64,000 bases of DNA from Plebeiibacterium marinum (GTDB lineage Bacteria; Bacteroidota; Bacteroidia; Bacteroidales; Marinilabiliaceae): assembly GCF_026013615.1 (NCBI RefSeq), contig NZ_JAPDPI010000026.1:1-64000 (forward strand), read 5' to 3'. Below are positions 1 to 64,000 of this stretch, piece by piece. The stretch's first letter is position 1. Each line of letters opens with the position of its first letter. The position numbers and the translations under genes were made by a program. The notes below the pieces were generated by a model. That model saw only the letters and a program-made list of their open reading frames with translations, searched no databases and was not told where the DNA came from.

Positions 1-88
1 TATTTGCAAGATGCTTAAAATAAGATCTTTACCTAACTTGAGTTGATTTTATTAAGTATCTCATAATCTAACACTTATAAAAAACTAA
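1..88. repeat. Palindromic dispersed repeat, copy A
   Basis: By eye this segment matches 53268-53355 in the same orientation, with about nine mismatches in 88 positions and no gap. Its core folds on itself: AGATGCTTAAAAT near 9-21 pairs with the stretch ending AAGTATCT near 60, around a short inner palindrome (AACTTGAGTT). The copy starts at the window edge, so it may extend further left. It lies beyond the 3' end of ftsY. Its role is unknown; a REP-like or MITE-like element is one reading. Confidence 0.75.
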
Positions 89-110
89 CTAACTAACTAA
101 CTAACTAACT
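83..110. repeat. AACT tetranucleotide microsatellite, seven copies
   Basis: Seven perfect AACT units lie at the right-hand edge of palindromic repeat copy A. Copy B at 53.3 kb has only a single degenerate unit at the matching place, so the run seems to have expanded here. It is non-coding. Confidence 0.85.
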
Positions 111-143
111 ATTGTTAAATATTAAAGACAAAATAGATTATTC

Positions 144-175
144 ATCTTTATACTTTTGTCTTTATACTTTATACC
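144..175 (-). repeat. 32-bp exact dispersed repeat (inverted copy)
   Basis: These 32 bases are the exact reverse complement of 8817-8848. The word is built from TATAAAG and AAAGACAAAAG blocks. It ends four bases before the ftsY stop codon. An exact 32-base match over 8.6 kb is far beyond chance even in AT-rich DNA. Confidence 0.85.
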
Positions 176-178
176 TGA

Positions 179-1129
179 TTAATTAAATAACGAATCAACA
201 AACTCGTTACGGTTAAACACTTGCAGGTCATCCATCCCTTCACCAATACCTATGTATTTTACAGGGATCTGGAATTGGTCGGAAACCCCGATCACAACCC
301 CACCTTTTGCAGTACCATCCAATTTGGTAATCACTAAGGCATTTACTTCTGTAGCTTTGGTAAACTCTTTGGCCTGTTCAAATGCATTTTGTCCTGTTGA
401 ACCATCCAGCACGAGAATAATTTCATTAGGCGTACCAGGCACTACTTTTTGCATCACCTTTTTAACCTTTGTAAGCTCATTCATCAGGTTTACCTTATTG
501 TGCAGTCGTCCGGCGGTATCAATGATCACCACATCGGCACCTTGCGCCTTTGCCGACGATAAGGTATCAAACGCCACAGAAGCCGGATCGGAACCCATAT
601 TCTGTTTTACCAAAGGAACATCAACCCTGTCGGCCCAAACCTGTAATTGCTCAATTGCTGCAGCCCTGAAAGTATCGGCAGCACCCAGCACCACTTTTTT
701 ACCTGCGGCCTTGAATTTATGGGCCAATTTACCGATAGTAGTAGTTTTTCCAACACCATTTACCCCCACAACCATGATCACATAGGGCTCATTAGATTTT
801 GGAAGTTCAAAATCACCTTCCCCCTCCACCTGGTTTTCAGACAGGAGTTCAACAATCTCTTCTTTTAGGATATTATTTAATTCAGAAGTACTTAAAAACT
901 TATCCCTGGATACACGTTCCTCAATACGTTCAATAATTTTTAATGTAGTATCTACACCAACATCAGAAGTAATCAATACCTCTTCCAGTTCATCCAGAAC
1001 TTCATCATCAACCTTTGAGCGTCCGGCAACGGCACGGGTTAGCTTTTTAAATACACTTTCTTTTGTTTTAGCCAGGCCTTTATCCAGGCTTTCTTTTTTT
1101 TCCCGTGTAAAACTTCCAAATAATCCCAT
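179..1129 (-). CDS. ftsY: Signal recognition particle receptor FtsY
   Basis: FtsY is the membrane-associated GTPase that docks SRP-ribosome complexes at the SecYEG translocon. The 316-residue product has the helical N domain (about 25-105) and the SRP-type GTPase G domain: P-loop GVNGVGKTTT (122-131), DTFRAAA (152-158), DTAGR (204-208) and TKLDGTAKGG (268-277). The long acidic A domain of E. coli FtsY is absent, as in many compact bacterial versions. The gene is downstream of rpmB-rpmG-DUF4295 on the same strand, the usual Bacteroidetes order, but a strong hairpin at 1309-1333 lies between, so it is probably expressed partly from its own promoter. Confidence 0.97.
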   Translation of the reverse strand: MGLFGSFTREKKESLDKGLAKTKESVFKKLTRAVAGRSKVDDEVLDELEEVLITSDVGVDTTLKIIERIEERVSRDKFLSTSELNNILKEEIVELLSENQVEGEGDFELPKSNEPYVIMVVGVNGVGKTTTIGKLAHKFKAAGKKVVLGAADTFRAAAIEQLQVWADRVDVPLVKQNMGSDPASVAFDTLSSAKAQGADVVIIDTAGRLHNKVNLMNELTKVKKVMQKVVPGTPNEIILVLDGSTGQNAFEQAKEFTKATEVNALVITKLDGTAKGGVVIGVSDQFQIPVKYIGIGEGMDDLQVFNRNEFVDSLFN

Positions 1130-1304
1130 ATATTTCAGACTATTAGATTTTGAGACATTAGATAATAGCGCTGTTAAATATACATAAAATAACCATTTAT
1201 AATATGGCTATTCAGTTATATGCATTAAAAAATATTGAAAACAAATCCAGTTCCAATATAACACTACTACCTGACAAACCTTTTATTGCACAATATTATA
1301 TACA

Positions 1305-1338
1305 AAAAAGCTTCCTTTACCATAAAGGAAGCTCTTTT
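1305..1338 (-). terminator. Terminator between DUF4295 and ftsY
   Basis: A perfect 11-bp stem, AGCTTCCTTTA (1309-1319) with TAAAGGAAGCT (1323-1333), closes on a 3-base loop. Read on the minus strand it is followed by a T run, as in an intrinsic terminator. It lies between the ribosomal protein genes and ftsY, so it should cut or attenuate read-through into ftsY. Confidence 0.8.
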
Positions 1339-1365
1339 GTAAAAAGGTCTTTTGCTATCGCAAAA

Positions 1366-1518
1366 TTATTTTTTGAAAAAATTCTTTACTTCTTCATTGG
1401 TTACGATCTCTTCTTTAAAAGAGTATGCACCAGTTTTAGGCGACTTTACCATTTTAATCACTTTAGTGTGACCTTTACCGCCTCCTGTTTGTAAGGTTGC
1501 TACTGATTTCTTAGCCAT
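1366..1518 (-). CDS. DUF4295 family small basic protein
   Basis: A 50-residue lysine-rich protein beginning MAKKSVATLQTGGGKGHTKV and ending VKNFFKK. It matches the DUF4295 family, which in Bacteroidetes is almost always encoded between rpmG and ftsY, exactly as here. Function is unestablished; size, charge and neighbours suggest a ribosome-associated protein, which is inference. The start is the ATG at 1518, 11 bases after the rpmG stop, so it is surely co-transcribed with rpmB-rpmG. Confidence 0.85.
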   Translation of the reverse strand: MAKKSVATLQTGGGKGHTKVIKMVKSPKTGAYSFKEEIVTNEEVKNFFKK

Positions 1519-1529
1519 AATTCAAATAT

Positions 1530-1718
1530 TTATTTGATTTCTCTATGAACAGTATAACGCTTCAAAATTGGGTTATACTTTTTAAGTTCCATTCTATCCG
1601 GAGTGTTTTTTCTGTTTTTAACAGTAATATATCTGCTAGTTCCAGCCATGCCACTCTCTTTATGCTCTGTACATTCAAGAATTACTTGAACTCTGTTACC
1701 TTTTGCTTTCTTAGCCAT
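1530..1718 (-). CDS. rpmG: 50S ribosomal protein L33
   Basis: A 62-residue protein of the bL33 family, a small basic protein of the large ribosomal subunit near the E site. The central [23 protein letters not shown] segment is split here for length: [11 protein letters not shown] then [12 protein letters not shown], both typical of L33. It lacks the CxxC pairs of zinc-binding L33; only a single Cys is present near the N-terminus. It lies 12 bases after rpmB in one operon. Confidence 0.96.
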
Positions 1719-1730
1719 CTCTTAATCCCC

Positions 1731-1973
1731 TTAAAATTTAGTTATAAAACCTTTTTCCTGAGCGGATTTCAAAGCAGCATATAAACCAACTTTGTTGATC
1801 ATTCTAAGCCCGGAAGCTGAAACCCTTAGGTTGATCCAACGGTTCTCCTCAACCAAGAAGAAGCGCTTTTTAAACAGATTCACATCGAATCTTCTTTTGG
1901 TTCTTCTTTTTGAGTGAGACACATTGTTCCCAACCATGAACCTTTTTCCAGTTATTTCACAAACTCTTGACAT
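1731..1973 (-). CDS. rpmB: 50S ribosomal protein L28
   Basis: An 80-residue bL28 protein of the large subunit. It opens [20 protein letters not shown], the L28 signature, continues with SKRRTKRRF, and has the C-terminal [13 protein letters not shown] segment. It is the first gene of the rpmB-rpmG-DUF4295 operon. About 220 AT-rich bases separate it from the next gene and should hold its promoter. Confidence 0.97.
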
Positions 1974-2191
1974 TTTTCAATCGTTTTTTTCGGATACATT
2001 TTTCAAACAGAGCGCAAAATAACTGATTTTTATCGGAAATAACAAATATTGAGAAATAAAATTTATACTATTTTTTTATTGTTTCAATATATCAAACAAC
2101 AAATCCATAAAAGCATGCAAATTACAATTTCTACCCTGCTACAAAACAGAATTATTACAACTCTCTATACTCTGACTCAAAACAGCCTATT

Positions 2192-3214
2192 TTACGACAA
2201 TAACTCTGCAATAACCCGATACCGAGGAAACTGGTCCATAATAATTTTTACAAATACTGTTATTGGGATAGATAATATTAAACCCGGAATGCCCCAGATA
2301 TACCCCCAAAACATTAACATAATCAAAATAGCTATAATATTAACCGAAAAGGTTTTTCCCATAAATATAGGTTCTAAAACAGCCCCCATCACCACCTGAA
2401 CCCCCGTTAACACAAGCGAAAAGAAAAGCAAACCACTCATATTTTCCATCTCTACAAAAGCAAAAGCCGAGAGCAATCCCACAGAAACAACCGACCCCAC
2501 CATTTGTACAAAATTGATTGTAAAAGCAAACAATCCCCAAAATATAGGAAAACTTACATCAAACGCAACACAAGCCAAACCAAAGCCCACACCAGTAAAA
2601 AGGCTGATAACAAACTTTACAATAACAAACTTGATAATATCTTTCTCAATTTTTCTGAATATTTTAACTGACGAATGCTTTACTTTTATCAGGGTACTAT
2701 TGAGCAACTTTTCAAAATCAACAGATCCGGAAAGCAACAACACTACAAAAAAAGCTGTCATCAAGGTTCCTGACAGCAGGTTGCTTAAAAAATCAAGTGA
2801 AAAACCAATTTTATTAACTATATCACCATTTCCAAAATAATGCATCAGTACATTATTTCCCTGTATCCTGGTAATACCAAAAAACTCTTCAAGCGAAACA
2901 ACCAGGTCAACAAGCTTGGCTTCTGCCTTATCAAAAAACATGCTATTGGCCGATAAAATTTCATTACTGGCCAAACCAATAAGTACCCCTCCCAGCTTAA
3001 ATACCCCAACAATGATTGCCACAATACAAATAATGCTCAAGTACTTTGGCACCTTTTTCCTGCTCAGCCACCTTAACAAAGGCAAAAAAAGCAGTGCTAT
3101 AAACATTGCAGACACGAGTGGGATAAATATAAAAGAAAGTGTTTTTAACAGGTAAAAAATTACAGGGATAACCAATAATAACAATAACACATTTGTTGTT
3201 CTAAGATCCTTCAT
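2192..3214 (-). CDS. AI-2E family transporter (PerM/YdiK-type permease)
   Basis: A 340-residue integral membrane protein of the AI-2E exporter/PerM superfamily. Hydrophobic segments occur at about 8-28, 30-50, 58-80, 145-165, 200-235, 240-265 and 270-325, fitting the family's seven to eight helices with a large loop after the third. The C-terminal MFWGYIWGIPGLILSIPIT stretch is the conserved family motif. Members export autoinducer-2 (TqsA) or act in Na+/H+ antiport, so the substrate cannot be read from sequence. It is monocistronic, with no quorum-sensing genes nearby. Confidence 0.88.
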   Translation of the reverse strand: MKDLRTTNVLLLLLVIPVIFYLLKTLSFIFIPLVSAMFIALLFLPLLRWLSRKKVPKYLSIICIVAIIVGVFKLGGVLIGLASNEILSANSMFFDKAEAKLVDLVVSLEEFFGITRIQGNNVLMHYFGNGDIVNKIGFSLDFLSNLLSGTLMTAFFVVLLLSGSVDFEKLLNSTLIKVKHSSVKIFRKIEKDIIKFVIVKFVISLFTGVGFGLACVAFDVSFPIFWGLFAFTINFVQMVGSVVSVGLLSAFAFVEMENMSGLLFFSLVLTGVQVVMGAVLEPIFMGKTFSVNIIAILIMLMFWGYIWGIPGLILSIPITVFVKIIMDQFPRYRVIAELLS

Positions 3215-3508
3215 TCTATTTTTATTTTGTTTTATGCCAATAATAACCTGCTGTATGAATTAGAAAACTTAGCTTAACTAATTACAATAAAATTATACAA
3301 CCGACAATTATTTAAAATGTTTCTTCCAATCACTTAAAATTTGCTGCAAGAAACACATTTAAAACCAAGCCATCAACTATATATTCAAATATTACATTTC
3401 AAAACATTTTACATACTAAAACTATTGTTTTATATTTTTTAACCCACTTTTTGTGTCATATTTTATTTTTTTGCCTATTTTTACTTTCAAATATTAAATA
3501 TATAAATT

Positions 3509-3727
3509 ATGTCAAAGAAAAGTGTTTTAGATTTACTCGACAAGGGTGCAGACGACAGAGAATTTCGTATTAAGTACGACAACTGTTTTTCTGAAGAAAA
3601 ATTTGCAGAACTTGCTAAAGAAGATGGTTTTGAGTTTTCGGCTGAAGAGTTAAAAGAAGTTCTTCGTGAAAATGGTGATGACTTTGCTTCGTTTGGGAAT
3701 CCTCCAAAGAAAGGAATCTGGGTATAA
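3509..3727 (+). CDS. Nif11-like leader peptide family protein
   Basis: A 72-residue acidic protein whose first 55 residues resemble the Nif11-type leader (TIGR03798-like): SVLDLLDKGADDREF, a FSEEKFAELAKEDGFEFS segment, then a helical EELKEVLREN. In other bacteria such leaders precede the core of ribosomally made modified peptides. The tail here (NGDDFASFGNPPKKGIWV) lacks the usual Gly-Gly cleavage site and has no Cys, Ser or Thr cluster. It is alone, with its own terminator, and no modification or export gene adjoins it. The 293 bases upstream are AT-rich and show nothing else. It may be a RiPP precursor or a domesticated Nif11-fold protein. Confidence 0.65.
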   Translation: MSKKSVLDLLDKGADDREFRIKYDNCFSEEKFAELAKEDGFEFSAEELKEVLRENGDDFASFGNPPKKGIWV

Positions 3728-3739
3728 AAGTAGCATGGA

Positions 3740-3780
3740 TAATGGCAGTTTTTCCATGGAAATTCTGCCATTATTTATAC
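3740..3780 (+). terminator. Terminator of the Nif11-like gene
   Basis: A near-perfect palindrome: TAATGGCAG (3740-3748) pairs with CTGCCATTA (3765-3773) around an inner TTTCCATGGAAA self-complementary core. It begins 12 bases after the stop codon. The following T run is weak, so it could also be an mRNA-stabilising hairpin. Confidence 0.65.
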
Positions 3781-3838
3781 TACCTACCCATACTACCTGA
3801 AAATAATGATCAGTAATATCGATACTGTTTCCCTGCTT

Positions 3839-5170
3839 TTATTTCGAAACAGCAATCCTCAGCTTTTTCCCTTTAATTCTTTCATTATTTAACAAGCCCA
3901 ATATCTGCCTGACCTTACTCCTTTGTACTGCCACAAAAGCAGAATGGTCTAAAACGTCTATCAAACCTAATTCATCTTTTTTTAACTTGCCTTTCTTCAA
4001 TAACAGCCCAACAACATCAATTTTATTCACTTTATCTTTTTTTCCCTTATCCAGATAAAGGGTTTGCCATTGGGGTAATTCAGGCAAATTCACATTTACC
4101 TCAAGACTTTCAAACAGCACCTCATGATCAATATACTCCGGCATTTCTTCCTGCTCAGCAAAAATCAGGTACGCCACACCCGAGGCTTTCATCCGTGCAG
4201 TCCTTCCGTTCCTGTGAATAAAGGATTCCTTTTCTTTTGGAAAGTGATAATGAATCACATATTTAATATCGGGTATATCCAGTCCCCGCGAAGCCAGATC
4301 CGTTGTAAGCAACAAGTGATGGCTTCCATTGCGGAATTTTACCAAAGCCCTTTCACGCTCTTCCTGTTTTAACCCTCCATGGAACACATCATGAACAAGT
4401 CCCATTTCATCCAGATGCTTACTTATCCTGTCTACAGCATCACGATGATTAGCAAACACCACCATGGGTTCGTTACCTAAACTGCAAACCAAATTAAAAA
4501 AGGCTCCCAATTTATCCTTGCCTTCTGAGCGCACGGCTTTTAAAGTCAGGTTTTCCTGAATTGCTTCATGCGGCAGTAAATCCAGAACCTGATATTCTTT
4601 CATTCGAACAAAGCCGGGAATCTCATCCATATTGGTAGCTGATGTAAGCACCCGTTGTTTAACAGCCCAGGCTTCTGAGATAATATCCTGCATCTCGTTG
4701 TGAAAACCTAACTCCAGTGCTTTATCAAATTCATCTAAAACAAGGTACTTTATATAATCAGTAGAAATATGGCCCCGGCGCACATGATCGGCAATCCTGC
4801 CCGGAGTACCGACTATTATTTCTGCAGGATGCTTTAAACTATTCCGTTCTGTTTGGATGGAATGCCCCCCGTAACAGCACAAGCATTTAAAACCCGTTCC
4901 CAGACTCCTGACCACCTGCTCTATTTGCAGGGCCAATTCACGGGCTGGTGCCAGTATTAACAGTTGTGTTCTTTCGCTGCCGGGATGCACTTTATCCAAC
5001 AACGGAAGTAAAAATGCCAACGTTTTACCCGATCCCGTTGGTGATAACAATACCAGGTTATGGTTGTTTTCTATAAACTCGCAGGCCTTTATCTGCATTT
5101 CATTCAGGGCATCAATGCCAAGTTTATTTAGATATTCTTTTCTTTTCTTATGCATGGCACAAAGATACAT
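3839..5170 (-). CDS. DEAD-box ATP-dependent RNA helicase, DbpA-like
   Basis: A 443-residue superfamily 2 RNA helicase. It has Walker A SPTGSGKT (43-50), motif II with the variant VLDEFD (about 167-172) in place of DEAD, TSAT, a GTPGRIADH motif and C-terminal helicase motif VI HRNGRTAR. The last 75 residues (GLLLKKGKLKKDELGLIDVL to the end) resemble the DbpA RNA-binding domain, which in E. coli recognises 23S rRNA helix 92. This points to a role in 50S assembly. The start could be the ATG at 5170 or the one at 5155 (MHKKRKEY); no ribosome binding site decides. Confidence 0.9.
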   Translation of the reverse strand: MYLCAMHKKRKEYLNKLGIDALNEMQIKACEFIENNHNLVLLSPTGSGKTLAFLLPLLDKVHPGSERTQLLILAPARELALQIEQVVRSLGTGFKCLCCYGGHSIQTERNSLKHPAEIIVGTPGRIADHVRRGHISTDYIKYLVLDEFDKALELGFHNEMQDIISEAWAVKQRVLTSATNMDEIPGFVRMKEYQVLDLLPHEAIQENLTLKAVRSEGKDKLGAFFNLVCSLGNEPMVVFANHRDAVDRISKHLDEMGLVHDVFHGGLKQEERERALVKFRNGSHHLLLTTDLASRGLDIPDIKYVIHYHFPKEKESFIHRNGRTARMKASGVAYLIFAEQEEMPEYIDHEVLFESLEVNVNLPELPQWQTLYLDKGKKDKVNKIDVVGLLLKKGKLKKDELGLIDVLDHSAFVAVQRSKVRQILGLLNNERIKGKKLRIAVSK

Positions 5171-5249
5171 TCTTTATCAGGGTATATGAATAGTTCAGAA
5201 ATTTAAGTAAATTGTAAAATCCACATACGGTAAGCAAATTGAGGAATTT

Positions 5250-7415
5250 ATGGAGAATTTTGAGGATCTACAGAAGAAGATAGAGGATTTAAATCGGGAG
5301 ATCGGGCTTTACAAGGAAGTGATCAATCAATTACCCATTGGAATTCAATTATTTGATAAAGATGGTACATCCTGCTACACAAACCCCAAACAAACAGAAT
5401 TCCTTAAATCGCAAAACCCTTCAGCTCTATCTGAACAATATAATATATTAAAAGATCCCCATACCTTCAGGCAAAAAATTATTCCTGTTGCTGATGAAAA
5501 TTCAAATAGCTCATGCGTTTTTACCATTACTGAAGACATTACTGAACTCATTGAAGCAAAAAGGAGACTCAAACAATGTGAGGAAAATTACCAAAACTTT
5601 GTAACCCACTCTCCGGATATACTTTACAAATTTTCAAATAAAAAAGGCTCGCTATTCTGGAGTCACCAGGTAAAAGAAATTTTGGGATATGATCCGGCAC
5701 AATTAAAATCAGATCCTTTTATATGGAAAAATTCCATACACCCGGATGACATACAAAGAGTTAAAGAAGAGGTTGAAAATTATGAAAAAGGGGGTATTTA
5801 CTCCGTCGAATATAGAATAAAGTCAAATTCCGGCAAATGGATTTGGCTACACGATCAGTTTATGTACAAGTCTGTTATCGATGACGAGATAGTGATTGAA
5901 GGCCACGCATCGGATATCACCAAGAGAAAGGAGCTTGAAATCGAACTTGAAGAAGCAAAACAACGGTTTGAACTAGCTATGCAGTCCACCAAGGACGGGC
6001 TTTGGGATTGGAATCTATTATCAAATGAAATATACCTTTCGCCAAACTGGAAAAGCATGCTGGGCTATAAGGATGAAGAACTTGAAAACAGTTTTGAGGT
6101 TTGGCAAAAACTGGTACACCCAATGGACAAGGAGGAAACAAACAAAACCCTGCGTGAACATTTGGAAGGTAAAAAAGACCGTTTTGATATTGAATTCAGG
6201 ATGAAACATAAAAACGGCAACTGGATAGATATTTTATCAAGGGGCAACTGCTATTTTGATTCAAAAGGCAAACCTTATCGTTTGATCGGTACCCATATTG
6301 ATATATCGCAGCGAAAACACCTAAAAAAAGCTTTGGCCGACAGTGAGCTGAGATGGAAATTTGCTATAGAAGGAAACAAGGATGGCCTTTGGGACTGGGA
6401 TATAAAAACCAACAGGGTATTTTTTTCGACCCAATGGAAAAAAATGCTGGGCTTTAGTGAACATGAGATCGGCAACACATTGGAAGAGTGGGACAAGCGG
6501 GTACATCCGGACGACAAAGAGAGGACGTATGAGGACATTGCAAAACATATAAAAGGAGAAACGGAGTATTATAAAAATGAGCATCGTGTGATATGCAAAA
6601 ACGGAACCTACAAATGGATTTTGGACAGGGGGATTATTATTGAACGTGATGTTGATGGACAGCCTGTTAGAATGATTGGTACCCATACCGATATTACCGA
6701 ACGCAAGAAGCACGAAAAGTATTTATTCGAATTGAACAGGTTCAAGGATAAAGTATTCTCTATTATCACACACGATTTAAGATCTCCGTTCAACGCCATT
6801 TTGGGATTAAACGAAATTGTGATCAACAGGATTGAAACAGAAGATTATAATGCTGCCAAAGAAATTACTGAGGCAATTTACAAAACCACCCAACAAACAT
6901 TGGGGCTGCTGGACAACCTATTGTATTGGTCGAGAATGCAAACCGGTAAATTTTATTTCAAACCCAGTCCGCTAGAACTAAACAACATATCAAAATCGGC
7001 CATTGAATACCTGAAACTAAATTTAACCGGCAAAAAAATTAGCATAAAGTGCTTTATTCCGGATAACTTTATGGTAGTTGCTGATAGAATAATGCTGGAA
7101 ACCATATTGCGGAACCTTTTGCAAAACGCCATTAAGTTTTCTTATCAGGAAAGCACTATTGAACTCCATGCAAGCCGAAAAGACAAAACTGTAGAAATAT
7201 CTGTAATTGACTATGGGATTGGCATCAACAAAGGCAAGATTGAAAAGCTATTTGATGTATCTGAAGAGTTCACCTCTTTGGGCACCAACCAGGAAAAAGG
7301 TACTGGCTTAGGCCTGGTTGTGTGCAAGGAATTTATTGAAAAACATAACGGCAAGATATGGGTAGAAAGCGAAGTGCAAAAGGGAACAAAATTCACTTTT
7401 ACCATAGCAGAATAA
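5250..7415 (+). CDS. Soluble PAS-domain sensor histidine kinase
   Basis: A 721-residue kinase with no transmembrane segment, so a cytosolic sensor. It has a short N-terminal coiled coil, then four PAS modules at about 20-95, 100-230, 232-358 and 360-487. The last three are PAS_3-like with PAC ends of the form HTDITERKK. HisKA follows with HDLRSPFNAIL (phospho-acceptor His508), then HATPase: N box around Asn626, G1 DYGIGI at 654-659 and G2 GTGLGL from 684. PAS modules three and four are closely similar (both contain KDGLWDW), a recent internal duplication. No response regulator gene is adjacent, so its partner is unknown. Confidence 0.93.
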   Translation: MENFEDLQKKIEDLNREIGLYKEVINQLPIGIQLFDKDGTSCYTNPKQTEFLKSQNPSALSEQYNILKDPHTFRQKIIPVADENSNSSCVFTITEDITELIEAKRRLKQCEENYQNFVTHSPDILYKFSNKKGSLFWSHQVKEILGYDPAQLKSDPFIWKNSIHPDDIQRVKEEVENYEKGGIYSVEYRIKSNSGKWIWLHDQFMYKSVIDDEIVIEGHASDITKRKELEIELEEAKQRFELAMQSTKDGLWDWNLLSNEIYLSPNWKSMLGYKDEELENSFEVWQKLVHPMDKEETNKTLREHLEGKKDRFDIEFRMKHKNGNWIDILSRGNCYFDSKGKPYRLIGTHIDISQRKHLKKALADSELRWKFAIEGNKDGLWDWDIKTNRVFFSTQWKKMLGFSEHEIGNTLEEWDKRVHPDDKERTYEDIAKHIKGETEYYKNEHRVICKNGTYKWILDRGIIIERDVDGQPVRMIGTHTDITERKKHEKYLFELNRFKDKVFSIITHDLRSPFNAILGLNEIVINRIETEDYNAAKEITEAIYKTTQQTLGLLDNLLYWSRMQTGKFYFKPSPLELNNISKSAIEYLKLNLTGKKISIKCFIPDNFMVVADRIMLETILRNLLQNAIKFSYQESTIELHASRKDKTVEISVIDYGIGINKGKIEKLFDVSEEFTSLGTNQEKGTGLGLVVCKEFIEKHNGKIWVESEVQKGTKFTFTIAE

Positions 7416-7445
7416 ACTACCCTCTCTTAAAAAAACAATAACTAC

Positions 7446-7469
7446 CTGATTTAAATACAATTAAATCAG
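7446..7469. terminator. Bidirectional hairpin between kinase and ilvA
   Basis: CTGATTTAA (7446-7454) pairs perfectly with TTAAATCAG (7461-7469). It overlaps the ilvA stop codon and lies between two convergent genes. It could stop transcription from either side; there is no long T run. Confidence 0.5.
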
Positions 7470-8720
7470 ATAAGCAAACAAGTCATGATTCTTATTCACA
7501 TATTCCCCGTAAAAATTCCGGGCTTTCATCCTGGCCAGCAATGGTTCAAAATCATTTTTATCTTTTAGCTCTATTCCAACCAATGCAGGACCTTTTTCAC
7601 GATTTATCTTTTTGGCATACTCAAACAACACAATATTATCATCAGGACCAAGGATATCGTTTACAAACTCTTTTAAAGCCCCCGACCGTTGAGGAAAGCG
7701 CACAATAAAATAGTGTTTTAGTCCCTCATACAGCAAAGAACGCTCTTTAATTTCTTCTGTTCGGGTAATATCATTATTGCCCCCACTAATAATACATACT
7801 ACTTTTTTACCTTTTATTTGCTCTTTATACTGCTCCAATGCTGCCACCGACAAGGCACCTGCAGGCTCAGCCACAATAGCTTCATTATTGTACAACTCTA
7901 AAATTTTGGTGCACACTTTTCCTTCAGGAACCAGCAGCATATCATCCAGGTACTTTTGGCATATTGGAAAGTTATAATCCCCAACGCGTTGTACGGCCGC
8001 ACCATCTACAAACTTATCTATTTCATCAAGCGCAACTATTTCACCTGCCTTTAAAGAATAATACATGGCAGGTGCCCCTTCGGGCTCCACCCCTATCAGT
8101 TTGATATCTGGTAATGATTGCTTTAAATACGCCCCCATACCAGCAGACAATCCCCCACCCCCAACAGGTATAAATACAAAATCAGCATCCGGCAATTCTT
8201 CCAATATCTCCATCCCAACGGTGCCCTGACCTTCAATAACTTTGGGATCATCAAATGGCGGAATAAAAGACAGGTTATTATCCTCGCTGAACTTTAAGGC
8301 CGCCTCATTGGCCTCATCAAAAGTATCACCTACCAAAACAACCTCCACCCACTCTTTCCCCAAGGTGTTTACTCTTTTAATTTTTTGTTGCGGCGTAGTT
8401 GTGGGCATATAAATAGTTCCCTTAACCTTTAACAGGAAACAAGAAAAGGCAACTCCTTGCGCATGATTACCTGCACTGGCACACACCACTCCTTTATTTA
8501 TAACTTCGGCAGGCAGTGATGCCATTTTATTATAGGCTCCCCTTATTTTATAGGAGCGTACCACTTGCTGATCTTCGCGTTTAAAATAAATATCGGCCTG
8601 ATATTTTTCAGAGTAAGTATGGTTGTATTCCAAAGGGGTTTGACGAATAACTCCTTTTAAACGAGATACCGCATTGATAATGTCTTCCTGTTGCGGAATG
8701 TATGTATTTTGATCGTTCAT
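7461..8720 (-). CDS. ilvA: Threonine ammonia-lyase (threonine dehydratase)
   Basis: A 419-residue PLP enzyme of fold type II that deaminates threonine to 2-oxobutanoate, the first step of isoleucine synthesis. Visible are the PLP-lysine motif SYKIRGAYNK (Lys58), the VCASAGNHAQG loop, and the phosphate-binding PVGGGGLSAG. Residues from about 335 form one ACT-like regulatory domain (HYFIVRFPQRSGALKEFV), the short IlvA type, consistent with feedback control by isoleucine. It stands alone rather than with the ilv-leu cluster. The start at 8720 lies 26 bases from a good -7 promoter box. Confidence 0.95.
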   Translation of the reverse strand: MNDQNTYIPQQEDIINAVSRLKGVIRQTPLEYNHTYSEKYQADIYFKREDQQVVRSYKIRGAYNKMASLPAEVINKGVVCASAGNHAQGVAFSCFLLKVKGTIYMPTTTPQQKIKRVNTLGKEWVEVVLVGDTFDEANEAALKFSEDNNLSFIPPFDDPKVIEGQGTVGMEILEELPDADFVFIPVGGGGLSAGMGAYLKQSLPDIKLIGVEPEGAPAMYYSLKAGEIVALDEIDKFVDGAAVQRVGDYNFPICQKYLDDMLLVPEGKVCTKILELYNNEAIVAEPAGALSVAALEQYKEQIKGKKVVCIISGGNNDITRTEEIKERSLLYEGLKHYFIVRFPQRSGALKEFVNDILGPDDNIVLFEYAKKINREKGPALVGIELKDKNDFEPLLARMKARNFYGEYVNKNHDLFAYLI

Positions 8721-8745
8721 TTCTTTTGTTCATTGAGTAATGCTG

Positions 8746-8753
8746 CAAATGTA
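8746..8753 (-). promoter_or_regulatory. -7 promoter box of ilvA
   Basis: On the minus strand this reads TACATTTG, matching the Bacteroidetes -7 consensus TAnnTTTG. It lies 26 bases before the ilvA ATG. No clear -33 TTTG was found at the usual spacing. Confidence 0.55.
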
Positions 8754-8816
8754 CAAATTACAATTAATCTTTTGGGATGGGCTACATTTGATAATAAGGC
8801 AATCACTTATATATTT

Positions 8817-8848
8817 GGTATAAAGTATAAAGACAAAAGTATAAAGAT
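8817..8848 (+). repeat. 32-bp exact dispersed repeat
   Basis: Exact reverse complement of 144-175. It lies in the 450-bp gap between the divergent ilvA and alkylation-repair genes. No flanking target duplication was seen. Confidence 0.85.
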
Positions 8849-8937
8849 CTGAATACAATAGGATAAAGCATTTTTTAGATGTTTATAAAATGTTACGTAG
8901 TGCTTACAAGAAAACTGCTGATTTTTCTATTAGCCCA

Positions 8938-9046
8938 CTCACACCCCTCAGTCTTCCCGAATACAAGTTCGGGACAGGCTCTAAAAGGGAAGTTACATCC
9001 GCACAGTGCGTTGGAATTTCCCCTTTAGGAGAATCAAAAGTGTGAG
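8938..9046. repeat. 109-bp imperfect palindromic intergenic element
   Basis: The outer ends CTCACAC (8938-8944) and GTGTGAG (9040-9046) are inverted repeats. Inside are TCCCGAA/TTCGGGA (about 8954-8973), and AAAGGGAAGTT (from about 8984) opposite AATTTCCCCTTT (to about 9026). Its G+C is above that of the surroundings. The nested structure resembles a degenerate miniature inverted-repeat element, but no second copy was seen in the window. Confidence 0.5.
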
Positions 9047-9141
9047 CGTAGGAATCATGAGTTTTCTTAAAAGAAACTAAGTATTCTACAGGTATTTCTT
9101 GTCTTTATTCTAAATTTTTCAATCTACATCATTCTCTTTAC

Positions 9142-9149
9142 TATCTTTG
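9142..9149 (+). promoter_or_regulatory. -7 promoter box upstream of the alkylation-repair gene
   Basis: TATCTTTG matches TAnnTTTG and lies 22 bases before the ATG at 9172. A T-rich stretch occurs about 20 bases further up in place of a clear TTTG. The promoter looks intact although the gene is interrupted. Confidence 0.55.
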
Positions 9150-9171
9150 TTTGTAGCAAAACGAAAACACT

Positions 9172-10278
9172 ATGGCAGAACCATTTAAAAACCTATTTAC
9201 CCCTGAAGTAATAACACAGCTGGGTAATACCATTAAGCAAATCTCCAATAACTTTAATCTGGAGCAGTTTAATACAGATGTTTTTAACCATGAATGGGAA
9301 GCATTAGAATTAAAGGGTAGAATGAAACATGTTACCCAAAAGCTACACAAGCAACTACCCAAAGATTACAACCAGGCCATTGATATTATTGTTGGTATAA
9401 CCGATATTATTGAAAAGGAAAATACCCAAATGAATATTACGCACATGGTAATGCCCAACTATGTTGAGTTATATGGAGTTGATCACCTGCAAAAATCAAT
9501 TGCTGCCATGGAAAAAATAACTCAGTTTGTGAGTTGTGAATTTGCTGTTCGTCCTTATATTATAAAATACCCCAAACAAATGATGAAGCAGATGTTACAA
9601 TGGTAGAAACATCCTCATCAAAACGTAAGGCGCTTTGCATCTGAAGGATGTCGCCCTCGGTTGCCCTGGGCTGTTGCCTTACCCGATTTAAAGAAAGATC
9701 CGGCTCCTATCTTTCCTATTCTCGAAAACTTAAAAAACGATGAATCGGATTTTGTAAGAAAAAGTGTTGCCAATAATTTAAATGATATTTCTAAAGATCA
9801 TCCCGATGTTGTATTAGATATGGCCTCTCAATGGAAAGGCACCTCTAAAAACACAGATTGGATTGTGAAACATGCCTGCAGAACTTTATTAAAACAGGCG
9901 CACCCCAAAGCCATGAGTTTATTTGGGTTTAATCATTCCGATGACATAAAAGTAAATGATTTTAAAATCAATACTCCCAAAGTTGTTTTTGGAAATCACC
10001 TTGATTTTAGTTTCTCAATAAAAAACAATGGCTCCGAAGCAACCACCATACGTTTGGAGTACTACATTTATTTTATAAAGGCCAATGGATCGTTGGCTAA
10101 AAAGATTTTTAAAATCAGTGAAAAGAACTACTCAGCCAGCTCAAATAATATTGTTCAGCGCAAACATGCCATAAAACCCATTACCACCCGAAAATATTAC
10201 CCCGGATTACATCAAATAGCCTTAGTGGTGAATGGCAAGGAGTTGCATAAACATGATTTTGAACTTTTGATGGAGTAA
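9172..10278 (+). pseudogene. DNA alkylation repair (AlkD-like HEAT) gene with an in-frame amber codon
   Basis: Two open segments, 9172-9606 and 9607-10278, are in the same frame and separated only by a TAG at 9604-9606. Read through, they form a 368-codon HEAT-repeat protein of the DNA alkylation repair (AlkD/AlkC-like) family: the first part ends PKQMMKQMLQW and the next continues KHPHQNVRRFASEGCRPRLP, a hallmark segment. The C-terminal 110 residues form a beta-rich domain (VNDFKINTPKVVFG onward). Homologues usually have Ser at this spot, so TCG to TAG by one base would explain it. No other lesion is visible, so the event is recent, an assembly error, or a case of suppression. Confidence 0.8.
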
Positions 10279-10294
10279 AGATGAATTCGATTAA

Positions 10295-10456
10295 AGGGAA
10301 TTGGTTGGATATAATAACGCATATAGAAAAAGAATTGGGGATCTAAGGGCATTCTTTATATTACATATTGAAATTGATGGCGATAAGGTCGTTTTTGAAT
10401 ACCTCGTTTCGAGAGGACAATCCTATGATAAAAAAACATCAGTGACAATTCTCTAA
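10295..10456 (+). pseudogene. Remnant resembling a RelE/ParE-type toxin
   Basis: After a stop at 10292 the frame stays open for 53 codons, including YRKRIGDLRAFF and HIEIDGDKVVFEYLV then SRGQSYDKK. The YR-x-R-I-G-D-x-R segment followed by a beta strand resembles the core of RelE-superfamily toxins, but there is no start codon in frame and no antitoxin gene. It is probably a decayed fragment. The identification is weak. The rest of the gap to 10607 shows nothing further. Confidence 0.3.
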
Positions 10457-10606
10457 CTCCTATCTTATATGTAGAACAACCACTATTATTATAAAAAACT
10501 GTCATTATACTTATCCACCCCCAAGGTTTTGAAAAGCTTCGGGGTTTACATATAATTCTCTATTTTTGCTCATCTGATATATTACAAAGCCTATTATCTA
10601 TTTTTT

Positions 10607-12439
10607 ATGCAAATACTATTAAACTGCCTGCCTCCGCTTGATATACACACTCCATCCATATCCTTATCTATCTTAAAATCCTTTATGGAGGATAAAGGTG
10701 TCAGTACAGGTGTAAAATACTGGAACTTCGAGCTATCACCCATATTGGAGCACTCGGACAGTGAGGATACTGAGATTAGGCTACTACCCTTTTTATCCAT
10801 ATTAAACGACCTGCACAATAATACAAAAGGCAACAAACGTATTGCGTCGTTCTTGCAAAAAGTAAAACCAGCATACAAGACTTATGGGCACAGTTACTAT
10901 CAGGAGCTTTTGCAGGAAATGAAATCAGGGATTTTGCAAAACATCGAAAACGGCTTGAGCGATTTTGATTTTAGCAGAACAAAGATTTTTGGGATCAGTG
11001 CCAAATACAACCAATGGATTCCAGGTATGATTTTAGCTGGGGCGGTAAAAAAAATCGCACCCCACATAAAAGTTGTGGTAGGTGGATTTGGCAACAGTAA
11101 CGCAGCGCATGAAGCCATGAAAATATGCCCGTATTTTGATATGGCCACCTGGGGCGAGGGCGAATACCCCTTATGGCTATTTTATCAGGAACTGGAAAAA
11201 GAAAAACCTGACTATGCTATTATTCCTCGTTTTATGTATCGCAATGGTGACGAACTGATAAAATCGGCTACCAGCAAAAGCGAATACCTTGATTTTAATA
11301 ATTACCTCTACCCTGATTTCAGTGATTATACAACTCAACATCCTCATCAGGATGATATGGATAAGGTAAATATCCCGATCAACTCAATTCGCTCTTGTAA
11401 TTGGGGCAAATGCAAGTTTTGCGATTTTAACACCGGGTATAAACTACGGATGAGGACTCCGGAATGCATAGTTGCCGAAATTGAATATATTTACAACACA
11501 TATGGGTTTTCCACCTTTTCGTTTGTTGATAGCGACACTTTTGGCAACAAAGAGCACTTTAATAAATTGCTCAACCTGATTATAGACCTTAAATTAAGAA
11601 CAGCCGAAGATCTTGAGTTTTGGGCTGAAATCATTCCTAACCCAGAAATAGATGCCGCTATGATAGAACGGATGGCCATTGCCGGGTTCAAAAATTTGTT
11701 TATCGGCTACGATGGGCTTTCGGATGTATTGTTGCAAAAGATGAACAAGAAAAGTAGCTTCTCCGACAATTTGTTTTTTGTGAAAGAGAGTTTGAAACAA
11801 GGCATTTATCCTTATGTAAATGTAATAAAACATATACCTTATGAAACCGAAGAGGATGCTCAGGAGTGCATTGACAACCTGCATTTTACACGTTTCTTTT
11901 ATAACGATGCAGTAATTTCCTTTGAGCATAATTTCGTCAACCTGGTATTATCTTCCATGAGTAAATATTACCGCATGTTGTCAGTAGAGGAGCGCAATAC
12001 ATACAACTATGATATTTTAACCTATCTGTTGCCTGACTATTTTCATGGTGACGAAAACAGGTTTCATTTGTTCCGGTACGAAAAGAACATCCCTGAAAAC
12101 ATCAAGGAATGGGACAAACTACAGGAGATTGAAAACTACTATAAGGAAAACTGTTTTACCTACAAAACCCAGGAACACAATGGCGTAGTTTATTATACAG
12201 AATATTGTAATGATGAAGAGATTGAAAATATTGTTTTTGATGGACCGGAATATGGCCTTGTATTAAAAGCAACCCAAAATCAAGTTACATCTTTTGCAAA
12301 TTTACAACTTCATGTTAATGCATCGCTCCCTCATATTTCAAAAGAACGATTAGTTGAAGTGCTTTCACATTTAAAGCAAGCTCATATTTTATATTATAAT
12401 GAGGAATATTCAAATATTGTATCGCTGGTGAGATTATAG
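10607..12439 (+). CDS. B12-binding domain radical SAM protein
   Basis: A 610-residue enzyme with an N-terminal cobalamin-binding-like fold (about 1-220; VVVGGFGNSN at 152-161 and WGEGEYPLWLF) and a radical SAM domain with a spaced cluster motif, CNWGKCKFC (Cys264, Cys269, Cys272: CX4CX2C rather than CX3CX2C). The last 70 residues look like a small winged-helix-type domain ending in a hydrophobic strand (YSNIVSLVRL). This three-part layout recalls the RiPP-maturation radical SAM families that act with Nif11-type precursors, as well as B12-dependent methyltransferases. Neither substrate nor reaction can be read directly. It is monocistronic; the nearest candidate peptide is the Nif11-like gene 7 kb upstream. 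Confidence 0.82.
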   Translation: MQILLNCLPPLDIHTPSISLSILKSFMEDKGVSTGVKYWNFELSPILEHSDSEDTEIRLLPFLSILNDLHNNTKGNKRIASFLQKVKPAYKTYGHSYYQELLQEMKSGILQNIENGLSDFDFSRTKIFGISAKYNQWIPGMILAGAVKKIAPHIKVVVGGFGNSNAAHEAMKICPYFDMATWGEGEYPLWLFYQELEKEKPDYAIIPRFMYRNGDELIKSATSKSEYLDFNNYLYPDFSDYTTQHPHQDDMDKVNIPINSIRSCNWGKCKFCDFNTGYKLRMRTPECIVAEIEYIYNTYGFSTFSFVDSDTFGNKEHFNKLLNLIIDLKLRTAEDLEFWAEIIPNPEIDAAMIERMAIAGFKNLFIGYDGLSDVLLQKMNKKSSFSDNLFFVKESLKQGIYPYVNVIKHIPYETEEDAQECIDNLHFTRFFYNDAVISFEHNFVNLVLSSMSKYYRMLSVEERNTYNYDILTYLLPDYFHGDENRFHLFRYEKNIPENIKEWDKLQEIENYYKENCFTYKTQEHNGVVYYTEYCNDEEIENIVFDGPEYGLVLKATQNQVTSFANLQLHVNASLPHISKERLVEVLSHLKQAHILYYNEEYSNIVSLVRL

Positions 12440-12600
12440 ACAGGATTAAAAGGATTTGATAAGGGATAAGAACCTAAGTATTTTGAGTATTATATCCCTT
12501 CTGAATAGAATCTAAAGGTATTCGAACATCCAAAGGCCACGCACCAACTTGCGATACGTAAGGCTTTCTGTTACAACCATCACCTCCAACAATACGCATA

Positions 12601-12735
12601 ATAACTATTGACTAATACCCTTCATTGTCCTATAAACCAATGACCTTTGACCAATAACCAATGACCTTGACCAATAACCAATGACCAATAACTATTGACC
12701 ATTGACCAATAACCATTGACTCTATTGACTATTGG
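12601..12735. repeat. Degenerate word repeat (ACCAATAACCAATG)
   Basis: About eight loosely tandem copies of a 10-14-base word such as CCAATAACCAATGA, varied by small substitutions. It fills part of the 485-bp gap after the radical SAM gene. It is non-coding and G-poor on this strand. Apart from this and the hairpin repeat that follows, the gap holds nothing I recognise. Confidence 0.75.
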
Positions 12736-12746
12736 CCTGCTTTTTA

Positions 12747-12920
12747 CGGATCCGATCTTATTTACAAATTACATATAAAGAACGGATCCGGGGAAATGTT
12801 GTTCCTGAGGAAAAATGCTGTAGTAGCAAGCATTTAAGCTAGCGCTTCCGCTGAGTAGCTTTAGCGTTTGAGGAAAGCACAGCGTCCTAAAGGCGTAGCT
12901 ATCCTACCAGCTAATGGCTA
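12747..12920 (+). repeat. Lone copy of the hairpin repeat found in the 19-20 kb array
   Basis: This copy begins with CGGATCCGATCTT (12747-12759), pairs with AAGAACGGATCCG (12778-12790), and continues through ATGCTGTAGTAGCAAGC, AGCGTCCTAAAGGCGTAG and CAGCTAATGGCTA. It carries an extra segment of about 40 bases (roughly 12842-12880) that the array units lack. It ends four bases from the stop codon of the lipoprotein gene at 12925, as the array ends five bases from the stop at 20232. Confidence 0.85.
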
Positions 12921-12924
12921 TTGA

Positions 12925-14193
12925 TCATTGGTTATACACCTGAATATGACTCAAAAGGGTAATATTCTCCAAATCAGAATAATCATATTGATACAGACCA
13001 TCCGTTCCTATCATCAATAATACATCCCCCAATGGTATTACGTCAAAAGCATTGATATCCTTATAATGTGCCAACTGCTTATCTGTTATAACTAAAGGAT
13101 CTTCGGCATTAAATATTTTTAAACCATCATTTCCATCACAAATAAAAAGCACTCCATCATCTATCCCCAACCCATAAGGCTCACTCATGGAATATTCTTT
13201 CAATAGCTTTGGCGCTTCCATATTTGAAATATCAATCACATTAAGCTGGCTTTCGATAGCACCACAAAGGTTTCCACCCCTAAGGGTTACGTATGCATAA
13301 TCACCTTCCACTACAACCGGGTCGCAAGCGGTGGCATGGGTAAACTCAGAAATAAAATGCGGGTTAGCGGGATTTTGCAGGCTGTAAATAAACATGCCGC
13401 TTTGGGCTCCTATAAATAACATATCCTCATATGGAAACAAGGTTTCAATCTGCCAGCTGATATAAATTTGCTTTTCAAATACAGGATCAGATGCATCTGA
13501 CACATTAAACAAGCGCAAAGATGCATTATCTATAGCATACAAATAGTTATCGTACAAGGTAAAACGGGCCATAGAGCCGCCTACACCTGTGCCGCTACCA
13601 TTTACGCTTGCCGAGGCCATATCCATAGCTAAAAAGTCGCCTCGCCAGGTGGGCATTACCTCATAATAATATTGGTTATCATCTACCTTATGCGAAACCT
13701 CCTTTTGAGTATACCCAACAATAACACCCTTTTCCACATCCACGCTTTCTACTACTCCCGAAACTACCTCTGGTATTATATAAGGAAAGGCCTCCTCATC
13801 CCTATCTACTTCAGTGATATTATCCATATCACTAATATCAATGGTCAGCAAATCTATATAACTATCCGCATACAGCTTATCTCCTTTAATAGCCATATCA
13901 ATATTACCGGGGATTTCTATAAACGATACCTTTTGCGGATTCGACGGATCTGAATTATCCACTACATGAATCCCTTTTTGATATTCATTGATAAAAATAA
14001 AGTTGTCCTTAAAATAAATCTTCCCGGCCTGGTTAATATCTTCAGGGGGCAAAACAGAGAAAGAAGACCGTAAATCGGAATAGCTTAAATATTCCGGAGT
14101 GTTTACAACGTATGTTTCTTCAATTTGGTTAGTACAACTAAATTGTACCAGGGCTATACCGATTAAGGCAATGTAAAGTAGTTTCGCTTTCAT
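12925..14193 (-). CDS. LVIVD-repeat lipoprotein
   Basis: A 422-residue lipoprotein starting MKAKLLYIALIGIALVQFSC, where Cys20 is the lipidation site. I chose this ATG rather than one 27 codons upstream because it places the signal peptide at the N-terminus. The body consists of repeated beta-propeller-like blades of the LVIVD family, with recurring phrases such as IHVVDNSDPSNPQKVSFIEI, LRLFNVSDASDPVFEKQIYI and LKIFNAEDPLVI. Such proteins are surface-exposed and of unknown function. The product probably sits in the outer membrane. The gene is monocistronic and divergent from the next. Confidence 0.85.
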   Translation of the reverse strand: MKAKLLYIALIGIALVQFSCTNQIEETYVVNTPEYLSYSDLRSSFSVLPPEDINQAGKIYFKDNFIFINEYQKGIHVVDNSDPSNPQKVSFIEIPGNIDMAIKGDKLYADSYIDLLTIDISDMDNITEVDRDEEAFPYIIPEVVSGVVESVDVEKGVIVGYTQKEVSHKVDDNQYYYEVMPTWRGDFLAMDMASASVNGSGTGVGGSMARFTLYDNYLYAIDNASLRLFNVSDASDPVFEKQIYISWQIETLFPYEDMLFIGAQSGMFIYSLQNPANPHFISEFTHATACDPVVVEGDYAYVTLRGGNLCGAIESQLNVIDISNMEAPKLLKEYSMSEPYGLGIDDGVLFICDGNDGLKIFNAEDPLVITDKQLAHYKDINAFDVIPLGDVLLMIGTDGLYQYDYSDLENITLLSHIQVYNQ

Positions 14194-14316
14194 GATTACA
14201 TTTTTGTAAAACTGAACACAAGAGATTACAGCGATACGGAGTTTTCTTTTATGTCCGTTGGGGTTAAATATCAATATAAGAATTTATTTACACTGTAATG
14301 ATGAGACAAATAATAA

Positions 14317-14359
14317 ATGGTTGCGTAGATTATTTTTATTTATTTTTATACGCAACCAT
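14317..14359. promoter_or_regulatory. 11-bp perfect inverted repeat in a divergent promoter region
   Basis: ATGGTTGCGTA (14317-14327) and TACGCAACCAT (14349-14359) flank a 21-base T-rich spacer, between the divergent lipoprotein (start 14193) and outer-membrane protein (start 14403). It could be an operator or a leader hairpin of the plus-strand gene. Confidence 0.5.
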
Positions 14360-14402
14360 CTATATTTCGAACCATCATCTAAAAAACTAATTATACCTGC
14401 TT

Positions 14403-14966
14403 ATGAAAAATTTAATCTCCATTCTCTTTATCCTGATACCTACAACTATAGTCTGTCAGCAAAGCAAAACACCGGACAAACAAACTGGTTACCAAAACTA
14501 TACTTCATATGGTCAGCTAATTGGTTCCGGCAGGGACAACAATACTATTGTCAGTTCCATACAAATGGAACACAATTATCTTTTTAATAAAAATTTTGCA
14601 TTTGGTTTAACTACCGGTTTAGAATGGATGGACATAAACATGGCAACTATTGGAGGTAACATCAAGATTATTTTTCCCACAACCAATAAACAGTCTGTTT
14701 ATTTCGGAGCCTCTTTGGGCAGGGTGATCCCTTTAGATGATGCAGAGGATGATTGGAGACAAATAAAAAACACCCACGGCGGGGACTTTATTAATACAGA
14801 AATTGGATATGTGTTTCCTACAAAAGGTGTAGCTGCTTTTTATACTGCTATAGGATATAGGTTTCAGGAGTATTCGTATAGTATTGAAGATTGGTGGCTG
14901 GACGATTTGCAAAGATCTGTGAAATACAACAGGTTTTTAATTAGAATTGGGCTTAGGATATTTTAG
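14403..14966 (+). CDS. Probable outer-membrane beta-barrel protein
   Basis: A 187-residue protein with a signal peptide (MKNLISILFILIPTTIVCQQ). The mature part is a series of amphipathic beta strands rich in aromatic residues and ends in Phe (RFLIRIGLRIF), the usual mark of an outer-membrane barrel. Its length suggests eight strands, as in OmpX/OmpW-like barrels. I recognise no specific family. It is monocistronic. Confidence 0.65.
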   Translation: MKNLISILFILIPTTIVCQQSKTPDKQTGYQNYTSYGQLIGSGRDNNTIVSSIQMEHNYLFNKNFAFGLTTGLEWMDINMATIGGNIKIIFPTTNKQSVYFGASLGRVIPLDDAEDDWRQIKNTHGGDFINTEIGYVFPTKGVAAFYTAIGYRFQEYSYSIEDWWLDDLQRSVKYNRFLIRIGLRIF

Positions 14967-15052
14967 AAAAAATATTTTACTGGAGGCAACTAATCATTAA
15001 TGTCAAAACCCTTATAAGTGCTCATTTCATTGTCAAAATGGTATAAAAAAGT

Positions 15053-15940
15053 TTATTTTTCCAAAGAGTCAGGGAAAATTCGCATAAACTTATTAGGGAT
15101 TTGCACTGTCAGCTTCATCGGCTTGTCAAGAAAAGGATGATAAAACTCTAATAAAAAAGAATGAAGATACAAACCTTTGCCTTTTAATATTAAACCTTCA
15201 ATACCGTACAATTCATCGCCTAATATAGGATTACCCAATGAAGCCATATGCTGCCTTAGCTGATGCCTTCTTCCGGTAAAAAGGGTCAGTTCAACCAGAT
15301 TTAGCTTTTTAAATTTATCTGAAACCACAGTATGCAGTACTTTAAAGGCAGACTTTGCATACTTTTGATCAACATCCTTTTCCACAATACCAGCCGTGTT
15401 CATTTCTCCTACGGCAACAGCCATATATTTTTTGGTAATCTCCCGGTTTTCAAAAATCTTATTCAACTCAATAACAGCTTTTCGTGTTTTCCCTACCAGC
15501 AAAGCTCCGCTTGTGGGATAATCCAACCGATGAATGGGTTCCGGGTAGTCAAGCGCACCCTCCTGTTTGCTTTTTTTTAGATTTGCCGGTAGTGCATTTT
15601 CAAGTGTTCGCTTTTTATTGCCACTTACTACAAGCCCGGCTGGCTTGCTGACTACAGCCAGAAATTCATCTTCATAAATAACATCTATGGGGATATCAAT
15701 TACCGGTTTGTTTTTAACACTACAATCCTGATAAAGTTCGAGTAATTCTCCGCCTGACATATAATCCGCTGTATGCCCTTTTTTGCCATTAACATACACC
15801 AAACCATTTTTCACTGCTTTTTTAACACTCTTTTTAGATGGAAGTGATTTAAATATTTCCGGAGCCACATCCGATAACCTTTGGGGATTATCACTTATGG
15901 GAACAATACCCTTTTCCTGTAGTATTAATTGCATTATCAA
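15053..15940 (-). CDS. RluA-family pseudouridine synthase
   Basis: A 295-residue RNA pseudouridine synthase. Residues about 25-70 form an S4-like RNA-binding module (SLPSKKSVKKAVKNGLVYVN) and the catalytic domain carries HRLDYPTSGALL with catalytic Asp140. The later LTLFTGRRHQLRQHMASLG motif is typical of the RluA/RluC/RluD family. The target may be 23S rRNA or tRNA and cannot be fixed from sequence. The start may be the first or third codon (MIMQ). Confidence 0.92.
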   Translation of the reverse strand: MIMQLILQEKGIVPISDNPQRLSDVAPEIFKSLPSKKSVKKAVKNGLVYVNGKKGHTADYMSGGELLELYQDCSVKNKPVIDIPIDVIYEDEFLAVVSKPAGLVVSGNKKRTLENALPANLKKSKQEGALDYPEPIHRLDYPTSGALLVGKTRKAVIELNKIFENREITKKYMAVAVGEMNTAGIVEKDVDQKYAKSAFKVLHTVVSDKFKKLNLVELTLFTGRRHQLRQHMASLGNPILGDELYGIEGLILKGKGLYLHSFLLEFYHPFLDKPMKLTVQIPNKFMRIFPDSLEK

Positions 15941-15953
15941 AGATATAAAATTT

Positions 15954-16136
15954 GTTACTGGCTACTGGTTGCGTGTTACTGGTTGCAGGTTAATTGTTAC
16001 GTATTATCGATTACTTGTTACCTATTGCCTGCTACTTGTTACTGGCTGCTGGTTGCGAGTTGCGTGTTGCAGGTTACTTGTTAATTTTTACTTGTTAATT
16101 GATCATTGTTAATTGATCACTGATCATTGTTACTTG
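15954..16136. repeat. Degenerate word repeat (TTACTGGTTGCGTG)
   Basis: A 180-base stretch of overlapping short words (TTACTGGCTGCTGGTTGC, GTTACTTGTTA, TTAATTGATCATTG) between the RluA gene start and the TolC gene end. A shorter stretch of the same style occurs at 25130-25178. It is non-coding. Confidence 0.7.
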
Positions 16137-17624
16137 TTACTGTTTCAGTCCTTCCAACAAGGGGTTGCTGTACATGATTTTTTCATTACTCTCAAAATCA
16201 AAAAGCGTAAGTTCCCTCAACCTGTAGTACGACAACCAGTAAGTTTCCAATGACTTCACATAATCTCTTTTTGCCTTCTCCCTGTCTGATAAAGAAATAT
16301 TCAGATCGGTGATACTAATCTCTCCATTCTGAAATTTTTTTAAGGCAATCAGGTAACCATTTTCGGCCACTTTATCTGCTTCCTTGGCAATATCCAACTG
16401 ATCCTTGAGCAAACCAAACTGTTCGACCTGCACAATAACATTACGCTCAAAATTTTCCTTATCCTGCTGCACATCAAATAAAACCAAGTCACGCTTGCTT
16501 TCGGCCAGCTTTACGTTTGAAGAAGACTTACCCCAATCCAGAAGAGGAATAGATAAGGATATGCGGAGCGATTGCTGATTCACCGTATTCTCGTATACAC
16601 CCGGAATCTCCTCTGCTATATTCGTAGTTCCATAAGTCCCTTTTAAAGTGGCCGCCAATCCATTATCTCTTTTTGCCTTGGTCAAATCACGCCTGGCCTC
16701 AATAAGCCGGCGCTCATACGCGGTCGTCTCTTTCCTGTTGGCAAGAGCTTCTTCTAAAGCCTTATCCGGATCCACATTAAACAGAACCATATTTAATGGC
16801 ATTGACAACTCCACATTGGTTGACTGATCCAGTCCGATATATTTTTTCAGTGCAAAATCCGCATTTCTTAAATCCATAGTGGCCTGACTCAAGGCCTTTT
16901 GGGCAGTTAGTACCGATAATTTTATCCTTGAGTAATCATTTTCACTAATAATACCCAGTTTGATTTTTGTCTCTGCAATTCTAAGGTTATCCTTGCTGTT
17001 GTTTAAACTATTTTCTGCCAGTTTAAAATTGGTTTGCACTTTTAAATAGGTAAAAAACAACGAAACAGCTTTTCTGGAAATATCTTCCAGTGATTCAATA
17101 AAATATTTTTGGGCTTCATTATAAATCAATGGCTCTGTTTTTTTCGACCACTTCATCCAGTTATAGGCAAAAATCGGTTGTGTAACACCAATCAAAAATG
17201 GATTCCCCTGAAAGTTTGTGTATTCATGAACTAAATCCTCATACCTAAAAAGCGTACTTTTTGCGTAAATGTAAGTTCCTGATTGCGGTATGGACTGGTT
17301 AACCGATAACTGCGCACTGTTTTTAAAATAACCCACCTCCCTAAACTGCACACTACCATCATTCTGGGTAATAGGCCGGGTGCCTTCCTCATAATTAGGC
17401 AAATCACCACTCAACACAAACTGAGGGCGAAACTGGGTTTGAAAGTTCTTCCACCTCCAATAGTTATTTTCATACCGGTTTTGTGCATATTTAACAGCAG
17501 AAGACTGACTTACTGCTAAATCAACCACATTTCTTAAGCTGAGGTTTAATTTCTTTTCCTGTGATTCTGCCTTTACTAAAACTAAAAAGAACACCCCTGT
17601 AATAATGCAAACAATTCGTCTCAT
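16137..17624 (-). CDS. TolC-family outer-membrane efflux protein
   Basis: A 495-residue protein with a signal peptide (MRRIVCIITGVFFLVLVKA) and the two long coiled-coil helical repeats of the outer membrane efflux protein family, for example ENSLNNSKDNLRIAETKIKLG and AKEADKVAENGYLIALKKFQNG. It should form the trimeric exit duct of a tripartite pump or a type I secretion system. It follows the adaptor gene by ten bases in one operon. No inner-membrane ABC or RND component adjoins. Confidence 0.9.
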   Translation of the reverse strand: MRRIVCIITGVFFLVLVKAESQEKKLNLSLRNVVDLAVSQSSAVKYAQNRYENNYWRWKNFQTQFRPQFVLSGDLPNYEEGTRPITQNDGSVQFREVGYFKNSAQLSVNQSIPQSGTYIYAKSTLFRYEDLVHEYTNFQGNPFLIGVTQPIFAYNWMKWSKKTEPLIYNEAQKYFIESLEDISRKAVSLFFTYLKVQTNFKLAENSLNNSKDNLRIAETKIKLGIISENDYSRIKLSVLTAQKALSQATMDLRNADFALKKYIGLDQSTNVELSMPLNMVLFNVDPDKALEEALANRKETTAYERRLIEARRDLTKAKRDNGLAATLKGTYGTTNIAEEIPGVYENTVNQQSLRISLSIPLLDWGKSSSNVKLAESKRDLVLFDVQQDKENFERNVIVQVEQFGLLKDQLDIAKEADKVAENGYLIALKKFQNGEISITDLNISLSDREKAKRDYVKSLETYWLSYYRLRELTLFDFESNEKIMYSNPLLEGLKQ

Positions 17625-17634
17625 CCCACACCCT

Positions 17635-18831
17635 TTAACGCTTTTCTATTTTTACAGATCCCACCTCTTTTAACGGAACTTCTGATGATATTACGATTTC
17701 ATCCCCTTCTTTAAGCCCCTCTTTAACCTCAATAAACTCATCGGTAATCAAACCCAATGTAACTTCCTTACGAACGGCACTGTCACCGCTAACCAATAAG
17801 GCTTTCTGATTCTTCTTATTATTAAACAAAGAACCCCGTTTTATCCTCAACACATCATACCTTGCTCTTTTAACAACTTCAAGGTTAACCTTTTGATTTG
17901 GGATTAACTTTGGATGGTCACTTTCTGTTAAGCAAATCGTAAAACCTAAGTTATTATTCTCCAACTGAGGATTAACGCTGGCTACCCTTCCCTCCAGACG
18001 GTTTTTATCGACCAAAACATAAGCCCTTCGACCAGTTTTTATAAGATTTTTAAACTTACTATCGATAGAAGCCCTGATTTTAAGCCGCGACAGATCGGAC
18101 ATGGTAACAAGCAACTTTTCTCCCTGGATTTTTTCACCCTCTTTAGCGTTTACCGAAAGGACAATCCCATCCGAAGGGGCTTTAACCTCCATTAATCCGA
18201 GTAACTCTTTCTGATTACCAAGCTCCTTTTGCTGCATTTCAATTTGCAGCAACAATCCTTTTTCATCAGCAGCCAACTGTGCAATCCTGATAGAGTTTTT
18301 TTCCCGAACCAACTTTAAGTCCTTTTCTGCCAAAACCAGCTCTTGCTTGGTCTTATCATATTTGGCCTGTGAAATACCCCCTACTTCCAACAATTGTTTT
18401 TGATCGGCAAGGGTAGATTTTATAGAGGCAATTTTTAACTTTTTAGTTTCTTCATTATAAGCCAGATCAGCCCTGGTGCTTCTGGCATTCAACCTGTTCT
18501 TTTCCAGATTATTTTCTTTTACAGCCAATTGATCGTTAAGCTGTTCTATTTTGGCCTCAATAGATTTAGTATCCAGTTTTACGATTACATCACCTTCTTT
18601 TACCGGATGGCCGGGTTCCTTTACAATTTTTGCTACGATACTCGCGGCAGGACTTAGCAAGAGCACTTCATTGGCCGGGATTACATACCCCTCTGTTGGA
18701 ACAAATGTTTCAATATTGCCCACATCAATTTTGTAGGTCTCAAATTTCCCCGTTATCAATTCCGATTGCTTCGATTGGCAACCTAACGCTATCGTTATCA
18801 ATACAATTACCCAAATATTTTTTTGCATCAT
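17635..18831 (-). CDS. HlyD/RND-type periplasmic adaptor lipoprotein
   Basis: A 398-residue membrane fusion protein linking an inner-membrane pump to TolC. I place the start at MMQKNIWV (18831), which gives a lipoprotein signal (LITIALGCQS) rather than a 19-residue leading extension. The mature part has a barrel-sandwich lipoyl half (VKEGDVIVKLDTKSIEAKIE), a long coiled coil (about 85-205), the second lipoyl half (APSDGIVLSVNAKEGEKI) and a C-terminal beta domain. It is the first gene of the pair with TolC. The tandem repeat array lies directly upstream, so its promoter must lie in or just before the array's left edge. Confidence 0.9.
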   Translation of the reverse strand: MMQKNIWVIVLITIALGCQSKQSELITGKFETYKIDVGNIETFVPTEGYVIPANEVLLLSPAASIVAKIVKEPGHPVKEGDVIVKLDTKSIEAKIEQLNDQLAVKENNLEKNRLNARSTRADLAYNEETKKLKIASIKSTLADQKQLLEVGGISQAKYDKTKQELVLAEKDLKLVREKNSIRIAQLAADEKGLLLQIEMQQKELGNQKELLGLMEVKAPSDGIVLSVNAKEGEKIQGEKLLVTMSDLSRLKIRASIDSKFKNLIKTGRRAYVLVDKNRLEGRVASVNPQLENNNLGFTICLTESDHPKLIPNQKVNLEVVKRARYDVLRIKRGSLFNNKKNQKALLVSGDSAVRKEVTLGLITDEFIEVKEGLKEGDEIVISSEVPLKEVGSVKIEKR

Positions 18832-18957
18832 ATAGTCCTTTGTAATTTTTATTGCAAAACAGCCATAAAAATATACAATATCCCCCAAAAAGTAAGGGTT
18901 AACATTTACAAATATGATTTTTAGCAGATATTACACAGACAATTTGCCTGATTAATA

Positions 18958-20226
18958 CGGATCCGGGAAAATGCTGCTCCTGAGCAAAAATGCTGTAGTA
19001 GCAAGCAATCAGGCTAAAGCGAAGCGTCCTAAAGGCGCAGCCGTTCTATCAGCTAATGGCTAAATTATATGGATCCGATCTTATTTACAGGGCGCTTATA
19101 AAGAACGGATCCGGGAAAATGCCGCTCCTGAGCAAAAGATGCTGTAGTAGCAAGCATTCAAGCTAAAGCGTAGCGTCCTAAAGGCGTAGCTGTCCTATCA
19201 GCTAATGGCTAAATTATACGGATCCGATCTTAATTTCAAGGTGCTTATAAAGATCGGATACGGGAAATACTGCTCCTGAGCAAAAATGCTGTAGTAGCAA
19301 GCAAGCAGGCTAAAGCGCAGCGTCCTATAGGCGTAGCCGTCCTATCAGCTAATGACTATTATACGGATCTGATCTTAATTTCAAGGTGCTTATAAAGATC
19401 TGATCCGGGAAAATGCTGTTCCTGTACAAAAATGCTGTAGTAGCAAGCAATCAAGCTAAAGCGAAGCGTCCTAAAGGCGTAACCGTCCTATCTGCTTATA
19501 GCTAAATTATACGGATCCGATCTTTTTTACAAATCGCTTACAAAGATCTGATCCGGGAAAATGCTGTAGTAGCAAGCAATCAGGCTAAAGCGAAGCGTCC
19601 TAAAGGCATAGCCGTCCTATCAGCTATTGGCTAAATTATATGGATCCGATCTTATTTACAGGGCGCTTATAAAGAACGGATCCGGGGAAATACTGCTTCT
19701 TAGCAAAAATGCTGTAGTAGCAAGCAATCAGGCTAAAGCGAAGCGTCCTATAGGCGTAGCCGTTCTATCAGCTAATGGCTAAATTATACGGATCAGATCT
19801 TATTTACAAGGCGCTTATAAAGATCGGATCCGGGGAAATGCTGCTCCTGAGCAAAAATGCTGTAGTAACAAGTTATCAAGCTAAAGCGAAGCGTCCTAAA
19901 GGCATAGTCGTCCTATCTGCTTATAGCTAAATTATACGGATTCGATCTTATTTACAAGGCGCTTATAAAGATCTGATCCGGGAAAATGCTGCTCCTGAGC
20001 AAAATGTGTATTAGTAGCAAGCAATCAAGCTAAAGCGAAGCGTCCTAAAGGCGTAGCCGTTCTATCTGCTAATGGCTAAATTATATGGATCCGATCTTAT
20101 TTACAGGGCGCTTATAAAGAACGGATCCGGGAAAATGCTGCTCCTGAGCAAAAATGCTGTAGTAGCAAGCAATCAAGCTAAAGCGAAGCGTCCTAAAGGC
20201 GCAGCCGTCCTATCAGCTAATAGCTA
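18958..20226 (+). repeat. Tandem array of nine hairpin-bearing units of about 148 bp
   Basis: Nine units begin (at the right stem arm) near 18958, 19106, 19255, 19400, 19548, 19677, 19825, 19973 and 20122. Spacing is 145-149 bases except one 129-base interval, where unit 5 lacks about 19 bases. Each junction carries CGGATCCGATCTT, an 18-20-base spacer, then AAGA(A/T)CGGATCCG, an inverted repeat. The body of each unit has ATGCTGTAGTAGCAAGC, GCGTCCTAAAGGCGTAGC and CAGCTAATGGCTA. Unit 1 lacks the left stem arm. The array fills the 1.4-kb gap between the adaptor and acyl-CoA synthetase genes and ends five bases from the latter's stop codon. Confidence 0.95.
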
Positions 20227-20231
20227 TTTCT

Positions 20232-22292
20232 CTATTTCCAACCATGCGCCACCCTGATCCTGGCATCCACAGCAATAATCGTATCCCGGTTCCCCATCAA
20301 GGGATTTATATCTATCTCTTTTATTTCAGGGGTATACGTCAGCATATTGGAAAATTTCACAATAACATCAACAAATCCATCAATTGAAACGCCATCTACT
20401 CCTCTGACTCCTTTTAAAATATCATACCCTTTTAATGCTTTAATCATACCCAATGCTTCCTGTTTGCACAAAGGAGCCAAACCAGAACTAACATCTCCCA
20501 TTACTTCAACAAAAATACCCCCCAAGCCACACAATACCACATGTCCAAAGCCCTCTTCGTATTTTGCACCCAAAAACAGCTCTATTCCCGAAACCATAGG
20601 TTGAATCAACACTCCTTGCGCTCCCTGGATATCCATTAAACGTTGATACTCCTTTGTTAGCCTATCCATATTATCAATATCCAACACAACACCGCCCACA
20701 TCTGATTTATGTACCGGGCCAACCACCTTTATCACAACAGGAAAGCCTATTTTATTTGCTACATTTTCAAGTTCATCTTCCTGAGTAACCACAACCTCTT
20801 CCACAAAAGGGATACCGGCTAACGCCAGAACTTCACTTACTACCTCAGGAGCTAAATACCCATCCTTATTCTGAGCTACAATTCCTGCAATTGCATCTAC
20901 CACATCAATAGGATCAGTTTCAAACAAGTCCCTATGCCGGTTCTGAACTTTAATCAACGCCTCGGCAAACAACACTTCATCCGGAAAACAAACATTTCCT
21001 TTGGATACAAAGTATTCTATATCATTTTTCACATTGATAATTGAGGGCAATACCGGAAAAATTGGTTTAGAACCAATTTGCATCTTATGATGAAGCATTT
21101 CATAAACATCTTTTACAGGAACAAGTCCAGGACTTCCAAAAATAACCACCATACCATCTATCTCATCAAAATCATTTTCGCAAGCATCAATTATATGTCC
21201 CAGTTGCTCCGCATTGCCTGTAGCTAAAAAATCAATAGGGTTGGCCACACTCGACCCATCATAAAGTTTTTCTTTTAAAGCCGATGCTTTCTCCCCTTTT
21301 AATGTTGGAATGTTAAACCCTCCACCCGAAAGGGCATCCGTTAGCATTACTGCTGGACCACCAGCATGGGTAACAATGGCCAGTTTTTTACCTTCCAACT
21401 CTTTACACATAAAAACTGCTGCCACCGTAGCCAACTCCCCCCTGCCATAGCAGCGGACTATCCCTGCCTTTTTAAACAAAGCATCTACTGCCACATCCGG
21501 GTTGGCTATTGCCCCGGTATGACTCGATGCAGCCCTGCTACCCTCATCCGAGGAACCCGCTTTTATTGCCGCAATCCTACATCCTTTCTTATTTAACGAT
21601 CTGGCATGCTTTAGCAGTTTTGCGGCATCTTTTATACTCTCCATATACAAGAGCTTGATACGGGAGCTCCTCTCATAATCAAAAGTTTCATCAAGGTATT
21701 CCAAAATATCTTCCACCCCAATTTGCGCACTGTTACCAACCGAATAAACACTATTAAACTTTAGTCCTAAAGGCATCCCCGCTTCTAAAATAAAAACTGC
21801 GGTAGCCCCTGAGGCTGAAATGAAATCAGCTCCCTCATCCTGCAAATCCGGGATCGGTGCTGTAAATACACTATGGTGAACACTATTCATCATCCCAATA
21901 CAATTTGGGCCAATCAAACATCCCCCAACCGAATTGATAACATCCACAATCTCTTGCTCCACCCTGGCGCCTTCTTCACTTTCCTCTCCAAAGCCTGCCG
22001 AAATAATAATAAATGCCTTTGTGCCTTTCTGTATGGCAAGGGTTTTAACTGCACCCAAACAAAATTTTGCAGCAACAGCCAACACTGCTAAATCAACCTT
22101 AGCCGGTATGTCTTCAACACATGAAAAGGTTTTCTGCCCCTGAACATCTGGCGACTTTAAGTTGGTAACATAAATCGCGCCCTTAAAACTTGCTACAATA
22201 TTTTGGAGTATTTTACCTCCGGGCTTTGTCAGATCATCAGATCCTCCAATAACGGCAATGCTTTGGGGATTTAAAAGTTGATTGTTTATCAT
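20232..22292 (-). CDS. ADP-forming acyl-CoA (acetate-CoA) ligase
   Basis: A 686-residue single-chain NDP-forming acyl-CoA synthetase. The order is a CoA-binding Rossmann domain (1-130; SIAVIGGSDD, GPNCIGMMN), the succinyl-CoA-ligase-like domain with phospho-His258 in SSHTGAIA, and a C-terminal ATP-grasp domain (about 460-686; GFPVVIKVVGPVHKSDVGG). It interconverts acyl-CoA, ADP and phosphate with the free acid, CoA and ATP, and so yields ATP at the end of fermentation. The substrate, acetate or another acid, is not fixed. It is monocistronic and divergent from hydE. Confidence 0.92.
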   Translation of the reverse strand: MINNQLLNPQSIAVIGGSDDLTKPGGKILQNIVASFKGAIYVTNLKSPDVQGQKTFSCVEDIPAKVDLAVLAVAAKFCLGAVKTLAIQKGTKAFIIISAGFGEESEEGARVEQEIVDVINSVGGCLIGPNCIGMMNSVHHSVFTAPIPDLQDEGADFISASGATAVFILEAGMPLGLKFNSVYSVGNSAQIGVEDILEYLDETFDYERSSRIKLLYMESIKDAAKLLKHARSLNKKGCRIAAIKAGSSDEGSRAASSHTGAIANPDVAVDALFKKAGIVRCYGRGELATVAAVFMCKELEGKKLAIVTHAGGPAVMLTDALSGGGFNIPTLKGEKASALKEKLYDGSSVANPIDFLATGNAEQLGHIIDACENDFDEIDGMVVIFGSPGLVPVKDVYEMLHHKMQIGSKPIFPVLPSIINVKNDIEYFVSKGNVCFPDEVLFAEALIKVQNRHRDLFETDPIDVVDAIAGIVAQNKDGYLAPEVVSEVLALAGIPFVEEVVVTQEDELENVANKIGFPVVIKVVGPVHKSDVGGVVLDIDNMDRLTKEYQRLMDIQGAQGVLIQPMVSGIELFLGAKYEEGFGHVVLCGLGGIFVEVMGDVSSGLAPLCKQEALGMIKALKGYDILKGVRGVDGVSIDGFVDVIVKFSNMLTYTPEIKEIDINPLMGNRDTIIAVDARIRVAHGWK

Positions 22293-22384
22293 TTTTCAGA
22301 TTTTGATATTAAACAAACGGTATTACCAAAACTCATAAATTCATATAAAAAATACAATGAATAATATCAATTCTTAATTGTTAA

Positions 22385-22414
22385 TTGATAACTGTAAATA
22401 AAAAAGTATTTTTG
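22385..22414 (+). promoter_or_regulatory. Promoter of hydE
   Basis: TTG at 22385-22387, a 19-base spacer and TATTTTTG at 22407-22414 match the Bacteroidetes -33/-7 consensus (TTTG-N19-21-TAnnTTTG). The hydE ATG is 22 bases further on. Confidence 0.65.
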
Positions 22415-22436
22415 TACCTCAATTGATTTTAGCAAT

Positions 22437-23525
22437 ATGGCAAACGACATTCAAAACATAATCAACAAAACAGAACTTAATTTACAAGATTTGTCGCAAC
22501 TACTCAACCTGGAAGGAGAAGAGCAGAAACTTCTTTTTAGGAAAGCCGAAGAGGTTCAGCTTAAATACGTAGGCAACAAAGTATATTACAGGGGATTGAT
22601 CGAGTTTTCGAATGTATGCTCAAAAAACTGTTATTACTGTGGCATCAGAAAGGACAATAAAAATGTAGAACGATATAACATTAGTGATGATGACATTGTA
22701 AATGCAGCTGTTTTTGCCTGGAAAAACAGATATGCCTCTATTGTGATTCAGGGAGGAGAACGTAGCGACAACCATTTTGTAAACAGAATTGACCATCTGA
22801 TAAAAAGAATTAAAGAAGCTACTAACGCTGAAATTGGGATTACCTTAAGCCTTGGCGAACAAACCAAAGAAACATACCAAAAATGGTTTAACAGTGGTGC
22901 CCACCGATATCTGCTCAGAATTGAAAGTTCCACAAAAGAACTATATGAGCAGATTCATCCTAAAGATGAACTTCATCATTTTAACACCCGGTTAAATTGC
23001 CTGCATTTACTCAGAAAAATTGGCTACCAGACCGGAACTGGCGTAATGATTGGCCTGCCTGGTCAAACCTTTGATGATTTGGCAAGAGATCTGCTGTTTA
23101 TGAAAGAATTTGATATTGATATGTGTGGGATGGGCCCGTATATTGAACACAAGGATACCCCTTTATACAAAGAAAGGCACAAACTTTGGCATATCGGGAA
23201 ACGTTTTAATACCGCACTAAACATGATTGCTGTGTTAAGGATCCTGATGAAAGACATCAATATTGCTGCAGCAACGGCACTTCAGGCTATTGATCCCATG
23301 GGAAGAGAAAAAGCCCTAAAACATGGAGCAAATGTAATCATGCCCAACATTACCCCTACCTTAAACAGAAAAAATTATCAGTTATACGAAAATAAACCTT
23401 GTATTGATGAAGGCGCTGAAGATTGTGGCAATTGTATGAATATGAGGATTGAACTGGCCAACAGGGAAGTTGGGTTAGGACAATGGGGCGACTCAAAACA
23501 CTATTTTAACCGAACTAATCCATAA
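22437..23525 (+). CDS. hydE: [FeFe]-hydrogenase maturase HydE (radical SAM)
   Basis: A 362-residue radical SAM enzyme with cluster motif CSKNCYYC (Cys61, Cys65, Cys68) in the RGLIEFSNVCSKNCYYCGIR context of HydE, split here for length as RGLIEFSNV and CSKNCYYCGIR. A second Cys set near the end (Cys322, Cys330, Cys333; CX7CX2C) matches the auxiliary cluster of HydE. HydE works with HydG and HydF to build the diiron subcluster of the H-cluster. The other maturases and the hydrogenase are not in this window. A second possibility is the related HydE-like methylornithine synthase PylB, which is less likely given no pyl genes. Confidence 0.88.
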   Translation: MANDIQNIINKTELNLQDLSQLLNLEGEEQKLLFRKAEEVQLKYVGNKVYYRGLIEFSNVCSKNCYYCGIRKDNKNVERYNISDDDIVNAAVFAWKNRYASIVIQGGERSDNHFVNRIDHLIKRIKEATNAEIGITLSLGEQTKETYQKWFNSGAHRYLLRIESSTKELYEQIHPKDELHHFNTRLNCLHLLRKIGYQTGTGVMIGLPGQTFDDLARDLLFMKEFDIDMCGMGPYIEHKDTPLYKERHKLWHIGKRFNTALNMIAVLRILMKDINIAAATALQAIDPMGREKALKHGANVIMPNITPTLNRKNYQLYENKPCIDEGAEDCGNCMNMRIELANREVGLGQWGDSKHYFNRTNP

Positions 23526-23591
23526 TTTTGCACAACCAAAAACAATTTTTGTTGTTAATATCTCTACATTAGCATTGAATAGCGATAAAAT

Positions 23592-25130
23592 ATGAGAAAA
23601 CCGGAAAACCATATATTAGTAATTTTTGGAGCATCAGGAGATTTAACTCACAGAAAACTGATTCCAGCCATTTTTGATTTATATATTAAAGATACCCTTC
23701 CCGAAAAATTTGCCATTTTAGGGGTAGGCAGAACTTCCTTTACCGATGAAGAATTCAGAAAAAGAATGGGAGAAGGTATAGAAACCTTTGCTTCTATGGT
23801 TAAAGCAAGTTCCAATAAAGCAGAGAAATTAAAATCCTTTGTTAAAAAACTATACTACACTTCGTTAAATACAAAAAATGCAGAGGATTATAACGGTTTT
23901 AAATCAACCTTATTAAACCTTGATAAAGAAACTGGCACAGGTGAAAATTTCATCTTTTATCTGGCCACGCCTCCTAGTATGTATACTGTTATCCCGGAAA
24001 ACCTTGCTAAACAAGGACTAAATTCTGAAAACACAGGTTTTAAAAGACTTATTGTAGAAAAACCCTTTGGTTATGACTTGGAGAGTGCTCAAAAGCTAAA
24101 CAATCACCTGCTAAAGGATTATAAAGAAGATCAAATTTACAGGATAGACCATTACTTAGGTAAAGAAACTGTTCAAAACCTATTGGTAACCAGATTCTCC
24201 AATGGAATTTTTGAGCCTCTTTGGAACAGGAATTACGTAAGCCATGTGGAGATCACATCTGCAGAAAGCATTGGAGTTGGTTCCAGAGGGGGATATTATG
24301 AAGGCTCAGGGGCTTTAAGGGATATGCTTCAAAACCACCTGCTTTTATTGGCCAGCCTGGTTAGTATGGAACCACCTGCCATCATTGACTCAAACAGTAT
24401 CCGTAATGAAATAGTAAAAGTGCTTCAGTCAATCCGCCCCATAAAGGAGGATGAGGTTGACAAACATGTTATACGTGGTCAATACATGCCATCAACCATT
24501 AAAGGTGTAAAAGTAAAAGGCTACAGGGAAGAAACAGGTGTTAATCCTGAATCAAGAACTGAAACCTACGTAGCCATGAAGTTTTTTATTGATAATATGC
24601 GTTGGGCTGGCGTACCGTTCTTCATCAGAACCGGTAAGATGCTACCAACCCGAGTTACGGAGGTTGTTATTCACTTTAAGCAAACCCCTCATCATCTTTT
24701 TGCCGGCAATACAGCCATAACCAATAACCAGAATCAATTGGTTATCCGCATTCAACCGGATGAAGGTTTATTGCTAAAATTTGGCATGAAGGTACCCGGA
24801 TCAGGGTTTAACGTTCAAAATGTGAATATGGATTTCCACTATGCTGACCTGTCGGAAAAAGAACTACCCAGTGCCTATGAAAGATTATTGCACGATTGTA
24901 TGTTGGGAGATTCTACGCTTTACTCCAGAGGGGATGCTGTAGAAGCGGCCTGGAAATTTATTAAACCCATACAGGACGCCTGGGAAAAGGATCGCAACAT
25001 TAGTGTTCATGGCTATCCTGCCGGAACCTGGGGGCCGGATATTGCCGACAACCTTTTTGAAGACCCCCATCTGTCATGGAGGTATCCTTGTAAGAATCTG
25101 GCTAACGATGGCAATTATTGTGAATTGTAA
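23592..25130 (+). CDS. zwf: Glucose-6-phosphate 1-dehydrogenase
   Basis: A 512-residue enzyme oxidising glucose 6-phosphate to 6-phosphogluconolactone with NAD(P)+, the entry to the oxidative pentose phosphate pathway. Visible are the nucleotide-binding GASGDLTHRKL (14-24), the EKPFG motif and the active-site RIDHYLGKE. Length is normal for the family. The next gene, 62 bases on, encodes the following enzyme (Pgl), so they form an operon. The gnd gene, which often precedes zwf in Bacteroidetes, is not here; hydE is upstream instead. Confidence 0.97.
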   Translation: MRKPENHILVIFGASGDLTHRKLIPAIFDLYIKDTLPEKFAILGVGRTSFTDEEFRKRMGEGIETFASMVKASSNKAEKLKSFVKKLYYTSLNTKNAEDYNGFKSTLLNLDKETGTGENFIFYLATPPSMYTVIPENLAKQGLNSENTGFKRLIVEKPFGYDLESAQKLNNHLLKDYKEDQIYRIDHYLGKETVQNLLVTRFSNGIFEPLWNRNYVSHVEITSAESIGVGSRGGYYEGSGALRDMLQNHLLLLASLVSMEPPAIIDSNSIRNEIVKVLQSIRPIKEDEVDKHVIRGQYMPSTIKGVKVKGYREETGVNPESRTETYVAMKFFIDNMRWAGVPFFIRTGKMLPTRVTEVVIHFKQTPHHLFAGNTAITNNQNQLVIRIQPDEGLLLKFGMKVPGSGFNVQNVNMDFHYADLSEKELPSAYERLLHDCMLGDSTLYSRGDAVEAAWKFIKPIQDAWEKDRNISVHGYPAGTWGPDIADNLFEDPHLSWRYPCKNLANDGNYCEL

Positions 25131-25192
25131 TTGGTTACTGGCTCCTGGCACCTGGTTACAGGTTACTGGTTGGTGGTTTTAAACTATGAAAA

Positions 25193-25894
25193 ATGAAAGA
25201 CCTTAAGATATTTGACACAAAACAAAAATTAGCCGGGTACTTTGGTGATATACTTTTAAGCAGGCTAAGCACCAATAATAAATTTACCATTGCACTTTCA
25301 GGGGGTAGTACTCCTAAAGCTATATTTGATGTACTTGTATCTCAATATAAAGATAAAATTGACTGGAATAAAATTCACCTTTTTTGGGGGGATGAAAGGT
25401 GTGTTGGGCCTGACGATGCTGAGAGCAACTATAAAATGACTTACGACCATTTGATTAGCAAAGTACCTATTCCCCAAACAAACATCCATAGAATTAAAGG
25501 GGAAAATGAGATTGATGCAGAGGCAAAGGCTTACGAACAACATCTCAAACATACACTTCCCATAGTGAATGGAATACCTCAATTTGATATGGTACTTCTG
25601 GGCATGGGATCAGATGGGCATACAGCATCCATCTTTCCTCATCAAATCAATCTTTGGGACTCTGCTGATTTATGCGTTCCTGCATGGCACCCGGAGTCAG
25701 GACAGAGAAGGATTTCATTTACCGGTAAAACCATCAACAACGCCAAAGAGATTTTCTTTTTAATAACAGGCAAGGATAAGGCAGAAAAACTAAATGAAAT
25801 CATAAATAAAAAAGCAGGATATAAAAATTACCCTGCTTCATTGGTTGATTCTCCAGTATTTTTAATTGATAAGGATGCCGGAGCACTTTTGTAA
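25193..25894 (+). CDS. pgl: 6-phosphogluconolactonase
   Basis: A 233-residue hydrolase of the DevB/NagB-like fold that opens 6-phosphogluconolactone to 6-phosphogluconate. It shows LSGGSTPKAIFD near residue 35, the IHLFWGDERCV motif, and LLGMGSDGHTASIFP. It directly follows zwf on the same strand. A short word-repeat stretch (25130-25178) separates the two. A hairpin just after its stop codon ends the operon. Confidence 0.95.
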   Translation: MKDLKIFDTKQKLAGYFGDILLSRLSTNNKFTIALSGGSTPKAIFDVLVSQYKDKIDWNKIHLFWGDERCVGPDDAESNYKMTYDHLISKVPIPQTNIHRIKGENEIDAEAKAYEQHLKHTLPIVNGIPQFDMVLLGMGSDGHTASIFPHQINLWDSADLCVPAWHPESGQRRISFTGKTINNAKEIFFLITGKDKAEKLNEIINKKAGYKNYPASLVDSPVFLIDKDAGALL

Positions 25895-25895
25895 A

Positions 25896-25923
25896 GAGTT
25901 TGAAATACTATTTCAAACGACTC
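25896..25923. terminator. Bidirectional terminator between pgl and a convergent lipoprotein gene
   Basis: GAGTTTGAAAT (25896-25906) pairs with ATTTCAAACGACTC (25910-25923) with one bulge, around a 3-base loop. It lies between the pgl stop and overlaps the end of the convergent gene at 25908. Confidence 0.6.
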
Positions 25924-26723
25924 AATTGCGTTTTGGCAATTTTGATTTCCTTTTTAATTTTTGAAATTTCTTTTAAAACAAAGGAAATTTCATACCCATC
26001 GCTTATGGCTTCCTTATCAAATTTTTCCATAACAATATAATAGTACTTCTTACCTATATACTGAACCTTCAAGGGTTTATCTACATTTTGGGCAATAAAA
26101 TCAATAATTCCATTATCGGCATTGTCTTTATAGTTTACAACTTCCCAATAGGTGCCCCCATCTTCAAAATGCCGGTTATCAAATTCATCGTAAGGAATTT
26201 CTTCACTCACCACAGACTGGTCTTTGTGGTAAACCTTAATTTTTGAATGGTTAATATAATGGTCGCCCGAATATCGGCTTGATATATAAAAATTACCATC
26301 CATATCTAAATGAGCCCTAAGATAAGTCCGGTTAAAAGAGTTTTGAGGTTTTTGCCTTTTATGGATTAATATTTCCTTTTCACCGTATTCTTTGCTTACC
26401 CTAAAGTTTTTCATTAAAACTTCCAACTCTTTTTCTTTCTTAACCAATGCGCTGTCTAAAAAAGAGAGGCTACGCTCCTGTTCACTGATTTTAATTTTTC
26501 GGATCAGATCTTCTGCCCTGGCAACAAATTCTATTTCGGATGGAAAATCTATAGTTATGGAATCCAGTATTAACATGGCGTCATTGAAATGCCCTTGATC
26601 ATACAGGCCCGAAGCCCTGTCAAACTTTTCTCTGGCAATTTCTTCGGAAGTGGGACCGCAGCCCGACAATAAAACTATTGATAATGCAATAACTACGGTT
26701 GAAACTCTACTTTTTCGGATCAT
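25908..26723 (-). CDS. Hypothetical lipoprotein with TPR-like N-terminus
   Basis: A 271-residue lipoprotein: signal peptide to Cys22 (VVIALSIVLLSGCG), then a TPR-like helical pair (ARASGLYDQGHFNDAMLILD read from about 37), a coiled coil (about 85-110), and a mixed beta region that includes paired aromatic strands (KVQYIGKKYYYIVM). A second coiled coil ends the protein. I recognise no named family. It probably faces the periplasm from the inner or outer membrane. Confidence 0.6.
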   Translation of the reverse strand: MIRKSRVSTVVIALSIVLLSGCGPTSEEIAREKFDRASGLYDQGHFNDAMLILDSITIDFPSEIEFVARAEDLIRKIKISEQERSLSFLDSALVKKEKELEVLMKNFRVSKEYGEKEILIHKRQKPQNSFNRTYLRAHLDMDGNFYISSRYSGDHYINHSKIKVYHKDQSVVSEEIPYDEFDNRHFEDGGTYWEVVNYKDNADNGIIDFIAQNVDKPLKVQYIGKKYYYIVMEKFDKEAISDGYEISFVLKEISKIKKEIKIAKTQLSRLK

Positions 26724-26954
26724 TTAATATCATTTTTAGCAAAAATATTCATTTCTCCTTTATTTTATTGCAACAGATCATGAGAATTTTTATTACCAAT
26801 GTTTGCGATTCGTTTTTTTGACACCTTCCTCTCCCTAAATAAACCATGCTAATAAAAAACTTGTTTGCCATTTTCAATAATAAAAGCCCTTTCCTGAAAC
26901 CCTTTTGTGTGGTTAACATACGGCAAATCGGGTGAAAAACATCATTTCAAAAAA

Positions 26955-26979
26955 AAAGCCGGCAATAAATACCGGCTTT
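26955..26979 (-). terminator. Terminator of ssb
   Basis: AAAGCCGG (26955-26962) and CCGGCTTT (26972-26979) form a GC-rich stem with a 9-base loop. On the minus strand a T run follows. It starts 24 bases past the ssb stop codon. Confidence 0.8.
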
Positions 26980-27002
26980 AATCAATATTAAGATGGTTAA
27001 TC

Positions 27003-27323
27003 TTAATTTAAAAATTCAAAATCTTTAACTCTCACACATAAGGCCGATTGAACGTCCCCTGTTTTGGTTTGGTATCCAGAGCTATATGGTTCTCCTTCTA
27101 CTAAAACTTTCTTTCCTTTTTTCAGGTAATCCACAAATTTGGTATCACTTTCTTTCGAACGCCAAATATCCGCTCTTACCCATTCGGTTTTCTCAACCTT
27201 TTCTCCCTTTGAATTCTTATAGGTTCTGGAAACAGCTACATCAAAATTGATCACTTTGTTGTTTCCAACTTCTTTTATAGTGGCGTCAGAACCCAGATTA
27301 CCACTTACCATTAATTTAAACAT
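27003..27323 (-). CDS. ssb: Short single-stranded DNA-binding protein
   Basis: A 106-residue OB-fold protein of the SSB family: MFKLMVSGNLGSDATIKEVG, FDVAVSRTYKN, KVEKTEWVRADIW and KKVLVEGEPYS are canonical strands. It ends right after the OB fold (RVKDFEFLN) and so lacks the flexible tail and acidic tip (DDxPF) that recruits repair and replication partners. It is thus probably an accessory paralogue rather than the main replication SSB. It has its own terminator. Confidence 0.88.
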   Translation of the reverse strand: MFKLMVSGNLGSDATIKEVGNNKVINFDVAVSRTYKNSKGEKVEKTEWVRADIWRSKESDTKFVDYLKKGKKVLVEGEPYSSGYQTKTGDVQSALCVRVKDFEFLN

Positions 27324-27483
27324 TTAAAATAATTGTTTGATTAAACATTCCGGCCTCTTTTATTCATAAATAATTCAGGCTTACTCAAATATAAATCAAT
27401 TTAACCAAACACACAAATACATTCTGTAAAATAAAAGTTCAATATAACAACCTGTCACTTCATTAAAATACCAAAACTAAATA

Positions 27484-28530
27484 TCAATAGTCTTTTCCTT
27501 TTGAGGTCTCAACAAGCTTTTTGGTACTTAACAAACCACAAGCTGCATAAATATCCTCCCCTCTCGACTTCCTAACAGTTGTTGTAACACCTTTATTTTC
27601 CAGTATTTGTTTAAATTTCTCCATCACCTCATCCGAACATCCCTTTAACGGGGAATTGGGAATGGGATGAAACTTAATCAGGTTAACCCTGGCCTTTAAT
27701 CCATTTATCAATTTCACAAGGGCTTCAGCATGCATTTTAGAATCATTCACACCACTAAACATAATATATTCAAAAGAAATTCTCCTTTGACGACCAAAAT
27801 CATATTCCCTTAGTACATTCACCACATTTTCTATTGAATATACATTTTCTATAGGCATCAATTCCTTTCGTTGTTCATTTAAAGCTGCATGCATACTAAT
27901 GGCCAAATGACAATCACTTTCTTCAATAAACCTTCGCATCGCAGGTATAACCCCAATGGTAGAAACATTTACCCTTCGAGGGCTCCAGGCAAATCCCCAT
28001 TCCGATGTAATAATCTCCAGACTTTTGAGCACTTCGTCAATATTATCCATAGGCTCTCCCATACCCATATATACCAAATTGGTAAGCTCATCTTTTTCGT
28101 TGATACTTACCATTTGATTCAATATCTCTCCGGCAGTAAGGTTTTTCTGAAACCCTTGCTTCCCGGTCATACAAAACAGGCATCCCATTTTACAACCCAC
28201 CTGCGAACTCACACACAATGTTTTTCTGTTCTCTGACGGTATATAAGCTGCCTCTATATATTGATCGGAAACTGTTTTAAACAGGTATTTTTTTGTCCCG
28301 TCAATTGATTCCTGCACATTGCTATAGGTCGATAAACCTACTTCAAAACGGGCTTTTAACACTTCCCGGTTTTTTTTTGAGATATTCAACATATCATCAA
28401 AACTCCCTACTTTTTTTTTGTATAGCCAGTCTACCAACTGCTTTGCTACAAATCCAGGAAACTTTAACTCCTTAACCACCCCCTTTAATTCTTCCAAGGT
28501 TTTCCCAAACAGCGCTTCTTTGTTCATCAT
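27484..28530 (-). CDS. rlmN: 23S rRNA (adenine2503-C2)/tRNA methyltransferase RlmN
   Basis: A 348-residue radical SAM methyltransferase that methylates C2 of A2503 in 23S rRNA and A37 in some tRNAs. The cluster motif is CKMGCLFC (Cys113, Cys117, Cys120). The MGMGEPMDN motif and the C-terminal KSRGEDIYAACGLL, which holds the catalytic Cys, are both present; the other catalytic Cys is probably in the C-terminal half. Length is typical. The start may be either of two adjacent Met codons. Confidence 0.96.
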   Translation of the reverse strand: MMNKEALFGKTLEELKGVVKELKFPGFVAKQLVDWLYKKKVGSFDDMLNISKKNREVLKARFEVGLSTYSNVQESIDGTKKYLFKTVSDQYIEAAYIPSENRKTLCVSSQVGCKMGCLFCMTGKQGFQKNLTAGEILNQMVSINEKDELTNLVYMGMGEPMDNIDEVLKSLEIITSEWGFAWSPRRVNVSTIGVIPAMRRFIEESDCHLAISMHAALNEQRKELMPIENVYSIENVVNVLREYDFGRQRRISFEYIMFSGVNDSKMHAEALVKLINGLKARVNLIKFHPIPNSPLKGCSDEVMEKFKQILENKGVTTTVRKSRGEDIYAACGLLSTKKLVETSKGKDY

Positions 28531-28655
28531 TTTCTTGTTTATCGTGATTGCTTTATACCCGGCACAGTTAATATCATTTATTTAAGCATAGAATCCTTGC
28601 AGCGTATACGCTATATATCTGGCAAGACAAACCATTTTACAATAAAGCACATTGA

Positions 28656-29318
28656 TTAAAAATAAATTTCGGCTTTAACATTTGCAAAATCTATATCCTT
28701 TTCTAAAATAATATCCCTTACATCTACAACCATATCCGGGTTTCCGCAAAGGTAATATTTAATCTGTTTTGGTAAACTACTTTGCTCTTTTAACCAGGTG
28801 GTTAATCTACCGGAATAAACTTTATCAGAATTTTCGGCAGTACAAAAGCGAAGATACCCCTCCCCCATACATTCCTCAAAAAGATCCTGATATAGAAAAT
28901 GATCCAGGGTTCTGCTACCATGAAGTATTTTTAAGGGCAAATTGCACCCTGATTTAGCCATAGAAACAAACGGGGCAATACCTGTACCGGTAGCAATCCA
29001 CCATTTATCACCCTTTTCCGGTGTAAAATCGCCAAAAGGTTTTGAAACAAAAACCTCATCTCCCTCTTTAAGCCGGATTAGTTGTGGGGTTAAAAATCCA
29101 TCAGGCACAACATCAAAAAGAATAGTAAACACATTTTCATCTGCCCCACTGGCTATACTGTACAACCTTGGTTCATGCTCATTATTAATTGCCAGGGCAA
29201 CAACCTGTCCGGGTACAAACTCAAATTTTCTTACAAAGGAAAGCGTGTAAACATTCGAAACGACATGATTCAATTCTACAACTTTACTGGCAAATAACTC
29301 TATCTTTTTTCGTGGCAT
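28656..29318 (-). CDS. Ferredoxin-NADP+ reductase-like flavoprotein
   Basis: A 220-residue FAD/NAD(P)-binding reductase of the FNR superfamily. The FAD domain carries EPRLYSIAS (RxYS motif, about 49-57) and the nucleotide domain ATGTGIAPFVSM and YLCGNPDMV. It moves electrons between NAD(P)H and ferredoxin or flavodoxin. No fused 2Fe-2S domain is present. It stands upstream of rlmN and downstream of the SRPBCC gene on the same strand, with gaps that suggest separate units. Confidence 0.88.
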   Translation of the reverse strand: MPRKKIELFASKVVELNHVVSNVYTLSFVRKFEFVPGQVVALAINNEHEPRLYSIASGADENVFTILFDVVPDGFLTPQLIRLKEGDEVFVSKPFGDFTPEKGDKWWIATGTGIAPFVSMAKSGCNLPLKILHGSRTLDHFLYQDLFEECMGEGYLRFCTAENSDKVYSGRLTTWLKEQSSLPKQIKYYLCGNPDMVVDVRDIILEKDIDFANVKAEIYF

Positions 29319-29367
29319 ATATTAAAACAAATTACGATAGCATTGTTTAGTAATCAGATCATTAGTG

Positions 29368-30381
29368 CTATTTTATCGGCATATAAACCTCAGTTACCCA
29401 CTGTCTTTCGTCGGCTACTACCTTCGGATCATTTATATAAACCTCAAAAGGAACCACTTCCTTGCTCTCAGAAAGCTTATGAACCTGCATATAGCTCATT
29501 CCTGCAGACCAGGCATTCCCAAGATGTTCATAGTCTCCTTTAAATGTAATCTTCACCGCTTTTACAGATGGAATCTCACCCTGATACCAGGGTTCGGGAA
29601 CAGTTACTTCTCCCATTACAGGCACTGCGGCAGTATATACACACTTTTTTGTAAAAAAATCAAATTCATGATATAAGGATAGAGCACGGTTATAATCCAG
29701 TCCCCTTTCATCTGCCATTGTTTTTAAGTTCCCAAACACCTTTGGCATGGTAGATCCGACTTCATCCAGTTCACAAGCCACTTTTTCTCCCACATATTTA
29801 AAGGAAGGACAATCCACTATTCCATCAATTTTTATATCCGAAGCAACATAACCCTTCTCAGCATAATCTTTAATCATTTTTAATCCCCTCTCATAATCCA
29901 TCCCAACCATAGGTTCCATCATTTTTGTCATGAACCGGAACAAAAAAGGCATTTCTCCTTGCATCCCCCAGGTCACATTAGTAACAGAATCATTGATTAT
30001 TTTAAAATTCCAGTACACCAACGAACTGGATTCAAAAGGCTTTATAAACCTGATTTCCTGCTTTATATAATTTCGTGGCACGATCTCAGTATGTTTGATA
30101 ACTCCGGAACCTACCAATTCCCCTTCCCATCTATATTCATTATCCAACTCAAAGCCAGAGCCTGAAACTTCCACCCTTGCACCGGGTTCCATACACAACC
30201 AGGGCGACCACGTTCCCCACTTATTAAAATCAACAATTAAGTCAAAAACCTCTTCCGAAGCTTTATTTATGGTTATATTCCGCTCCACCTTGTAATTTCC
30301 TTCAAGAGTATACAACCATATTAAAGTACCTGCAATAGCCATTGCAACAACCACTAGTGTTGCTATAAAAAACTTCTTCAT
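29368..30381 (-). CDS. SRPBCC/GyrI-like effector-binding protein
   Basis: A 337-residue protein with one N-terminal membrane anchor (about 5-24), a START/SRPBCC-type lipid or ligand pocket (about 30-175; VERNITINKASEEVFDLIVD, FNKWGTWSPW), and a C-terminal GyrI-like/AraC effector-binding domain (about 190-337; YHEFDFFTKKC, EPWYQGEIPSVKAVKITFKG). Bacteroidetes carry many such fusions of unknown ligand. The anchor should place both domains in the periplasm. Confidence 0.82.
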   Translation of the reverse strand: MKKFFIATLVVVAMAIAGTLIWLYTLEGNYKVERNITINKASEEVFDLIVDFNKWGTWSPWLCMEPGARVEVSGSGFELDNEYRWEGELVGSGVIKHTEIVPRNYIKQEIRFIKPFESSSLVYWNFKIINDSVTNVTWGMQGEMPFLFRFMTKMMEPMVGMDYERGLKMIKDYAEKGYVASDIKIDGIVDCPSFKYVGEKVACELDEVGSTMPKVFGNLKTMADERGLDYNRALSLYHEFDFFTKKCVYTAAVPVMGEVTVPEPWYQGEIPSVKAVKITFKGDYEHLGNAWSAGMSYMQVHKLSESKEVVPFEVYINDPKVVADERQWVTEVYMPIK

Positions 30382-30644
30382 CTTTAAACCTGTTAATTAG
30401 ATTAATTTTAAACTGATTAGAATACAATCAAAACACATTATTAAAATTTAACCATATTTACTTAAACACCAAACCTTGTTCAAAAGTTTATTTATTGTTT
30501 TTCCTTCGTTATACCCACATGCAACAATAGTTTTACCAACACTTAAAGCATTTTAATTACCGAAACTTTGTAAATTAGAAATCATATTGTAACATTATTA
30601 GTCCTTTTCTCGAAAAAGCAAGAAACAACAAGTAAGAGTTTGTT

Positions 30645-32222
30645 ATGAAATTTTCAATTATCCTGGCATTTACGATTTTTTTTACATCATGCGAATTGTT
30701 TCACCCGGATCCACAAATCCCATCTGTTCCCATGATTTATTTCGACTTTAACGAAAACAACACTTCCAGCGGGATTGAAGATTTCAAGACATTTGGTAAC
30801 CAAAACCTCTCATATAAACCCGGGATCAAAGATTCCTGTCTTGATTTATCCATTACATCACGATCCAGAAAACCTGTAATCATAAAAACCAAAGGCGACC
30901 TGATGCTTGAGCACCAACCTCAAATGGCCGTTATGGTATGGGTAAAGCAAAAACTAAACGACCTGGAAACATATGGAATAATCGGAAACAAAAGCATTGA
31001 TGCCAGTCATGAAAAAGGATGGATTATTTCAACCACCCCCAAAGGTGCCTGGAAACTACAGCTATCTGATGGTTTACAAAACTGGGAATATACTGCCACT
31101 CCATCGCGTCAAAGGATAAACGACGGAAAATGGCATCAATTAGGCTTTTATATTAATAAGGATGAAAACATGACCTATACCTATTTCGACGGGCAACCGG
31201 TTGGAATACTGAACATGCAAAATTTTACAAACTTTGAAGCTGATTACCATTTGCATATCGGCTGTAATCCCGGCTCAAACGATTATTCCAAGGATGCATT
31301 TAACGGAATGATCGATGAAATTGGCATATGGTCAAAACCCCTTAGTCATGAAGATTTTAAAAATGCCTACCTATGCCTGAAAAAAGAAAAACTTCCATCC
31401 ACAGAATATGCTGGGGAAACCTTTAAAGTACTTACCTGGAACATATGGAATGGTGGGAAACAAATGGGAAAAACAGCCGGAATAAATCAAATCGTTAATG
31501 TAATAAAAAAATCAGGTGCAGATATTGTATCCCTCCAGGAGGATTTTGGAGCCGGACAATACATTTCTGACAAACTGGGATTTACTTATTACAAATGCTC
31601 AGAAAACCTGAGTCTGCTAAGCCGCTTTCCCATTTCAAAAACACATCAAATATTCCGCCCATTAAACATAGGCATAGTACAGCTCTTACTCAAAGAAAAC
31701 GACCCTATTCTTATCTGTCCCATATGGCTTTCGTTTACTCCAAACATCAAGGGTATGCTTGCCAACCCAGAGGCAAATCAGGATACAATCATCAACATTG
31801 AAGAAAAATCGAGGGGCAGCGAAGTTCGGTTCATCCTGAGCGAACTGAAAAAATTCAGCACCCAGATTGAATCCGGCTCCATCATATTGGCTGGGGATTT
31901 CAACAGCGGGTCCCATCTCGACTGGACTGCCGACAACATAAACAACAAATACAACAAAGTCATCCCTTTTCCAACCTCCATCCTGTTGGAAGAAAACAAT
32001 TATACTGATGCCTACAGGCAAATATGGCCCGGCAACCTAAAAAAACAGGGAAACACATATTCACCTATATTCAAGGAAGGGTATAACGACAGGATAGACT
32101 TTGTTTATTACAAGGGAACAACTATTGAAGCCATTGATGCAAGCGTAATAGACAAAACCGATTCATTTTTCCCATCCGACCATGCCGCATTACTGATTAC
32201 TTTTAAAAGAAAACAAAAATAA
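30645..32222 (+). CDS. LamG-endonuclease/exonuclease/phosphatase lipoprotein
   Basis: A 525-residue lipoprotein (signal to Cys16, FTIFFTSCELF). Residues about 30-240 form a LamG/concanavalin-like domain (MAVMVWVKQK, HIGCNPGS, DEIGIWSKPLS), a carbohydrate-binding fold. Residues about 260-520 form an endonuclease/exonuclease/phosphatase domain with FKVLTWNIWNGG, SLQEDFG, LAGDFNSGSHLDW, DRIDFVYYKG and SDHAALL, so the metal and catalytic residues are all present. It may cleave phosphodiesters of nucleic acid, sphingolipid or phosphoinositol. It lies just upstream of the ECF sigma gene and may be regulated with it, but it has no direct link. Confidence 0.88.
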   Translation: MKFSIILAFTIFFTSCELFHPDPQIPSVPMIYFDFNENNTSSGIEDFKTFGNQNLSYKPGIKDSCLDLSITSRSRKPVIIKTKGDLMLEHQPQMAVMVWVKQKLNDLETYGIIGNKSIDASHEKGWIISTTPKGAWKLQLSDGLQNWEYTATPSRQRINDGKWHQLGFYINKDENMTYTYFDGQPVGILNMQNFTNFEADYHLHIGCNPGSNDYSKDAFNGMIDEIGIWSKPLSHEDFKNAYLCLKKEKLPSTEYAGETFKVLTWNIWNGGKQMGKTAGINQIVNVIKKSGADIVSLQEDFGAGQYISDKLGFTYYKCSENLSLLSRFPISKTHQIFRPLNIGIVQLLLKENDPILICPIWLSFTPNIKGMLANPEANQDTIINIEEKSRGSEVRFILSELKKFSTQIESGSIILAGDFNSGSHLDWTADNINNKYNKVIPFPTSILLEENNYTDAYRQIWPGNLKKQGNTYSPIFKEGYNDRIDFVYYKGTTIEAIDASVIDKTDSFFPSDHAALLITFKRKQK

Positions 32223-32291
32223 ATTGTAATTTAGATAGGGGTAAATACCACTATTGCCTGTCTTTAAGTAAAGCAACATAATTGCAGTTTA

Positions 32292-32861
32292 ATGCTAAAA
32301 GCGGAACACATAAACATAAATGACGGAATTCTCTTTGAAAAAATAAAACAAGGAGACCAGAAAGCCTTTGAACAAGTGTTCAGGCAACATTATGTGCATT
32401 TGGTTGCTTTTGCCAATACGATTTTACACGATACTGACAAAGCAGAAAGTATTGTACAAAACGTATTTGTAAAACTTTGGGAGAAACGCAAGCAATATCA
32501 AGTTGTTTCATTAAAAGGGTATTTAATGATTGCGGTTAAAAACAGCTGCAACAACGAAATCAAACGATTACAACAAGAAAGGAACTTCAGGCAATCGGCT
32601 GACAAAACCCAAATTAGTGAAACCATGGTATATTCTGACAGTTGGGTAATGGATAAAATATCATCCATCATAAACCAACTCCCTGAGCAGAGAAAAAAAA
32701 TATTCAAACTCAGTCGACTTGAGGGGTTAAAATACCGTGAAATTGCTGCAAAACTAAACATCTCTCCCAAAACAGTGGAAATTCAAATGGGGAAAGCCCT
32801 AAAGTTTTTGAGAGAAAATCTGGTAGAGTTAAAAAAACAAGTGTACCATATTTTATGGTAA
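32292..32861 (+). CDS. RNA polymerase ECF sigma factor
   Basis: A 189-residue sigma-70 factor of the Bacteroidetes ECF type. Region 2 includes AFEQVFRQHYVHLVAFAN and VFVKLWEKRK; region 4 includes INQLPEQRKKIFKLSRLEGL (split at the limit) and an HTH (KYREIAAKLNISPKTVEIQM). The FecR-type anti-sigma gene starts 7 bases after its stop, and the STN-domain gene follows, which together form a cell-surface signalling unit. Confidence 0.95.
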   Translation: MLKAEHININDGILFEKIKQGDQKAFEQVFRQHYVHLVAFANTILHDTDKAESIVQNVFVKLWEKRKQYQVVSLKGYLMIAVKNSCNNEIKRLQQERNFRQSADKTQISETMVYSDSWVMDKISSIINQLPEQRKKIFKLSRLEGLKYREIAAKLNISPKTVEIQMGKALKFLRENLVELKKQVYHILW

Positions 32862-32868
32862 TTATTCA

Positions 32869-33834
32869 ATGGCAATGAAAAAGTTTAATAAAAATATCGA
32901 TTGGAACCTGGCTGGGAAGGTAATATCCGGTGAAGCAAGCTCCCGAGAGCAAATAGAATTTGATCTTTGGCTCAATAAGGACAATAACATAAACGAATGG
33001 AATAAACTATTAAGCGAAGTGGAACAGGCAGAATATGCACTGACCAGCGAAAGTATTGATATAGAAAGGGCATGGAAAAGCGTTAGAAACAAAACCACTT
33101 CAAAAACAATACAAACACATAAAAGGTACTATTTAGTTGCTGTAGCTGCTTCCATCATTATACTCATTGGCATATTCTTGTTTATAGACTGGCACAGGAC
33201 TCCTCAGCACCTCTTTACCTTTTCTACACAAAACCTGGTTGAACAGGTAAATTTAAAAGATGGATCATCGGTAGATTTAAACAGACACAGCTCTATATCG
33301 CTACCAGAATCATTTAATACAAACAAAAGGACTCTTGAATTACAAGGCGAAGCTTTTTTTGATATAAAAAGAAATGAAAAAATCCCATTTGTTATACACA
33401 CAAAACATATTACCATAAAGGTATTGGGCACATCATTCAATGTAAAAGACTACCCAAACTCTGATTACAGCGAAGTAATTGTAAAAACAGGTATAGTTGA
33501 AGTTATTGCCCACAACGATAGTTTAAATAAAACACTTTTAAACGCAGGTGACAAAGCCATATATAACCGGGAAACAAACCAATTAACCAAAACTGAAAAC
33601 AAGAATATAAATTACTTATCCTGGAAAACTAAAGACATTTCATTTAAAAAGGATAAAATGACCGATGCCATCAAACTTCTTGAAGAAGTTTATAATGTAG
33701 AAATTTCAGGAACAGAAGAACTCAACCCTGAAAATGAAATAAGCGCCACGTTTGAAAAAAACACCATTGAACACATACTTAGTACAATCAACAAGTCACA
33801 CAGCTTAAACTTAGAATATAAAATAAAGGAGTAA
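32869..33834 (+). CDS. FecR-family anti-sigma regulator
   Basis: A 321-residue single-pass membrane protein. A cytosolic N-terminal portion (1-80) should bind the sigma factor, a transmembrane helix lies at about 85-107 (YYLVAVAASIIILIGIFLF), and the periplasmic part has the FecR domain (VNLKDGSSVDLNRHSSISLP, TIKVLGTSFNVKDYP) and a C-terminal DUF4974-like secretin/STN-like fold (ISFKKDKMTDAIKLLEEVYN). It relays an outer-membrane signal to the sigma factor. It sits between the sigma and the STN transducer genes. Confidence 0.95.
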   Translation: MAMKKFNKNIDWNLAGKVISGEASSREQIEFDLWLNKDNNINEWNKLLSEVEQAEYALTSESIDIERAWKSVRNKTTSKTIQTHKRYYLVAVAASIIILIGIFLFIDWHRTPQHLFTFSTQNLVEQVNLKDGSSVDLNRHSSISLPESFNTNKRTLELQGEAFFDIKRNEKIPFVIHTKHITIKVLGTSFNVKDYPNSDYSEVIVKTGIVEVIAHNDSLNKTLLNAGDKAIYNRETNQLTKTENKNINYLSWKTKDISFKKDKMTDAIKLLEEVYNVEISGTEELNPENEISATFEKNTIEHILSTINKSHSLNLEYKIKE

Positions 33835-33883
33835 TCTCTATTATTGGTCTTTAATATAGAATTATTCCTTTATATTTATATAA

Positions 33884-35413
33884 ATGAAACTCAAGGCTCT
33901 CATAATTTTGTTTTTGCTCTATTGTTTTGCTACAATACATACACAGGTACTTAAAACCAACACACCTACCGATTCTTTACTGATATCTTCCCGATACAAA
34001 AACATCACAATTGAAAATTTCCTTGATTCGTTACACCAAAAACATCAATTCCACTTTGCCTATGATCCGTCGGGCTTGCCTTTTGATTCAGTTATTGATG
34101 TAAATTTCACAGACCAGACTATAAACGCAGTCATTCAACATATTTTTAAAGAATATTCGCCCTCAGTCCATATATCTGACAAACAAGTGATCATATCACA
34201 AGGATTTCGCAATACTAAAGTTAAAGATTACATCATACTTCAAGGCTTTATTAAATCAACAGAAGATGGGAAAAACCTCCCTCTGGTAAACATCTCAATC
34301 ACTGGGGAAGCCATTGGTACCACCAGTAATTTTGATGGATATTATAAGTTTCTCATCCCTAGAAACAACATAGGCAGCAAAGTCAGCTTTTCAAGCATAG
34401 GCTACGAAACAAAAAACATTGACATCCCATCGGGCGACAGCTTAATAAACCTCAACCTCAACCCTACCACAATAAAAATCAGGGAAATTGAGGTTAAGTA
34501 TTTAAAGGCCCCTGAAATAATATACCAGGTACAACAAAACATCCCCTACAATTACCCGGAAACACCCATGCTACTTACAGGCTTTTTTAGGGAAACCATA
34601 AAGCAGGATGGAAAATACATTGAAGTTTCCGAAGCTGTTCTTGACATTTACAAAAGCTCATATAACTCTGATGATGTAGAAAAAGCGAGATTCGTTAAAG
34701 GTCGCAAAAGCGTTGATGACAAGGAGATTTCTTTGGCACGGTTAAAACTGGCAGGAGGTCCAAGTTTATTTGCTGCTATTGACGTTGTAAAACATACCAA
34801 CTTCTTTAATACCGACGATGGCGTACAATACCTATATCATTACCTGGGAAAAGGCTTTGAACATGGAAAAGTTATTTATAAAGTAGGGTTTAAACCAGTT
34901 ATTGAAACAGAAAACATATATTACCAGGGGGAATTACACATAGATACAGAAACCTACGCACTAATAAGCGCCGATTTTAATATGACAAAAAAAACGCTGA
35001 AAGAAAGCGAAAAATATCTAATACGTAAAAACGCAAAAAAGATAAAATCAACCCCAATACACACCAACTATCACATTGATTACCGCCCCTTTGGCAACAA
35101 ATGGATTTTAAACAGTATCAGAGGCGAACTAAAAATAAAAATACTGGACAAAAGAAACCGAAAGACAAAATCAATTTATACTACAACCACAGAATTACTT
35201 ATAACCAATGCAATAAATGGCAAAGGACAAAAAATTAAATATTCTGAGGCTTTTAAAACCAATTATATATTAGCTGATAAAATAAATAATGAAGATGTTG
35301 ATTTCTGGAAAGATTTTAACGTAATCAACCCCGAAGAAAGCTTGAAGAATATATTCCGATCGGACGCAGTGGAAATAAATGTAGTACCACAACGCGAAAA
35401 AACCAAGCCATAA
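33884..35413 (+). CDS. STN and carboxypeptidase-regulatory domain protein without TonB barrel
   Basis: A 509-residue secreted protein. A signal peptide (1-20) is followed by an STN domain (about 40-105; TIENFLDSLHQKHQFHFAYD, VDVNFTDQTINAVIQHIF-like) that normally contacts FecR, then a carboxypeptidase-D regulatory-like beta sandwich (about 117-205; TTSNFDGYYKFLIP, VSFSSIGYETKNI). The remaining 300 residues are a conserved unnamed domain with beta strands, not a TonB plug and barrel. In SusC-type systems STN precedes a receptor barrel of about 700 residues, which is missing here. The gene follows the sigma and FecR genes by 49 bases and is probably the signal input. Confidence 0.8.
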   Translation: MKLKALIILFLLYCFATIHTQVLKTNTPTDSLLISSRYKNITIENFLDSLHQKHQFHFAYDPSGLPFDSVIDVNFTDQTINAVIQHIFKEYSPSVHISDKQVIISQGFRNTKVKDYIILQGFIKSTEDGKNLPLVNISITGEAIGTTSNFDGYYKFLIPRNNIGSKVSFSSIGYETKNIDIPSGDSLINLNLNPTTIKIREIEVKYLKAPEIIYQVQQNIPYNYPETPMLLTGFFRETIKQDGKYIEVSEAVLDIYKSSYNSDDVEKARFVKGRKSVDDKEISLARLKLAGGPSLFAAIDVVKHTNFFNTDDGVQYLYHYLGKGFEHGKVIYKVGFKPVIETENIYYQGELHIDTETYALISADFNMTKKTLKESEKYLIRKNAKKIKSTPIHTNYHIDYRPFGNKWILNSIRGELKIKILDKRNRKTKSIYTTTTELLITNAINGKGQKIKYSEAFKTNYILADKINNEDVDFWKDFNVINPEESLKNIFRSDAVEINVVPQREKTKP

Positions 35414-35427
35414 AGCCTGGTTTTTCG
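35398..35427 (+). terminator. Terminator overlapping the STN gene stop codon
   Basis: AAAAACCA (35398-35405) pairs with TGGTTTTT (35418-35425) around a 12-base loop that contains the stop codon TAA. It ends the sigma-FecR-STN operon. Confidence 0.6.
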
Positions 35428-35456
35428 GTTATTTATAATCTGACATTAAATATGTA

Positions 35457-35696
35457 TTAGGCGCAATGTTTTTGCAAATATTCAATGGTTGAACCTACCG
35501 ATTCTAATTTTGGCAATTCTGAATTGCCTATTTCAACTTCAAACTTCGTCTCTAATAAAAACAAAAAGCAAGTTAAATCAATTTCATCAACCAATAGTTC
35601 TTCCTTTAAAGCAGCATCCTCAACAATCCTCTCCCTTGGCACACCAGTCTTTCTCAATACTTTATACAAGTTTCTCCTAATTGTATCTTGTTTCAT
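35457..35696 (-). CDS. Acyl-carrier-like protein lacking the phosphopantetheine serine
   Basis: A 79-residue protein with the helical pattern of acyl carrier proteins: an N-terminal helix, a loop, then LKEELLVDEIDLTCFLFLLE, FEVEIGNSELPKLESVGSTI and a final helix (EYLQKHCA). At the usual DSL site the sequence is D37-E38-I39, so the Ser that carries phosphopantetheine is Glu. It cannot be a classical carrier unless the alignment is wrong. No fatty acid or polyketide genes lie nearby; it is alone on the minus strand between two plus-strand genes. Confidence 0.7.
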   Translation of the reverse strand: MKQDTIRRNLYKVLRKTGVPRERIVEDAALKEELLVDEIDLTCFLFLLETKFEVEIGNSELPKLESVGSTIEYLQKHCA

Positions 35697-35861
35697 AACC
35701 TTACAGTTTTCAATAACAATATGCTTATTTTACTAGTAAGACAATCATTATAAACCCCACACGTATAAAAAAAGTGAATTTTTAAATAAATAATTTTAAG
35801 CAACTGAAAACAGGAGACAAAATTTTAATCTCCAAAAGCAACCTTTAATAAATAACACTGC

Positions 35862-35869
35862 TATATTTG
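35862..35869 (+). promoter_or_regulatory. -7 promoter box of the DUF4494 gene
   Basis: TATATTTG matches TAnnTTTG and lies 30 bases before the ATG at 35900. A -33 TTTG at the ideal distance was not found. Confidence 0.5.
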
Positions 35870-35899
35870 CATCCTTCTAAATTATAAAACAAGACAACA

Positions 35900-36466
35900 A
35901 TGAATACTTGGTTTGAATGCAAAGTTAAATATGAAACAGTTGACGAACAGACTGGTAAAGAAAAAAAAGTAAATCTACCATACCTTATTGATGCCGTATC
36001 GTACACGGAGGCAGAGAGCAGAATCCATGCCGAGATGGAACAATACGTCAGAGGAGAATTCTCTGTTCCTTCGATAAAAAAAGCCAACTACACCGATTTG
36101 TTTTTTTACGATGATGGCGATAAGTGGTACAAATGCAAAGTGGTTTTTGTTAGCATTGATGAAAATGCCGGAAAAGAAAAGAAAGTATCAAATCAAATGT
36201 TAGTGCTGGCTTCTGACCTAAAAGAAGCATACGACAGGATAAATGAATCTATGCAGGGAATGACTGTAGATTTTGATATCACTTCAATTATAGAAAGCAA
36301 CATTGCCGATGTGTTTCCCTATTTCAAAGATGAAGTTAACGAACCCATCCCAGACCACTTAACACCCCTAAGCGACTACCAACAAAAAAATTCAGAAACA
36401 TTCCAGCAAGAGTCTGAAAGCTTTAATGCCGATACCGAAGACAAAATATCTGATGAAGATTTTTAG
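35900..36466 (+). CDS. DUF4494 family protein
   Basis: A 188-residue cytosolic protein of the Bacteroidetes DUF4494 family. It holds two similar halves (about 2-75 and 76-145), each beginning with a W-x-x-C/K-V strand pair (TWFECKVKYETVDEQTGKEK and KWYKCKVVFVSIDENAGKEK) and a helix with EA(E/Y) followed by an acidic loop. The C-terminal 45 residues are acidic and disordered. The function is unknown. It has its own promoter and terminator. Confidence 0.75.
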   Translation: MNTWFECKVKYETVDEQTGKEKKVNLPYLIDAVSYTEAESRIHAEMEQYVRGEFSVPSIKKANYTDLFFYDDGDKWYKCKVVFVSIDENAGKEKKVSNQMLVLASDLKEAYDRINESMQGMTVDFDITSIIESNIADVFPYFKDEVNEPIPDHLTPLSDYQQKNSETFQQESESFNADTEDKISDEDF

Positions 36467-36493
36467 CATCAGGCATACAATATAAAAAATAAT

Positions 36494-36542
36494 TGTTGCC
36501 ATATAATAATCAGAGTTATTGTTGTATGGCAACATTTTTTTT
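36494..36542 (+). terminator. Terminator of the DUF4494 gene
   Basis: TGTTGCCATA (36494-36503) and TATGGCAACA (36525-36534) form a perfect 10-bp stem followed by eight T residues. Confidence 0.8.
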
Positions 36543-36913
36543 AAAACCTCACCCCTCTCTACATGATTTTACGTAAATAATTTCAAAAATATCCCCCTTT
36601 ATTTTCTCCCGATTATTTACTATATTCACAGTCCTTTAAATACTCAATCAAATTTTATGTTTTAAACCTTATCGCTTAAACTTTTTGTTTACATGAATGT
36701 TATGCTAACGGTAATTATAAATTAACACAATATACATTCACATTTTTTAATAAAGTATGTTTTTAAACAATATTTAATTACAATCTGTAGATTTTTAGGC
36801 GCTTTTCGTAATAACAACTCACATTTTAATGATTATTTTATTTTTAAATGAAGAAAAATATCTTTAATTGATTATTTTTGCTGCGCTTAATACATGAAGA
36901 TTCATAAAACCGA
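36543..36913 (+). other. Leader region of the PEPCK-like gene
   Basis: This 370-base AT-rich gap holds no recognisable gene. A -7-type box, TATTTTTG, lies at 36873-36880, 33 bases before the ATG at 36914, and is the probable promoter. Poly-T and poly-A tracts are frequent. No riboswitch fold was evident by eye. Confidence 0.45.
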
Positions 36914-39900
36914 ATGATAATGAAAGAGGAAGTATTCAACTTAAAACCAACCAAGAAGGATCGTAAGGACATGATCCAGTACATCAACCTTCAATTGGCT
37001 GCATTAGGACAACCGCTATTTCACGATGAAACGGATGCCCAAAAAAAACTTTCGAATGCCAAATTCATGGGATTGACAGAAGGTTTAATAAGCAGCTTTA
37101 GGGAAAAATCAAGATTGTTGTCCGATCACCTTTCTCCGGTTGATACAAGGATACAAAACTTTATCAATGATTACCTAAAGGATGTAAACATTGACAAATC
37201 ACTTCGCATCCCAAACAATACACTTGTATTGAACCAAAAAGGGATGGCCCGTGAAGTTAGTTTACCACCAAACGGCGAAACATTCAAAAATGATCTGATC
37301 GAATCATACAGGATTAAACAAGGGATATTAAACAACCCTGCAAACGACAAAAGAACAACAAAAGGTACATTCCATATTGTTGAAGGCGGACTTCCTGTTC
37401 CTTTAGACAAAAAAGAAGTACCCAAAGTAACATTTGCACATTTATTAAATGCTGCATTTAATCCTTCGGACGACTTTAAAACCCTTCCTTTTACAGCAAA
37501 TCAGGAAAAGCAAGCTAAAGTGATGGTATCATTTTTAATGCGCCCTGTTGTGTGTCCGAAAGTGGAAGGTGTTATCGAGGAAAAAAGCATGGAAATCCGC
37601 TTTTTTGCACCAGGTTGTTTAGCCAGTAACCTTGATTTTGTGGAAAGCATCTTTGGAAATGCAGGAGATCATAACCTGGCAGAGAACGATGCTGCTTTAG
37701 ATGTTGAGCACTGGACAGGGACTACCGGATGTATCATCCTTGCTCCCCAAATGACAAAACTAAAGAAAAAAGATGTTGGTCTTCCACATATCTCTGAAGC
37801 CACTGAGCGTCAGAAAAAAGACGGTATGTGCTGGGAAAAAGAAGATGAACTATATAACGATGGGGGTGCCTTTAAACTAACCTGTAGAGACGACCGGGGT
37901 GTGGTTATTACCTTGATAGCAGATAACTATTACGGATACTCTAAAAAAGAAGTTAAAACTCAAATCGGGTACTCGGCAAACCTATATGGTTTGGTTGAAG
38001 AAGAACATGCTGGTGGTGCCGTTGCTTTCCCACGTGGAATTATGGGAGAAAACGTATTCGGCAAAAACTTTATCCAAAAATTCGATTACAACTACAGCTT
38101 TAAAGAAGCCATGGAATTAATCAGCGACAAGGCTGAATTAAAAGCAGAAGGCTATGCTGTTGACACAAAATACAAGAATATTGTTTACATCCCCGAAACC
38201 GCTGACATTGATATTCAAAAGAGTACGGTAAGCTGGGACAACAACGGAAGTGAATTCTCTTTAAAACTTTCTCCCGATAAGATTTATGTATACCCATCCG
38301 GAGATAAGTTCCAATTGGTGAAGCACCCGGCACAACCTCTTTGGAGAATGATTCATACAAATGCAGAAGGAATGTTCTGCCACAAGCCCTGTACTGTTTC
38401 AGGTGGCGGTAAATCTGAAATTTCCAAGTCGCTGCAAAACGCTATTAAATACGGAACTTTCAACATTCAGAATCTTGAAGAAGATTTTAAACTGGCTGAT
38501 GAAATTATTAACAAAGACTACTCTACAAGATGGAAAAACATCCGTTCTGATGCTGGAGATTCACGTCCTTTCCTAAGTACAGAAAGAACTTTAGGTTCTG
38601 CGGTTAAGTTGTTAACACCATCTGATCAGTATAGCGACGAATACAACAAGTTCTTAAAAGATATGCCGGAGCACATCAGAACTTTAGTATTATTTATCAA
38701 GCGTTTATACCGAAACGATACAGAAAAAGGCAACTGGAAAGATTATATGACTGTAGAAATTGTAAACGGTCGTGCAGGAACCACCTTAATGTATAAAAAT
38801 AATGCGGTTATCGGTAGCTATGTTCGTATTGGTTTTAGCAAAGATGGTAACTGGTTAGTACACAAACTGCGTTCAGACTTTGTGCCTAGTCACAAAATCC
38901 AGATGGAGGATGACATTACAGCTTCCATTACTATCCCGGCTTCAAAAGTTGCACACTTAAACAATGAATATAGCAACCCAAGTGTAAAAGTAACCAAGAA
39001 CTGTGAGAGCCACTTGTTCCAACGTCCAGATGAGGCTGTAATCAGAGGTTATGACATTGATGCTGAGTTAGACATGGTTCAGCCAAACACATTCTTGACC
39101 AACTACGAACCAATGCGCAAAGCTGATGCCGTTGAATTAGTAGAGGATGCAATCAACTTTGATAAATATACTCAACCAGTTAAGGATCTGATATCAAAAG
39201 TTGCAGAAAGCGATAAGGATGGTTTCTTTGTTACACCTTCGCATACACGCGTAGTGGCTGACGGCCCTACAAAAAACCCTCGTTACCTGCAAAAGAACAT
39301 TTATGCTGTTGAAACAGAGGATAGTTATTTAGCGGACGTAGGTATCAGACTAAGAAGAAGGATTAAAAAAGACGAACCTGTGATCACTACTGTAAATGCA
39401 GTATTACCAGGACGTAGAAACAACCCGGTTGATAAAGAAAATGGAATTCGTCCGTTGAGTGTTTACAACCCAATTCACTATCAGGAACTTCCTGAATTAT
39501 TTATGGACTTCATCTGTAGTTTAACAGGTAAATCTCCATCAACTCACGGAGCGGGTACTGAAGGTGCTTTAACAAAAGGACCATTTAATATGCTGGCCCC
39601 AACATCTGACTTGAACAACGCTTTATTATCATACATCTTAACTGAGTACCAAGGATTCAGTTCGGCAGCAGGATATGTTGGTCAAAGTCGTTTTGATCAC
39701 GATATCAGTTTATTGATTCCTGAAATTTGGGCACGTTTAGTACCGGAAGACAGGGATCCTAAACTATTAATTGAAACAGGCTGTTTAGAAAAGCTTGAAG
39801 ACTTTGATTTTGAAGGAAAAAAAGTATTGGCTAGCCGTTTAGGATATAGAATTACTGAAAACTTTGCTTTCAGATGTATGAACCGTCTGTTTGACGAACC

Positions 39901-40390
39901 AAAGGCTGTGTTCAGCGAAGAAATGCTTAAACCAGAACTTCAGGGTATGGAAGACTTCGTTGATGGAATCAACAATATTGTTGAAGCCCAACAAAAAGTG
40001 GCCTTGGCATATTTTGAAGACGGAAGTGTTGAAGCTGCTATACCTCCATTGAAAATATTGTTAAACATTATGGCTTATGGAGAGTATGAAGGTAAAAATA
40101 TCTGCGATCCGGAATTACGCAAGTATTTTGACAGGGAATACGTAATTGAAAGCGATTGGTACAAAGAAAGACTTAAGCTTAAGCAATCAAAAGAGCTTGC
40201 TTTCACAACCAAACAATTAGCAGATCTTGAAGACTTTGCAAGTAAAGCTGAAAATACAGAACTTGTTAATGAGATGAACATTAACAATAGGATTACAATT
40301 GCAAAAGAAAGACTTGCTTATGTTGAATCAGACAAATTTGTTGATGATTTGGTAGGTACTATTGGAGCCGACCCTCTTTACAAAAAGTAA
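36914..40390 (+). CDS. Large cytosolic protein, candidate PPi-type PEP carboxykinase
   Basis: An 1158-residue soluble protein without signal or membrane segments. It has a phosphate-binding loop-like stretch, TVSGGGKSEISKS (Lys500, Ser501), a HAGGAVAFPRG motif near 370 and conserved blocks (KSPSTHGAGTEGALTKGPFN, APTSDLNNALLSYILTEYQG). Length and these blocks fit, from memory, the PPi-dependent PEP carboxykinases known from Entamoeba and Propionibacterium (EC 4.1.1.38), which are about 1100-1200 residues and distinct in length from GTP- and ATP-types. If right, it interconverts oxaloacetate and phosphoenolpyruvate with pyrophosphate. The call is inference. The gene is monocistronic, with a strong terminator. 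Start could be the ATG at 36914 or at 36920. Confidence 0.5.
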   Translation: MIMKEEVFNLKPTKKDRKDMIQYINLQLAALGQPLFHDETDAQKKLSNAKFMGLTEGLISSFREKSRLLSDHLSPVDTRIQNFINDYLKDVNIDKSLRIPNNTLVLNQKGMAREVSLPPNGETFKNDLIESYRIKQGILNNPANDKRTTKGTFHIVEGGLPVPLDKKEVPKVTFAHLLNAAFNPSDDFKTLPFTANQEKQAKVMVSFLMRPVVCPKVEGVIEEKSMEIRFFAPGCLASNLDFVESIFGNAGDHNLAENDAALDVEHWTGTTGCIILAPQMTKLKKKDVGLPHISEATERQKKDGMCWEKEDELYNDGGAFKLTCRDDRGVVITLIADNYYGYSKKEVKTQIGYSANLYGLVEEEHAGGAVAFPRGIMGENVFGKNFIQKFDYNYSFKEAMELISDKAELKAEGYAVDTKYKNIVYIPETADIDIQKSTVSWDNNGSEFSLKLSPDKIYVYPSGDKFQLVKHPAQPLWRMIHTNAEGMFCHKPCTVSGGGKSEISKSLQNAIKYGTFNIQNLEEDFKLADEIINKDYSTRWKNIRSDAGDSRPFLSTERTLGSAVKLLTPSDQYSDEYNKFLKDMPEHIRTLVLFIKRLYRNDTEKGNWKDYMTVEIVNGRAGTTLMYKNNAVIGSYVRIGFSKDGNWLVHKLRSDFVPSHKIQMEDDITASITIPASKVAHLNNEYSNPSVKVTKNCESHLFQRPDEAVIRGYDIDAELDMVQPNTFLTNYEPMRKADAVELVEDAINFDKYTQPVKDLISKVAESDKDGFFVTPSHTRVVADGPTKNPRYLQKNIYAVETEDSYLADVGIRLRRRIKKDEPVITTVNAVLPGRRNNPVDKENGIRPLSVYNPIHYQELPELFMDFICSLTGKSPSTHGAGTEGALTKGPFNMLAPTSDLNNALLSYILTEYQGFSSAAGYVGQSRFDHDISLLIPEIWARLVPEDRDPKLLIETGCLEKLEDFDFEGKKVLASRLGYRITENFAFRCMNRLFDEPKAVFSEEMLKPELQGMEDFVDGINNIVEAQQKVALAYFEDGSVEAAIPPLKILLNIMAYGEYEGKNICDPELRKYFDREYVIESDWYKERLKLKQSKELAFTTKQLADLEDFASKAENTELVNEMNINNRITIAKERLAYVESDKFVDDLVGTIGADPLYKK

Positions 40391-40416
40391 ATTGAACAAT
40401 TATTAGATAACTATAA

Positions 40417-40448
40417 GGAGGTTGCTCAACGGGCAGCCTCCTTTTTTT
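40417..40448 (+). terminator. Terminator of the PEPCK-like gene
   Basis: GGAGGTTGC (40417-40425) pairs with GCAGCCTCC (40433-40441) with one G-T pair and a 7-base loop, followed by seven T residues. Confidence 0.85.
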
Positions 40449-40449
40449 A

Positions 40450-41115
40450 TTAATGCTTACAATATGTATCAAAATATTGTTTTGATACCTTACAACCCAA
40501 TTGGGTTGCCCTTTCCCAATCAGCACAAGCCCTGGCTTTATCTCCCTTTTTAAAATAGCAAACCCCTCTATTATAATAAGCACTGGTAAACTCCGGTTTC
40601 AACTTAATGGTATAATCATAATCATGAAGGGCCCCATCGTACATATCCATTTTCATAAAACAATTAGCCCTGTTAAAATAATAATAGTGAACCAGATAGA
40701 AGTCTTCGCCATTTTGCCTGGCGTAATTAGTAGCGTTTGTATACTCCAAAATGGCTTCGGGCAGTTCAAAACTATCGCGATGAATTTCTGCAAGATAAAA
40801 ACACAGTTCATCATCATCCTTAAAAATTTTTCTCCCTATCTGAAGTGCATAAACAACGGTATCTTTCAGATCCTTATCAGCAAGCCAGGTCTGGTAAATC
40901 AATAAGTAAGTATCACGTAAAACAGAATCTATCGATACAGTTTTTAGCAATATTTTTATGGCTTCTTTACTTTTGTTTTCATCAATACGCTCCTTTGCCA
41001 CATTCAATAAATCCAAAGCCATATTGCGGTTATCAATATCCACAACATAACTATTTTGAGCATTACCCAACACCCCAATTAATAATATGAATAGAAAAAT
41101 GTACCTTTTCATCAT
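40450..41115 (-). CDS. TPR-repeat protein, probably exported
   Basis: A 221-residue protein with a signal peptide (MMKRYIFLFILLIGVLGNAQ) and tetratricopeptide helices through residues about 30-210; the clearest is DYDYTIKLKPEFTSAYYNRG followed by CYFKKGDKARACADWERATQ. Such repeats mediate protein binding. The C-terminus is Cys-rich (about three Cys in the last 25 residues). No partner is evident. The gene is convergent with the PEPCK-like gene. Confidence 0.8.
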   Translation of the reverse strand: MMKRYIFLFILLIGVLGNAQNSYVVDIDNRNMALDLLNVAKERIDENKSKEAIKILLKTVSIDSVLRDTYLLIYQTWLADKDLKDTVVYALQIGRKIFKDDDELCFYLAEIHRDSFELPEAILEYTNATNYARQNGEDFYLVHYYYFNRANCFMKMDMYDGALHDYDYTIKLKPEFTSAYYNRGVCYFKKGDKARACADWERATQLGCKVSKQYFDTYCKH

Positions 41116-41231
41116 ATCCCTAATTAAAAATGGACATAATCAAAGGTAAGTCAATAATCAAATTGTATCAATACTCATTTTTTGGCGAGATGACATGAAG
41201 GAAATCTATATTACATATTCCTACAACACTT

Positions 41232-42350
41232 CTAATTCCTGAAACTCACTTCATAAAGTCTCACTTTCTGTGCCTTTCCCTTTAGCATGACATGATCTAC
41301 AAAACAAATTTCGTAGCCATTTTTAAAGTTATTCAAAGTAAGGGCAAAGTTTTCAGTAACCAACATGTCTTTATTGTACTGTTTGCATTGCTTTTGAATG
41401 CGGGCTGCAGTATTTAATACATCTCCATGGTAAGCTAACTCAGTTTTTATTTCACCTACTTCTGCCGACATAACTTTTCCTGAATTAATTGATGCAGAGA
41501 ATATGGGAACCATATTGTATTTATCTTCAAAATAAGAACGGTTATCCTCCAGTTCTTTTTGAAAGAGAAAGAAAAAATCAACTGCCTTTTTAAAATTCTT
41601 TTGATTATGGGCTTCCCAGGTTACCACTACCTCATCACCTACAAACTGGTAAACCACTCCCTGAGTTAGCAATAATGGGTTTGAAAGTATTTTAAAACAG
41701 TCCTGAATAAAATAACTATACTGTTCGTGTCCTAACTCCTCTGCAAAAGTAGTAGATGATTTCAGATCAAGAAACAGAAAGATTCTGTTTTCTTCCCTTG
41801 GTTTCTGATAATACCCCATCATAACCCTTCCCAACTTTCCAAATCCAATCTGACGAAACAGGGTTATCAACAGCTGGTATACATAGCTACCCACAAACAT
41901 TACAGTAAAAAAGAACAGTATGGTAGAATTAAAAAGAAAATCGCCCATTTCAAGGCGTACCTCACTCCATGCCAAGCCCTTATCTACACTATAATGTACC
42001 AACCCGAGCAAAACACCAATCAAAACAAATATTGCTGTATCAAACAATACAAATACCGGTGTTAATCGTTTAATATGATATTTGCGAACCCAAGAAGGAT
42101 AAACGAAATTTTGGATATACCAGGTAAGTATTGCAAAAACCGAAATGATTATAGATGAACCTAACATACGGTCGTGCATGAAAACCATTCCCTTTGTAAG
42201 CATCTCGCCAGTATTTTCTGACTTATACCCCAACCATTGTATAAATAGTGCTAACCGAATGGCTACATTCCAATAAAACAAAGCGTATAGCAAGAAAAAC
42301 ACATGATGCTTTAGTTTGGAACGGACATATTTCTTTTTAAGAATAAACAT
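41232..42350 (-). CDS. Membrane-bound class III nucleotidyl cyclase
   Basis: A 372-residue protein with about five membrane segments in the first 180 residues (around 15-38, 55-72, 88-110, 120-140 and 155-175) and a class III adenylate/guanylate cyclase domain after about 190. The first metal Asp lies in FLFLDLKSSTTF, the second in VGDEVVVTW, and the C-terminal catalytic Asn/Arg pattern is in DVLNTAARIQKQC. It should make cAMP or cGMP in response to a membrane or lipid signal. A Crp-family regulator gene is 150 bases upstream on the same strand and could respond to its product. Confidence 0.88.
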   Translation of the reverse strand: MFILKKKYVRSKLKHHVFFLLYALFYWNVAIRLALFIQWLGYKSENTGEMLTKGMVFMHDRMLGSSIIISVFAILTWYIQNFVYPSWVRKYHIKRLTPVFVLFDTAIFVLIGVLLGLVHYSVDKGLAWSEVRLEMGDFLFNSTILFFFTVMFVGSYVYQLLITLFRQIGFGKLGRVMMGYYQKPREENRIFLFLDLKSSTTFAEELGHEQYSYFIQDCFKILSNPLLLTQGVVYQFVGDEVVVTWEAHNQKNFKKAVDFFFLFQKELEDNRSYFEDKYNMVPIFSASINSGKVMSAEVGEIKTELAYHGDVLNTAARIQKQCKQYNKDMLVTENFALTLNNFKNGYEICFVDHVMLKGKAQKVRLYEVSFRN

Positions 42351-42499
42351 TCAGTTTACTTTTTAGTGTTAGAATATTAAGTTTGACGCGAAATAAATAA
42401 AACATATTTTATTAACGCAAAAATAATGACCCAATCGTCAAATATCAAGTATCAAATACAAAAGAAATTATAATGAATTGTAATTTTTAAAATAAAAGC

Positions 42500-43195
42500 T
42501 CAACCTTTCTTGCTCAACTCCAGCAAATAAGGTTTATTCAACAACTCCACATCCTTTCCTTCCAATTTAATCACCCCTTCTTTATCAAGCATTTTCAGCA
42601 TCTTGACTGCACTTTCTGTGGTAATACCGGCAAAATCAGCCAGATTCTTCCTGCTTAACAAAGTAAACACCTCAACATACTCCTTCTTTATCTCATCTAT
42701 ATATAATAAGGTTTCTGCTATTCTTCCCATCATTTGCTTATACAAAACCACCCTCAAGGTTTCAAATAGATTATTATTCTGTTCTGTATACCTCCTTATC
42801 AGGCTCAAACCAAAACTACCATTTTGATTAATGACTTTTGAAATAGCTGTTTTTTCAACCAACATCACCTGGCAATCACAAATAGCTACAGATGAATAGC
42901 TAAATGTATTGGCTGAAAATACAGATGACAAGCCCACAAATTCACCTGGTTGAATGATACGCAAATTAAAACTCTTATTATTATCTCCTTCTACATACTG
43001 TATAGCCAATCCCTTTACCACAAAAAGCACATAAGATGCAAAAGTCCCTTGTTTTATCAAATTGTCGCCCTTACGAAACAGTACCTGAGTACGGCTGCTC
43101 CGGATTAAGTCGGCTTCTTCAGGATTTAATGCCTGAAAGCAGGGGGCTTTAATTTCACATATATATTCACTATCGTTTTCTGAAAGAGTCTTCAT
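42500..43195 (-). CDS. Crp/Fnr-family transcription regulator
   Basis: A 231-residue regulator with an N-terminal cyclic-nucleotide-binding-like beta roll (about 18-125; LFRKGDNLIKQGTFASYVLFV, FVGLSSVFS) and a C-terminal Crp-type winged helix (RKNLADFAGITTESAVKMLK). No Cys pattern of the Fnr iron-sulfur kind occurs. I chose the ATG at 43195 rather than 43213 because the -7 box at 43222-43229 would put the transcript start about at 43213. It faces the cyclase gene in the same direction and may bind its cAMP or cGMP, which is inference. Confidence 0.88.
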   Translation of the reverse strand: MKTLSENDSEYICEIKAPCFQALNPEEADLIRSSRTQVLFRKGDNLIKQGTFASYVLFVVKGLAIQYVEGDNNKSFNLRIIQPGEFVGLSSVFSANTFSYSSVAICDCQVMLVEKTAISKVINQNGSFGLSLIRRYTEQNNNLFETLRVVLYKQMMGRIAETLLYIDEIKKEYVEVFTLLSRKNLADFAGITTESAVKMLKMLDKEGVIKLEGKDVELLNKPYLLELSKKG

Positions 43196-43221
43196 TACAT
43201 CTTTTTTTATCAAGGAATCTT

Positions 43222-43229
43222 CAAATATA
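43222..43229 (-). promoter_or_regulatory. -7 promoter box of the Crp-family gene
   Basis: The minus strand reads TATATTTG, matching TAnnTTTG. It lies 26 bases before the ATG at 43195 and so supports that start. Confidence 0.55.
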
Positions 43230-43365
43230 AAACTTTACCCAATAAAAAAGTTGTTCAAGATCAATTTTGAAACAGATTATAGTCAAGGTTGAAATCTTTT
43301 TTCCCTCATAATTTGAATATAGTTTTACCTATCAATTTTTCTTTTTAAAAAAACACATACAAAAT

Positions 43366-45369
43366 ATGGACAAAATTTTAATTATTGGAGGGGTTGCTGC
43401 AGGAGCAACAGCAGCAGCAAAAGCAAGAAGGATTTCACCAGATGCCCAAATTACAATGCTGGAAGCCGGGCCTGATATTTCATTTGCCAATTGCGGACTC
43501 CCATATTATATAGCCGGTGATATTAAAAACCGCTCAAGCTTAATACTGCAAAGCCCTGAAAGTTTTAAAGAACAGTATGATGTTGATGTACATACTCATA
43601 CTTTGGTAACAGCAATTGATAAAGAGGCACGCATGGTTGAAACAGTTGACAGCCGCGATGGGTCAAAAAACAGTTACGGGTATACAAAGCTTATATTGGC
43701 ACAGGGAGGAAGACCAGTTCAGCCAGACCTGCCCGGTGCAGACACCGACCATGTTTTTAGTCTATGGACCTTAGAAGATATGGACAAAATAGATAACCAC
43801 CTGAACAACAAAGATCCTAAAACGGCAGTTGTTGTTGGAGGAGGTTTTATTGGCTTAGAAATGGTTGAAGCCCTGGTAAAAAGGGGTCTAAAGGTTCATG
43901 TTGTTGAAAAGATGCCGCATGTAATGTCAATTATGGAAGCTGAAACAGCAGGTTTTATAACTCGCGAATTACTTGAATATGGTGTTGATGTGCATACAGA
44001 AACTGCAGTCACCAAAATAAATACAAACACTGTTGAACTGGATAATGGAAAAGTTATTGATGCTGACATGGTGCTTCTATCGATTGGTGTTCGACCTACC
44101 CTACAATTGGCAAAGGATGCAGGTTTGGCAATAGGTGAAGCAGGTGGCTTATTGGTTAACGACAAACTTGAGACTTCAGATCCTGATATTTATGCCGCCG
44201 GAGATATGGTTGAAATTGAGCATCGTGTCAATGGCAAAAAGGTAAGAATACCTTTAGCAGGACCAGCAAACAGACAAGGTAGAATTGCTGCGGAAAACGC
44301 CTTGGGAGGAAAACATAGTTACAAAGGTTCTATAGGCACCTCTGTAGTTCGAGTTTTTGATGCAGTAGCGGGCACAACCGGTCTTTCGCTTAAACAAGCC
44401 CTGGCTGCAGGAATTGATGCCGATGCCGTGGTTGTACATAAAGAACATCATACATCATATTATCCAGGGGCTGAAACCGTAAGCGTTATGCTAGTCTTTG
44501 ATAAAAAAACAGGTATTATTCTTGGAGGACAAACTGCTGGCTATAAAGGTGCCGACAAACGTTTAGATGTAATTGCAACAGCAACAGCGGCCAAATTACC
44601 TGTTAGTGAAATAGCAGATATGGATTTTGCATATTCGCCTCCTATAGGAACAGCCAATGATGTTATGAATATGGCTGCCTATACGGCTGAAAATAAGATA
44701 TCAGGATACAGTACCAGCATTCCCGTAAGCAACCTTGACGCCTACCTGGAATCAAAACAGCAAGTCATCGTATTAGATGTTAGAGATGTTTTCGCTTTTC
44801 AGAAAAGCAGTTTAAAAGGGGCACACCATTTACCTATAGAGATGCTATCAAAGCATCTGGACCAGATTCCCAAAGACATTCCTATTATAGTATATGATGA
44901 AACTGGTAAAAAAGGACATCAGGCATTACGTACTCTGGTTGGTGCAGGATGTAAAGAAGTCGTCAATATATCAGGAGGTCATATATCGCTGCAGCGCCAT
45001 GCCATTACTGTAGGTTTTAAAAACTTCCATGTTGAACTATTACCCGTTGAAAAAAAATCAACAGCAGAAAGAGCAATTGAGCAAGAGGAGACTAACAAAA
45101 ATATTTCGGCCAACGAAATGGAACGTTTGGTAATTGATGTTAGAACGCCTGGCGAATTTATGGGAGGTGCATTCCCCAATGCTGTAAATATCCCGTTAGA
45201 TGACATTATGGCAAACAAGGCAGATATAGGAAACAATACAGATCGAGAAATAATTGTTTATTGTGCATCAGGGGCACGTTCGGCATATGCACAACAAGTT
45301 TTGATGCAGCGAGGATTTACCAATGTAAAGAACGGAGGGGGAATTGCTGCTATGATGTCGAAATACTAA
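43366..45369 (+). CDS. CoA-disulfide reductase-like flavoprotein with two rhodanese domains
   Basis: A 667-residue pyridine-nucleotide disulfide oxidoreductase of the CoA-disulfide/persulfide reductase class. The FAD motif is IIGGVAAGATAAAKARR, and the redox Cys43 lies in SFANCGLPYY. An NAD motif (VVVGGGFIGLEMVE) and a dimerisation domain follow. Two rhodanese domains end the protein: the first (about 468-550) has Asp511 where the catalytic Cys belongs (IIVYDETG), so it is inactive; the second (about 590-667) has Cys633 in YCASGARS and should work. The enzyme probably reduces CoA per- or polysulfide. It is divergent from the Crp gene and ends in a bidirectional terminator. Confidence 0.92.
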   Translation: MDKILIIGGVAAGATAAAKARRISPDAQITMLEAGPDISFANCGLPYYIAGDIKNRSSLILQSPESFKEQYDVDVHTHTLVTAIDKEARMVETVDSRDGSKNSYGYTKLILAQGGRPVQPDLPGADTDHVFSLWTLEDMDKIDNHLNNKDPKTAVVVGGGFIGLEMVEALVKRGLKVHVVEKMPHVMSIMEAETAGFITRELLEYGVDVHTETAVTKINTNTVELDNGKVIDADMVLLSIGVRPTLQLAKDAGLAIGEAGGLLVNDKLETSDPDIYAAGDMVEIEHRVNGKKVRIPLAGPANRQGRIAAENALGGKHSYKGSIGTSVVRVFDAVAGTTGLSLKQALAAGIDADAVVVHKEHHTSYYPGAETVSVMLVFDKKTGIILGGQTAGYKGADKRLDVIATATAAKLPVSEIADMDFAYSPPIGTANDVMNMAAYTAENKISGYSTSIPVSNLDAYLESKQQVIVLDVRDVFAFQKSSLKGAHHLPIEMLSKHLDQIPKDIPIIVYDETGKKGHQALRTLVGAGCKEVVNISGGHISLQRHAITVGFKNFHVELLPVEKKSTAERAIEQEETNKNISANEMERLVIDVRTPGEFMGGAFPNAVNIPLDDIMANKADIGNNTDREIIVYCASGARSAYAQQVLMQRGFTNVKNGGGIAAMMSKY

Positions 45370-45394
45370 AGATATAACATTCTTGGAGAAGCAA

Positions 45395-45429
45395 AAAGGC
45401 CAGTAGGTAATTGATACTTACTGGCCTTT
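45395..45429. terminator. Bidirectional terminator between the flavoprotein and ammonium transporter
   Basis: AAAGGCCAGTA (45395-45405) pairs perfectly with TACTGGCCTTT (45419-45429) around a 13-base loop. A run of A residues precedes it and T residues follow, so it works for both convergent genes. Confidence 0.8.
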
Positions 45430-45459
45430 ATCATATCTCATTGTATTTTTTAAATAGTT

Positions 45460-46680
45460 CTAATAACTATCTCTTGCTGTTTCACCATGTAAAGCAGCAT
45501 CAAGTCCCATTTCTTCGTCTTCAACAGAAACTTTAACCGGAGTAATCTTATTGATTAACCATAGCATACCATAGGTAAAACCAAAGGCGTATACCGAAGA
45601 AAAAATAATGGCTACAACTTGCTTGAAAAGAAATGATGAATCACCATAAAACAAACCATCTGCCCCATTTGCATTTACAGCTTTTGTTGCAAACAACCCT
45701 AGCATCAAGGTACCCAAAACACCTCCAACACCATGAACGCCCCATACATCAAGAGCATCATCCCATTGGAACCTGTCCTTTATTTTTACAGCAATATAGC
45801 AGCCAATTGCTGCAATTACTCCAATTAACACAGCTGTATTAATGGTAACATATCCTGCTGCCGGTGTTATAGTTGCCAATCCGGCAATTGAACCAGTTAA
45901 CAAGCCTATAAATGTCGGCTTTTTTTGATCGGTTCGCACCCATTCTATGGCCAACCAGGTAATAGCAGCAACTGATGCGGCAATATCTGTGTTTAAAAAA
46001 GCCATGGCTGTAATACCATTTACCGACAATTCTGAACCAGCATTAAAACCATACCACCCAAACCATAACAAACCAGTACCTACGGCCACTAATGGAATAC
46101 TGTTGGGCTTTGAATCCCGGTTTCTTCTTTTTCCCACATAAAAAACGGATGCAAGGGCAGCAGCTCCAGCAGTAGCATGCACTACGATACCACCTGCAAA
46201 ATCGAGCACTCCCCACTCTGCAAGTAATCCTCCACCCCATACCATATGTACAAATGGATAGTATACCAATATCTGCCATACAATTAAAAACAAGATGTAC
46301 GCTTTAAATGTAACCCGGTTTGCAAATGCCCCTGTAATAAGCGCCGGTGTTATGATGGCAAACATCATCTGATATGAAATAAACACCAGCTCAGGAAAAC
46401 GTTTGTCAGGTGAATACATCGAGTCCAGACCCACTCCATTTAAAAAGGCCTTATCAAAATTCCCTATAATAGCGCCCTCTCCTCCGCTAAAACATAAAGA
46501 ATATCCAAAAGCCCACCATAAAATAGTAGTGATTCCAAGCGATACAAAACTTTGTATCATTACTCCAAGAATATTTCTTTTACAGGCCAAGCCCCCGTAA
46601 AAAAATGCCAATCCTGGAGTCATGAGCATAACCAAGCTAGTGGCCAGCAACATGAACGTTGTTGTTCCAGTATCAAACAT
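45460..46680 (-). CDS. amt: Ammonium transporter Amt
   Basis: A 406-residue Amt/MEP/Rh-family channel with about eleven membrane helices. Recognisable are LMTPGLAFFYGGLACKRN near the N-terminus, the twin-His pore region (GIVVHATAGAAALASVFYVG and WGVHGVGGVLGTLMLG), and ALITGAFANRVTFKAY. It conducts ammonium into the cytoplasm. Its usual regulator gene glnK/glnB is not adjacent. A -7 box lies 44 bases upstream of its start. Confidence 0.97.
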   Translation of the reverse strand: MFDTGTTTFMLLATSLVMLMTPGLAFFYGGLACKRNILGVMIQSFVSLGITTILWWAFGYSLCFSGGEGAIIGNFDKAFLNGVGLDSMYSPDKRFPELVFISYQMMFAIITPALITGAFANRVTFKAYILFLIVWQILVYYPFVHMVWGGGLLAEWGVLDFAGGIVVHATAGAAALASVFYVGKRRNRDSKPNSIPLVAVGTGLLWFGWYGFNAGSELSVNGITAMAFLNTDIAASVAAITWLAIEWVRTDQKKPTFIGLLTGSIAGLATITPAAGYVTINTAVLIGVIAAIGCYIAVKIKDRFQWDDALDVWGVHGVGGVLGTLMLGLFATKAVNANGADGLFYGDSSFLFKQVVAIIFSSVYAFGFTYGMLWLINKITPVKVSVEDEEMGLDAALHGETARDSY

Positions 46681-46723
46681 AAATAATAAAAACTGTTAAT
46701 TAATAATTTTATATGCGTTGCCG

Positions 46724-46731
46724 CAAAAGTA
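46724..46731 (-). promoter_or_regulatory. -7 promoter box of amt
   Basis: The minus strand reads TACTTTTG, matching TAnnTTTG. It lies 44 bases before the amt ATG. No -33 element was found. Confidence 0.5.
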
Positions 46732-46744
46732 TATATTTTTTCAG

Positions 46745-47120
46745 CAGGACACCCCCTATTTTAACACACCACCTTTGCATTATACCATATATTTTCACCA
46801 CACCACTACACCATAACACATCAACATCAAGACTTTACACCACTTCATATGCAATATGATAAAAATCAGCTTTTACCTCTATTTAGAACACATACAAATA
46901 ATGTAAGTTTAAATTAATTTACCTCCACCCAAATATTACCAGGGCAACACATTAAATAAAACACACAATAACTCAACCACCCTCCCATTTTACCACCCCA
47001 CACATACCCAAATACATCTTTTTTTACAAATCTTCAAAAGTCATATTCCAACAAATTATTTCACATAACGCATATATAAATATATGGAATTCCAAACCGT
47101 CTACTAACCTGCTAACCTTA
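46745..47120. other. G-depleted intergenic stretch between amt and the C10 protease gene
   Basis: I see no gene here. The plus strand is very poor in G and rich in C, A and T, for example the CCACACCACTACACCATAAC run near 46798. The stretch is followed by the terminator hairpin of the downstream minus-strand gene. It should also carry the upstream part of the amt promoter. Confidence 0.5.
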
Positions 47121-47129
47121 TACAAAAAA

Positions 47130-47159
47130 AAAGTGTTGCGAACATTATCACAACACTTT
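47130..47159 (-). terminator. Terminator of the C10 protease operon
   Basis: AAAGTGTTG (47130-47138) pairs with CAACACTTT (47151-47159) around a 12-base loop; on the minus strand a run of T follows. It lies 30 bases past the stop codon. Confidence 0.8.
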
Positions 47160-47188
47160 CTTTAAATTATCTTCGCTCAGTAACAAGA

Positions 47189-50100
47189 CTAAAACAAGGG
47201 CTCATATACATCCGACTCCTCTTCTGGTTTTTCTGTATGCAACCAAATCGTAATCTTTACTTCGCTGCCCGAATAATCAGTAGAAACATAAGAGCCTGAT
47301 GTACCAGAATTTAGTTCTCCACTACTATAATAGTGATTGTCAGTAAAAGAAGCGCTCATGCTCTTGATCACTGCCTGAGTTTCTGCGGATGAAGAAGTTG
47401 TAAATTCAGCAACCTCACCAACTCCGAATTCTGTACCATAATCTCTATTTTCAAAAGATGTGATATCCTGATATACTACATGATAGGTCTCATCCTCTAT
47501 TCCACCAATAAATGGGTCGTATTCTGTTTTTGTATTATAATCAACATATCCACTATAACTATTGACAACATGACGATTCAATGTAATATCTAACAATCCC
47601 TCCATAAAATTATAGGTAATAGTTTGAGAACCTGTCTCTGTACCTGTTGACACAGGCAAATCCTGTCCATTATCCATAACAAGCTCTTGTTTATAATTAA
47701 CGATAACAGTATATGAAGAATCTTTTATATCTGTTTTATATGAATCATACTCCAATACCTGGAACATATAGTTATAGTCATCCGGCAATACTTTTTCCAT
47801 ATTCCCACTTAAAATAAAATAGCGTTTCCCATTACTAAAGTTGTGTACAAAACCATCACCCACATTGGCATAAGCAACATCTACAATATTTGGAACCGGC
47901 TGGGCAGATATTTCAACATCAACATTAAAATCACTACCGGTTTCAGTAGCTGTAGGACATTTTGTATTGACAAAAAGCAAAAATCCGGCATGCATCTGTT
48001 TTTCGGAATTATCTTTTGTTTTTGGCTCTAAAAACAATGCATATTTTTCTTTGTCGGAAATATCAACAAACTCCATTTTTTTGCTTTCGTAATTATATTT
48101 ACCATGATATACTTTGTATTTTTCATTGAGCGCATGACTGGCTTTATACCTGACCACCGTTGCCAACTCATCAGATTGATTCTGAAGCAATACAACTCTG
48201 GATGCCATATATGGGATGGTCATTTTTACAGTATCTATCTGAGGTTCCCCCTCACCTTCTTTAAAACCATATAATATCCTACGTGCAAAATCTTCAGTTT
48301 GACCAGACTTAGAAACCATAATAACATGACTCAACGGAGTCTTCCCCTCATCTTTGCTAATAACTGTAAAATTATCATCTCCTCCTTCCAGCAAATACCT
48401 TACATATGCATCATATTCCGCCCCTGCTGTTGAATTCAACTGAGATACAATCTGTTCATTTAAATAACTTCTCCACAACCACGTTGTCAGATTACTACCT
48501 AAAGTATGCTCCTTTAAAAGCTTTACAATATCCAGCTTTGTTCCGGCTCGCTTGGTTTGCATATAATGCAAAAACGAACCTGACAGATTTGCATTTCCAC
48601 TATTGATTCTTTTTTCGAAAACCGGCAAGGTTGCTTCGTTATCCCAAGATTTTGACAACAATTCAAATATACTTGCATCATCTCTATAACGAACCAACCT
48701 ATTCTTAATTTCATCCTCAGGCTCTAATCTTTCTAAAATAGTATTCCATACCAGATAGCCACTTAAAGGTGCGTTCACCTCGCACCAAAAATAATTATCA
48801 AGAGCAACGCTCATATAATAATCTTGAGTATAATGCATGTATTCATGAGCCAAAGTCTGTTTAAAATCAACAGGATCAACATTCTCCAAAATATCAATAA
48901 TTAAATACCCTGTAGGGGCCGAATATCCAATAATATTAATCATTCCTTTTGCACCCATATTATAATCAAGGTAAACTCCAATCTCTTCAGGCACTTCAAG
49001 ACCAAGACTATTAAATTTATCCATGATAATATTTACATAGCCTGCAACATCCTGAACTAAATAAGGATTTCCTCCTGCTTCCGGATCGGTATTTGAATTA
49101 CGCCATACTTCAGTAGGTTCATTACGCAGCTGAAATTCATAGGATGTATATTGTGTATCATAATTACCTCCTGTTTTATAATAAACGGTAACCTTACCTT
49201 GTTTCAGAAAATGAGTAAAAGTACCCTGCCACAGGTTATACCACGACAACTTTGTAAGGTGCTTGGTACTAAACACCAAACAATTATCGTCAACACACAA
49301 ATCACTTAATTCATATTCAACCCATTTTTGATTTGTATCGTCATAGTAAACCGGACGATAGTTTGGTATTTCTTCTTTGGGAAATGAAGAGGCATCCATA
49401 TTTTTGAGTCTGATCATAAGTGGAACATCAAACACGTCTCCCACACTAACGGTAACATCATAACACGATCCCATAGTTGCACCTTCTGGTCCTGCCGGTG
49501 GGTTATCCAACTTCACTATACTCAACCTGAATTCCTCTCCTGAAAAATTAGCCGGCACAATTACATCAATACTATCCACCGAAATGATAATATCCTGATC
49601 GGAAACAGGAATCATATCCTCATACAAAACTTGTCCATACGGATTTACTTTTACACCATCACTTACTATAGGGTTGCACGTTGACTCTTTTACTACCGAT
49701 CGATAATATGCTGCAGTTTTAGGATACAGCACGAGTTCACTGTCCTTTTCACTAACTACGTTGGCCCACACATCTGTTTGCACCATGGTATCCGCAACCG
49801 GAAACCAGCTCTCATTATCGTACGAAGCCTCCCACATGGTCCGACCACGAAGATATTTAGGCGCAACCAGAGTTACATTTTTATCCGTAATACTTGTATT
49901 TACTATTTCATCAGAAGCTAAGATATATTCATCAGGATAATCCCTCTCTACTTCCTCATCTTCGGTAATAATACCAAACGAAACAGTATCAGTATTTAAG
50001 CAATATATCATTGCATTTTCATGTTCTGTTCCATAGTAATCCCATTTATAACGGGGAATACTATCATTAAACACTTTGCAGTAATATTTTTTGTTGATAG

Positions 50101-52597
50101 AATACTCATCCATCACCAACTCTAAAACAGGATCACCATCATGATCCTCCCAAGGGGTATTCATCCTGATATTTTCCGGGTATTCGTACCAATAGTATTT
50201 ATTATAAGGATGTTTAAATGGAGCAATATCCCTTACATCAATTTTTAAGGTATCCCCCTTATGTACCTTGATTAAATTTTCCTTAACAGGCACATTATTT
50301 TGTTCGTACCCCAATGCTGTTTCAGAAAACTCATCCATATCAGGTAAATCGCAGAATAAGAAATTATTATAGGAGAAGGTAACATGTCCCTGATCGTAGG
50401 TCAATAGGTTTTTAGGTAATGGACTTGAAATTTGGTTGCTATCAATATAAAATTCATTGACCTGCTTCATCATCTCAAGGGTTGACGGAAGCTCCTTAAT
50501 ATTATTGTTATTTAATTTTACAGAAACAAGCTCATTACTTAAACAAATTCCGGCAGGGAATATTGGGATCTGATTGTAGGACAAATCCAATACTGCTAAA
50601 TTTTGCCACTCTCCAAAATCCTCGGGAATAGAGGCAATATCATTATTTGAAGCATCAAATCCCTCTACATCACGCAAATTAGAAATAGAATCAGGAAGTG
50701 CTGTAAGGGCATTGTTTGTAAGTACAATACTTTTGAGCTTTTTTAAGTTTCCAAAACCATTTTCAATTGCCTCAATATAATTGTTGCTCAAATATAAATC
50801 CGTCAACTCAGAACAGTTACCTATTTCACCAGGTAAGGTTCCTGAAAAATCATTGTTTGTAGCATCAAATTTTTCGAGACTAACCATATTACCTATCGAA
50901 GCTGGTATTTCTCCTGAAAAATTATTATTGGCAATTTCGAGGGTTTTCAAGCTTACTAATCCTCCTATTGAATTAGGCAATACCCCTTCTAATTGATTAT
51001 CTGACAGAGTACAATATTCCAGCTTAGTTAAATTACCAAAATTATCAGGCAAAGTTCCTGTAAGGTTACTATTCCATAAATACAGATAATTAAGGTTGGA
51101 AAGATTACAGATTTCATAAGGTATAGCAGAGTTAAAGTTACAATCATTAGCTGAAAAGGATTCCAGTTTTTGCAAATTGCCAATACCAACAGGTATGCTT
51201 CCTGAAACCCCATTACAATTCAGGTATTTTAAACTTTCTATATCACCAATATTGTCAGGAAACTGCACATCTTTATCTGCTATATCGTAAATATCCAGTC
51301 CTTGTAATTTTTTTAAGTTGCCTATTCCTTCTGTTAAAGGACCTTGCATATCGGCTCTGATACTTAAAAACTGCAACTCTTCTAAACCACCAATCTCCAC
51401 TGGTATCTCAAAAGGTGCACCTGTTTTTTCAACCGAAATATTAAGCTTTATTACCCTTCCATTCCATATACCAACATCTGCACCCCAATACACTACATAA
51501 TCATTTATATTCCAATCTAGTTCACCATCAAAAGCATTATAAACAGCTAACAATGCCAATGAATCCTGTTGGTTTACCGTAAAGGGTTCCGGTGACATAC
51601 AGATAATTGACCCCGGGTTCGGATTAAATGTATATGATGACTTATGAATATCTCTACTGTTCATATAATAATAGCCATTTCCGGCTCCACCCCAACCAAA
51701 ATTATAATGAAAATAATCACCATCATAGCCATCTATAACAACCGCATGCCCAACGGGCTCACCTGGTAAGGAAGCATATACAGGTCGCCCCTGATCTAGT
51801 TCATTTCTAATAAAACCAGAGTTGTTTTCACCATAAATGGCATGATATTTAAAGAACTCTCTCATAGGCTCTGGTCTGCCATACGCAGCTGAACCATAAG
51901 GGCTCCCACAATAATCCATATTTAGTGCCACTCCTATATGTCGCGATAATATATTATAATCAGCGTGACCAGGATCACTCAGATTATAATTAGTGTTTTC
52001 AAAATCGCCACATTGCTCACCATATACATCATGAGTGTAACAATACGTACCCGATCCAAAATCAGGATATCGATGATAGGCCATTATCTGGGCTAAAGCA
52101 GTTGCTGTACATCCGCTGGGGCACTCGCCAACGTCAGCATGGTAATATTGATCCAAACTCACTCCTGCCTCTCCCAAAAGTGGGCCTACAGAAGCCATAG
52201 TACTTTTTAATGAAGACAGATATCGTTCCTTTATTGACTCAACATCCAACATCGGTATACTCTCAAGACTATTGATTAATCCATCAAAACCCTCATTTGT
52301 ATTTTTTTCAGACAAAATACCTGTCATTGAATACCCTACCACGGCATAGTCATTGCCCGACTGAGCCACAACTACATAACCTTCAGGATTGTTATTGTAA
52401 TTATACAGTACAGTGGATGCAGCTTTACCTGATTTATAAACCAAATCAAGCCTTATTTCCTTAACTCCCTTCGTCGCCAAAAATTCTCCACCGCATTTCC
52501 TTGCCTCATCAAAAGGACTTTGAGCGGTTATGTTTATACTAATACCTAAAAAAACTATTAACAACGAAAGGCATAAGTGATATATATATATTCTCAT
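47189..52597 (-). CDS. Secreted C10 peptidase, leucine-rich repeat and HExxH multidomain protein
   Basis: An 1802-residue protein with a signal peptide (to about 26). Residues about 27-110 are a C10 propeptide-like (Spi) domain. About 120-330 is a streptopain-type C10 cysteine peptidase with Cys163 in GCTATALAQIMAYH and His284 in GHAVVIDGYDGDYFHYNFGW. About 380-735 are 12 or more leucine-rich repeats of the LxxLxLxxN form. A middle part (about 740-1150) has beta-sandwich modules. HEYMH at 1251-1255 with Glu1273 18 residues after the second His has the layout of a gluzincin metallopeptidase. The last 350 residues form another beta region, with no T9SS signal. Second gene of an operon after the small T9SS-signal protein (15-base gap). 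Confidence 0.85.
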   Translation of the reverse strand: MRIYIYHLCLSLLIVFLGISINITAQSPFDEARKCGGEFLATKGVKEIRLDLVYKSGKAASTVLYNYNNNPEGYVVVAQSGNDYAVVGYSMTGILSEKNTNEGFDGLINSLESIPMLDVESIKERYLSSLKSTMASVGPLLGEAGVSLDQYYHADVGECPSGCTATALAQIMAYHRYPDFGSGTYCYTHDVYGEQCGDFENTNYNLSDPGHADYNILSRHIGVALNMDYCGSPYGSAAYGRPEPMREFFKYHAIYGENNSGFIRNELDQGRPVYASLPGEPVGHAVVIDGYDGDYFHYNFGWGGAGNGYYYMNSRDIHKSSYTFNPNPGSIICMSPEPFTVNQQDSLALLAVYNAFDGELDWNINDYVVYWGADVGIWNGRVIKLNISVEKTGAPFEIPVEIGGLEELQFLSIRADMQGPLTEGIGNLKKLQGLDIYDIADKDVQFPDNIGDIESLKYLNCNGVSGSIPVGIGNLQKLESFSANDCNFNSAIPYEICNLSNLNYLYLWNSNLTGTLPDNFGNLTKLEYCTLSDNQLEGVLPNSIGGLVSLKTLEIANNNFSGEIPASIGNMVSLEKFDATNNDFSGTLPGEIGNCSELTDLYLSNNYIEAIENGFGNLKKLKSIVLTNNALTALPDSISNLRDVEGFDASNNDIASIPEDFGEWQNLAVLDLSYNQIPIFPAGICLSNELVSVKLNNNNIKELPSTLEMMKQVNEFYIDSNQISSPLPKNLLTYDQGHVTFSYNNFLFCDLPDMDEFSETALGYEQNNVPVKENLIKVHKGDTLKIDVRDIAPFKHPYNKYYWYEYPENIRMNTPWEDHDGDPVLELVMDEYSINKKYYCKVFNDSIPRYKWDYYGTEHENAMIYCLNTDTVSFGIITEDEEVERDYPDEYILASDEIVNTSITDKNVTLVAPKYLRGRTMWEASYDNESWFPVADTMVQTDVWANVVSEKDSELVLYPKTAAYYRSVVKESTCNPIVSDGVKVNPYGQVLYEDMIPVSDQDIIISVDSIDVIVPANFSGEEFRLSIVKLDNPPAGPEGATMGSCYDVTVSVGDVFDVPLMIRLKNMDASSFPKEEIPNYRPVYYDDTNQKWVEYELSDLCVDDNCLVFSTKHLTKLSWYNLWQGTFTHFLKQGKVTVYYKTGGNYDTQYTSYEFQLRNEPTEVWRNSNTDPEAGGNPYLVQDVAGYVNIIMDKFNSLGLEVPEEIGVYLDYNMGAKGMINIIGYSAPTGYLIIDILENVDPVDFKQTLAHEYMHYTQDYYMSVALDNYFWCEVNAPLSGYLVWNTILERLEPEDEIKNRLVRYRDDASIFELLSKSWDNEATLPVFEKRINSGNANLSGSFLHYMQTKRAGTKLDIVKLLKEHTLGSNLTTWLWRSYLNEQIVSQLNSTAGAEYDAYVRYLLEGGDDNFTVISKDEGKTPLSHVIMVSKSGQTEDFARRILYGFKEGEGEPQIDTVKMTIPYMASRVVLLQNQSDELATVVRYKASHALNEKYKVYHGKYNYESKKMEFVDISDKEKYALFLEPKTKDNSEKQMHAGFLLFVNTKCPTATETGSDFNVDVEISAQPVPNIVDVAYANVGDGFVHNFSNGKRYFILSGNMEKVLPDDYNYMFQVLEYDSYKTDIKDSSYTVIVNYKQELVMDNGQDLPVSTGTETGSQTITYNFMEGLLDITLNRHVVNSYSGYVDYNTKTEYDPFIGGIEDETYHVVYQDITSFENRDYGTEFGVGEVAEFTTSSSAETQAVIKSMSASFTDNHYYSSGELNSGTSGSYVSTDYSGSEVKITIWLHTEKPEEESDVYEPLF

Positions 52598-52612
52598 TTC
52601 TATCCTAATTCA

Positions 52613-53197
52613 CTATTTAACAATGATTTTTTCAACATAACTACCAATTGGAGTGCTGATTTTTGCAAAATACATCCCCGGATTTAAATCAACTTCCAAA
52701 TCCTTGTTTCCATAAACCACTTCATACTGATGCTCAGTCCCGTTAACATCAAATATTTTTATCTCAGCTTCACCAATATTACAATCAACTGTAATACGGC
52801 TTGTTACGACAGTGGGATATATACTTACCTTTGATCTGATTTCCTCAACCGATACATCTTCTGTATTTATAGGCAATTCCACACTACACTTATTCTCGTC
52901 AGAAATAACCACCGAATACTGATTCATCTTGCGGAGTACAAAATCCACTGTTTCTCCTTTCGAAACAACAATATTATTCTCAAGCCAGGTGTAATCATAG
53001 GGCTCTTGACCGCCCGAAACCAAGTACCCAATGGCCCCAAATCGCACTTTTGCATTAATGGGAAGATTATCTTCTAAAACAGATTTTGCGGTAAACTCCT
53101 CTTGTTGCGGTTCGGTAATTTTCATTTTCACTACTGTTTGTGCGTTGAGTTGCAATACGGCACACACACACAAGCTTATCGTAATTATAGTTTTCAT
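52613..53197 (-). CDS. Small secreted protein with T9SS C-terminal sorting signal
   Basis: A 194-residue protein with a signal peptide (MKTIITISLCVCAVLQLNAQ). The middle has a PKD/SprB-like beta segment (EPYDYTWLENN, YSVVISDENKCSVELP) and the last 80 residues form a type A T9SS C-terminal domain (VSIYPTVVTSRITVDCNIGE, PGMYFAKISTPIGSYVEKIIV). I start at the ATG 10 codons into the longer frame because that puts the signal peptide first. It lies 15 bases upstream of the C10/LRR gene and should be exported to the cell surface or medium by T9SS. It may act as a partner or inhibitor of its neighbour, which is inference. Confidence 0.85.
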   Translation of the reverse strand: MKTIITISLCVCAVLQLNAQTVVKMKITEPQQEEFTAKSVLEDNLPINAKVRFGAIGYLVSGGQEPYDYTWLENNIVVSKGETVDFVLRKMNQYSVVISDENKCSVELPINTEDVSVEEIRSKVSIYPTVVTSRITVDCNIGEAEIKIFDVNGTEHQYEVVYGNKDLEVDLNPGMYFAKISTPIGSYVEKIIVK

Positions 53198-53267
53198 AAT
53201 TTCTTTCCTAAATTTGTTAGTTACCATTTTAACAGATCGTTAGATTTTAAATAAAAGATAAGAGACT

Positions 53268-53355
53268 TATTTACAAGATGCTTAAAATCAAATCTTTACC
53301 TAACTTAAGTTGATTTTATTAAATATCTCATATTCTTACACTTACAAAAAATTAA
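53268..53355. repeat. Palindromic dispersed repeat, copy B
   Basis: Matches 1-88 in the same orientation with about nine mismatches. The core palindrome is more perfect here (AACTTAAGTT) and AAAATCAA pairs with TTGATTTT. Its right edge overlaps the last bases of the lipoprotein gene at 53352, including the stop codon. Confidence 0.8.
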
Positions 53356-54545
53356 CGAACTATTGCATTTACAACCAAACGAAAACCCGTTGTCACACCA
53401 AAAAAGCATTGGGGTTCATCCGGATGACCAGAATTTCCCCAACATCCATCTACCAGTCCAGGGATTTTGTATGACCTGTATTTAACAGCACATTCGCCAA
53501 TACCAAATTGCTCTTGAGTGGTATAACTCCCTCCCCTAACAACTTTATAGATTCCACTCTCCGGGCCTTGTGGTTCAATTTCCGGCACTTGATTAACATA
53601 AGCATCCCAATCAAAATACTGACTTTCAAACCAATCAGAACACCACTCTTCAACATTACCACTCATGTCGTATAATCCTAATTCATTGGGAAGTTTGGTT
53701 TTAACCTCATGTTTTATATCATCTGAATTTAAGTACTGCCAGGCATAATCTTTAAGTTCATCAGAACCAGCGTAAGTATACCCTTCACTTTTATTTCCCC
53801 CTGAAGCTGCATATTCCCACTGAGCCTCTGTTGGCAACAACACGTCAACTCCAATTTTCTCTTTCAGTTTTGGAATAAAATCATTAACAACTGCAGCCCA
53901 CGTTACCCCTGAAACAGGTTCTAATGGCTTTGGCATATAACCTTGAAAATCCTCAATGGTATCATAAGGCAAACCACCCATTACATTTTCCCAAAGCTGG
54001 TTGGTCACTTCTGTTTCACAGATATAATAGTCGTTGAGTTGCACAGTCCTGGTGGCACTTTCAAAAGATATGGTTTCTGAATCTCCCATAATAAAGGTTC
54101 CTCCATCTATTCGAATCAAATCAAACTCTGCTCCACCAACATTAAAGCATAATTTATCGCTTCCCTTTTGCATCACCACTAACTTATGGGTAATATCAGC
54201 TGAGGAAATGGTTAAATCTGCTGATCGGGAAAGCCCTGTATTTTCACTTACTTTAACAACAAGGGCAACATTACCCGAACTACCGGAGGTTTGAGACAGT
54301 TGAAGCCAGCTTGCATTGCTTTGAATATTCCAATTGGTGTTGGCCTGAACAATTACAATATCAGCTTTTACGTCTGAAGCAAAACTTATAGTATCCACAT
54401 CTACGGTCAGGAAGTCTTCTTCCGGTTCTTTGGATTCATCAACAGTTCCATTACTGTTGTCTCCTAAATCAACAGGATCATCTGAACTACTGCAACTTGA
54501 TAAAAAACAAAATACAATAGATACAACGATTAAAAAAATACGCAT
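53352..54545 (-). CDS. BACON and formylglycine-generating-enzyme-like lipoprotein
   Basis: A 397-residue lipoprotein (lipobox ending in Cys18, FCFLSSC, then Ser/Asp-rich linker). Residues about 48-130 form a BACON domain (TNWNIQSNASWLQLSQTSGS, followed by VALVVKVSENTG), a Bacteroidetes fold for mucin or carbohydrate binding. About 140-397 is the sulfatase-modifying-factor (FGE/SUMF1) fold: GGTFIMGDSE, EVTNQLWENVMGG, LLPTEAQWEYAASGG, GNVEEWCSDWF. Such Bacteroidetes FGE-like lipoproteins often lack formylglycine-forming activity, so the role is uncertain. It precedes the T9SS gene by about 150 bases and its stop codon lies in repeat copy B. Confidence 0.85.
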   Translation of the reverse strand: MRIFLIVVSIVFCFLSSCSSSDDPVDLGDNSNGTVDESKEPEEDFLTVDVDTISFASDVKADIVIVQANTNWNIQSNASWLQLSQTSGSSGNVALVVKVSENTGLSRSADLTISSADITHKLVVMQKGSDKLCFNVGGAEFDLIRIDGGTFIMGDSETISFESATRTVQLNDYYICETEVTNQLWENVMGGLPYDTIEDFQGYMPKPLEPVSGVTWAAVVNDFIPKLKEKIGVDVLLPTEAQWEYAASGGNKSEGYTYAGSDELKDYAWQYLNSDDIKHEVKTKLPNELGLYDMSGNVEEWCSDWFESQYFDWDAYVNQVPEIEPQGPESGIYKVVRGGSYTTQEQFGIGECAVKYRSYKIPGLVDGCWGNSGHPDEPQCFFGVTTGFRLVVNAIVR

Positions 54546-54734
54546 CTGATTATGAGGTTTAATTTATATGCAACATTAAATTTCAACCAACAAAAATATT
54601 TAACTTTTTACTCTAAAGGAAAAACTATATCAAAAAGTTAAATACCCTTATCAAAAGAAATTGATGTTTACATGGGCAACTTTTCCAAAGTGCAAACCTT
54701 TGGAAAAATCTACCTCTACTATTAAATCCATATC

Positions 54735-55226
54735 TTATGCTTTCACCGGCACCAACTTCAATCTGGAAAAACTATACGTGAATATAAAATAAAGTACAAA
54801 ATACACAGGAAACGAGATACATAACCACAACAATATTCCATAAAAATTGTACATTCCAAAAACTTGCAACCCTCCTAAAAAGCTTTCTTTAAACACTGCA
54901 AATATAAATGCCATTGAAAACTCAAGACTTTCATCAGAAAACAGCAGGGTACCATATTTCATAAATGGAACAAAAAATAAAAGTTGCAAAGGGTAAACTA
55001 CGTTTGTAATAAACTGAACCAATACATGATTCAATTTAAATCTCCAGGCAAGAAACAACGACAACCAGATATTCATTCCTAAAAAGAAAGGAATTATACC
55101 CAGTACAAAACCAAGGGCTATGGCATTGGCCACTTTATACACAGATAGTTCTTTTGAAACAAGGTCAACAAACTTCCGTTTGGTATTGTTGAAAATCCCA
55201 ACAATATAGGTTCTAATTTTTCTCAT
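54735..55226 (-). CDS. DUF2062 family membrane protein
   Basis: A 163-residue integral membrane protein of the DUF2062 family, with a charged N-terminal segment and about three membrane helices (about 35-60, 65-90 and 125-155). The IALGFVLGIIPFFLGMNIWL stretch is typical of the family. The function is unknown. It is separated from neighbours by about 150-190 bases. Confidence 0.75.
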   Translation of the reverse strand: MRKIRTYIVGIFNNTKRKFVDLVSKELSVYKVANAIALGFVLGIIPFFLGMNIWLSLFLAWRFKLNHVLVQFITNVVYPLQLLFFVPFMKYGTLLFSDESLEFSMAFIFAVFKESFLGGLQVFGMYNFYGILLWLCISFPVYFVLYFIFTYSFSRLKLVPVKA

Positions 55227-55319
55227 ATAAAAAGCAGGTTTATTTTTTATTATCTAAGTAACTCTCACAATATTACCCCTCCATTCATCCTACATTATTA
55301 TTATATTAAACTTCTTCTA

Positions 55320-55349
55320 AAAAAAAGAGCGAAACAGACTGCTTCGCTC
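55320..55349 (-). terminator. Terminator of the DUF5606 gene
   Basis: GAGCGAA (55327-55333) pairs with TTCGCTC (55343-55349) around a 9-base loop. Read on the minus strand it is followed by a T run. It is 25 bases past the stop codon. Confidence 0.8.
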
Positions 55350-55373
55350 CCTCTGGTATTTTAACAACGTAAT

Positions 55374-55811
55374 TTACTCTTCTGTCTTATCCGGTTCGTC
55401 AGCTACAACCTCTTCTTCCTCACCAAACTTAAGCACTTCTTTTTCAATCAAAAGGTTATACCACTGAATAACTTTTTTCATATCAGAAACATAAACCCTG
55501 TCCCTGTCATAATCTGGTAAAACCTCCGCAAAATATGATTTTAATTCATTAGCTGAAGATTTATGACTAATAGCCTGACCACCATCTTCTTTTTCGAAAA
55601 TATTTTTAAAAACATCCAACAATTTAACGTCTTCGTCTTCTGTAAATATGGAAATATCTTCCAATGCACTAATTCTTGATGTAGCGTAAGCCGGCATTCT
55701 TTTGCCATCAACTAACGACTCTACAATAATACTGTTCTTTGCCTGAGAAATCATTTTAAATAATCCTCCTTGTCCTGAAACAGCTAATATTCCTTTTAAC
55801 ATATCACTCAT
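55374..55811 (-). CDS. DUF5606 family protein
   Basis: A 145-residue cytosolic protein matching DUF5606, found throughout Bacteroidetes next to coaE or def-like genes. It opens MSDMLKGILAVSGQGGLFKM, contains DGKRMPAYATSRISALEDIS, and ends in an acidic tail. The function is not known. The gene is downstream of coaE and the DnaJ gene on the same strand, the usual context. Confidence 0.8.
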   Translation of the reverse strand: MSDMLKGILAVSGQGGLFKMISQAKNSIIVESLVDGKRMPAYATSRISALEDISIFTEDEDVKLLDVFKNIFEKEDGGQAISHKSSANELKSYFAEVLPDYDRDRVYVSDMKKVIQWYNLLIEKEVLKFGEEEEVVADEPDKTEE

Positions 55812-56043
55812 TTCTATTTATTTTTCCCTGTTTACATTCCAATTGCTTTTCACAACAATCATATTCCTAATAATCCGATTGCAAAAATAACAGATTACTA
55901 TAAACAAAAAAGATGTTTTATAACAAAGTTTAGCATATAAAGAATCAGTAACCGATGATACTATTGCTAAGCCTCTTCAATAAAGGATTAGATCGCATAA
56001 AATTAGCAAATTACACTCATAAAAAATCAACCTAAAAAAAGCA

Positions 56044-56784
56044 CTAGTTAAAGCCCCTTTCCTTTTTAATGGATTCAAACGCTTCGTTGACTTTCTGAAA
56101 TTTTTCTTTTGCCGCTTCCTGAAACTCCTCTCCCAAATGAGCTACTTTATCAGGATGGAACTTGAGCGCCATTCTCCGGTATGCTTTTTTTATTTCATCA
56201 TCAGCAGCCTTTGGATCCACGTCAAGAACTTTATAAGCCGACTCCGTATTTTTCACATACATATTCAGCAACGATTGCAGATCAGGAGTAGAAAGCCCGA
56301 GTCCAAAAGCAATTTGCTGAATAACGGACACTTCACTCTGAGGAATACTTCCATCGGAATTTGCCACTCCAAATAACATATGCACCAACTGAACCCTTGA
56401 ATTATAGTCCACATGATTTTTAATCTGACCACACACCTGAGACACAGGAATATTCCTTTTCAAAATATCTCTTAACATAATCAAGGCTTCCGCTGATTTT
56501 GCCTCACCTAAGGAGCGAACCAGATACACTTTTACATAATCAAGCTCTGATTTCACAACTTTCCCATCTGCTTTCATTACTGCAGCAATCAACACCAACA
56601 AAGAAGCTATAAAACCATCCCTGGGGTTACCTCCCTGATATTCGGCATTTCCACCAAACTCAGGAGAAACATTATCTGCTATTGTCCCTACCACAAAACC
56701 GAGTACCGCACCTACCGGTCCTAAAAACCACCAACCTAATCCGGCCCCCAGCAAAGAGGAAGTTGATATTTTAAAATGTTTCAT
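56044..56784 (-). CDS. TerB and DnaJ domain protein, DjlA-like
   Basis: A 246-residue protein with a Gly-rich hydrophobic N-terminus (SSLLGAGLGWWFLGPVGAVL), a TerB/DjlA-type helical domain (about 50-170; MKADGKVVKSELDYVKVYLV), and a C-terminal J domain (about 180-246) with the HPD motif in MALKFHPDKVAHLG. It resembles DjlA, a membrane-tethered J protein that stimulates DnaK. The next gene upstream (coaE) ends 7 bases away, so they are co-transcribed. Confidence 0.9.
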   Translation of the reverse strand: MKHFKISTSSLLGAGLGWWFLGPVGAVLGFVVGTIADNVSPEFGGNAEYQGGNPRDGFIASLLVLIAAVMKADGKVVKSELDYVKVYLVRSLGEAKSAEALIMLRDILKRNIPVSQVCGQIKNHVDYNSRVQLVHMLFGVANSDGSIPQSEVSVIQQIAFGLGLSTPDLQSLLNMYVKNTESAYKVLDVDPKAADDEIKKAYRRMALKFHPDKVAHLGEEFQEAAKEKFQKVNEAFESIKKERGFN

Positions 56785-56791
56785 TTCTATT

Positions 56792-57382
56792 TCAGCCTTT
56801 ACTATTTATTAATTTTTCATGCAACCCTAACACCTGGGTCACCACCAAATCGGTATCGTTACAATATATAACATAATCGGACTTAGCCACTTTTTGCTCA
56901 TCATCCCATTGGTTATTCATCCTGCTCATTACATCTTCCCTGGTAACACCATCCCTCTGCATCACACGCATAATCTTCAATTCTCTTGGGGCAGATACGG
57001 TAACTATCTTATCTACCTGTTTATATGCCCCACTCTCAAATAAAATTGCAGCCTCCTTCAGCACATAAGGCTTATCAAAATGCTGCCTGCTCCAATGAAT
57101 ATAATCCTCAGCAACAACAGGGTGAATAATCCTATTTAATTCATTTAAAAGATTCTTATTTTTAAAAACAACTTCCCCCACTCTTTTCCTATCCAACTTT
57201 CCCTGAGTATAGATTTGCCCGCCAAACAAGCTTTTTACACCAGAAATAATCTGCGGATGAGAATCTGTCAGCATCCGGCTCCTGGCATCTGCATAATAAA
57301 CAGGTACCCCAAGCGTTTCAAATATTTTACAAACAGTACTCTTGCCACTACCTATGCCACCGGTAATTCCTATGCTAATCAT
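56792..57382 (-). CDS. coaE: Dephospho-CoA kinase
   Basis: A 196-residue P-loop kinase that phosphorylates dephospho-CoA, the last step of coenzyme A synthesis. The Walker A motif is GGIGSGKSTVC (8-18). The YADARSRMLTDSHPQI and LKEAAILFESG regions match CoaE. It overlaps the end of the preceding YbbR-like gene by four bases (ATGA), pointing to translational coupling. Confidence 0.96.
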   Translation of the reverse strand: MISIGITGGIGSGKSTVCKIFETLGVPVYYADARSRMLTDSHPQIISGVKSLFGGQIYTQGKLDRKRVGEVVFKNKNLLNELNRIIHPVVAEDYIHWSRQHFDKPYVLKEAAILFESGAYKQVDKIVTVSAPRELKIMRVMQRDGVTREDVMSRMNNQWDDEQKVAKSDYVIYCNDTDLVVTQVLGLHEKLINSKG

Positions 57383-58404
57383 TTTTGATTTACTTTTTCA
57401 AACAGGCACTCTATAAACAAAGGTGCATAATCCAGATTTTTAATTCCCTCAGGTATTTTGGTAAGTTTTACCTTTAAACGATCGGGCAGGGATCCTGAAG
57501 TACCTGAATTATAATCTACAACAGCTTTAAAATCACCATCTGTTATATTGTTAAACCGACTTACAGCTACCGTAAACGAAACTTTTACATCTGACGGAAA
57601 ACACTTTAACCGAAGACTATCCGGAACATTGATATTACTTAATGGGATATTCAAGACTTTCTCAGTAAATGGCTCTACAGGAACATTAACCACCACTCTA
57701 CCTGGCTCACAAACTACCTTATCCAGATTAACCAGTGCCACATTCCTTACCAATGAATCACTTAAATCTTCAAACTCCTTTTTCTGCGTTAACACATAGC
57801 TTATGGTATCAACCAAACTAAATGCACCGGAAACCATAACGCTATCAGGCTTTATTATAATTTCACCCGATTGCTGGTATTGAGGTTCAAAAGTAAGTTT
57901 CGACTGAAAACGAACAGGTACCTTCTTCCTTACTTTCTTTTCAAAATTCACAAATAAAGTATCCGGATAGATCTCCAACAATTCAATCCCATTAGTTAAG
58001 TTTCTGGCAAATGACTTCTTCAAATCCCTTGTTAAAACATATGCACCATAATTATCACCATGCTGCATCCGCTTAAACCCGGATACATTAAGATTTTCGG
58101 GTGATAATATTTTACCAAAATGATAGGGTAATATATTATATCCAACCGAACTAATTTTTAGCTGCACAGTATGTTGTGGCTCTCCCAACAAAATAAAATC
58201 ATCAGGAAATTCATGGTACTTTACAGGATACTCAATAGTTGTAACAAAATCCTTACGTAAAGCATTCAAAAACCACAATCCCGTAGATAATAAAATAAAC
58301 ATTACAAAAACCAACATATCCCGGTTGCCCTTCAGGTTTATTATAAAATCCTTTAAGGAGGAATAATATTCGCGCAATATGTTCTTTATAGATTTTACTG
58401 TCAT
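57379..58404 (-). CDS. YbbR-like domain protein (CdaR-like)
   Basis: A 341-residue protein with one N-terminal membrane segment (MLVFVMFILLSTGLWFLNAL) and YbbR-type beta-strand repeats after it, as in CdaR, the regulator of diadenylate cyclase in Firmicutes. I begin at MTVKSIKN (58404), because the longer start at 58455 would overlap a terminator hairpin. It lies between yajC and coaE in the conserved Bacteroidetes cluster. It is extracytoplasmic by topology; no cdaA gene is in the window. Confidence 0.85.
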   Translation of the reverse strand: MTVKSIKNILREYYSSLKDFIINLKGNRDMLVFVMFILLSTGLWFLNALRKDFVTTIEYPVKYHEFPDDFILLGEPQHTVQLKISSVGYNILPYHFGKILSPENLNVSGFKRMQHGDNYGAYVLTRDLKKSFARNLTNGIELLEIYPDTLFVNFEKKVRKKVPVRFQSKLTFEPQYQQSGEIIIKPDSVMVSGAFSLVDTISYVLTQKKEFEDLSDSLVRNVALVNLDKVVCEPGRVVVNVPVEPFTEKVLNIPLSNINVPDSLRLKCFPSDVKVSFTVAVSRFNNITDGDFKAVVDYNSGTSGSLPDRLKVKLTKIPEGIKNLDYAPLFIECLFEKVNQK

Positions 58405-58439
58405 GAAATCCTTATTGATAAAAGGCTTAAAACAACAAA

Positions 58440-58470
58440 AGCCAATAACCATCAAATATAGTTATTGGCT
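58440..58470 (-). terminator. Terminator between yajC and the YbbR-like gene
   Basis: AGCCAATAAC (58440-58449) pairs perfectly with GTTATTGGCT (58461-58470) around an 11-base loop. On the minus strand it is followed by TTTTGTTGTTTT. It ends the nusB-DUF1573-yajC unit and argues against the longer YbbR start. Confidence 0.75.
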
Positions 58471-58490
58471 CTCAGAAAAAAAATTATCTT

Positions 58491-58808
58491 TTAGCGTTTT
58501 GGCTGAGCGTCTGACATATCCATAATGATAGCCGACTTATCAATTTTAATTACTACTCCATTAGCAATTTCAACATTGATAAAGTTTTCTTTAACCTCAG
58601 AAACTTTACCATATATCCCGCCTGTAGTAATAACCTTATCTCCCTTTTTTAAAGCCTCACGATATTGTCTTAACTCTTTTTGACGTTTTTGTTGAGGACG
58701 AATCATAAAAAAGTAAAATACTACAATTAAAAGACCCATCATTATAAAAAATGAGTATTGTCCTCCGGCAGGCTGTTGAGCCTGTAAAAATAATGCTTGT
58801 AAGTTCAT
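58491..58808 (-). CDS. yajC: Preprotein translocase subunit YajC
   Basis: A 105-residue single-pass protein of the Sec translocon accessory complex (SecDF-YajC). The hydrophobic segment is GGQYSFFIMMGLLIVVFYFF, followed by MIRPQQKRQKEL and the KGDKVITTGGIYGKV motif. It sits between DUF1573 and ybbR genes, the usual order. Confidence 0.95.
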   Translation of the reverse strand: MNLQALFLQAQQPAGGQYSFFIMMGLLIVVFYFFMIRPQQKRQKELRQYREALKKGDKVITTGGIYGKVSEVKENFINVEIANGVVIKIDKSAIIMDMSDAQPKR

Positions 58809-58824
58809 TTTAATATTCGGTTTT

Positions 58825-59238
58825 CTAATTTATAACATTAGCCGAAACCACAAGTTCTTTCGACTTTTTATTTATATTGGCATCCACACGTAATATTTTA
58901 TATTGCTTTCCGTAAAAGCCACGTGTATCAAACCTCACTTCTATTTCGCCATCTTTTCCCGGTTGTATTGGTTTCGTTGGGAAAAGTACTTTTGTACAAC
59001 CGCATCCGGGTTCTACATTATTTATTACCAAAGGATATTTACCTGTATTTGTAACCACAAAAAAACATCCTACGGTTTCACCTTCATGTAACGCCCCAAA
59101 GTCGTGAATTGTTTTATTAAATGAAGCTGTTGTGGTTTTCAATTCCGTGTAAGCTCCTTTCTTGTCGCCTGGTTTACCCAAATGATTACACCCCAACAAA
59201 ACAACAAATCCTAAAACAATTAACAAACGACACTTCAT
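58825..59238 (-). CDS. DUF1573 family lipoprotein
   Basis: A 137-residue lipoprotein (LIVLGFVVLLGC, Cys16), followed by an immunoglobulin-like DUF1573 domain with HDFGALHEGETVGCFF, TNTGKYPLVINNVEPGCGCT and a strand pair. The family is widespread in Bacteroidetes and of unclear function, thought to be envelope-associated. It lies between nusB and yajC, with four bases to nusB. Confidence 0.9.
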   Translation of the reverse strand: MKCRLLIVLGFVVLLGCNHLGKPGDKKGAYTELKTTTASFNKTIHDFGALHEGETVGCFFVVTNTGKYPLVINNVEPGCGCTKVLFPTKPIQPGKDGEIEVRFDTRGFYGKQYKILRVDANINKKSKELVVSANVIN

Positions 59239-59241
59239 AAT

Positions 59242-60177
59242 TTAAGCAAGTCCTTTACCGGTCTTCTTAATTTTATTGTCCTTGGTTAAATCAACAATAG
59301 CTTTATCCAATACGCCATTAATAAATGTACCACTTTTTTCAGTCGAATAGTGTTTGGCTATTTCTATAAACTCATTCATGGTAACCTTAACGGGGATATT
59401 TGGGAATTCTATCAATTCGGCCAAAGCAATTTGCATCAAAACCACATCCATAAATGCCACCCTGTCAATTTCCCAGTTTTTGGCATACTTATCTATCAAC
59501 TGACGAAAATCCTCTTTGTTAAGCGCGGCTTTTCTAAACAGTTTTTTTACATAATCTCTGTCTTCCTCATCCTTATATTCTCCCATCACCTCCATCGAGC
59601 CATCTTCCTTCATGCTTTTGATGCTTTTAATCACCATGCTAAGCACAAACTCAATTTCATCATTCCAATAAATACTTTGCTCTTCAAAAGTTGGATAGAT
59701 CGGTTCGTGATATGCAATTACTTTTTCTAATAATTTAATTACAAACTTACGATCCGCATCAAATGACGACTCCTTTTTATCAAGGTAATCCTTATACTGT
59801 TGAGATTTAACTATATCCTGATATATTCCTTTAATCACTTCCGGATAGTTGCTCCAGTTATTGCCATTTTGATCAATATATTTCTGAATATCCTTACTTT
59901 CAGCAAGTTTACTAAATATTTTATTGGTAATAAACTTTGTATTAGGCTTTTTATCCTCAACTGAAGCTAACTTTTTACTTTTAGCATATTCAATTCGTCC
60001 AATGGCGTAATCCCTTAACTCCAGCAGCAACATAAAATATAAGTAATATAAATCCAGGGATTTAGAAATGCTGTGATACAATTCCTTTTCGGAGTTTTGA
60101 ATGGTTGTATCGTCGTTTTGGTAATGAGCATACAATACCTGCATCACCTTAACCCTAAGTAGTCGTCTATTTAACAT
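59242..60177 (-). CDS. nusB: Transcription antitermination factor NusB
   Basis: A 311-residue protein whose last 140 residues are the NusB fold (MDVVLMQIALAELIEFPNIP, VTMNEFIEIAKHYSTEKSGT, then FINGVLDKAI). It is longer than the 140-residue E. coli protein; Bacteroidetes NusB carries an extra N-terminal helical half, which is what we see. It acts in rRNA transcription antitermination. It starts the unit nusB-DUF1573-yajC. Confidence 0.93.
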   Translation of the reverse strand: MLNRRLLRVKVMQVLYAHYQNDDTTIQNSEKELYHSISKSLDLYYLYFMLLLELRDYAIGRIEYAKSKKLASVEDKKPNTKFITNKIFSKLAESKDIQKYIDQNGNNWSNYPEVIKGIYQDIVKSQQYKDYLDKKESSFDADRKFVIKLLEKVIAYHEPIYPTFEEQSIYWNDEIEFVLSMVIKSIKSMKEDGSMEVMGEYKDEEDRDYVKKLFRKAALNKEDFRQLIDKYAKNWEIDRVAFMDVVLMQIALAELIEFPNIPVKVTMNEFIEIAKHYSTEKSGTFINGVLDKAIVDLTKDNKIKKTGKGLA

Positions 60178-60533
60178 TCTTCAAAGAACTTTTTTATATT
60201 AATCACTGCCGCAAAAATAGGTCTTTTTTATTTGCATACCACAAAAAAATGCAATTTTAGAATTTATTTACAAAGAATATTTAGACATCAGATTACTCTT
60301 TTAAAACATAAGTATTTCTTTTCTAAGAATAACCCATTCTATTTTTTCAATATTTTTTTGTTGTATACCCCTAATTTACAAGGCACATAAAAGAATAATT
60401 ATAGTAATAAACTCATGTTTTTTTATTAAAAACAGTTTTTTTTGTTTAAAAAATAGAATATTTAAAAAATAATTAGCATTTTTGAGTGGCAAACAAAATC
60501 AGTGAATATTTTATCAAAATAACAAACTATTTG
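60178..60533 (+). other. Intergenic and leader region of the DUF3276 gene
   Basis: This 356-base gap is very AT-rich and carries homopolymer runs of T and A. No gene, RNA or clear promoter box was found. A GTG at 60486 could open a longer frame into the DUF3276 gene, but it is not needed. Confidence 0.4.
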
Positions 60534-60905
60534 ATGATGGAAGGATATGAGAAAAGAGACAGCTATGATAGAAATGAGAAGGAAGAAATCTATTCGAAAG
60601 CTGTTAGAGCGGGAAAAAGGACTTACTTTTTTGATGTAAAAGCAACTCGCAAAAATGATTACTACCTAACAATTACCGAGAGTAAAAAGAAATTTGAAAA
60701 CGATGGAAGATTCCATTTTGAAAAGCACAAAGTTTTTCTTTACAAAGAAGATTTCGAGAAATTTGCTGACGGATTACAAGAGGTAGTTGACTACATTAGA
60801 AAAAACCAGCCTGTTATTGAAGAGTACGAAGAGGAAGGAGAGTTGGTTGAAGCTGTAGGTGCAAATGAATACACCAATGTAGAATTTGAAGATTTAGCAG
60901 AATAA
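60534..60905 (+). CDS. DUF3276 / PUR-alpha-like nucleic-acid-binding protein
   Basis: A 123-residue protein of the DUF3276 family, which has the PUR-repeat fold and binds DNA or RNA in Borrelia and Bacteroidetes. The core reads IYSKAVRAGKRTYFFDVKAT, then DYYLTITESKKKF, then HKVFLYKEDFEKFADGLQEV. I start at MMEGYEKR (60534); a GTG start 16 codons upstream would add residues not seen in relatives. The C-terminus is acidic. It has its own terminator. Confidence 0.85.
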   Translation: MMEGYEKRDSYDRNEKEEIYSKAVRAGKRTYFFDVKATRKNDYYLTITESKKKFENDGRFHFEKHKVFLYKEDFEKFADGLQEVVDYIRKNQPVIEEYEEEGELVEAVGANEYTNVEFEDLAE

Positions 60906-60916
60906 ATCGCAATATA

Positions 60917-60949
60917 AAAGCCACTGATAATTCAGTGGCTTTTTTTTAT
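60917..60949 (+). terminator. Terminator of the DUF3276 gene
   Basis: AAAGCCACTGA (60917-60927) pairs perfectly with TCAGTGGCTTT (60932-60942) around a 4-base loop and is followed by more T. Confidence 0.9.
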
Positions 60950-61011
60950 TGTTCAAACCATATCCTGAACATATTATCTTTATACAAAACCGTTCCGCAG
61001 AAGTATTGCAT

Positions 61012-61809
61012 TTAAATTACATCATCAATATCTTCAACATAGCTATCATCAGCCTCTCCTCCATTCTCCTTATTCAACCTAAAATCCTGAATTAGCTCAT
61101 CAACTTCTTCAATACTCAACTCTTTAACGTTTGTAACAAGAAAAGATTCTGTTAGAAAATTACCAAATTCATTGCACTCCTTTATTCCTTTAGAGAAAAA
61201 ATCCTTTATGTTTGTACTGATAGGAAGCAATACTTTTATCAGCACCTTATCATTATCAAACTCCATGCTTTCAATTTCCCCTTCCTCACTTTCAAACAAA
61301 TATCCAACCTCTTTTTCAACAAGATCGCACTGCCACTTTTCAAAAGGCTTATCCTCAGCTGCCACCAATACAACAAAATATCTAAGGTTACTTCCTTGAC
61401 CACCTAATCCGGTAGAAATAAAAATTGGAGCACTACCTAACAGCGAAGTTTCCAAAACCATTTTAGATTCCTGAAAAGCCAATACCGACCACGATTTAAG
61501 CTCCTCATCTGCATTGTTTTTATAATCCTCTATGGCTCGATATGCTTCAGGATCGTCAATTTTTGCCAAAGACACCAACAATTCTTTCTTTCTATCTACC
61601 GTTGTATCTTCACTAAAAAGCAACCCTTTCTCATTAAGAATATGCTCTTTATCAAAATCCTTTCCTTGATTTTTCGAAAACTTAAAATACTCCATCTGCA
61701 TCTCTACATCCACCTGTTCCTCCAACACGGAAACCACTTGCCCCTTATTTTTCAGCAAATCCTGTATTTTTTGATACACCTTATTTAAATCCGGTTCATT
61801 TTTATCCAT
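61012..61809 (-). CDS. Conserved hypothetical protein
   Basis: A 265-residue acidic cytosolic protein. It contains a HEAT-like helix pair (DRKKELLVSLAKIDDPEAYR, AIEDYKNNADEELKSWSVLA), an alpha/beta section (FISTGLGGQGSNLRYFVVLV), and an acidic tail (DSYVEDIDDVI). I do not recognise a named family. The HEAT-like part suggests protein binding. It is convergent with the DUF3276 gene and stands alone. Confidence 0.5.
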   Translation of the reverse strand: MDKNEPDLNKVYQKIQDLLKNKGQVVSVLEEQVDVEMQMEYFKFSKNQGKDFDKEHILNEKGLLFSEDTTVDRKKELLVSLAKIDDPEAYRAIEDYKNNADEELKSWSVLAFQESKMVLETSLLGSAPIFISTGLGGQGSNLRYFVVLVAAEDKPFEKWQCDLVEKEVGYLFESEEGEIESMEFDNDKVLIKVLLPISTNIKDFFSKGIKECNEFGNFLTESFLVTNVKELSIEEVDELIQDFRLNKENGGEADDSYVEDIDDVI

Positions 61810-62006
61810 AATGCAAAAGTAATAAATTGCATTTCTTCTCGCATAAAAAAAAAGGTTCTATATTAGCATATTCAAAACTCTTAATTAGTTTATCATAAAC
61901 TATCTATTTTATAAAAAGTCTATCACAAACAACTCCAAATGGTCAATACCTATGATTGTTGACAATTATTTGGTGCTGAAACCACAAAAATCCCTATATA
62001 TTGGTA

Positions 62007-62037
62007 TTGGCAAAACAAGGCTTGTATTATATTTTTG
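62007..62037 (+). promoter_or_regulatory. Promoter of feoAB
   Basis: TTG at 62007-62009, a 20-base spacer and TATTTTTG at 62030-62037 match the Bacteroidetes -33/-7 consensus. The ATG is 49 bases further on. No clear Fur box was found, though iron control is expected from the gene. Confidence 0.65.
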
Positions 62038-62086
62038 TTGGTTATAACATATTACAATATTATTAAATACTTTTTACCCTTTTAGG

Positions 62087-64000
62087 ATGAATTTATCTGA
62101 TTTAAAAACAAACGAAGAAGCCGTTATTGTGAAAGTGAAGGGCTTTGGTGCTTTTCGGAAACGCATCATAGAAATGGGGTTTGTAAAAGGGAAAAAAGTT
62201 AAGGTTGTAAAGAATGCGCCTCTTAAAGATCCTATAGAATATGAAATAATGGACTACAAGGTTTCTTTAAGAAGAAGTGAAGCAAAAATGATTGAGGTCA
62301 TTAGTAAAGATGAAGCTCGCAACCTTGCTCCTGCCCAGTTTGAAGGCACAATTACGGATGAAGTGTTACGCAATTCGGCTTTTAAAAAACGCAAAACCAT
62401 TAACGTTGCCCTTGTAGGAAATCCTAATTGTGGCAAAACGACCATGTTCAATTACCTATGCGGCACACAGGAACATGTTGGCAATTACAGCGGAGTTACC
62501 ATTGACTCCAAGTCCGGCTCCTTTTCAAGAAAGGGTTATAAATTCAACATTGTTGATTTACCGGGTGCATATTCCTTATCTGCCTATTCGCCAGAGGAAC
62601 TATATGTACGAAAGCATATCATGGAGGAGTCTCCAGACATTGTACTAAACGTTATTGACTCATCAAATATAGAACGCAACCTGTTTTTAACCACCCAGTT
62701 AATTGATATGGATGTTAGAATTGTTGCGGCTCTGAATATGTATGACGAACTGCAGAAAAAAGGGGATCGTTTTAACCATCAAAACCTGGGTGAAATGCTC
62801 GGGATAAACTTTGTACCTACTGTTAGCTCCAAAAAACAAGGAATTGGCAAATTGTTCGATACCATTATAGATGTATATGAAGATAAGCAACTTAATCAAC
62901 GGCGTGTTCATATTAACTATGGTGAAACATTAGAAAAGGGCATTTCCAGATTATTGCCGGACATACAGCAGAACCAGGTTTTTCCCAAGAATATTTCGCC
63001 ACGCTTTTTTGCCTTAAAATTTCTGGAAAAGGATAAAGACTGCTATAATGCCTATATTGATTCCGCAGAAAATCCGGAACTGAAGCAAAAAACAGAAAAA
63101 GCAATTCGGAAAATTGAAAACGAACTCAACGATGATACCGAAACATTAATTACCGATGCAAAATATGGTTTTATTGCCGGTGCGCTCCGTGAAACATATA
63201 AAGAATCCCCCAGGGTTAGCATTCGAAAGTCTGAAATATTAGATACTTTTTTAACTCATAAGCTGTTTGGGTTTCCTGTATTTTTCTTTTTCATGTGGCT
63301 TATGTTCCAATCCACTTTTACGTTAGGGCAATATCCTATGAACTGGATTGAAACCGGTGTTGAGGGATTAATGAACTGGTTGGGAAACACCATGAACGAT
63401 GGCCCATTTAAGCATTTACTTATAGACGGCATTATAAGTGGTATGGGCGGCGTAGTAGTATTTCTCCCAAACATTCTTATACTGTTCTTCTTTATTTCGT
63501 TTATGGAAGATACTGGCTACATGGCACGTGCCGCCTTTATTATGGATAAACTGATGCACAAAATGGGATTGCACGGGAAATCGTTTATCCCATTGATTAT
63601 GGGTTTCGGCTGTAACGTGCCTGCCATTATGGCCACCCGAACAATTGAGGATAAAAACAACAGGCTGATTACTATGCTGATTAATCCATTTATGTCGTGC
63701 AGTGCCCGATTACCGGTTTATATACTCATTATTGGAGCAGTATTCCCCAAACATTCCGGCACCATATTATTTGGCATTTACGGACTTGGAATCCTCCTTG
63801 CAGTTATAGTTGCCAAAATATTCCGAAAAGTTTTATTCAGGGAAAAGGACATCCCTTTTGTTATGGAGCTCCCTCCGTATCGTATGCCCACATTAAACTC
63901 TACAATACGCCATATGTGGAATAAAGGGGGGCAATATCTTAAAAAAGTAGGAGGAATCATTTTAATTGCATCCATCATTATATGGTTCTTGCAAAATTTT
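62087..64000 (+). CDS. feoB: FeoA-FeoB fusion ferrous iron transporter (partial)
   Basis: The open frame runs off the window end after 638 codons. Residues 1-80 are a FeoA/SH3-like domain (GFGAFRKRIIEMGFVKGKKV), and from about 105 comes the FeoB G domain: G1 GNPNCGKTT (111-119), the DLPGAYSLS G3 motif and a G5-like loop. Then Gate helices follow: EDTGYMARAAFIMDKLMHKM and IMGFGCNVPAIMATRTIED, with the Cys in the core gate motif. The family imports Fe2+ into the cytosol. A single FeoAB chain is the norm in Bacteroidetes. The remaining C-terminal helices lie beyond this window. Confidence 0.95.
   Translation, partial: MNLSDLKTNEEAVIVKVKGFGAFRKRIIEMGFVKGKKVKVVKNAPLKDPIEYEIMDYKVSLRRSEAKMIEVISKDEARNLAPAQFEGTITDEVLRNSAFKKRKTINVALVGNPNCGKTTMFNYLCGTQEHVGNYSGVTIDSKSGSFSRKGYKFNIVDLPGAYSLSAYSPEELYVRKHIMEESPDIVLNVIDSSNIERNLFLTTQLIDMDVRIVAALNMYDELQKKGDRFNHQNLGEMLGINFVPTVSSKKQGIGKLFDTIIDVYEDKQLNQRRVHINYGETLEKGISRLLPDIQQNQVFPKNISPRFFALKFLEKDKDCYNAYIDSAENPELKQKTEKAIRKIENELNDDTETLITDAKYGFIAGALRETYKESPRVSIRKSEILDTFLTHKLFGFPVFFFFMWLMFQSTFTLGQYPMNWIETGVEGLMNWLGNTMNDGPFKHLLIDGIISGMGGVVVFLPNILILFFFISFMEDTGYMARAAFIMDKLMHKMGLHGKSFIPLIMGFGCNVPAIMATRTIEDKNNRLITMLINPFMSCSARLPVYILIIGAVFPKHSGTILFGIYGLGILLAVIVAKIFRKVLFREKDIPFVMELPPYRMPTLNSTIRHMWNKGGQYLKKVGGIILIASIIIWFLQNF

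Follow-up and report, generated by a model that had tools for sequence, protein, structure and literature searches.

The window analysed here is the whole 64 000-nucleotide stretch, positions 1–64 000 of contig NZ_JAPDPI010000026.1 of Plebeiibacterium marinum. Between two genes it carries an intergenic, non-coding tandem array, which a pattern scan of the window resolved into nine cores of the repeat with eight complete hairpins of 42 nt. The features are as follows.

17635–18888, reverse strand: flanking open reading frame, presumably encoding a membrane-fusion (HlyD-like) protein as judged by eye; the array lies upstream of its start
18958–20226, forward strand: nine-unit tandem array, intergenic; nine cores with eight complete hairpins between them
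19071–19112, unstranded: REP-like hairpin 1 (42 nt), used for folding
19220–19261, unstranded: REP-like hairpin 2 (pattern scan)
19365–19406, unstranded: REP-like hairpin 3 (pattern scan)
19513–19554, unstranded: REP-like hairpin 4 (pattern scan)
19642–19683, unstranded: REP-like hairpin 5 (pattern scan)
19790–19831, unstranded: REP-like hairpin 6 (pattern scan)
19938–19979, unstranded: REP-like hairpin 7 (pattern scan)
20087–20128, unstranded: REP-like hairpin 8 (pattern scan)
19165–19200, forward strand: conserved core block, unit 2 as the example, with GCGNAGC words at 19168 and 19184
from 19016, 19312, 19458, 19587, 19735, 19883, 20032 and 20180, forward strand: core block in the other units; units 4, 5 and 7 have an altered second GCGNAGC word
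20232–22292, reverse strand: flanking open reading frame, its stop codon 6 bases from the array end; by eye we take the product to be an acetate-CoA ligase/CoA-binding protein
12748–12789, unstranded: second locus in the window, a single hairpin followed by one core with an insertion (to 12920)

Every hairpin and core of the array is arranged head to tail. The units start at 18960, 19108, 19257, 19402, 19550, 19679, 19827, 19975 and 20124, which gives spacings of 148, 149, 145, 148, 129, 148, 148 and 149 bp. The initial annotation had described nine units at 145–149-base spacing, one of them short by about 19 bases, each opening with an inverted repeat and together having no protein product. 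The array and its nine cores are real, and the short unit is unit 5, which has lost ∼19 bases and whose spacing of 129 bp falls outside the range given. The inverted repeat has to be placed differently: the hairpin sits between cores and does not open each unit. None of the listed open reading frames of at least 80 amino acids lies inside the array, in agreement with the absence of a product. The TRF rows over the array overlap, with periods of 129–149 and 297, and the main rows (148, 149 and 297) score 929–1105. At the left end (ATACGGATCCGGG) there is a single GGATCC where a hairpin would carry two, and a hairpin appears to have been lost here through its palindromic ends; at the other end, the last core has no hairpin after it. 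The whole unit repeats with nothing interposed, neither unique spacers nor cassettes, so CRISPR and attC arrays were rejected, and the earlier dismissal of these and of tRNA arrays holds. A neighbouring protein has its nearest named relative in Plebeiobacterium sediminum (67% identity). The window also contains two arrays of 7-bp units at 12636–12734 and 15952–16141 (ACCAATG-like and TTGTTAC-like), and many of the repeat blocks in the rest of the genome have similar heptads (TAGCTAT and GCGGAGA) at their borders.

Both parts of the unit are dispersed through the P. marinum genome. A 161-bp query taken from the array gave 114 matches at E ≤ 0.001; patterns allowing up to three mismatches found 74 hairpins and 86 core blocks, compared with 0 for the reversed patterns, and a 20-bp part of the core was found 98 times (≤2 mismatches; reversed control 0). 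When the window units and the matches of a first round were combined into a profile, it returned 126 matches in 49 blocks, over the window and 24 further stretches fetched from the same genome. The two parts are separable, as hairpins occur without cores (locus L039) and cores, of ∼105 bp, without hairpins (locus L030); many blocks stop near core position ∼103 and several begin with the hairpin. On 14 contigs a copy of the repeat lies within about 200 bp of an end. The assembly therefore probably breaks at arrays of this family, and the copy numbers are lower bounds.

The units have drifted, as the initial annotation had it. Among the 80 units with enough core for comparison (30 blocks, out of the 126 profile matches), identity is 0.886 within arrays (121 pairs) and 0.826 between arrays (3039 pairs), and none of 2000 label permutations reached the observed value. 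The most alike pair of all (0.98) is a pair between arrays, not within one. Since units are more alike within than between arrays, the arrays appear to have grown largely in place. The same likeness would suit simple local duplication with no dispersed component, a reading that is refuted by the dozens of copies across many contigs and that we give practically no weight.

Outside this genome the unit is hard to find. Neither the hairpin nor the core pattern (≤3 mismatches) was found in any of 99 relatives, including eight congeners. With the DNA as query, 40 relatives yielded two weak matches, both in the congener G007; the 148-bp profile, run against 80 named loci, seven RAYT/Y1 loci of the P. 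marinum genome and two G007 loci, found only the G007 pair (E = 0.01 and 0.17), and the fetched flanks of the seven P. marinum Y1 matches held no unit match at E ≤ 1. The 20-bp core part matched in two of 70 relatives (G019 and G002), which is not above chance given 10 matches of the reversed control in the same set. Exact core patterns gave no match in the genome_contigs and viral_contigs collections, a scan from which the P. marinum genome itself was possibly absent. The initial annotation had named a lack of other copies in related genomes among the things that would refute it: many copies exist elsewhere in the same genome, although none of the relatives searched has the full unit.

Within the core, a block (GCTAAAGCGNAGCGTCCTAAAGGCGNAGCCGTCCTAT) is nearly fixed. 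Its non-N columns are all conserved at 0.87 or more, most of them at 0.96–1.0 (up to 111 copies per column), and across about 100 copies core columns 55–91 hardly vary but for two positions. These two, the most variable of the 149 unit columns, are exactly the N of two GCGNAGC words, each of which is followed by CGTC; the commonest base reaches 0.41 (first N: A 41, C 39, T 20; second N: T 41, C 39, G 11, A 8). A GNA loop on at least two G–C pairs is the rule that PMC4686876, citing Yoshizawa 1997, gives for DNA mini-hairpins of high stability, and the synthetic mini-hairpins reported there resemble the core in the GC(GNA)GC word and the free N, here in about 100 copies, with the fold in the cell putative. 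Nearest-neighbour DNA folding did not single out the core block (z = 0.32). Fixed surroundings with a free apex would fit a folded single strand, a lead to be set beside hypermutable sites or other contacts. On a bolder and rather doubtful reading, the 37-bp core block would itself be a single-stranded DNA recognition element, two GNA-loop mini-hairpins read in folded form by a nuclease or replication factor, and the 148-bp unit a two-part mobile or recombining composite REP; no description of a REP joined to a mini-hairpin pair was found in the REP/RAYT and mini-hairpin literature searched. Another genus has a short stretch of three GCGNAGC words (N = A, C and T) at about 1462–1530 of locus L383 (G019:C195); it lies between two open frames and overlaps the end of one of them.

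The near-invariance of columns 55–91 would also be expected of an array kept by selection as a binding site for a nucleoid protein, gyrase or a replication or segregation factor, and REPs and BIMEs are said in PMC2817692 to be sites for several proteins. However, array length is variable and none of the eight congeners has the unit, unlike a conserved segregation site, and no result points to a binding protein; we regard a protein-binding array as improbable.

The hairpin has the stem GGATCCGATCT and its kin are found more widely than the unit. Hairpins of similar size and loop, with compensated changes in the stem, occur in congeners and in another genus of the family. One of the weak G007 matches (locus L041) shares the loop motif TATTTACAnnnnGCTTATA, while its stem differs by three compensated changes and has a single mismatch. 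A loop-only pattern gave 17 matches in the eight congeners, compared with one for the reversed control; by our own reading, eight of these (G002, G005 and G007) have GGAACGGTTCT-type arms and the other nine do not. Outside the genus, the same pattern matched 22 times in 110 genomes and its reversed control 16 times, so single matches there are mostly chance. Hairpins of 41–43 nt with a GGATNCGATCT stem are present in 12 of 71 genomes of the family, namely P. marinum and 11 others that all belong to one genus (reversed control 0). A loose loop-and-stem scan of 20 loci was undiscriminating (124 matches, compared with 47–97 for shuffled motifs), so use was made only of matches whose arms are near-perfect. 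At locus L209 (G000:C98; loops at 434 and 1511), hairpins of a further family, similar in the loop and with the stem AACCTTCCGGGTTT, flank an open reading frame of 314 amino acids (501–1445) that by eye is unlike a RAYT.

Covariation in the stem was measured on 41 hairpins, a hand-chosen subset of the copies, over 15 pairs. The score was 0.289, compared with 0.091 (s.d. 0.013) for shuffled and at most 0.071 for slid alignments. Paired cells made up 93.0% (80.4% shuffled, 33.8–48.7% slid), a percentage biased upward as most of the hairpins were found through their complementary arms, and 62 cells had changed on both sides, compared with 24.1 in the shuffles. Two other counts, of pairs with changes in both arms (seven of 15) and of further pair types (16), stayed within the shuffles (75 and 72 of 500, respectively). 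Four of the rows had been found by the loop only (G062, G007 and two of G002/G005); in three of these the eleven outer pairs of GGAACGGTTCT/AGAACCGTTCC are complete, and the fourth has a mismatch.

Hairpins of this type border genes for REP-associated tyrosine transposases (RAYT/TnpA-REP). RAYT loci were taken from a protein search: 80, being part of all RAYT matches, were reduced to 53 on removal of duplicates and of those with no tblastn match, and to 45 on removal of eight too near an edge. A hairpin lies within 300 bp upstream in 24 of the 45, downstream in 28 and on both sides in 20; 32 have at least one border hairpin and 13 have none by the rule used. Control windows 900–1200 bp out, possible for 21 loci, gave one upstream, four downstream and none on both sides. 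One RAYT of 202 amino acids, in genome G068, has a GGATGCGATCT-stem hairpin 53 bp upstream, one compensated pair from the array stem; its other border, 85 bp downstream, is a GGATACGATCT-like hairpin in which one pair is mismatched. Within its clade (the gene and relatives at 47–52% identity; six loci, G102:C50 being left out), five of six have both borders by the strict rule, with stems GGATRCGATCT, GGAACGGTTCT or GGAGCSGYTCT; the sixth, L298, has none by this rule, but a laxer one finds a hairpin of the type there, 43 nt long. In another genus (G062), a RAYT-like pair of open reading frames is bordered by two GGAACGGTTCT-type hairpins. Six RAYT proteins were tested against family models: each had NCBIfam NF047646 ('REP-associated tyrosine transposase') as its best match, one above the cutoff and five below, and with Pfam Y1_Tnp two passed the cutoff, three fell below it and the G068 protein gave no match.

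No RAYT bordered by a GGATCC stem was found in the 98%-complete P. marinum assembly. Two related RAYTs of this genome (on contigs C163 and C88) are bordered by other stems. The C163 protein (210 amino acids, with NHFH and YIHQNPVKAG) is both bordered and interrupted by other-stem hairpins, and the 19-nt loop of a border hairpin is identical at 18 of 19 positions to the best-matching loop of the array hairpin family; its own kind of hairpin has only three copies at ≤3 mismatches, compared with 74 of the array type. The frame of this resident gene (L049, 1069–1701; G000:C163) holds hairpin-like repeats and stays open. A second RAYT type in the genome (L046/L280, 189 amino acids) is bordered by GCGAAGCG...CGCTTCGC palindromes. 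At L046 (1000–2200; G000:C22) palindromes such as CAGCGAAGCGAGACGCTTCGCTG form the borders, with an arm resembling GCGAAGCGTCC of the core, a likeness too short for anything to be claimed from it. At L290 (G015:C5), six hairpins spaced at 68 bp lie at 2221–2597, a short way downstream of a RAYT; this is a separate instance of tandem REP growth in the family.

The closest described relatives are the atypical REPs of TnpA-REP subclass 2.6 (Bertels group 5), reported in PMC6006769 as hairpins of Bacteroidetes that lack a GT[AG]G foot, lie at the borders of Y1/RAYT genes and have copies elsewhere in the genome, structures that it says need manual inspection. The array hairpin likewise has no such foot, and RAYT genes in the family are bordered by hairpins of like loop and stem; the hairpin reads as a REP because it shares the loop and compensated stem changes with these border hairpins. 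It differs from subclass 2.6 in that the array family is high in copy number, has no same-stem RAYT in the assembly, and is joined to a long core in up to nine units. The subclass motifs NH[LIV]H and YIH[QN]NP are matched only in part by the RAYTs here, as read by eye from the open reading frames (C163 NHFH/YIHQNP, C88 NHIH/YIHFNP, G068 NHFH/YCHYNP).

REPs in general are palindromes of ∼20–40 bp with many extragenic copies; the 42-nt hairpin is slightly longer than the quoted range and is present in the 74 copies given above. The REPtron arrangement, in which a RAYT is bordered by its own type of REP, is seen in related genomes with compensated stem changes; for this stem no such case was found in the P. 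marinum assembly. GTAG- and CGTC-tagged REPs are similar short palindromes, reported in PMC3733652 to lie mainly downstream of genes, with CGTC REPs rarely clustered. The array hairpin carries neither tag: its feet are ATAC/ATAT and GGGAAA/GGGGAA, with no GTAG or GTGG, and it has no CGTC. The CGTC of the core follows GCGNAGC stems of only 2–3 bp, compared with 8–9 bp in the tagged REPs of that account, so the core was dropped as a GTAG or CGTC REP on stem length. BIMEs and REP/REPIN arrays in P. fluorescens SBW25 are also tandem REPs with flanks, scattered and in some cases beside RAYTs (PMC3116915). Unlike these, the array consists of single hairpins head to tail at about 148 bp, with no GTAG foot, and a BIME or REPIN in the sense of inverted REP pairs was rejected. 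In the wide sense of a clustered mosaic of REPs and other short repeats it is a BIME, since hairpin and core occur both apart and together. A hairpin of near-perfect arms that is also found singly might be a MITE-like remnant of an ordinary DNA transposon, with 12–13-bp terminal inverted repeats around a 16–18-bp centre, but the 42-nt size, the shared loop and the relatives that border RAYT genes fit a REP better, and such a remnant is very unlikely.

Folding and placement bear on whether the repeat acts as RNA. Folded as DNA, a 53-nt stretch that includes the first hairpin outdoes each of 200 shuffles (z = −3.3). The hairpin has an RNA fold too, with z = −2.5 and −3.9 for the two strands, a result that by itself does not tell RNA from DNA function. 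A mostly-core stretch of 141 nt folds as RNA no better than shuffles on either strand (z = 0.03 and 0.58), and Rfam gave no match over the window at the gathering score nor over 18900–20300 at E ≤ 1; the structural RNA that the initial annotation gave as one option is not supported as the main reading by these results, and a known structural RNA was rejected. Placement was examined in the window and the 24 fetched stretches with heuristic open reading frames (≥90 amino acids; those mostly inside a block were dropped). Overlap with an outside frame exceeds 40 bp in none of the 49 blocks. Where there is a gene on the core-end side (43 blocks), its 3′ end is the one faced in 28, 11 of them within 30 bp, compared with 18 of 41 and two on the opposite side (Fisher p = 0.079 for facing and 0.014 for within 30 bp; two tests, on heuristic frames). 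The intergenic siting, this leaning to gene 3′ ends and the RNA fold of the hairpin would be consistent with a functional RNA or 3′-UTR element, a terminator, mRNA stabiliser or decay signal downstream of genes. REPs have, however, also been reported downstream of genes (PMC3733652), so that the siting fails to separate the two, and the fold of the core, the lack of an Rfam match and the absence of the full unit from the relatives searched speak against an RNA, which we consider possible but unlikely.

We therefore read the array as a tandem BIME-like cluster in which a 42-nt atypical RAYT-type REP hairpin is joined to a second dispersed repeat, the ∼105-bp core, and give this a probability of about 0.82. 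The recombination substrate listed by the initial annotation as one option stands in so far as this is a REP cluster of that sort; the link to REPs and RAYTs had gone unrecognised. The REP-type repeat is a known bacterial element, and what is unusual here is its form as a tandem array joined to a second repeat; no description of this hairpin-and-core family was found in the REP/RAYT and mini-hairpin literature searched. The mobility of the repeat and the enzyme acting on it are inferred. Single copies would have spread as single-stranded hairpins through the HuH nuclease of a RAYT, and the hairpin-and-core unit would then have multiplied in place by slippage or by unequal recombination between direct repeats. 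The partner RAYT may have been lost or may lie in an assembly gap, or the loop in common may let a resident RAYT act in trans. We think it most likely that the array, settled between genes, came about as a by-product of a mobile repeat that is non-autonomous, with effects on neighbouring transcripts at most secondary.

The array hairpins give sequence detail to the 'atypical' REPs of Bacteroidetes RAYTs, which here have a near-fixed size, a recurring loop and a stem that varies between lineages in compensated pairs. A REP is in this case part of intergenic satellite arrays in a genome in which no same-stem RAYT was found, and as a resident RAYT shares the loop of the hairpin and not its stem, the question of which enzyme spreads the REP becomes testable.
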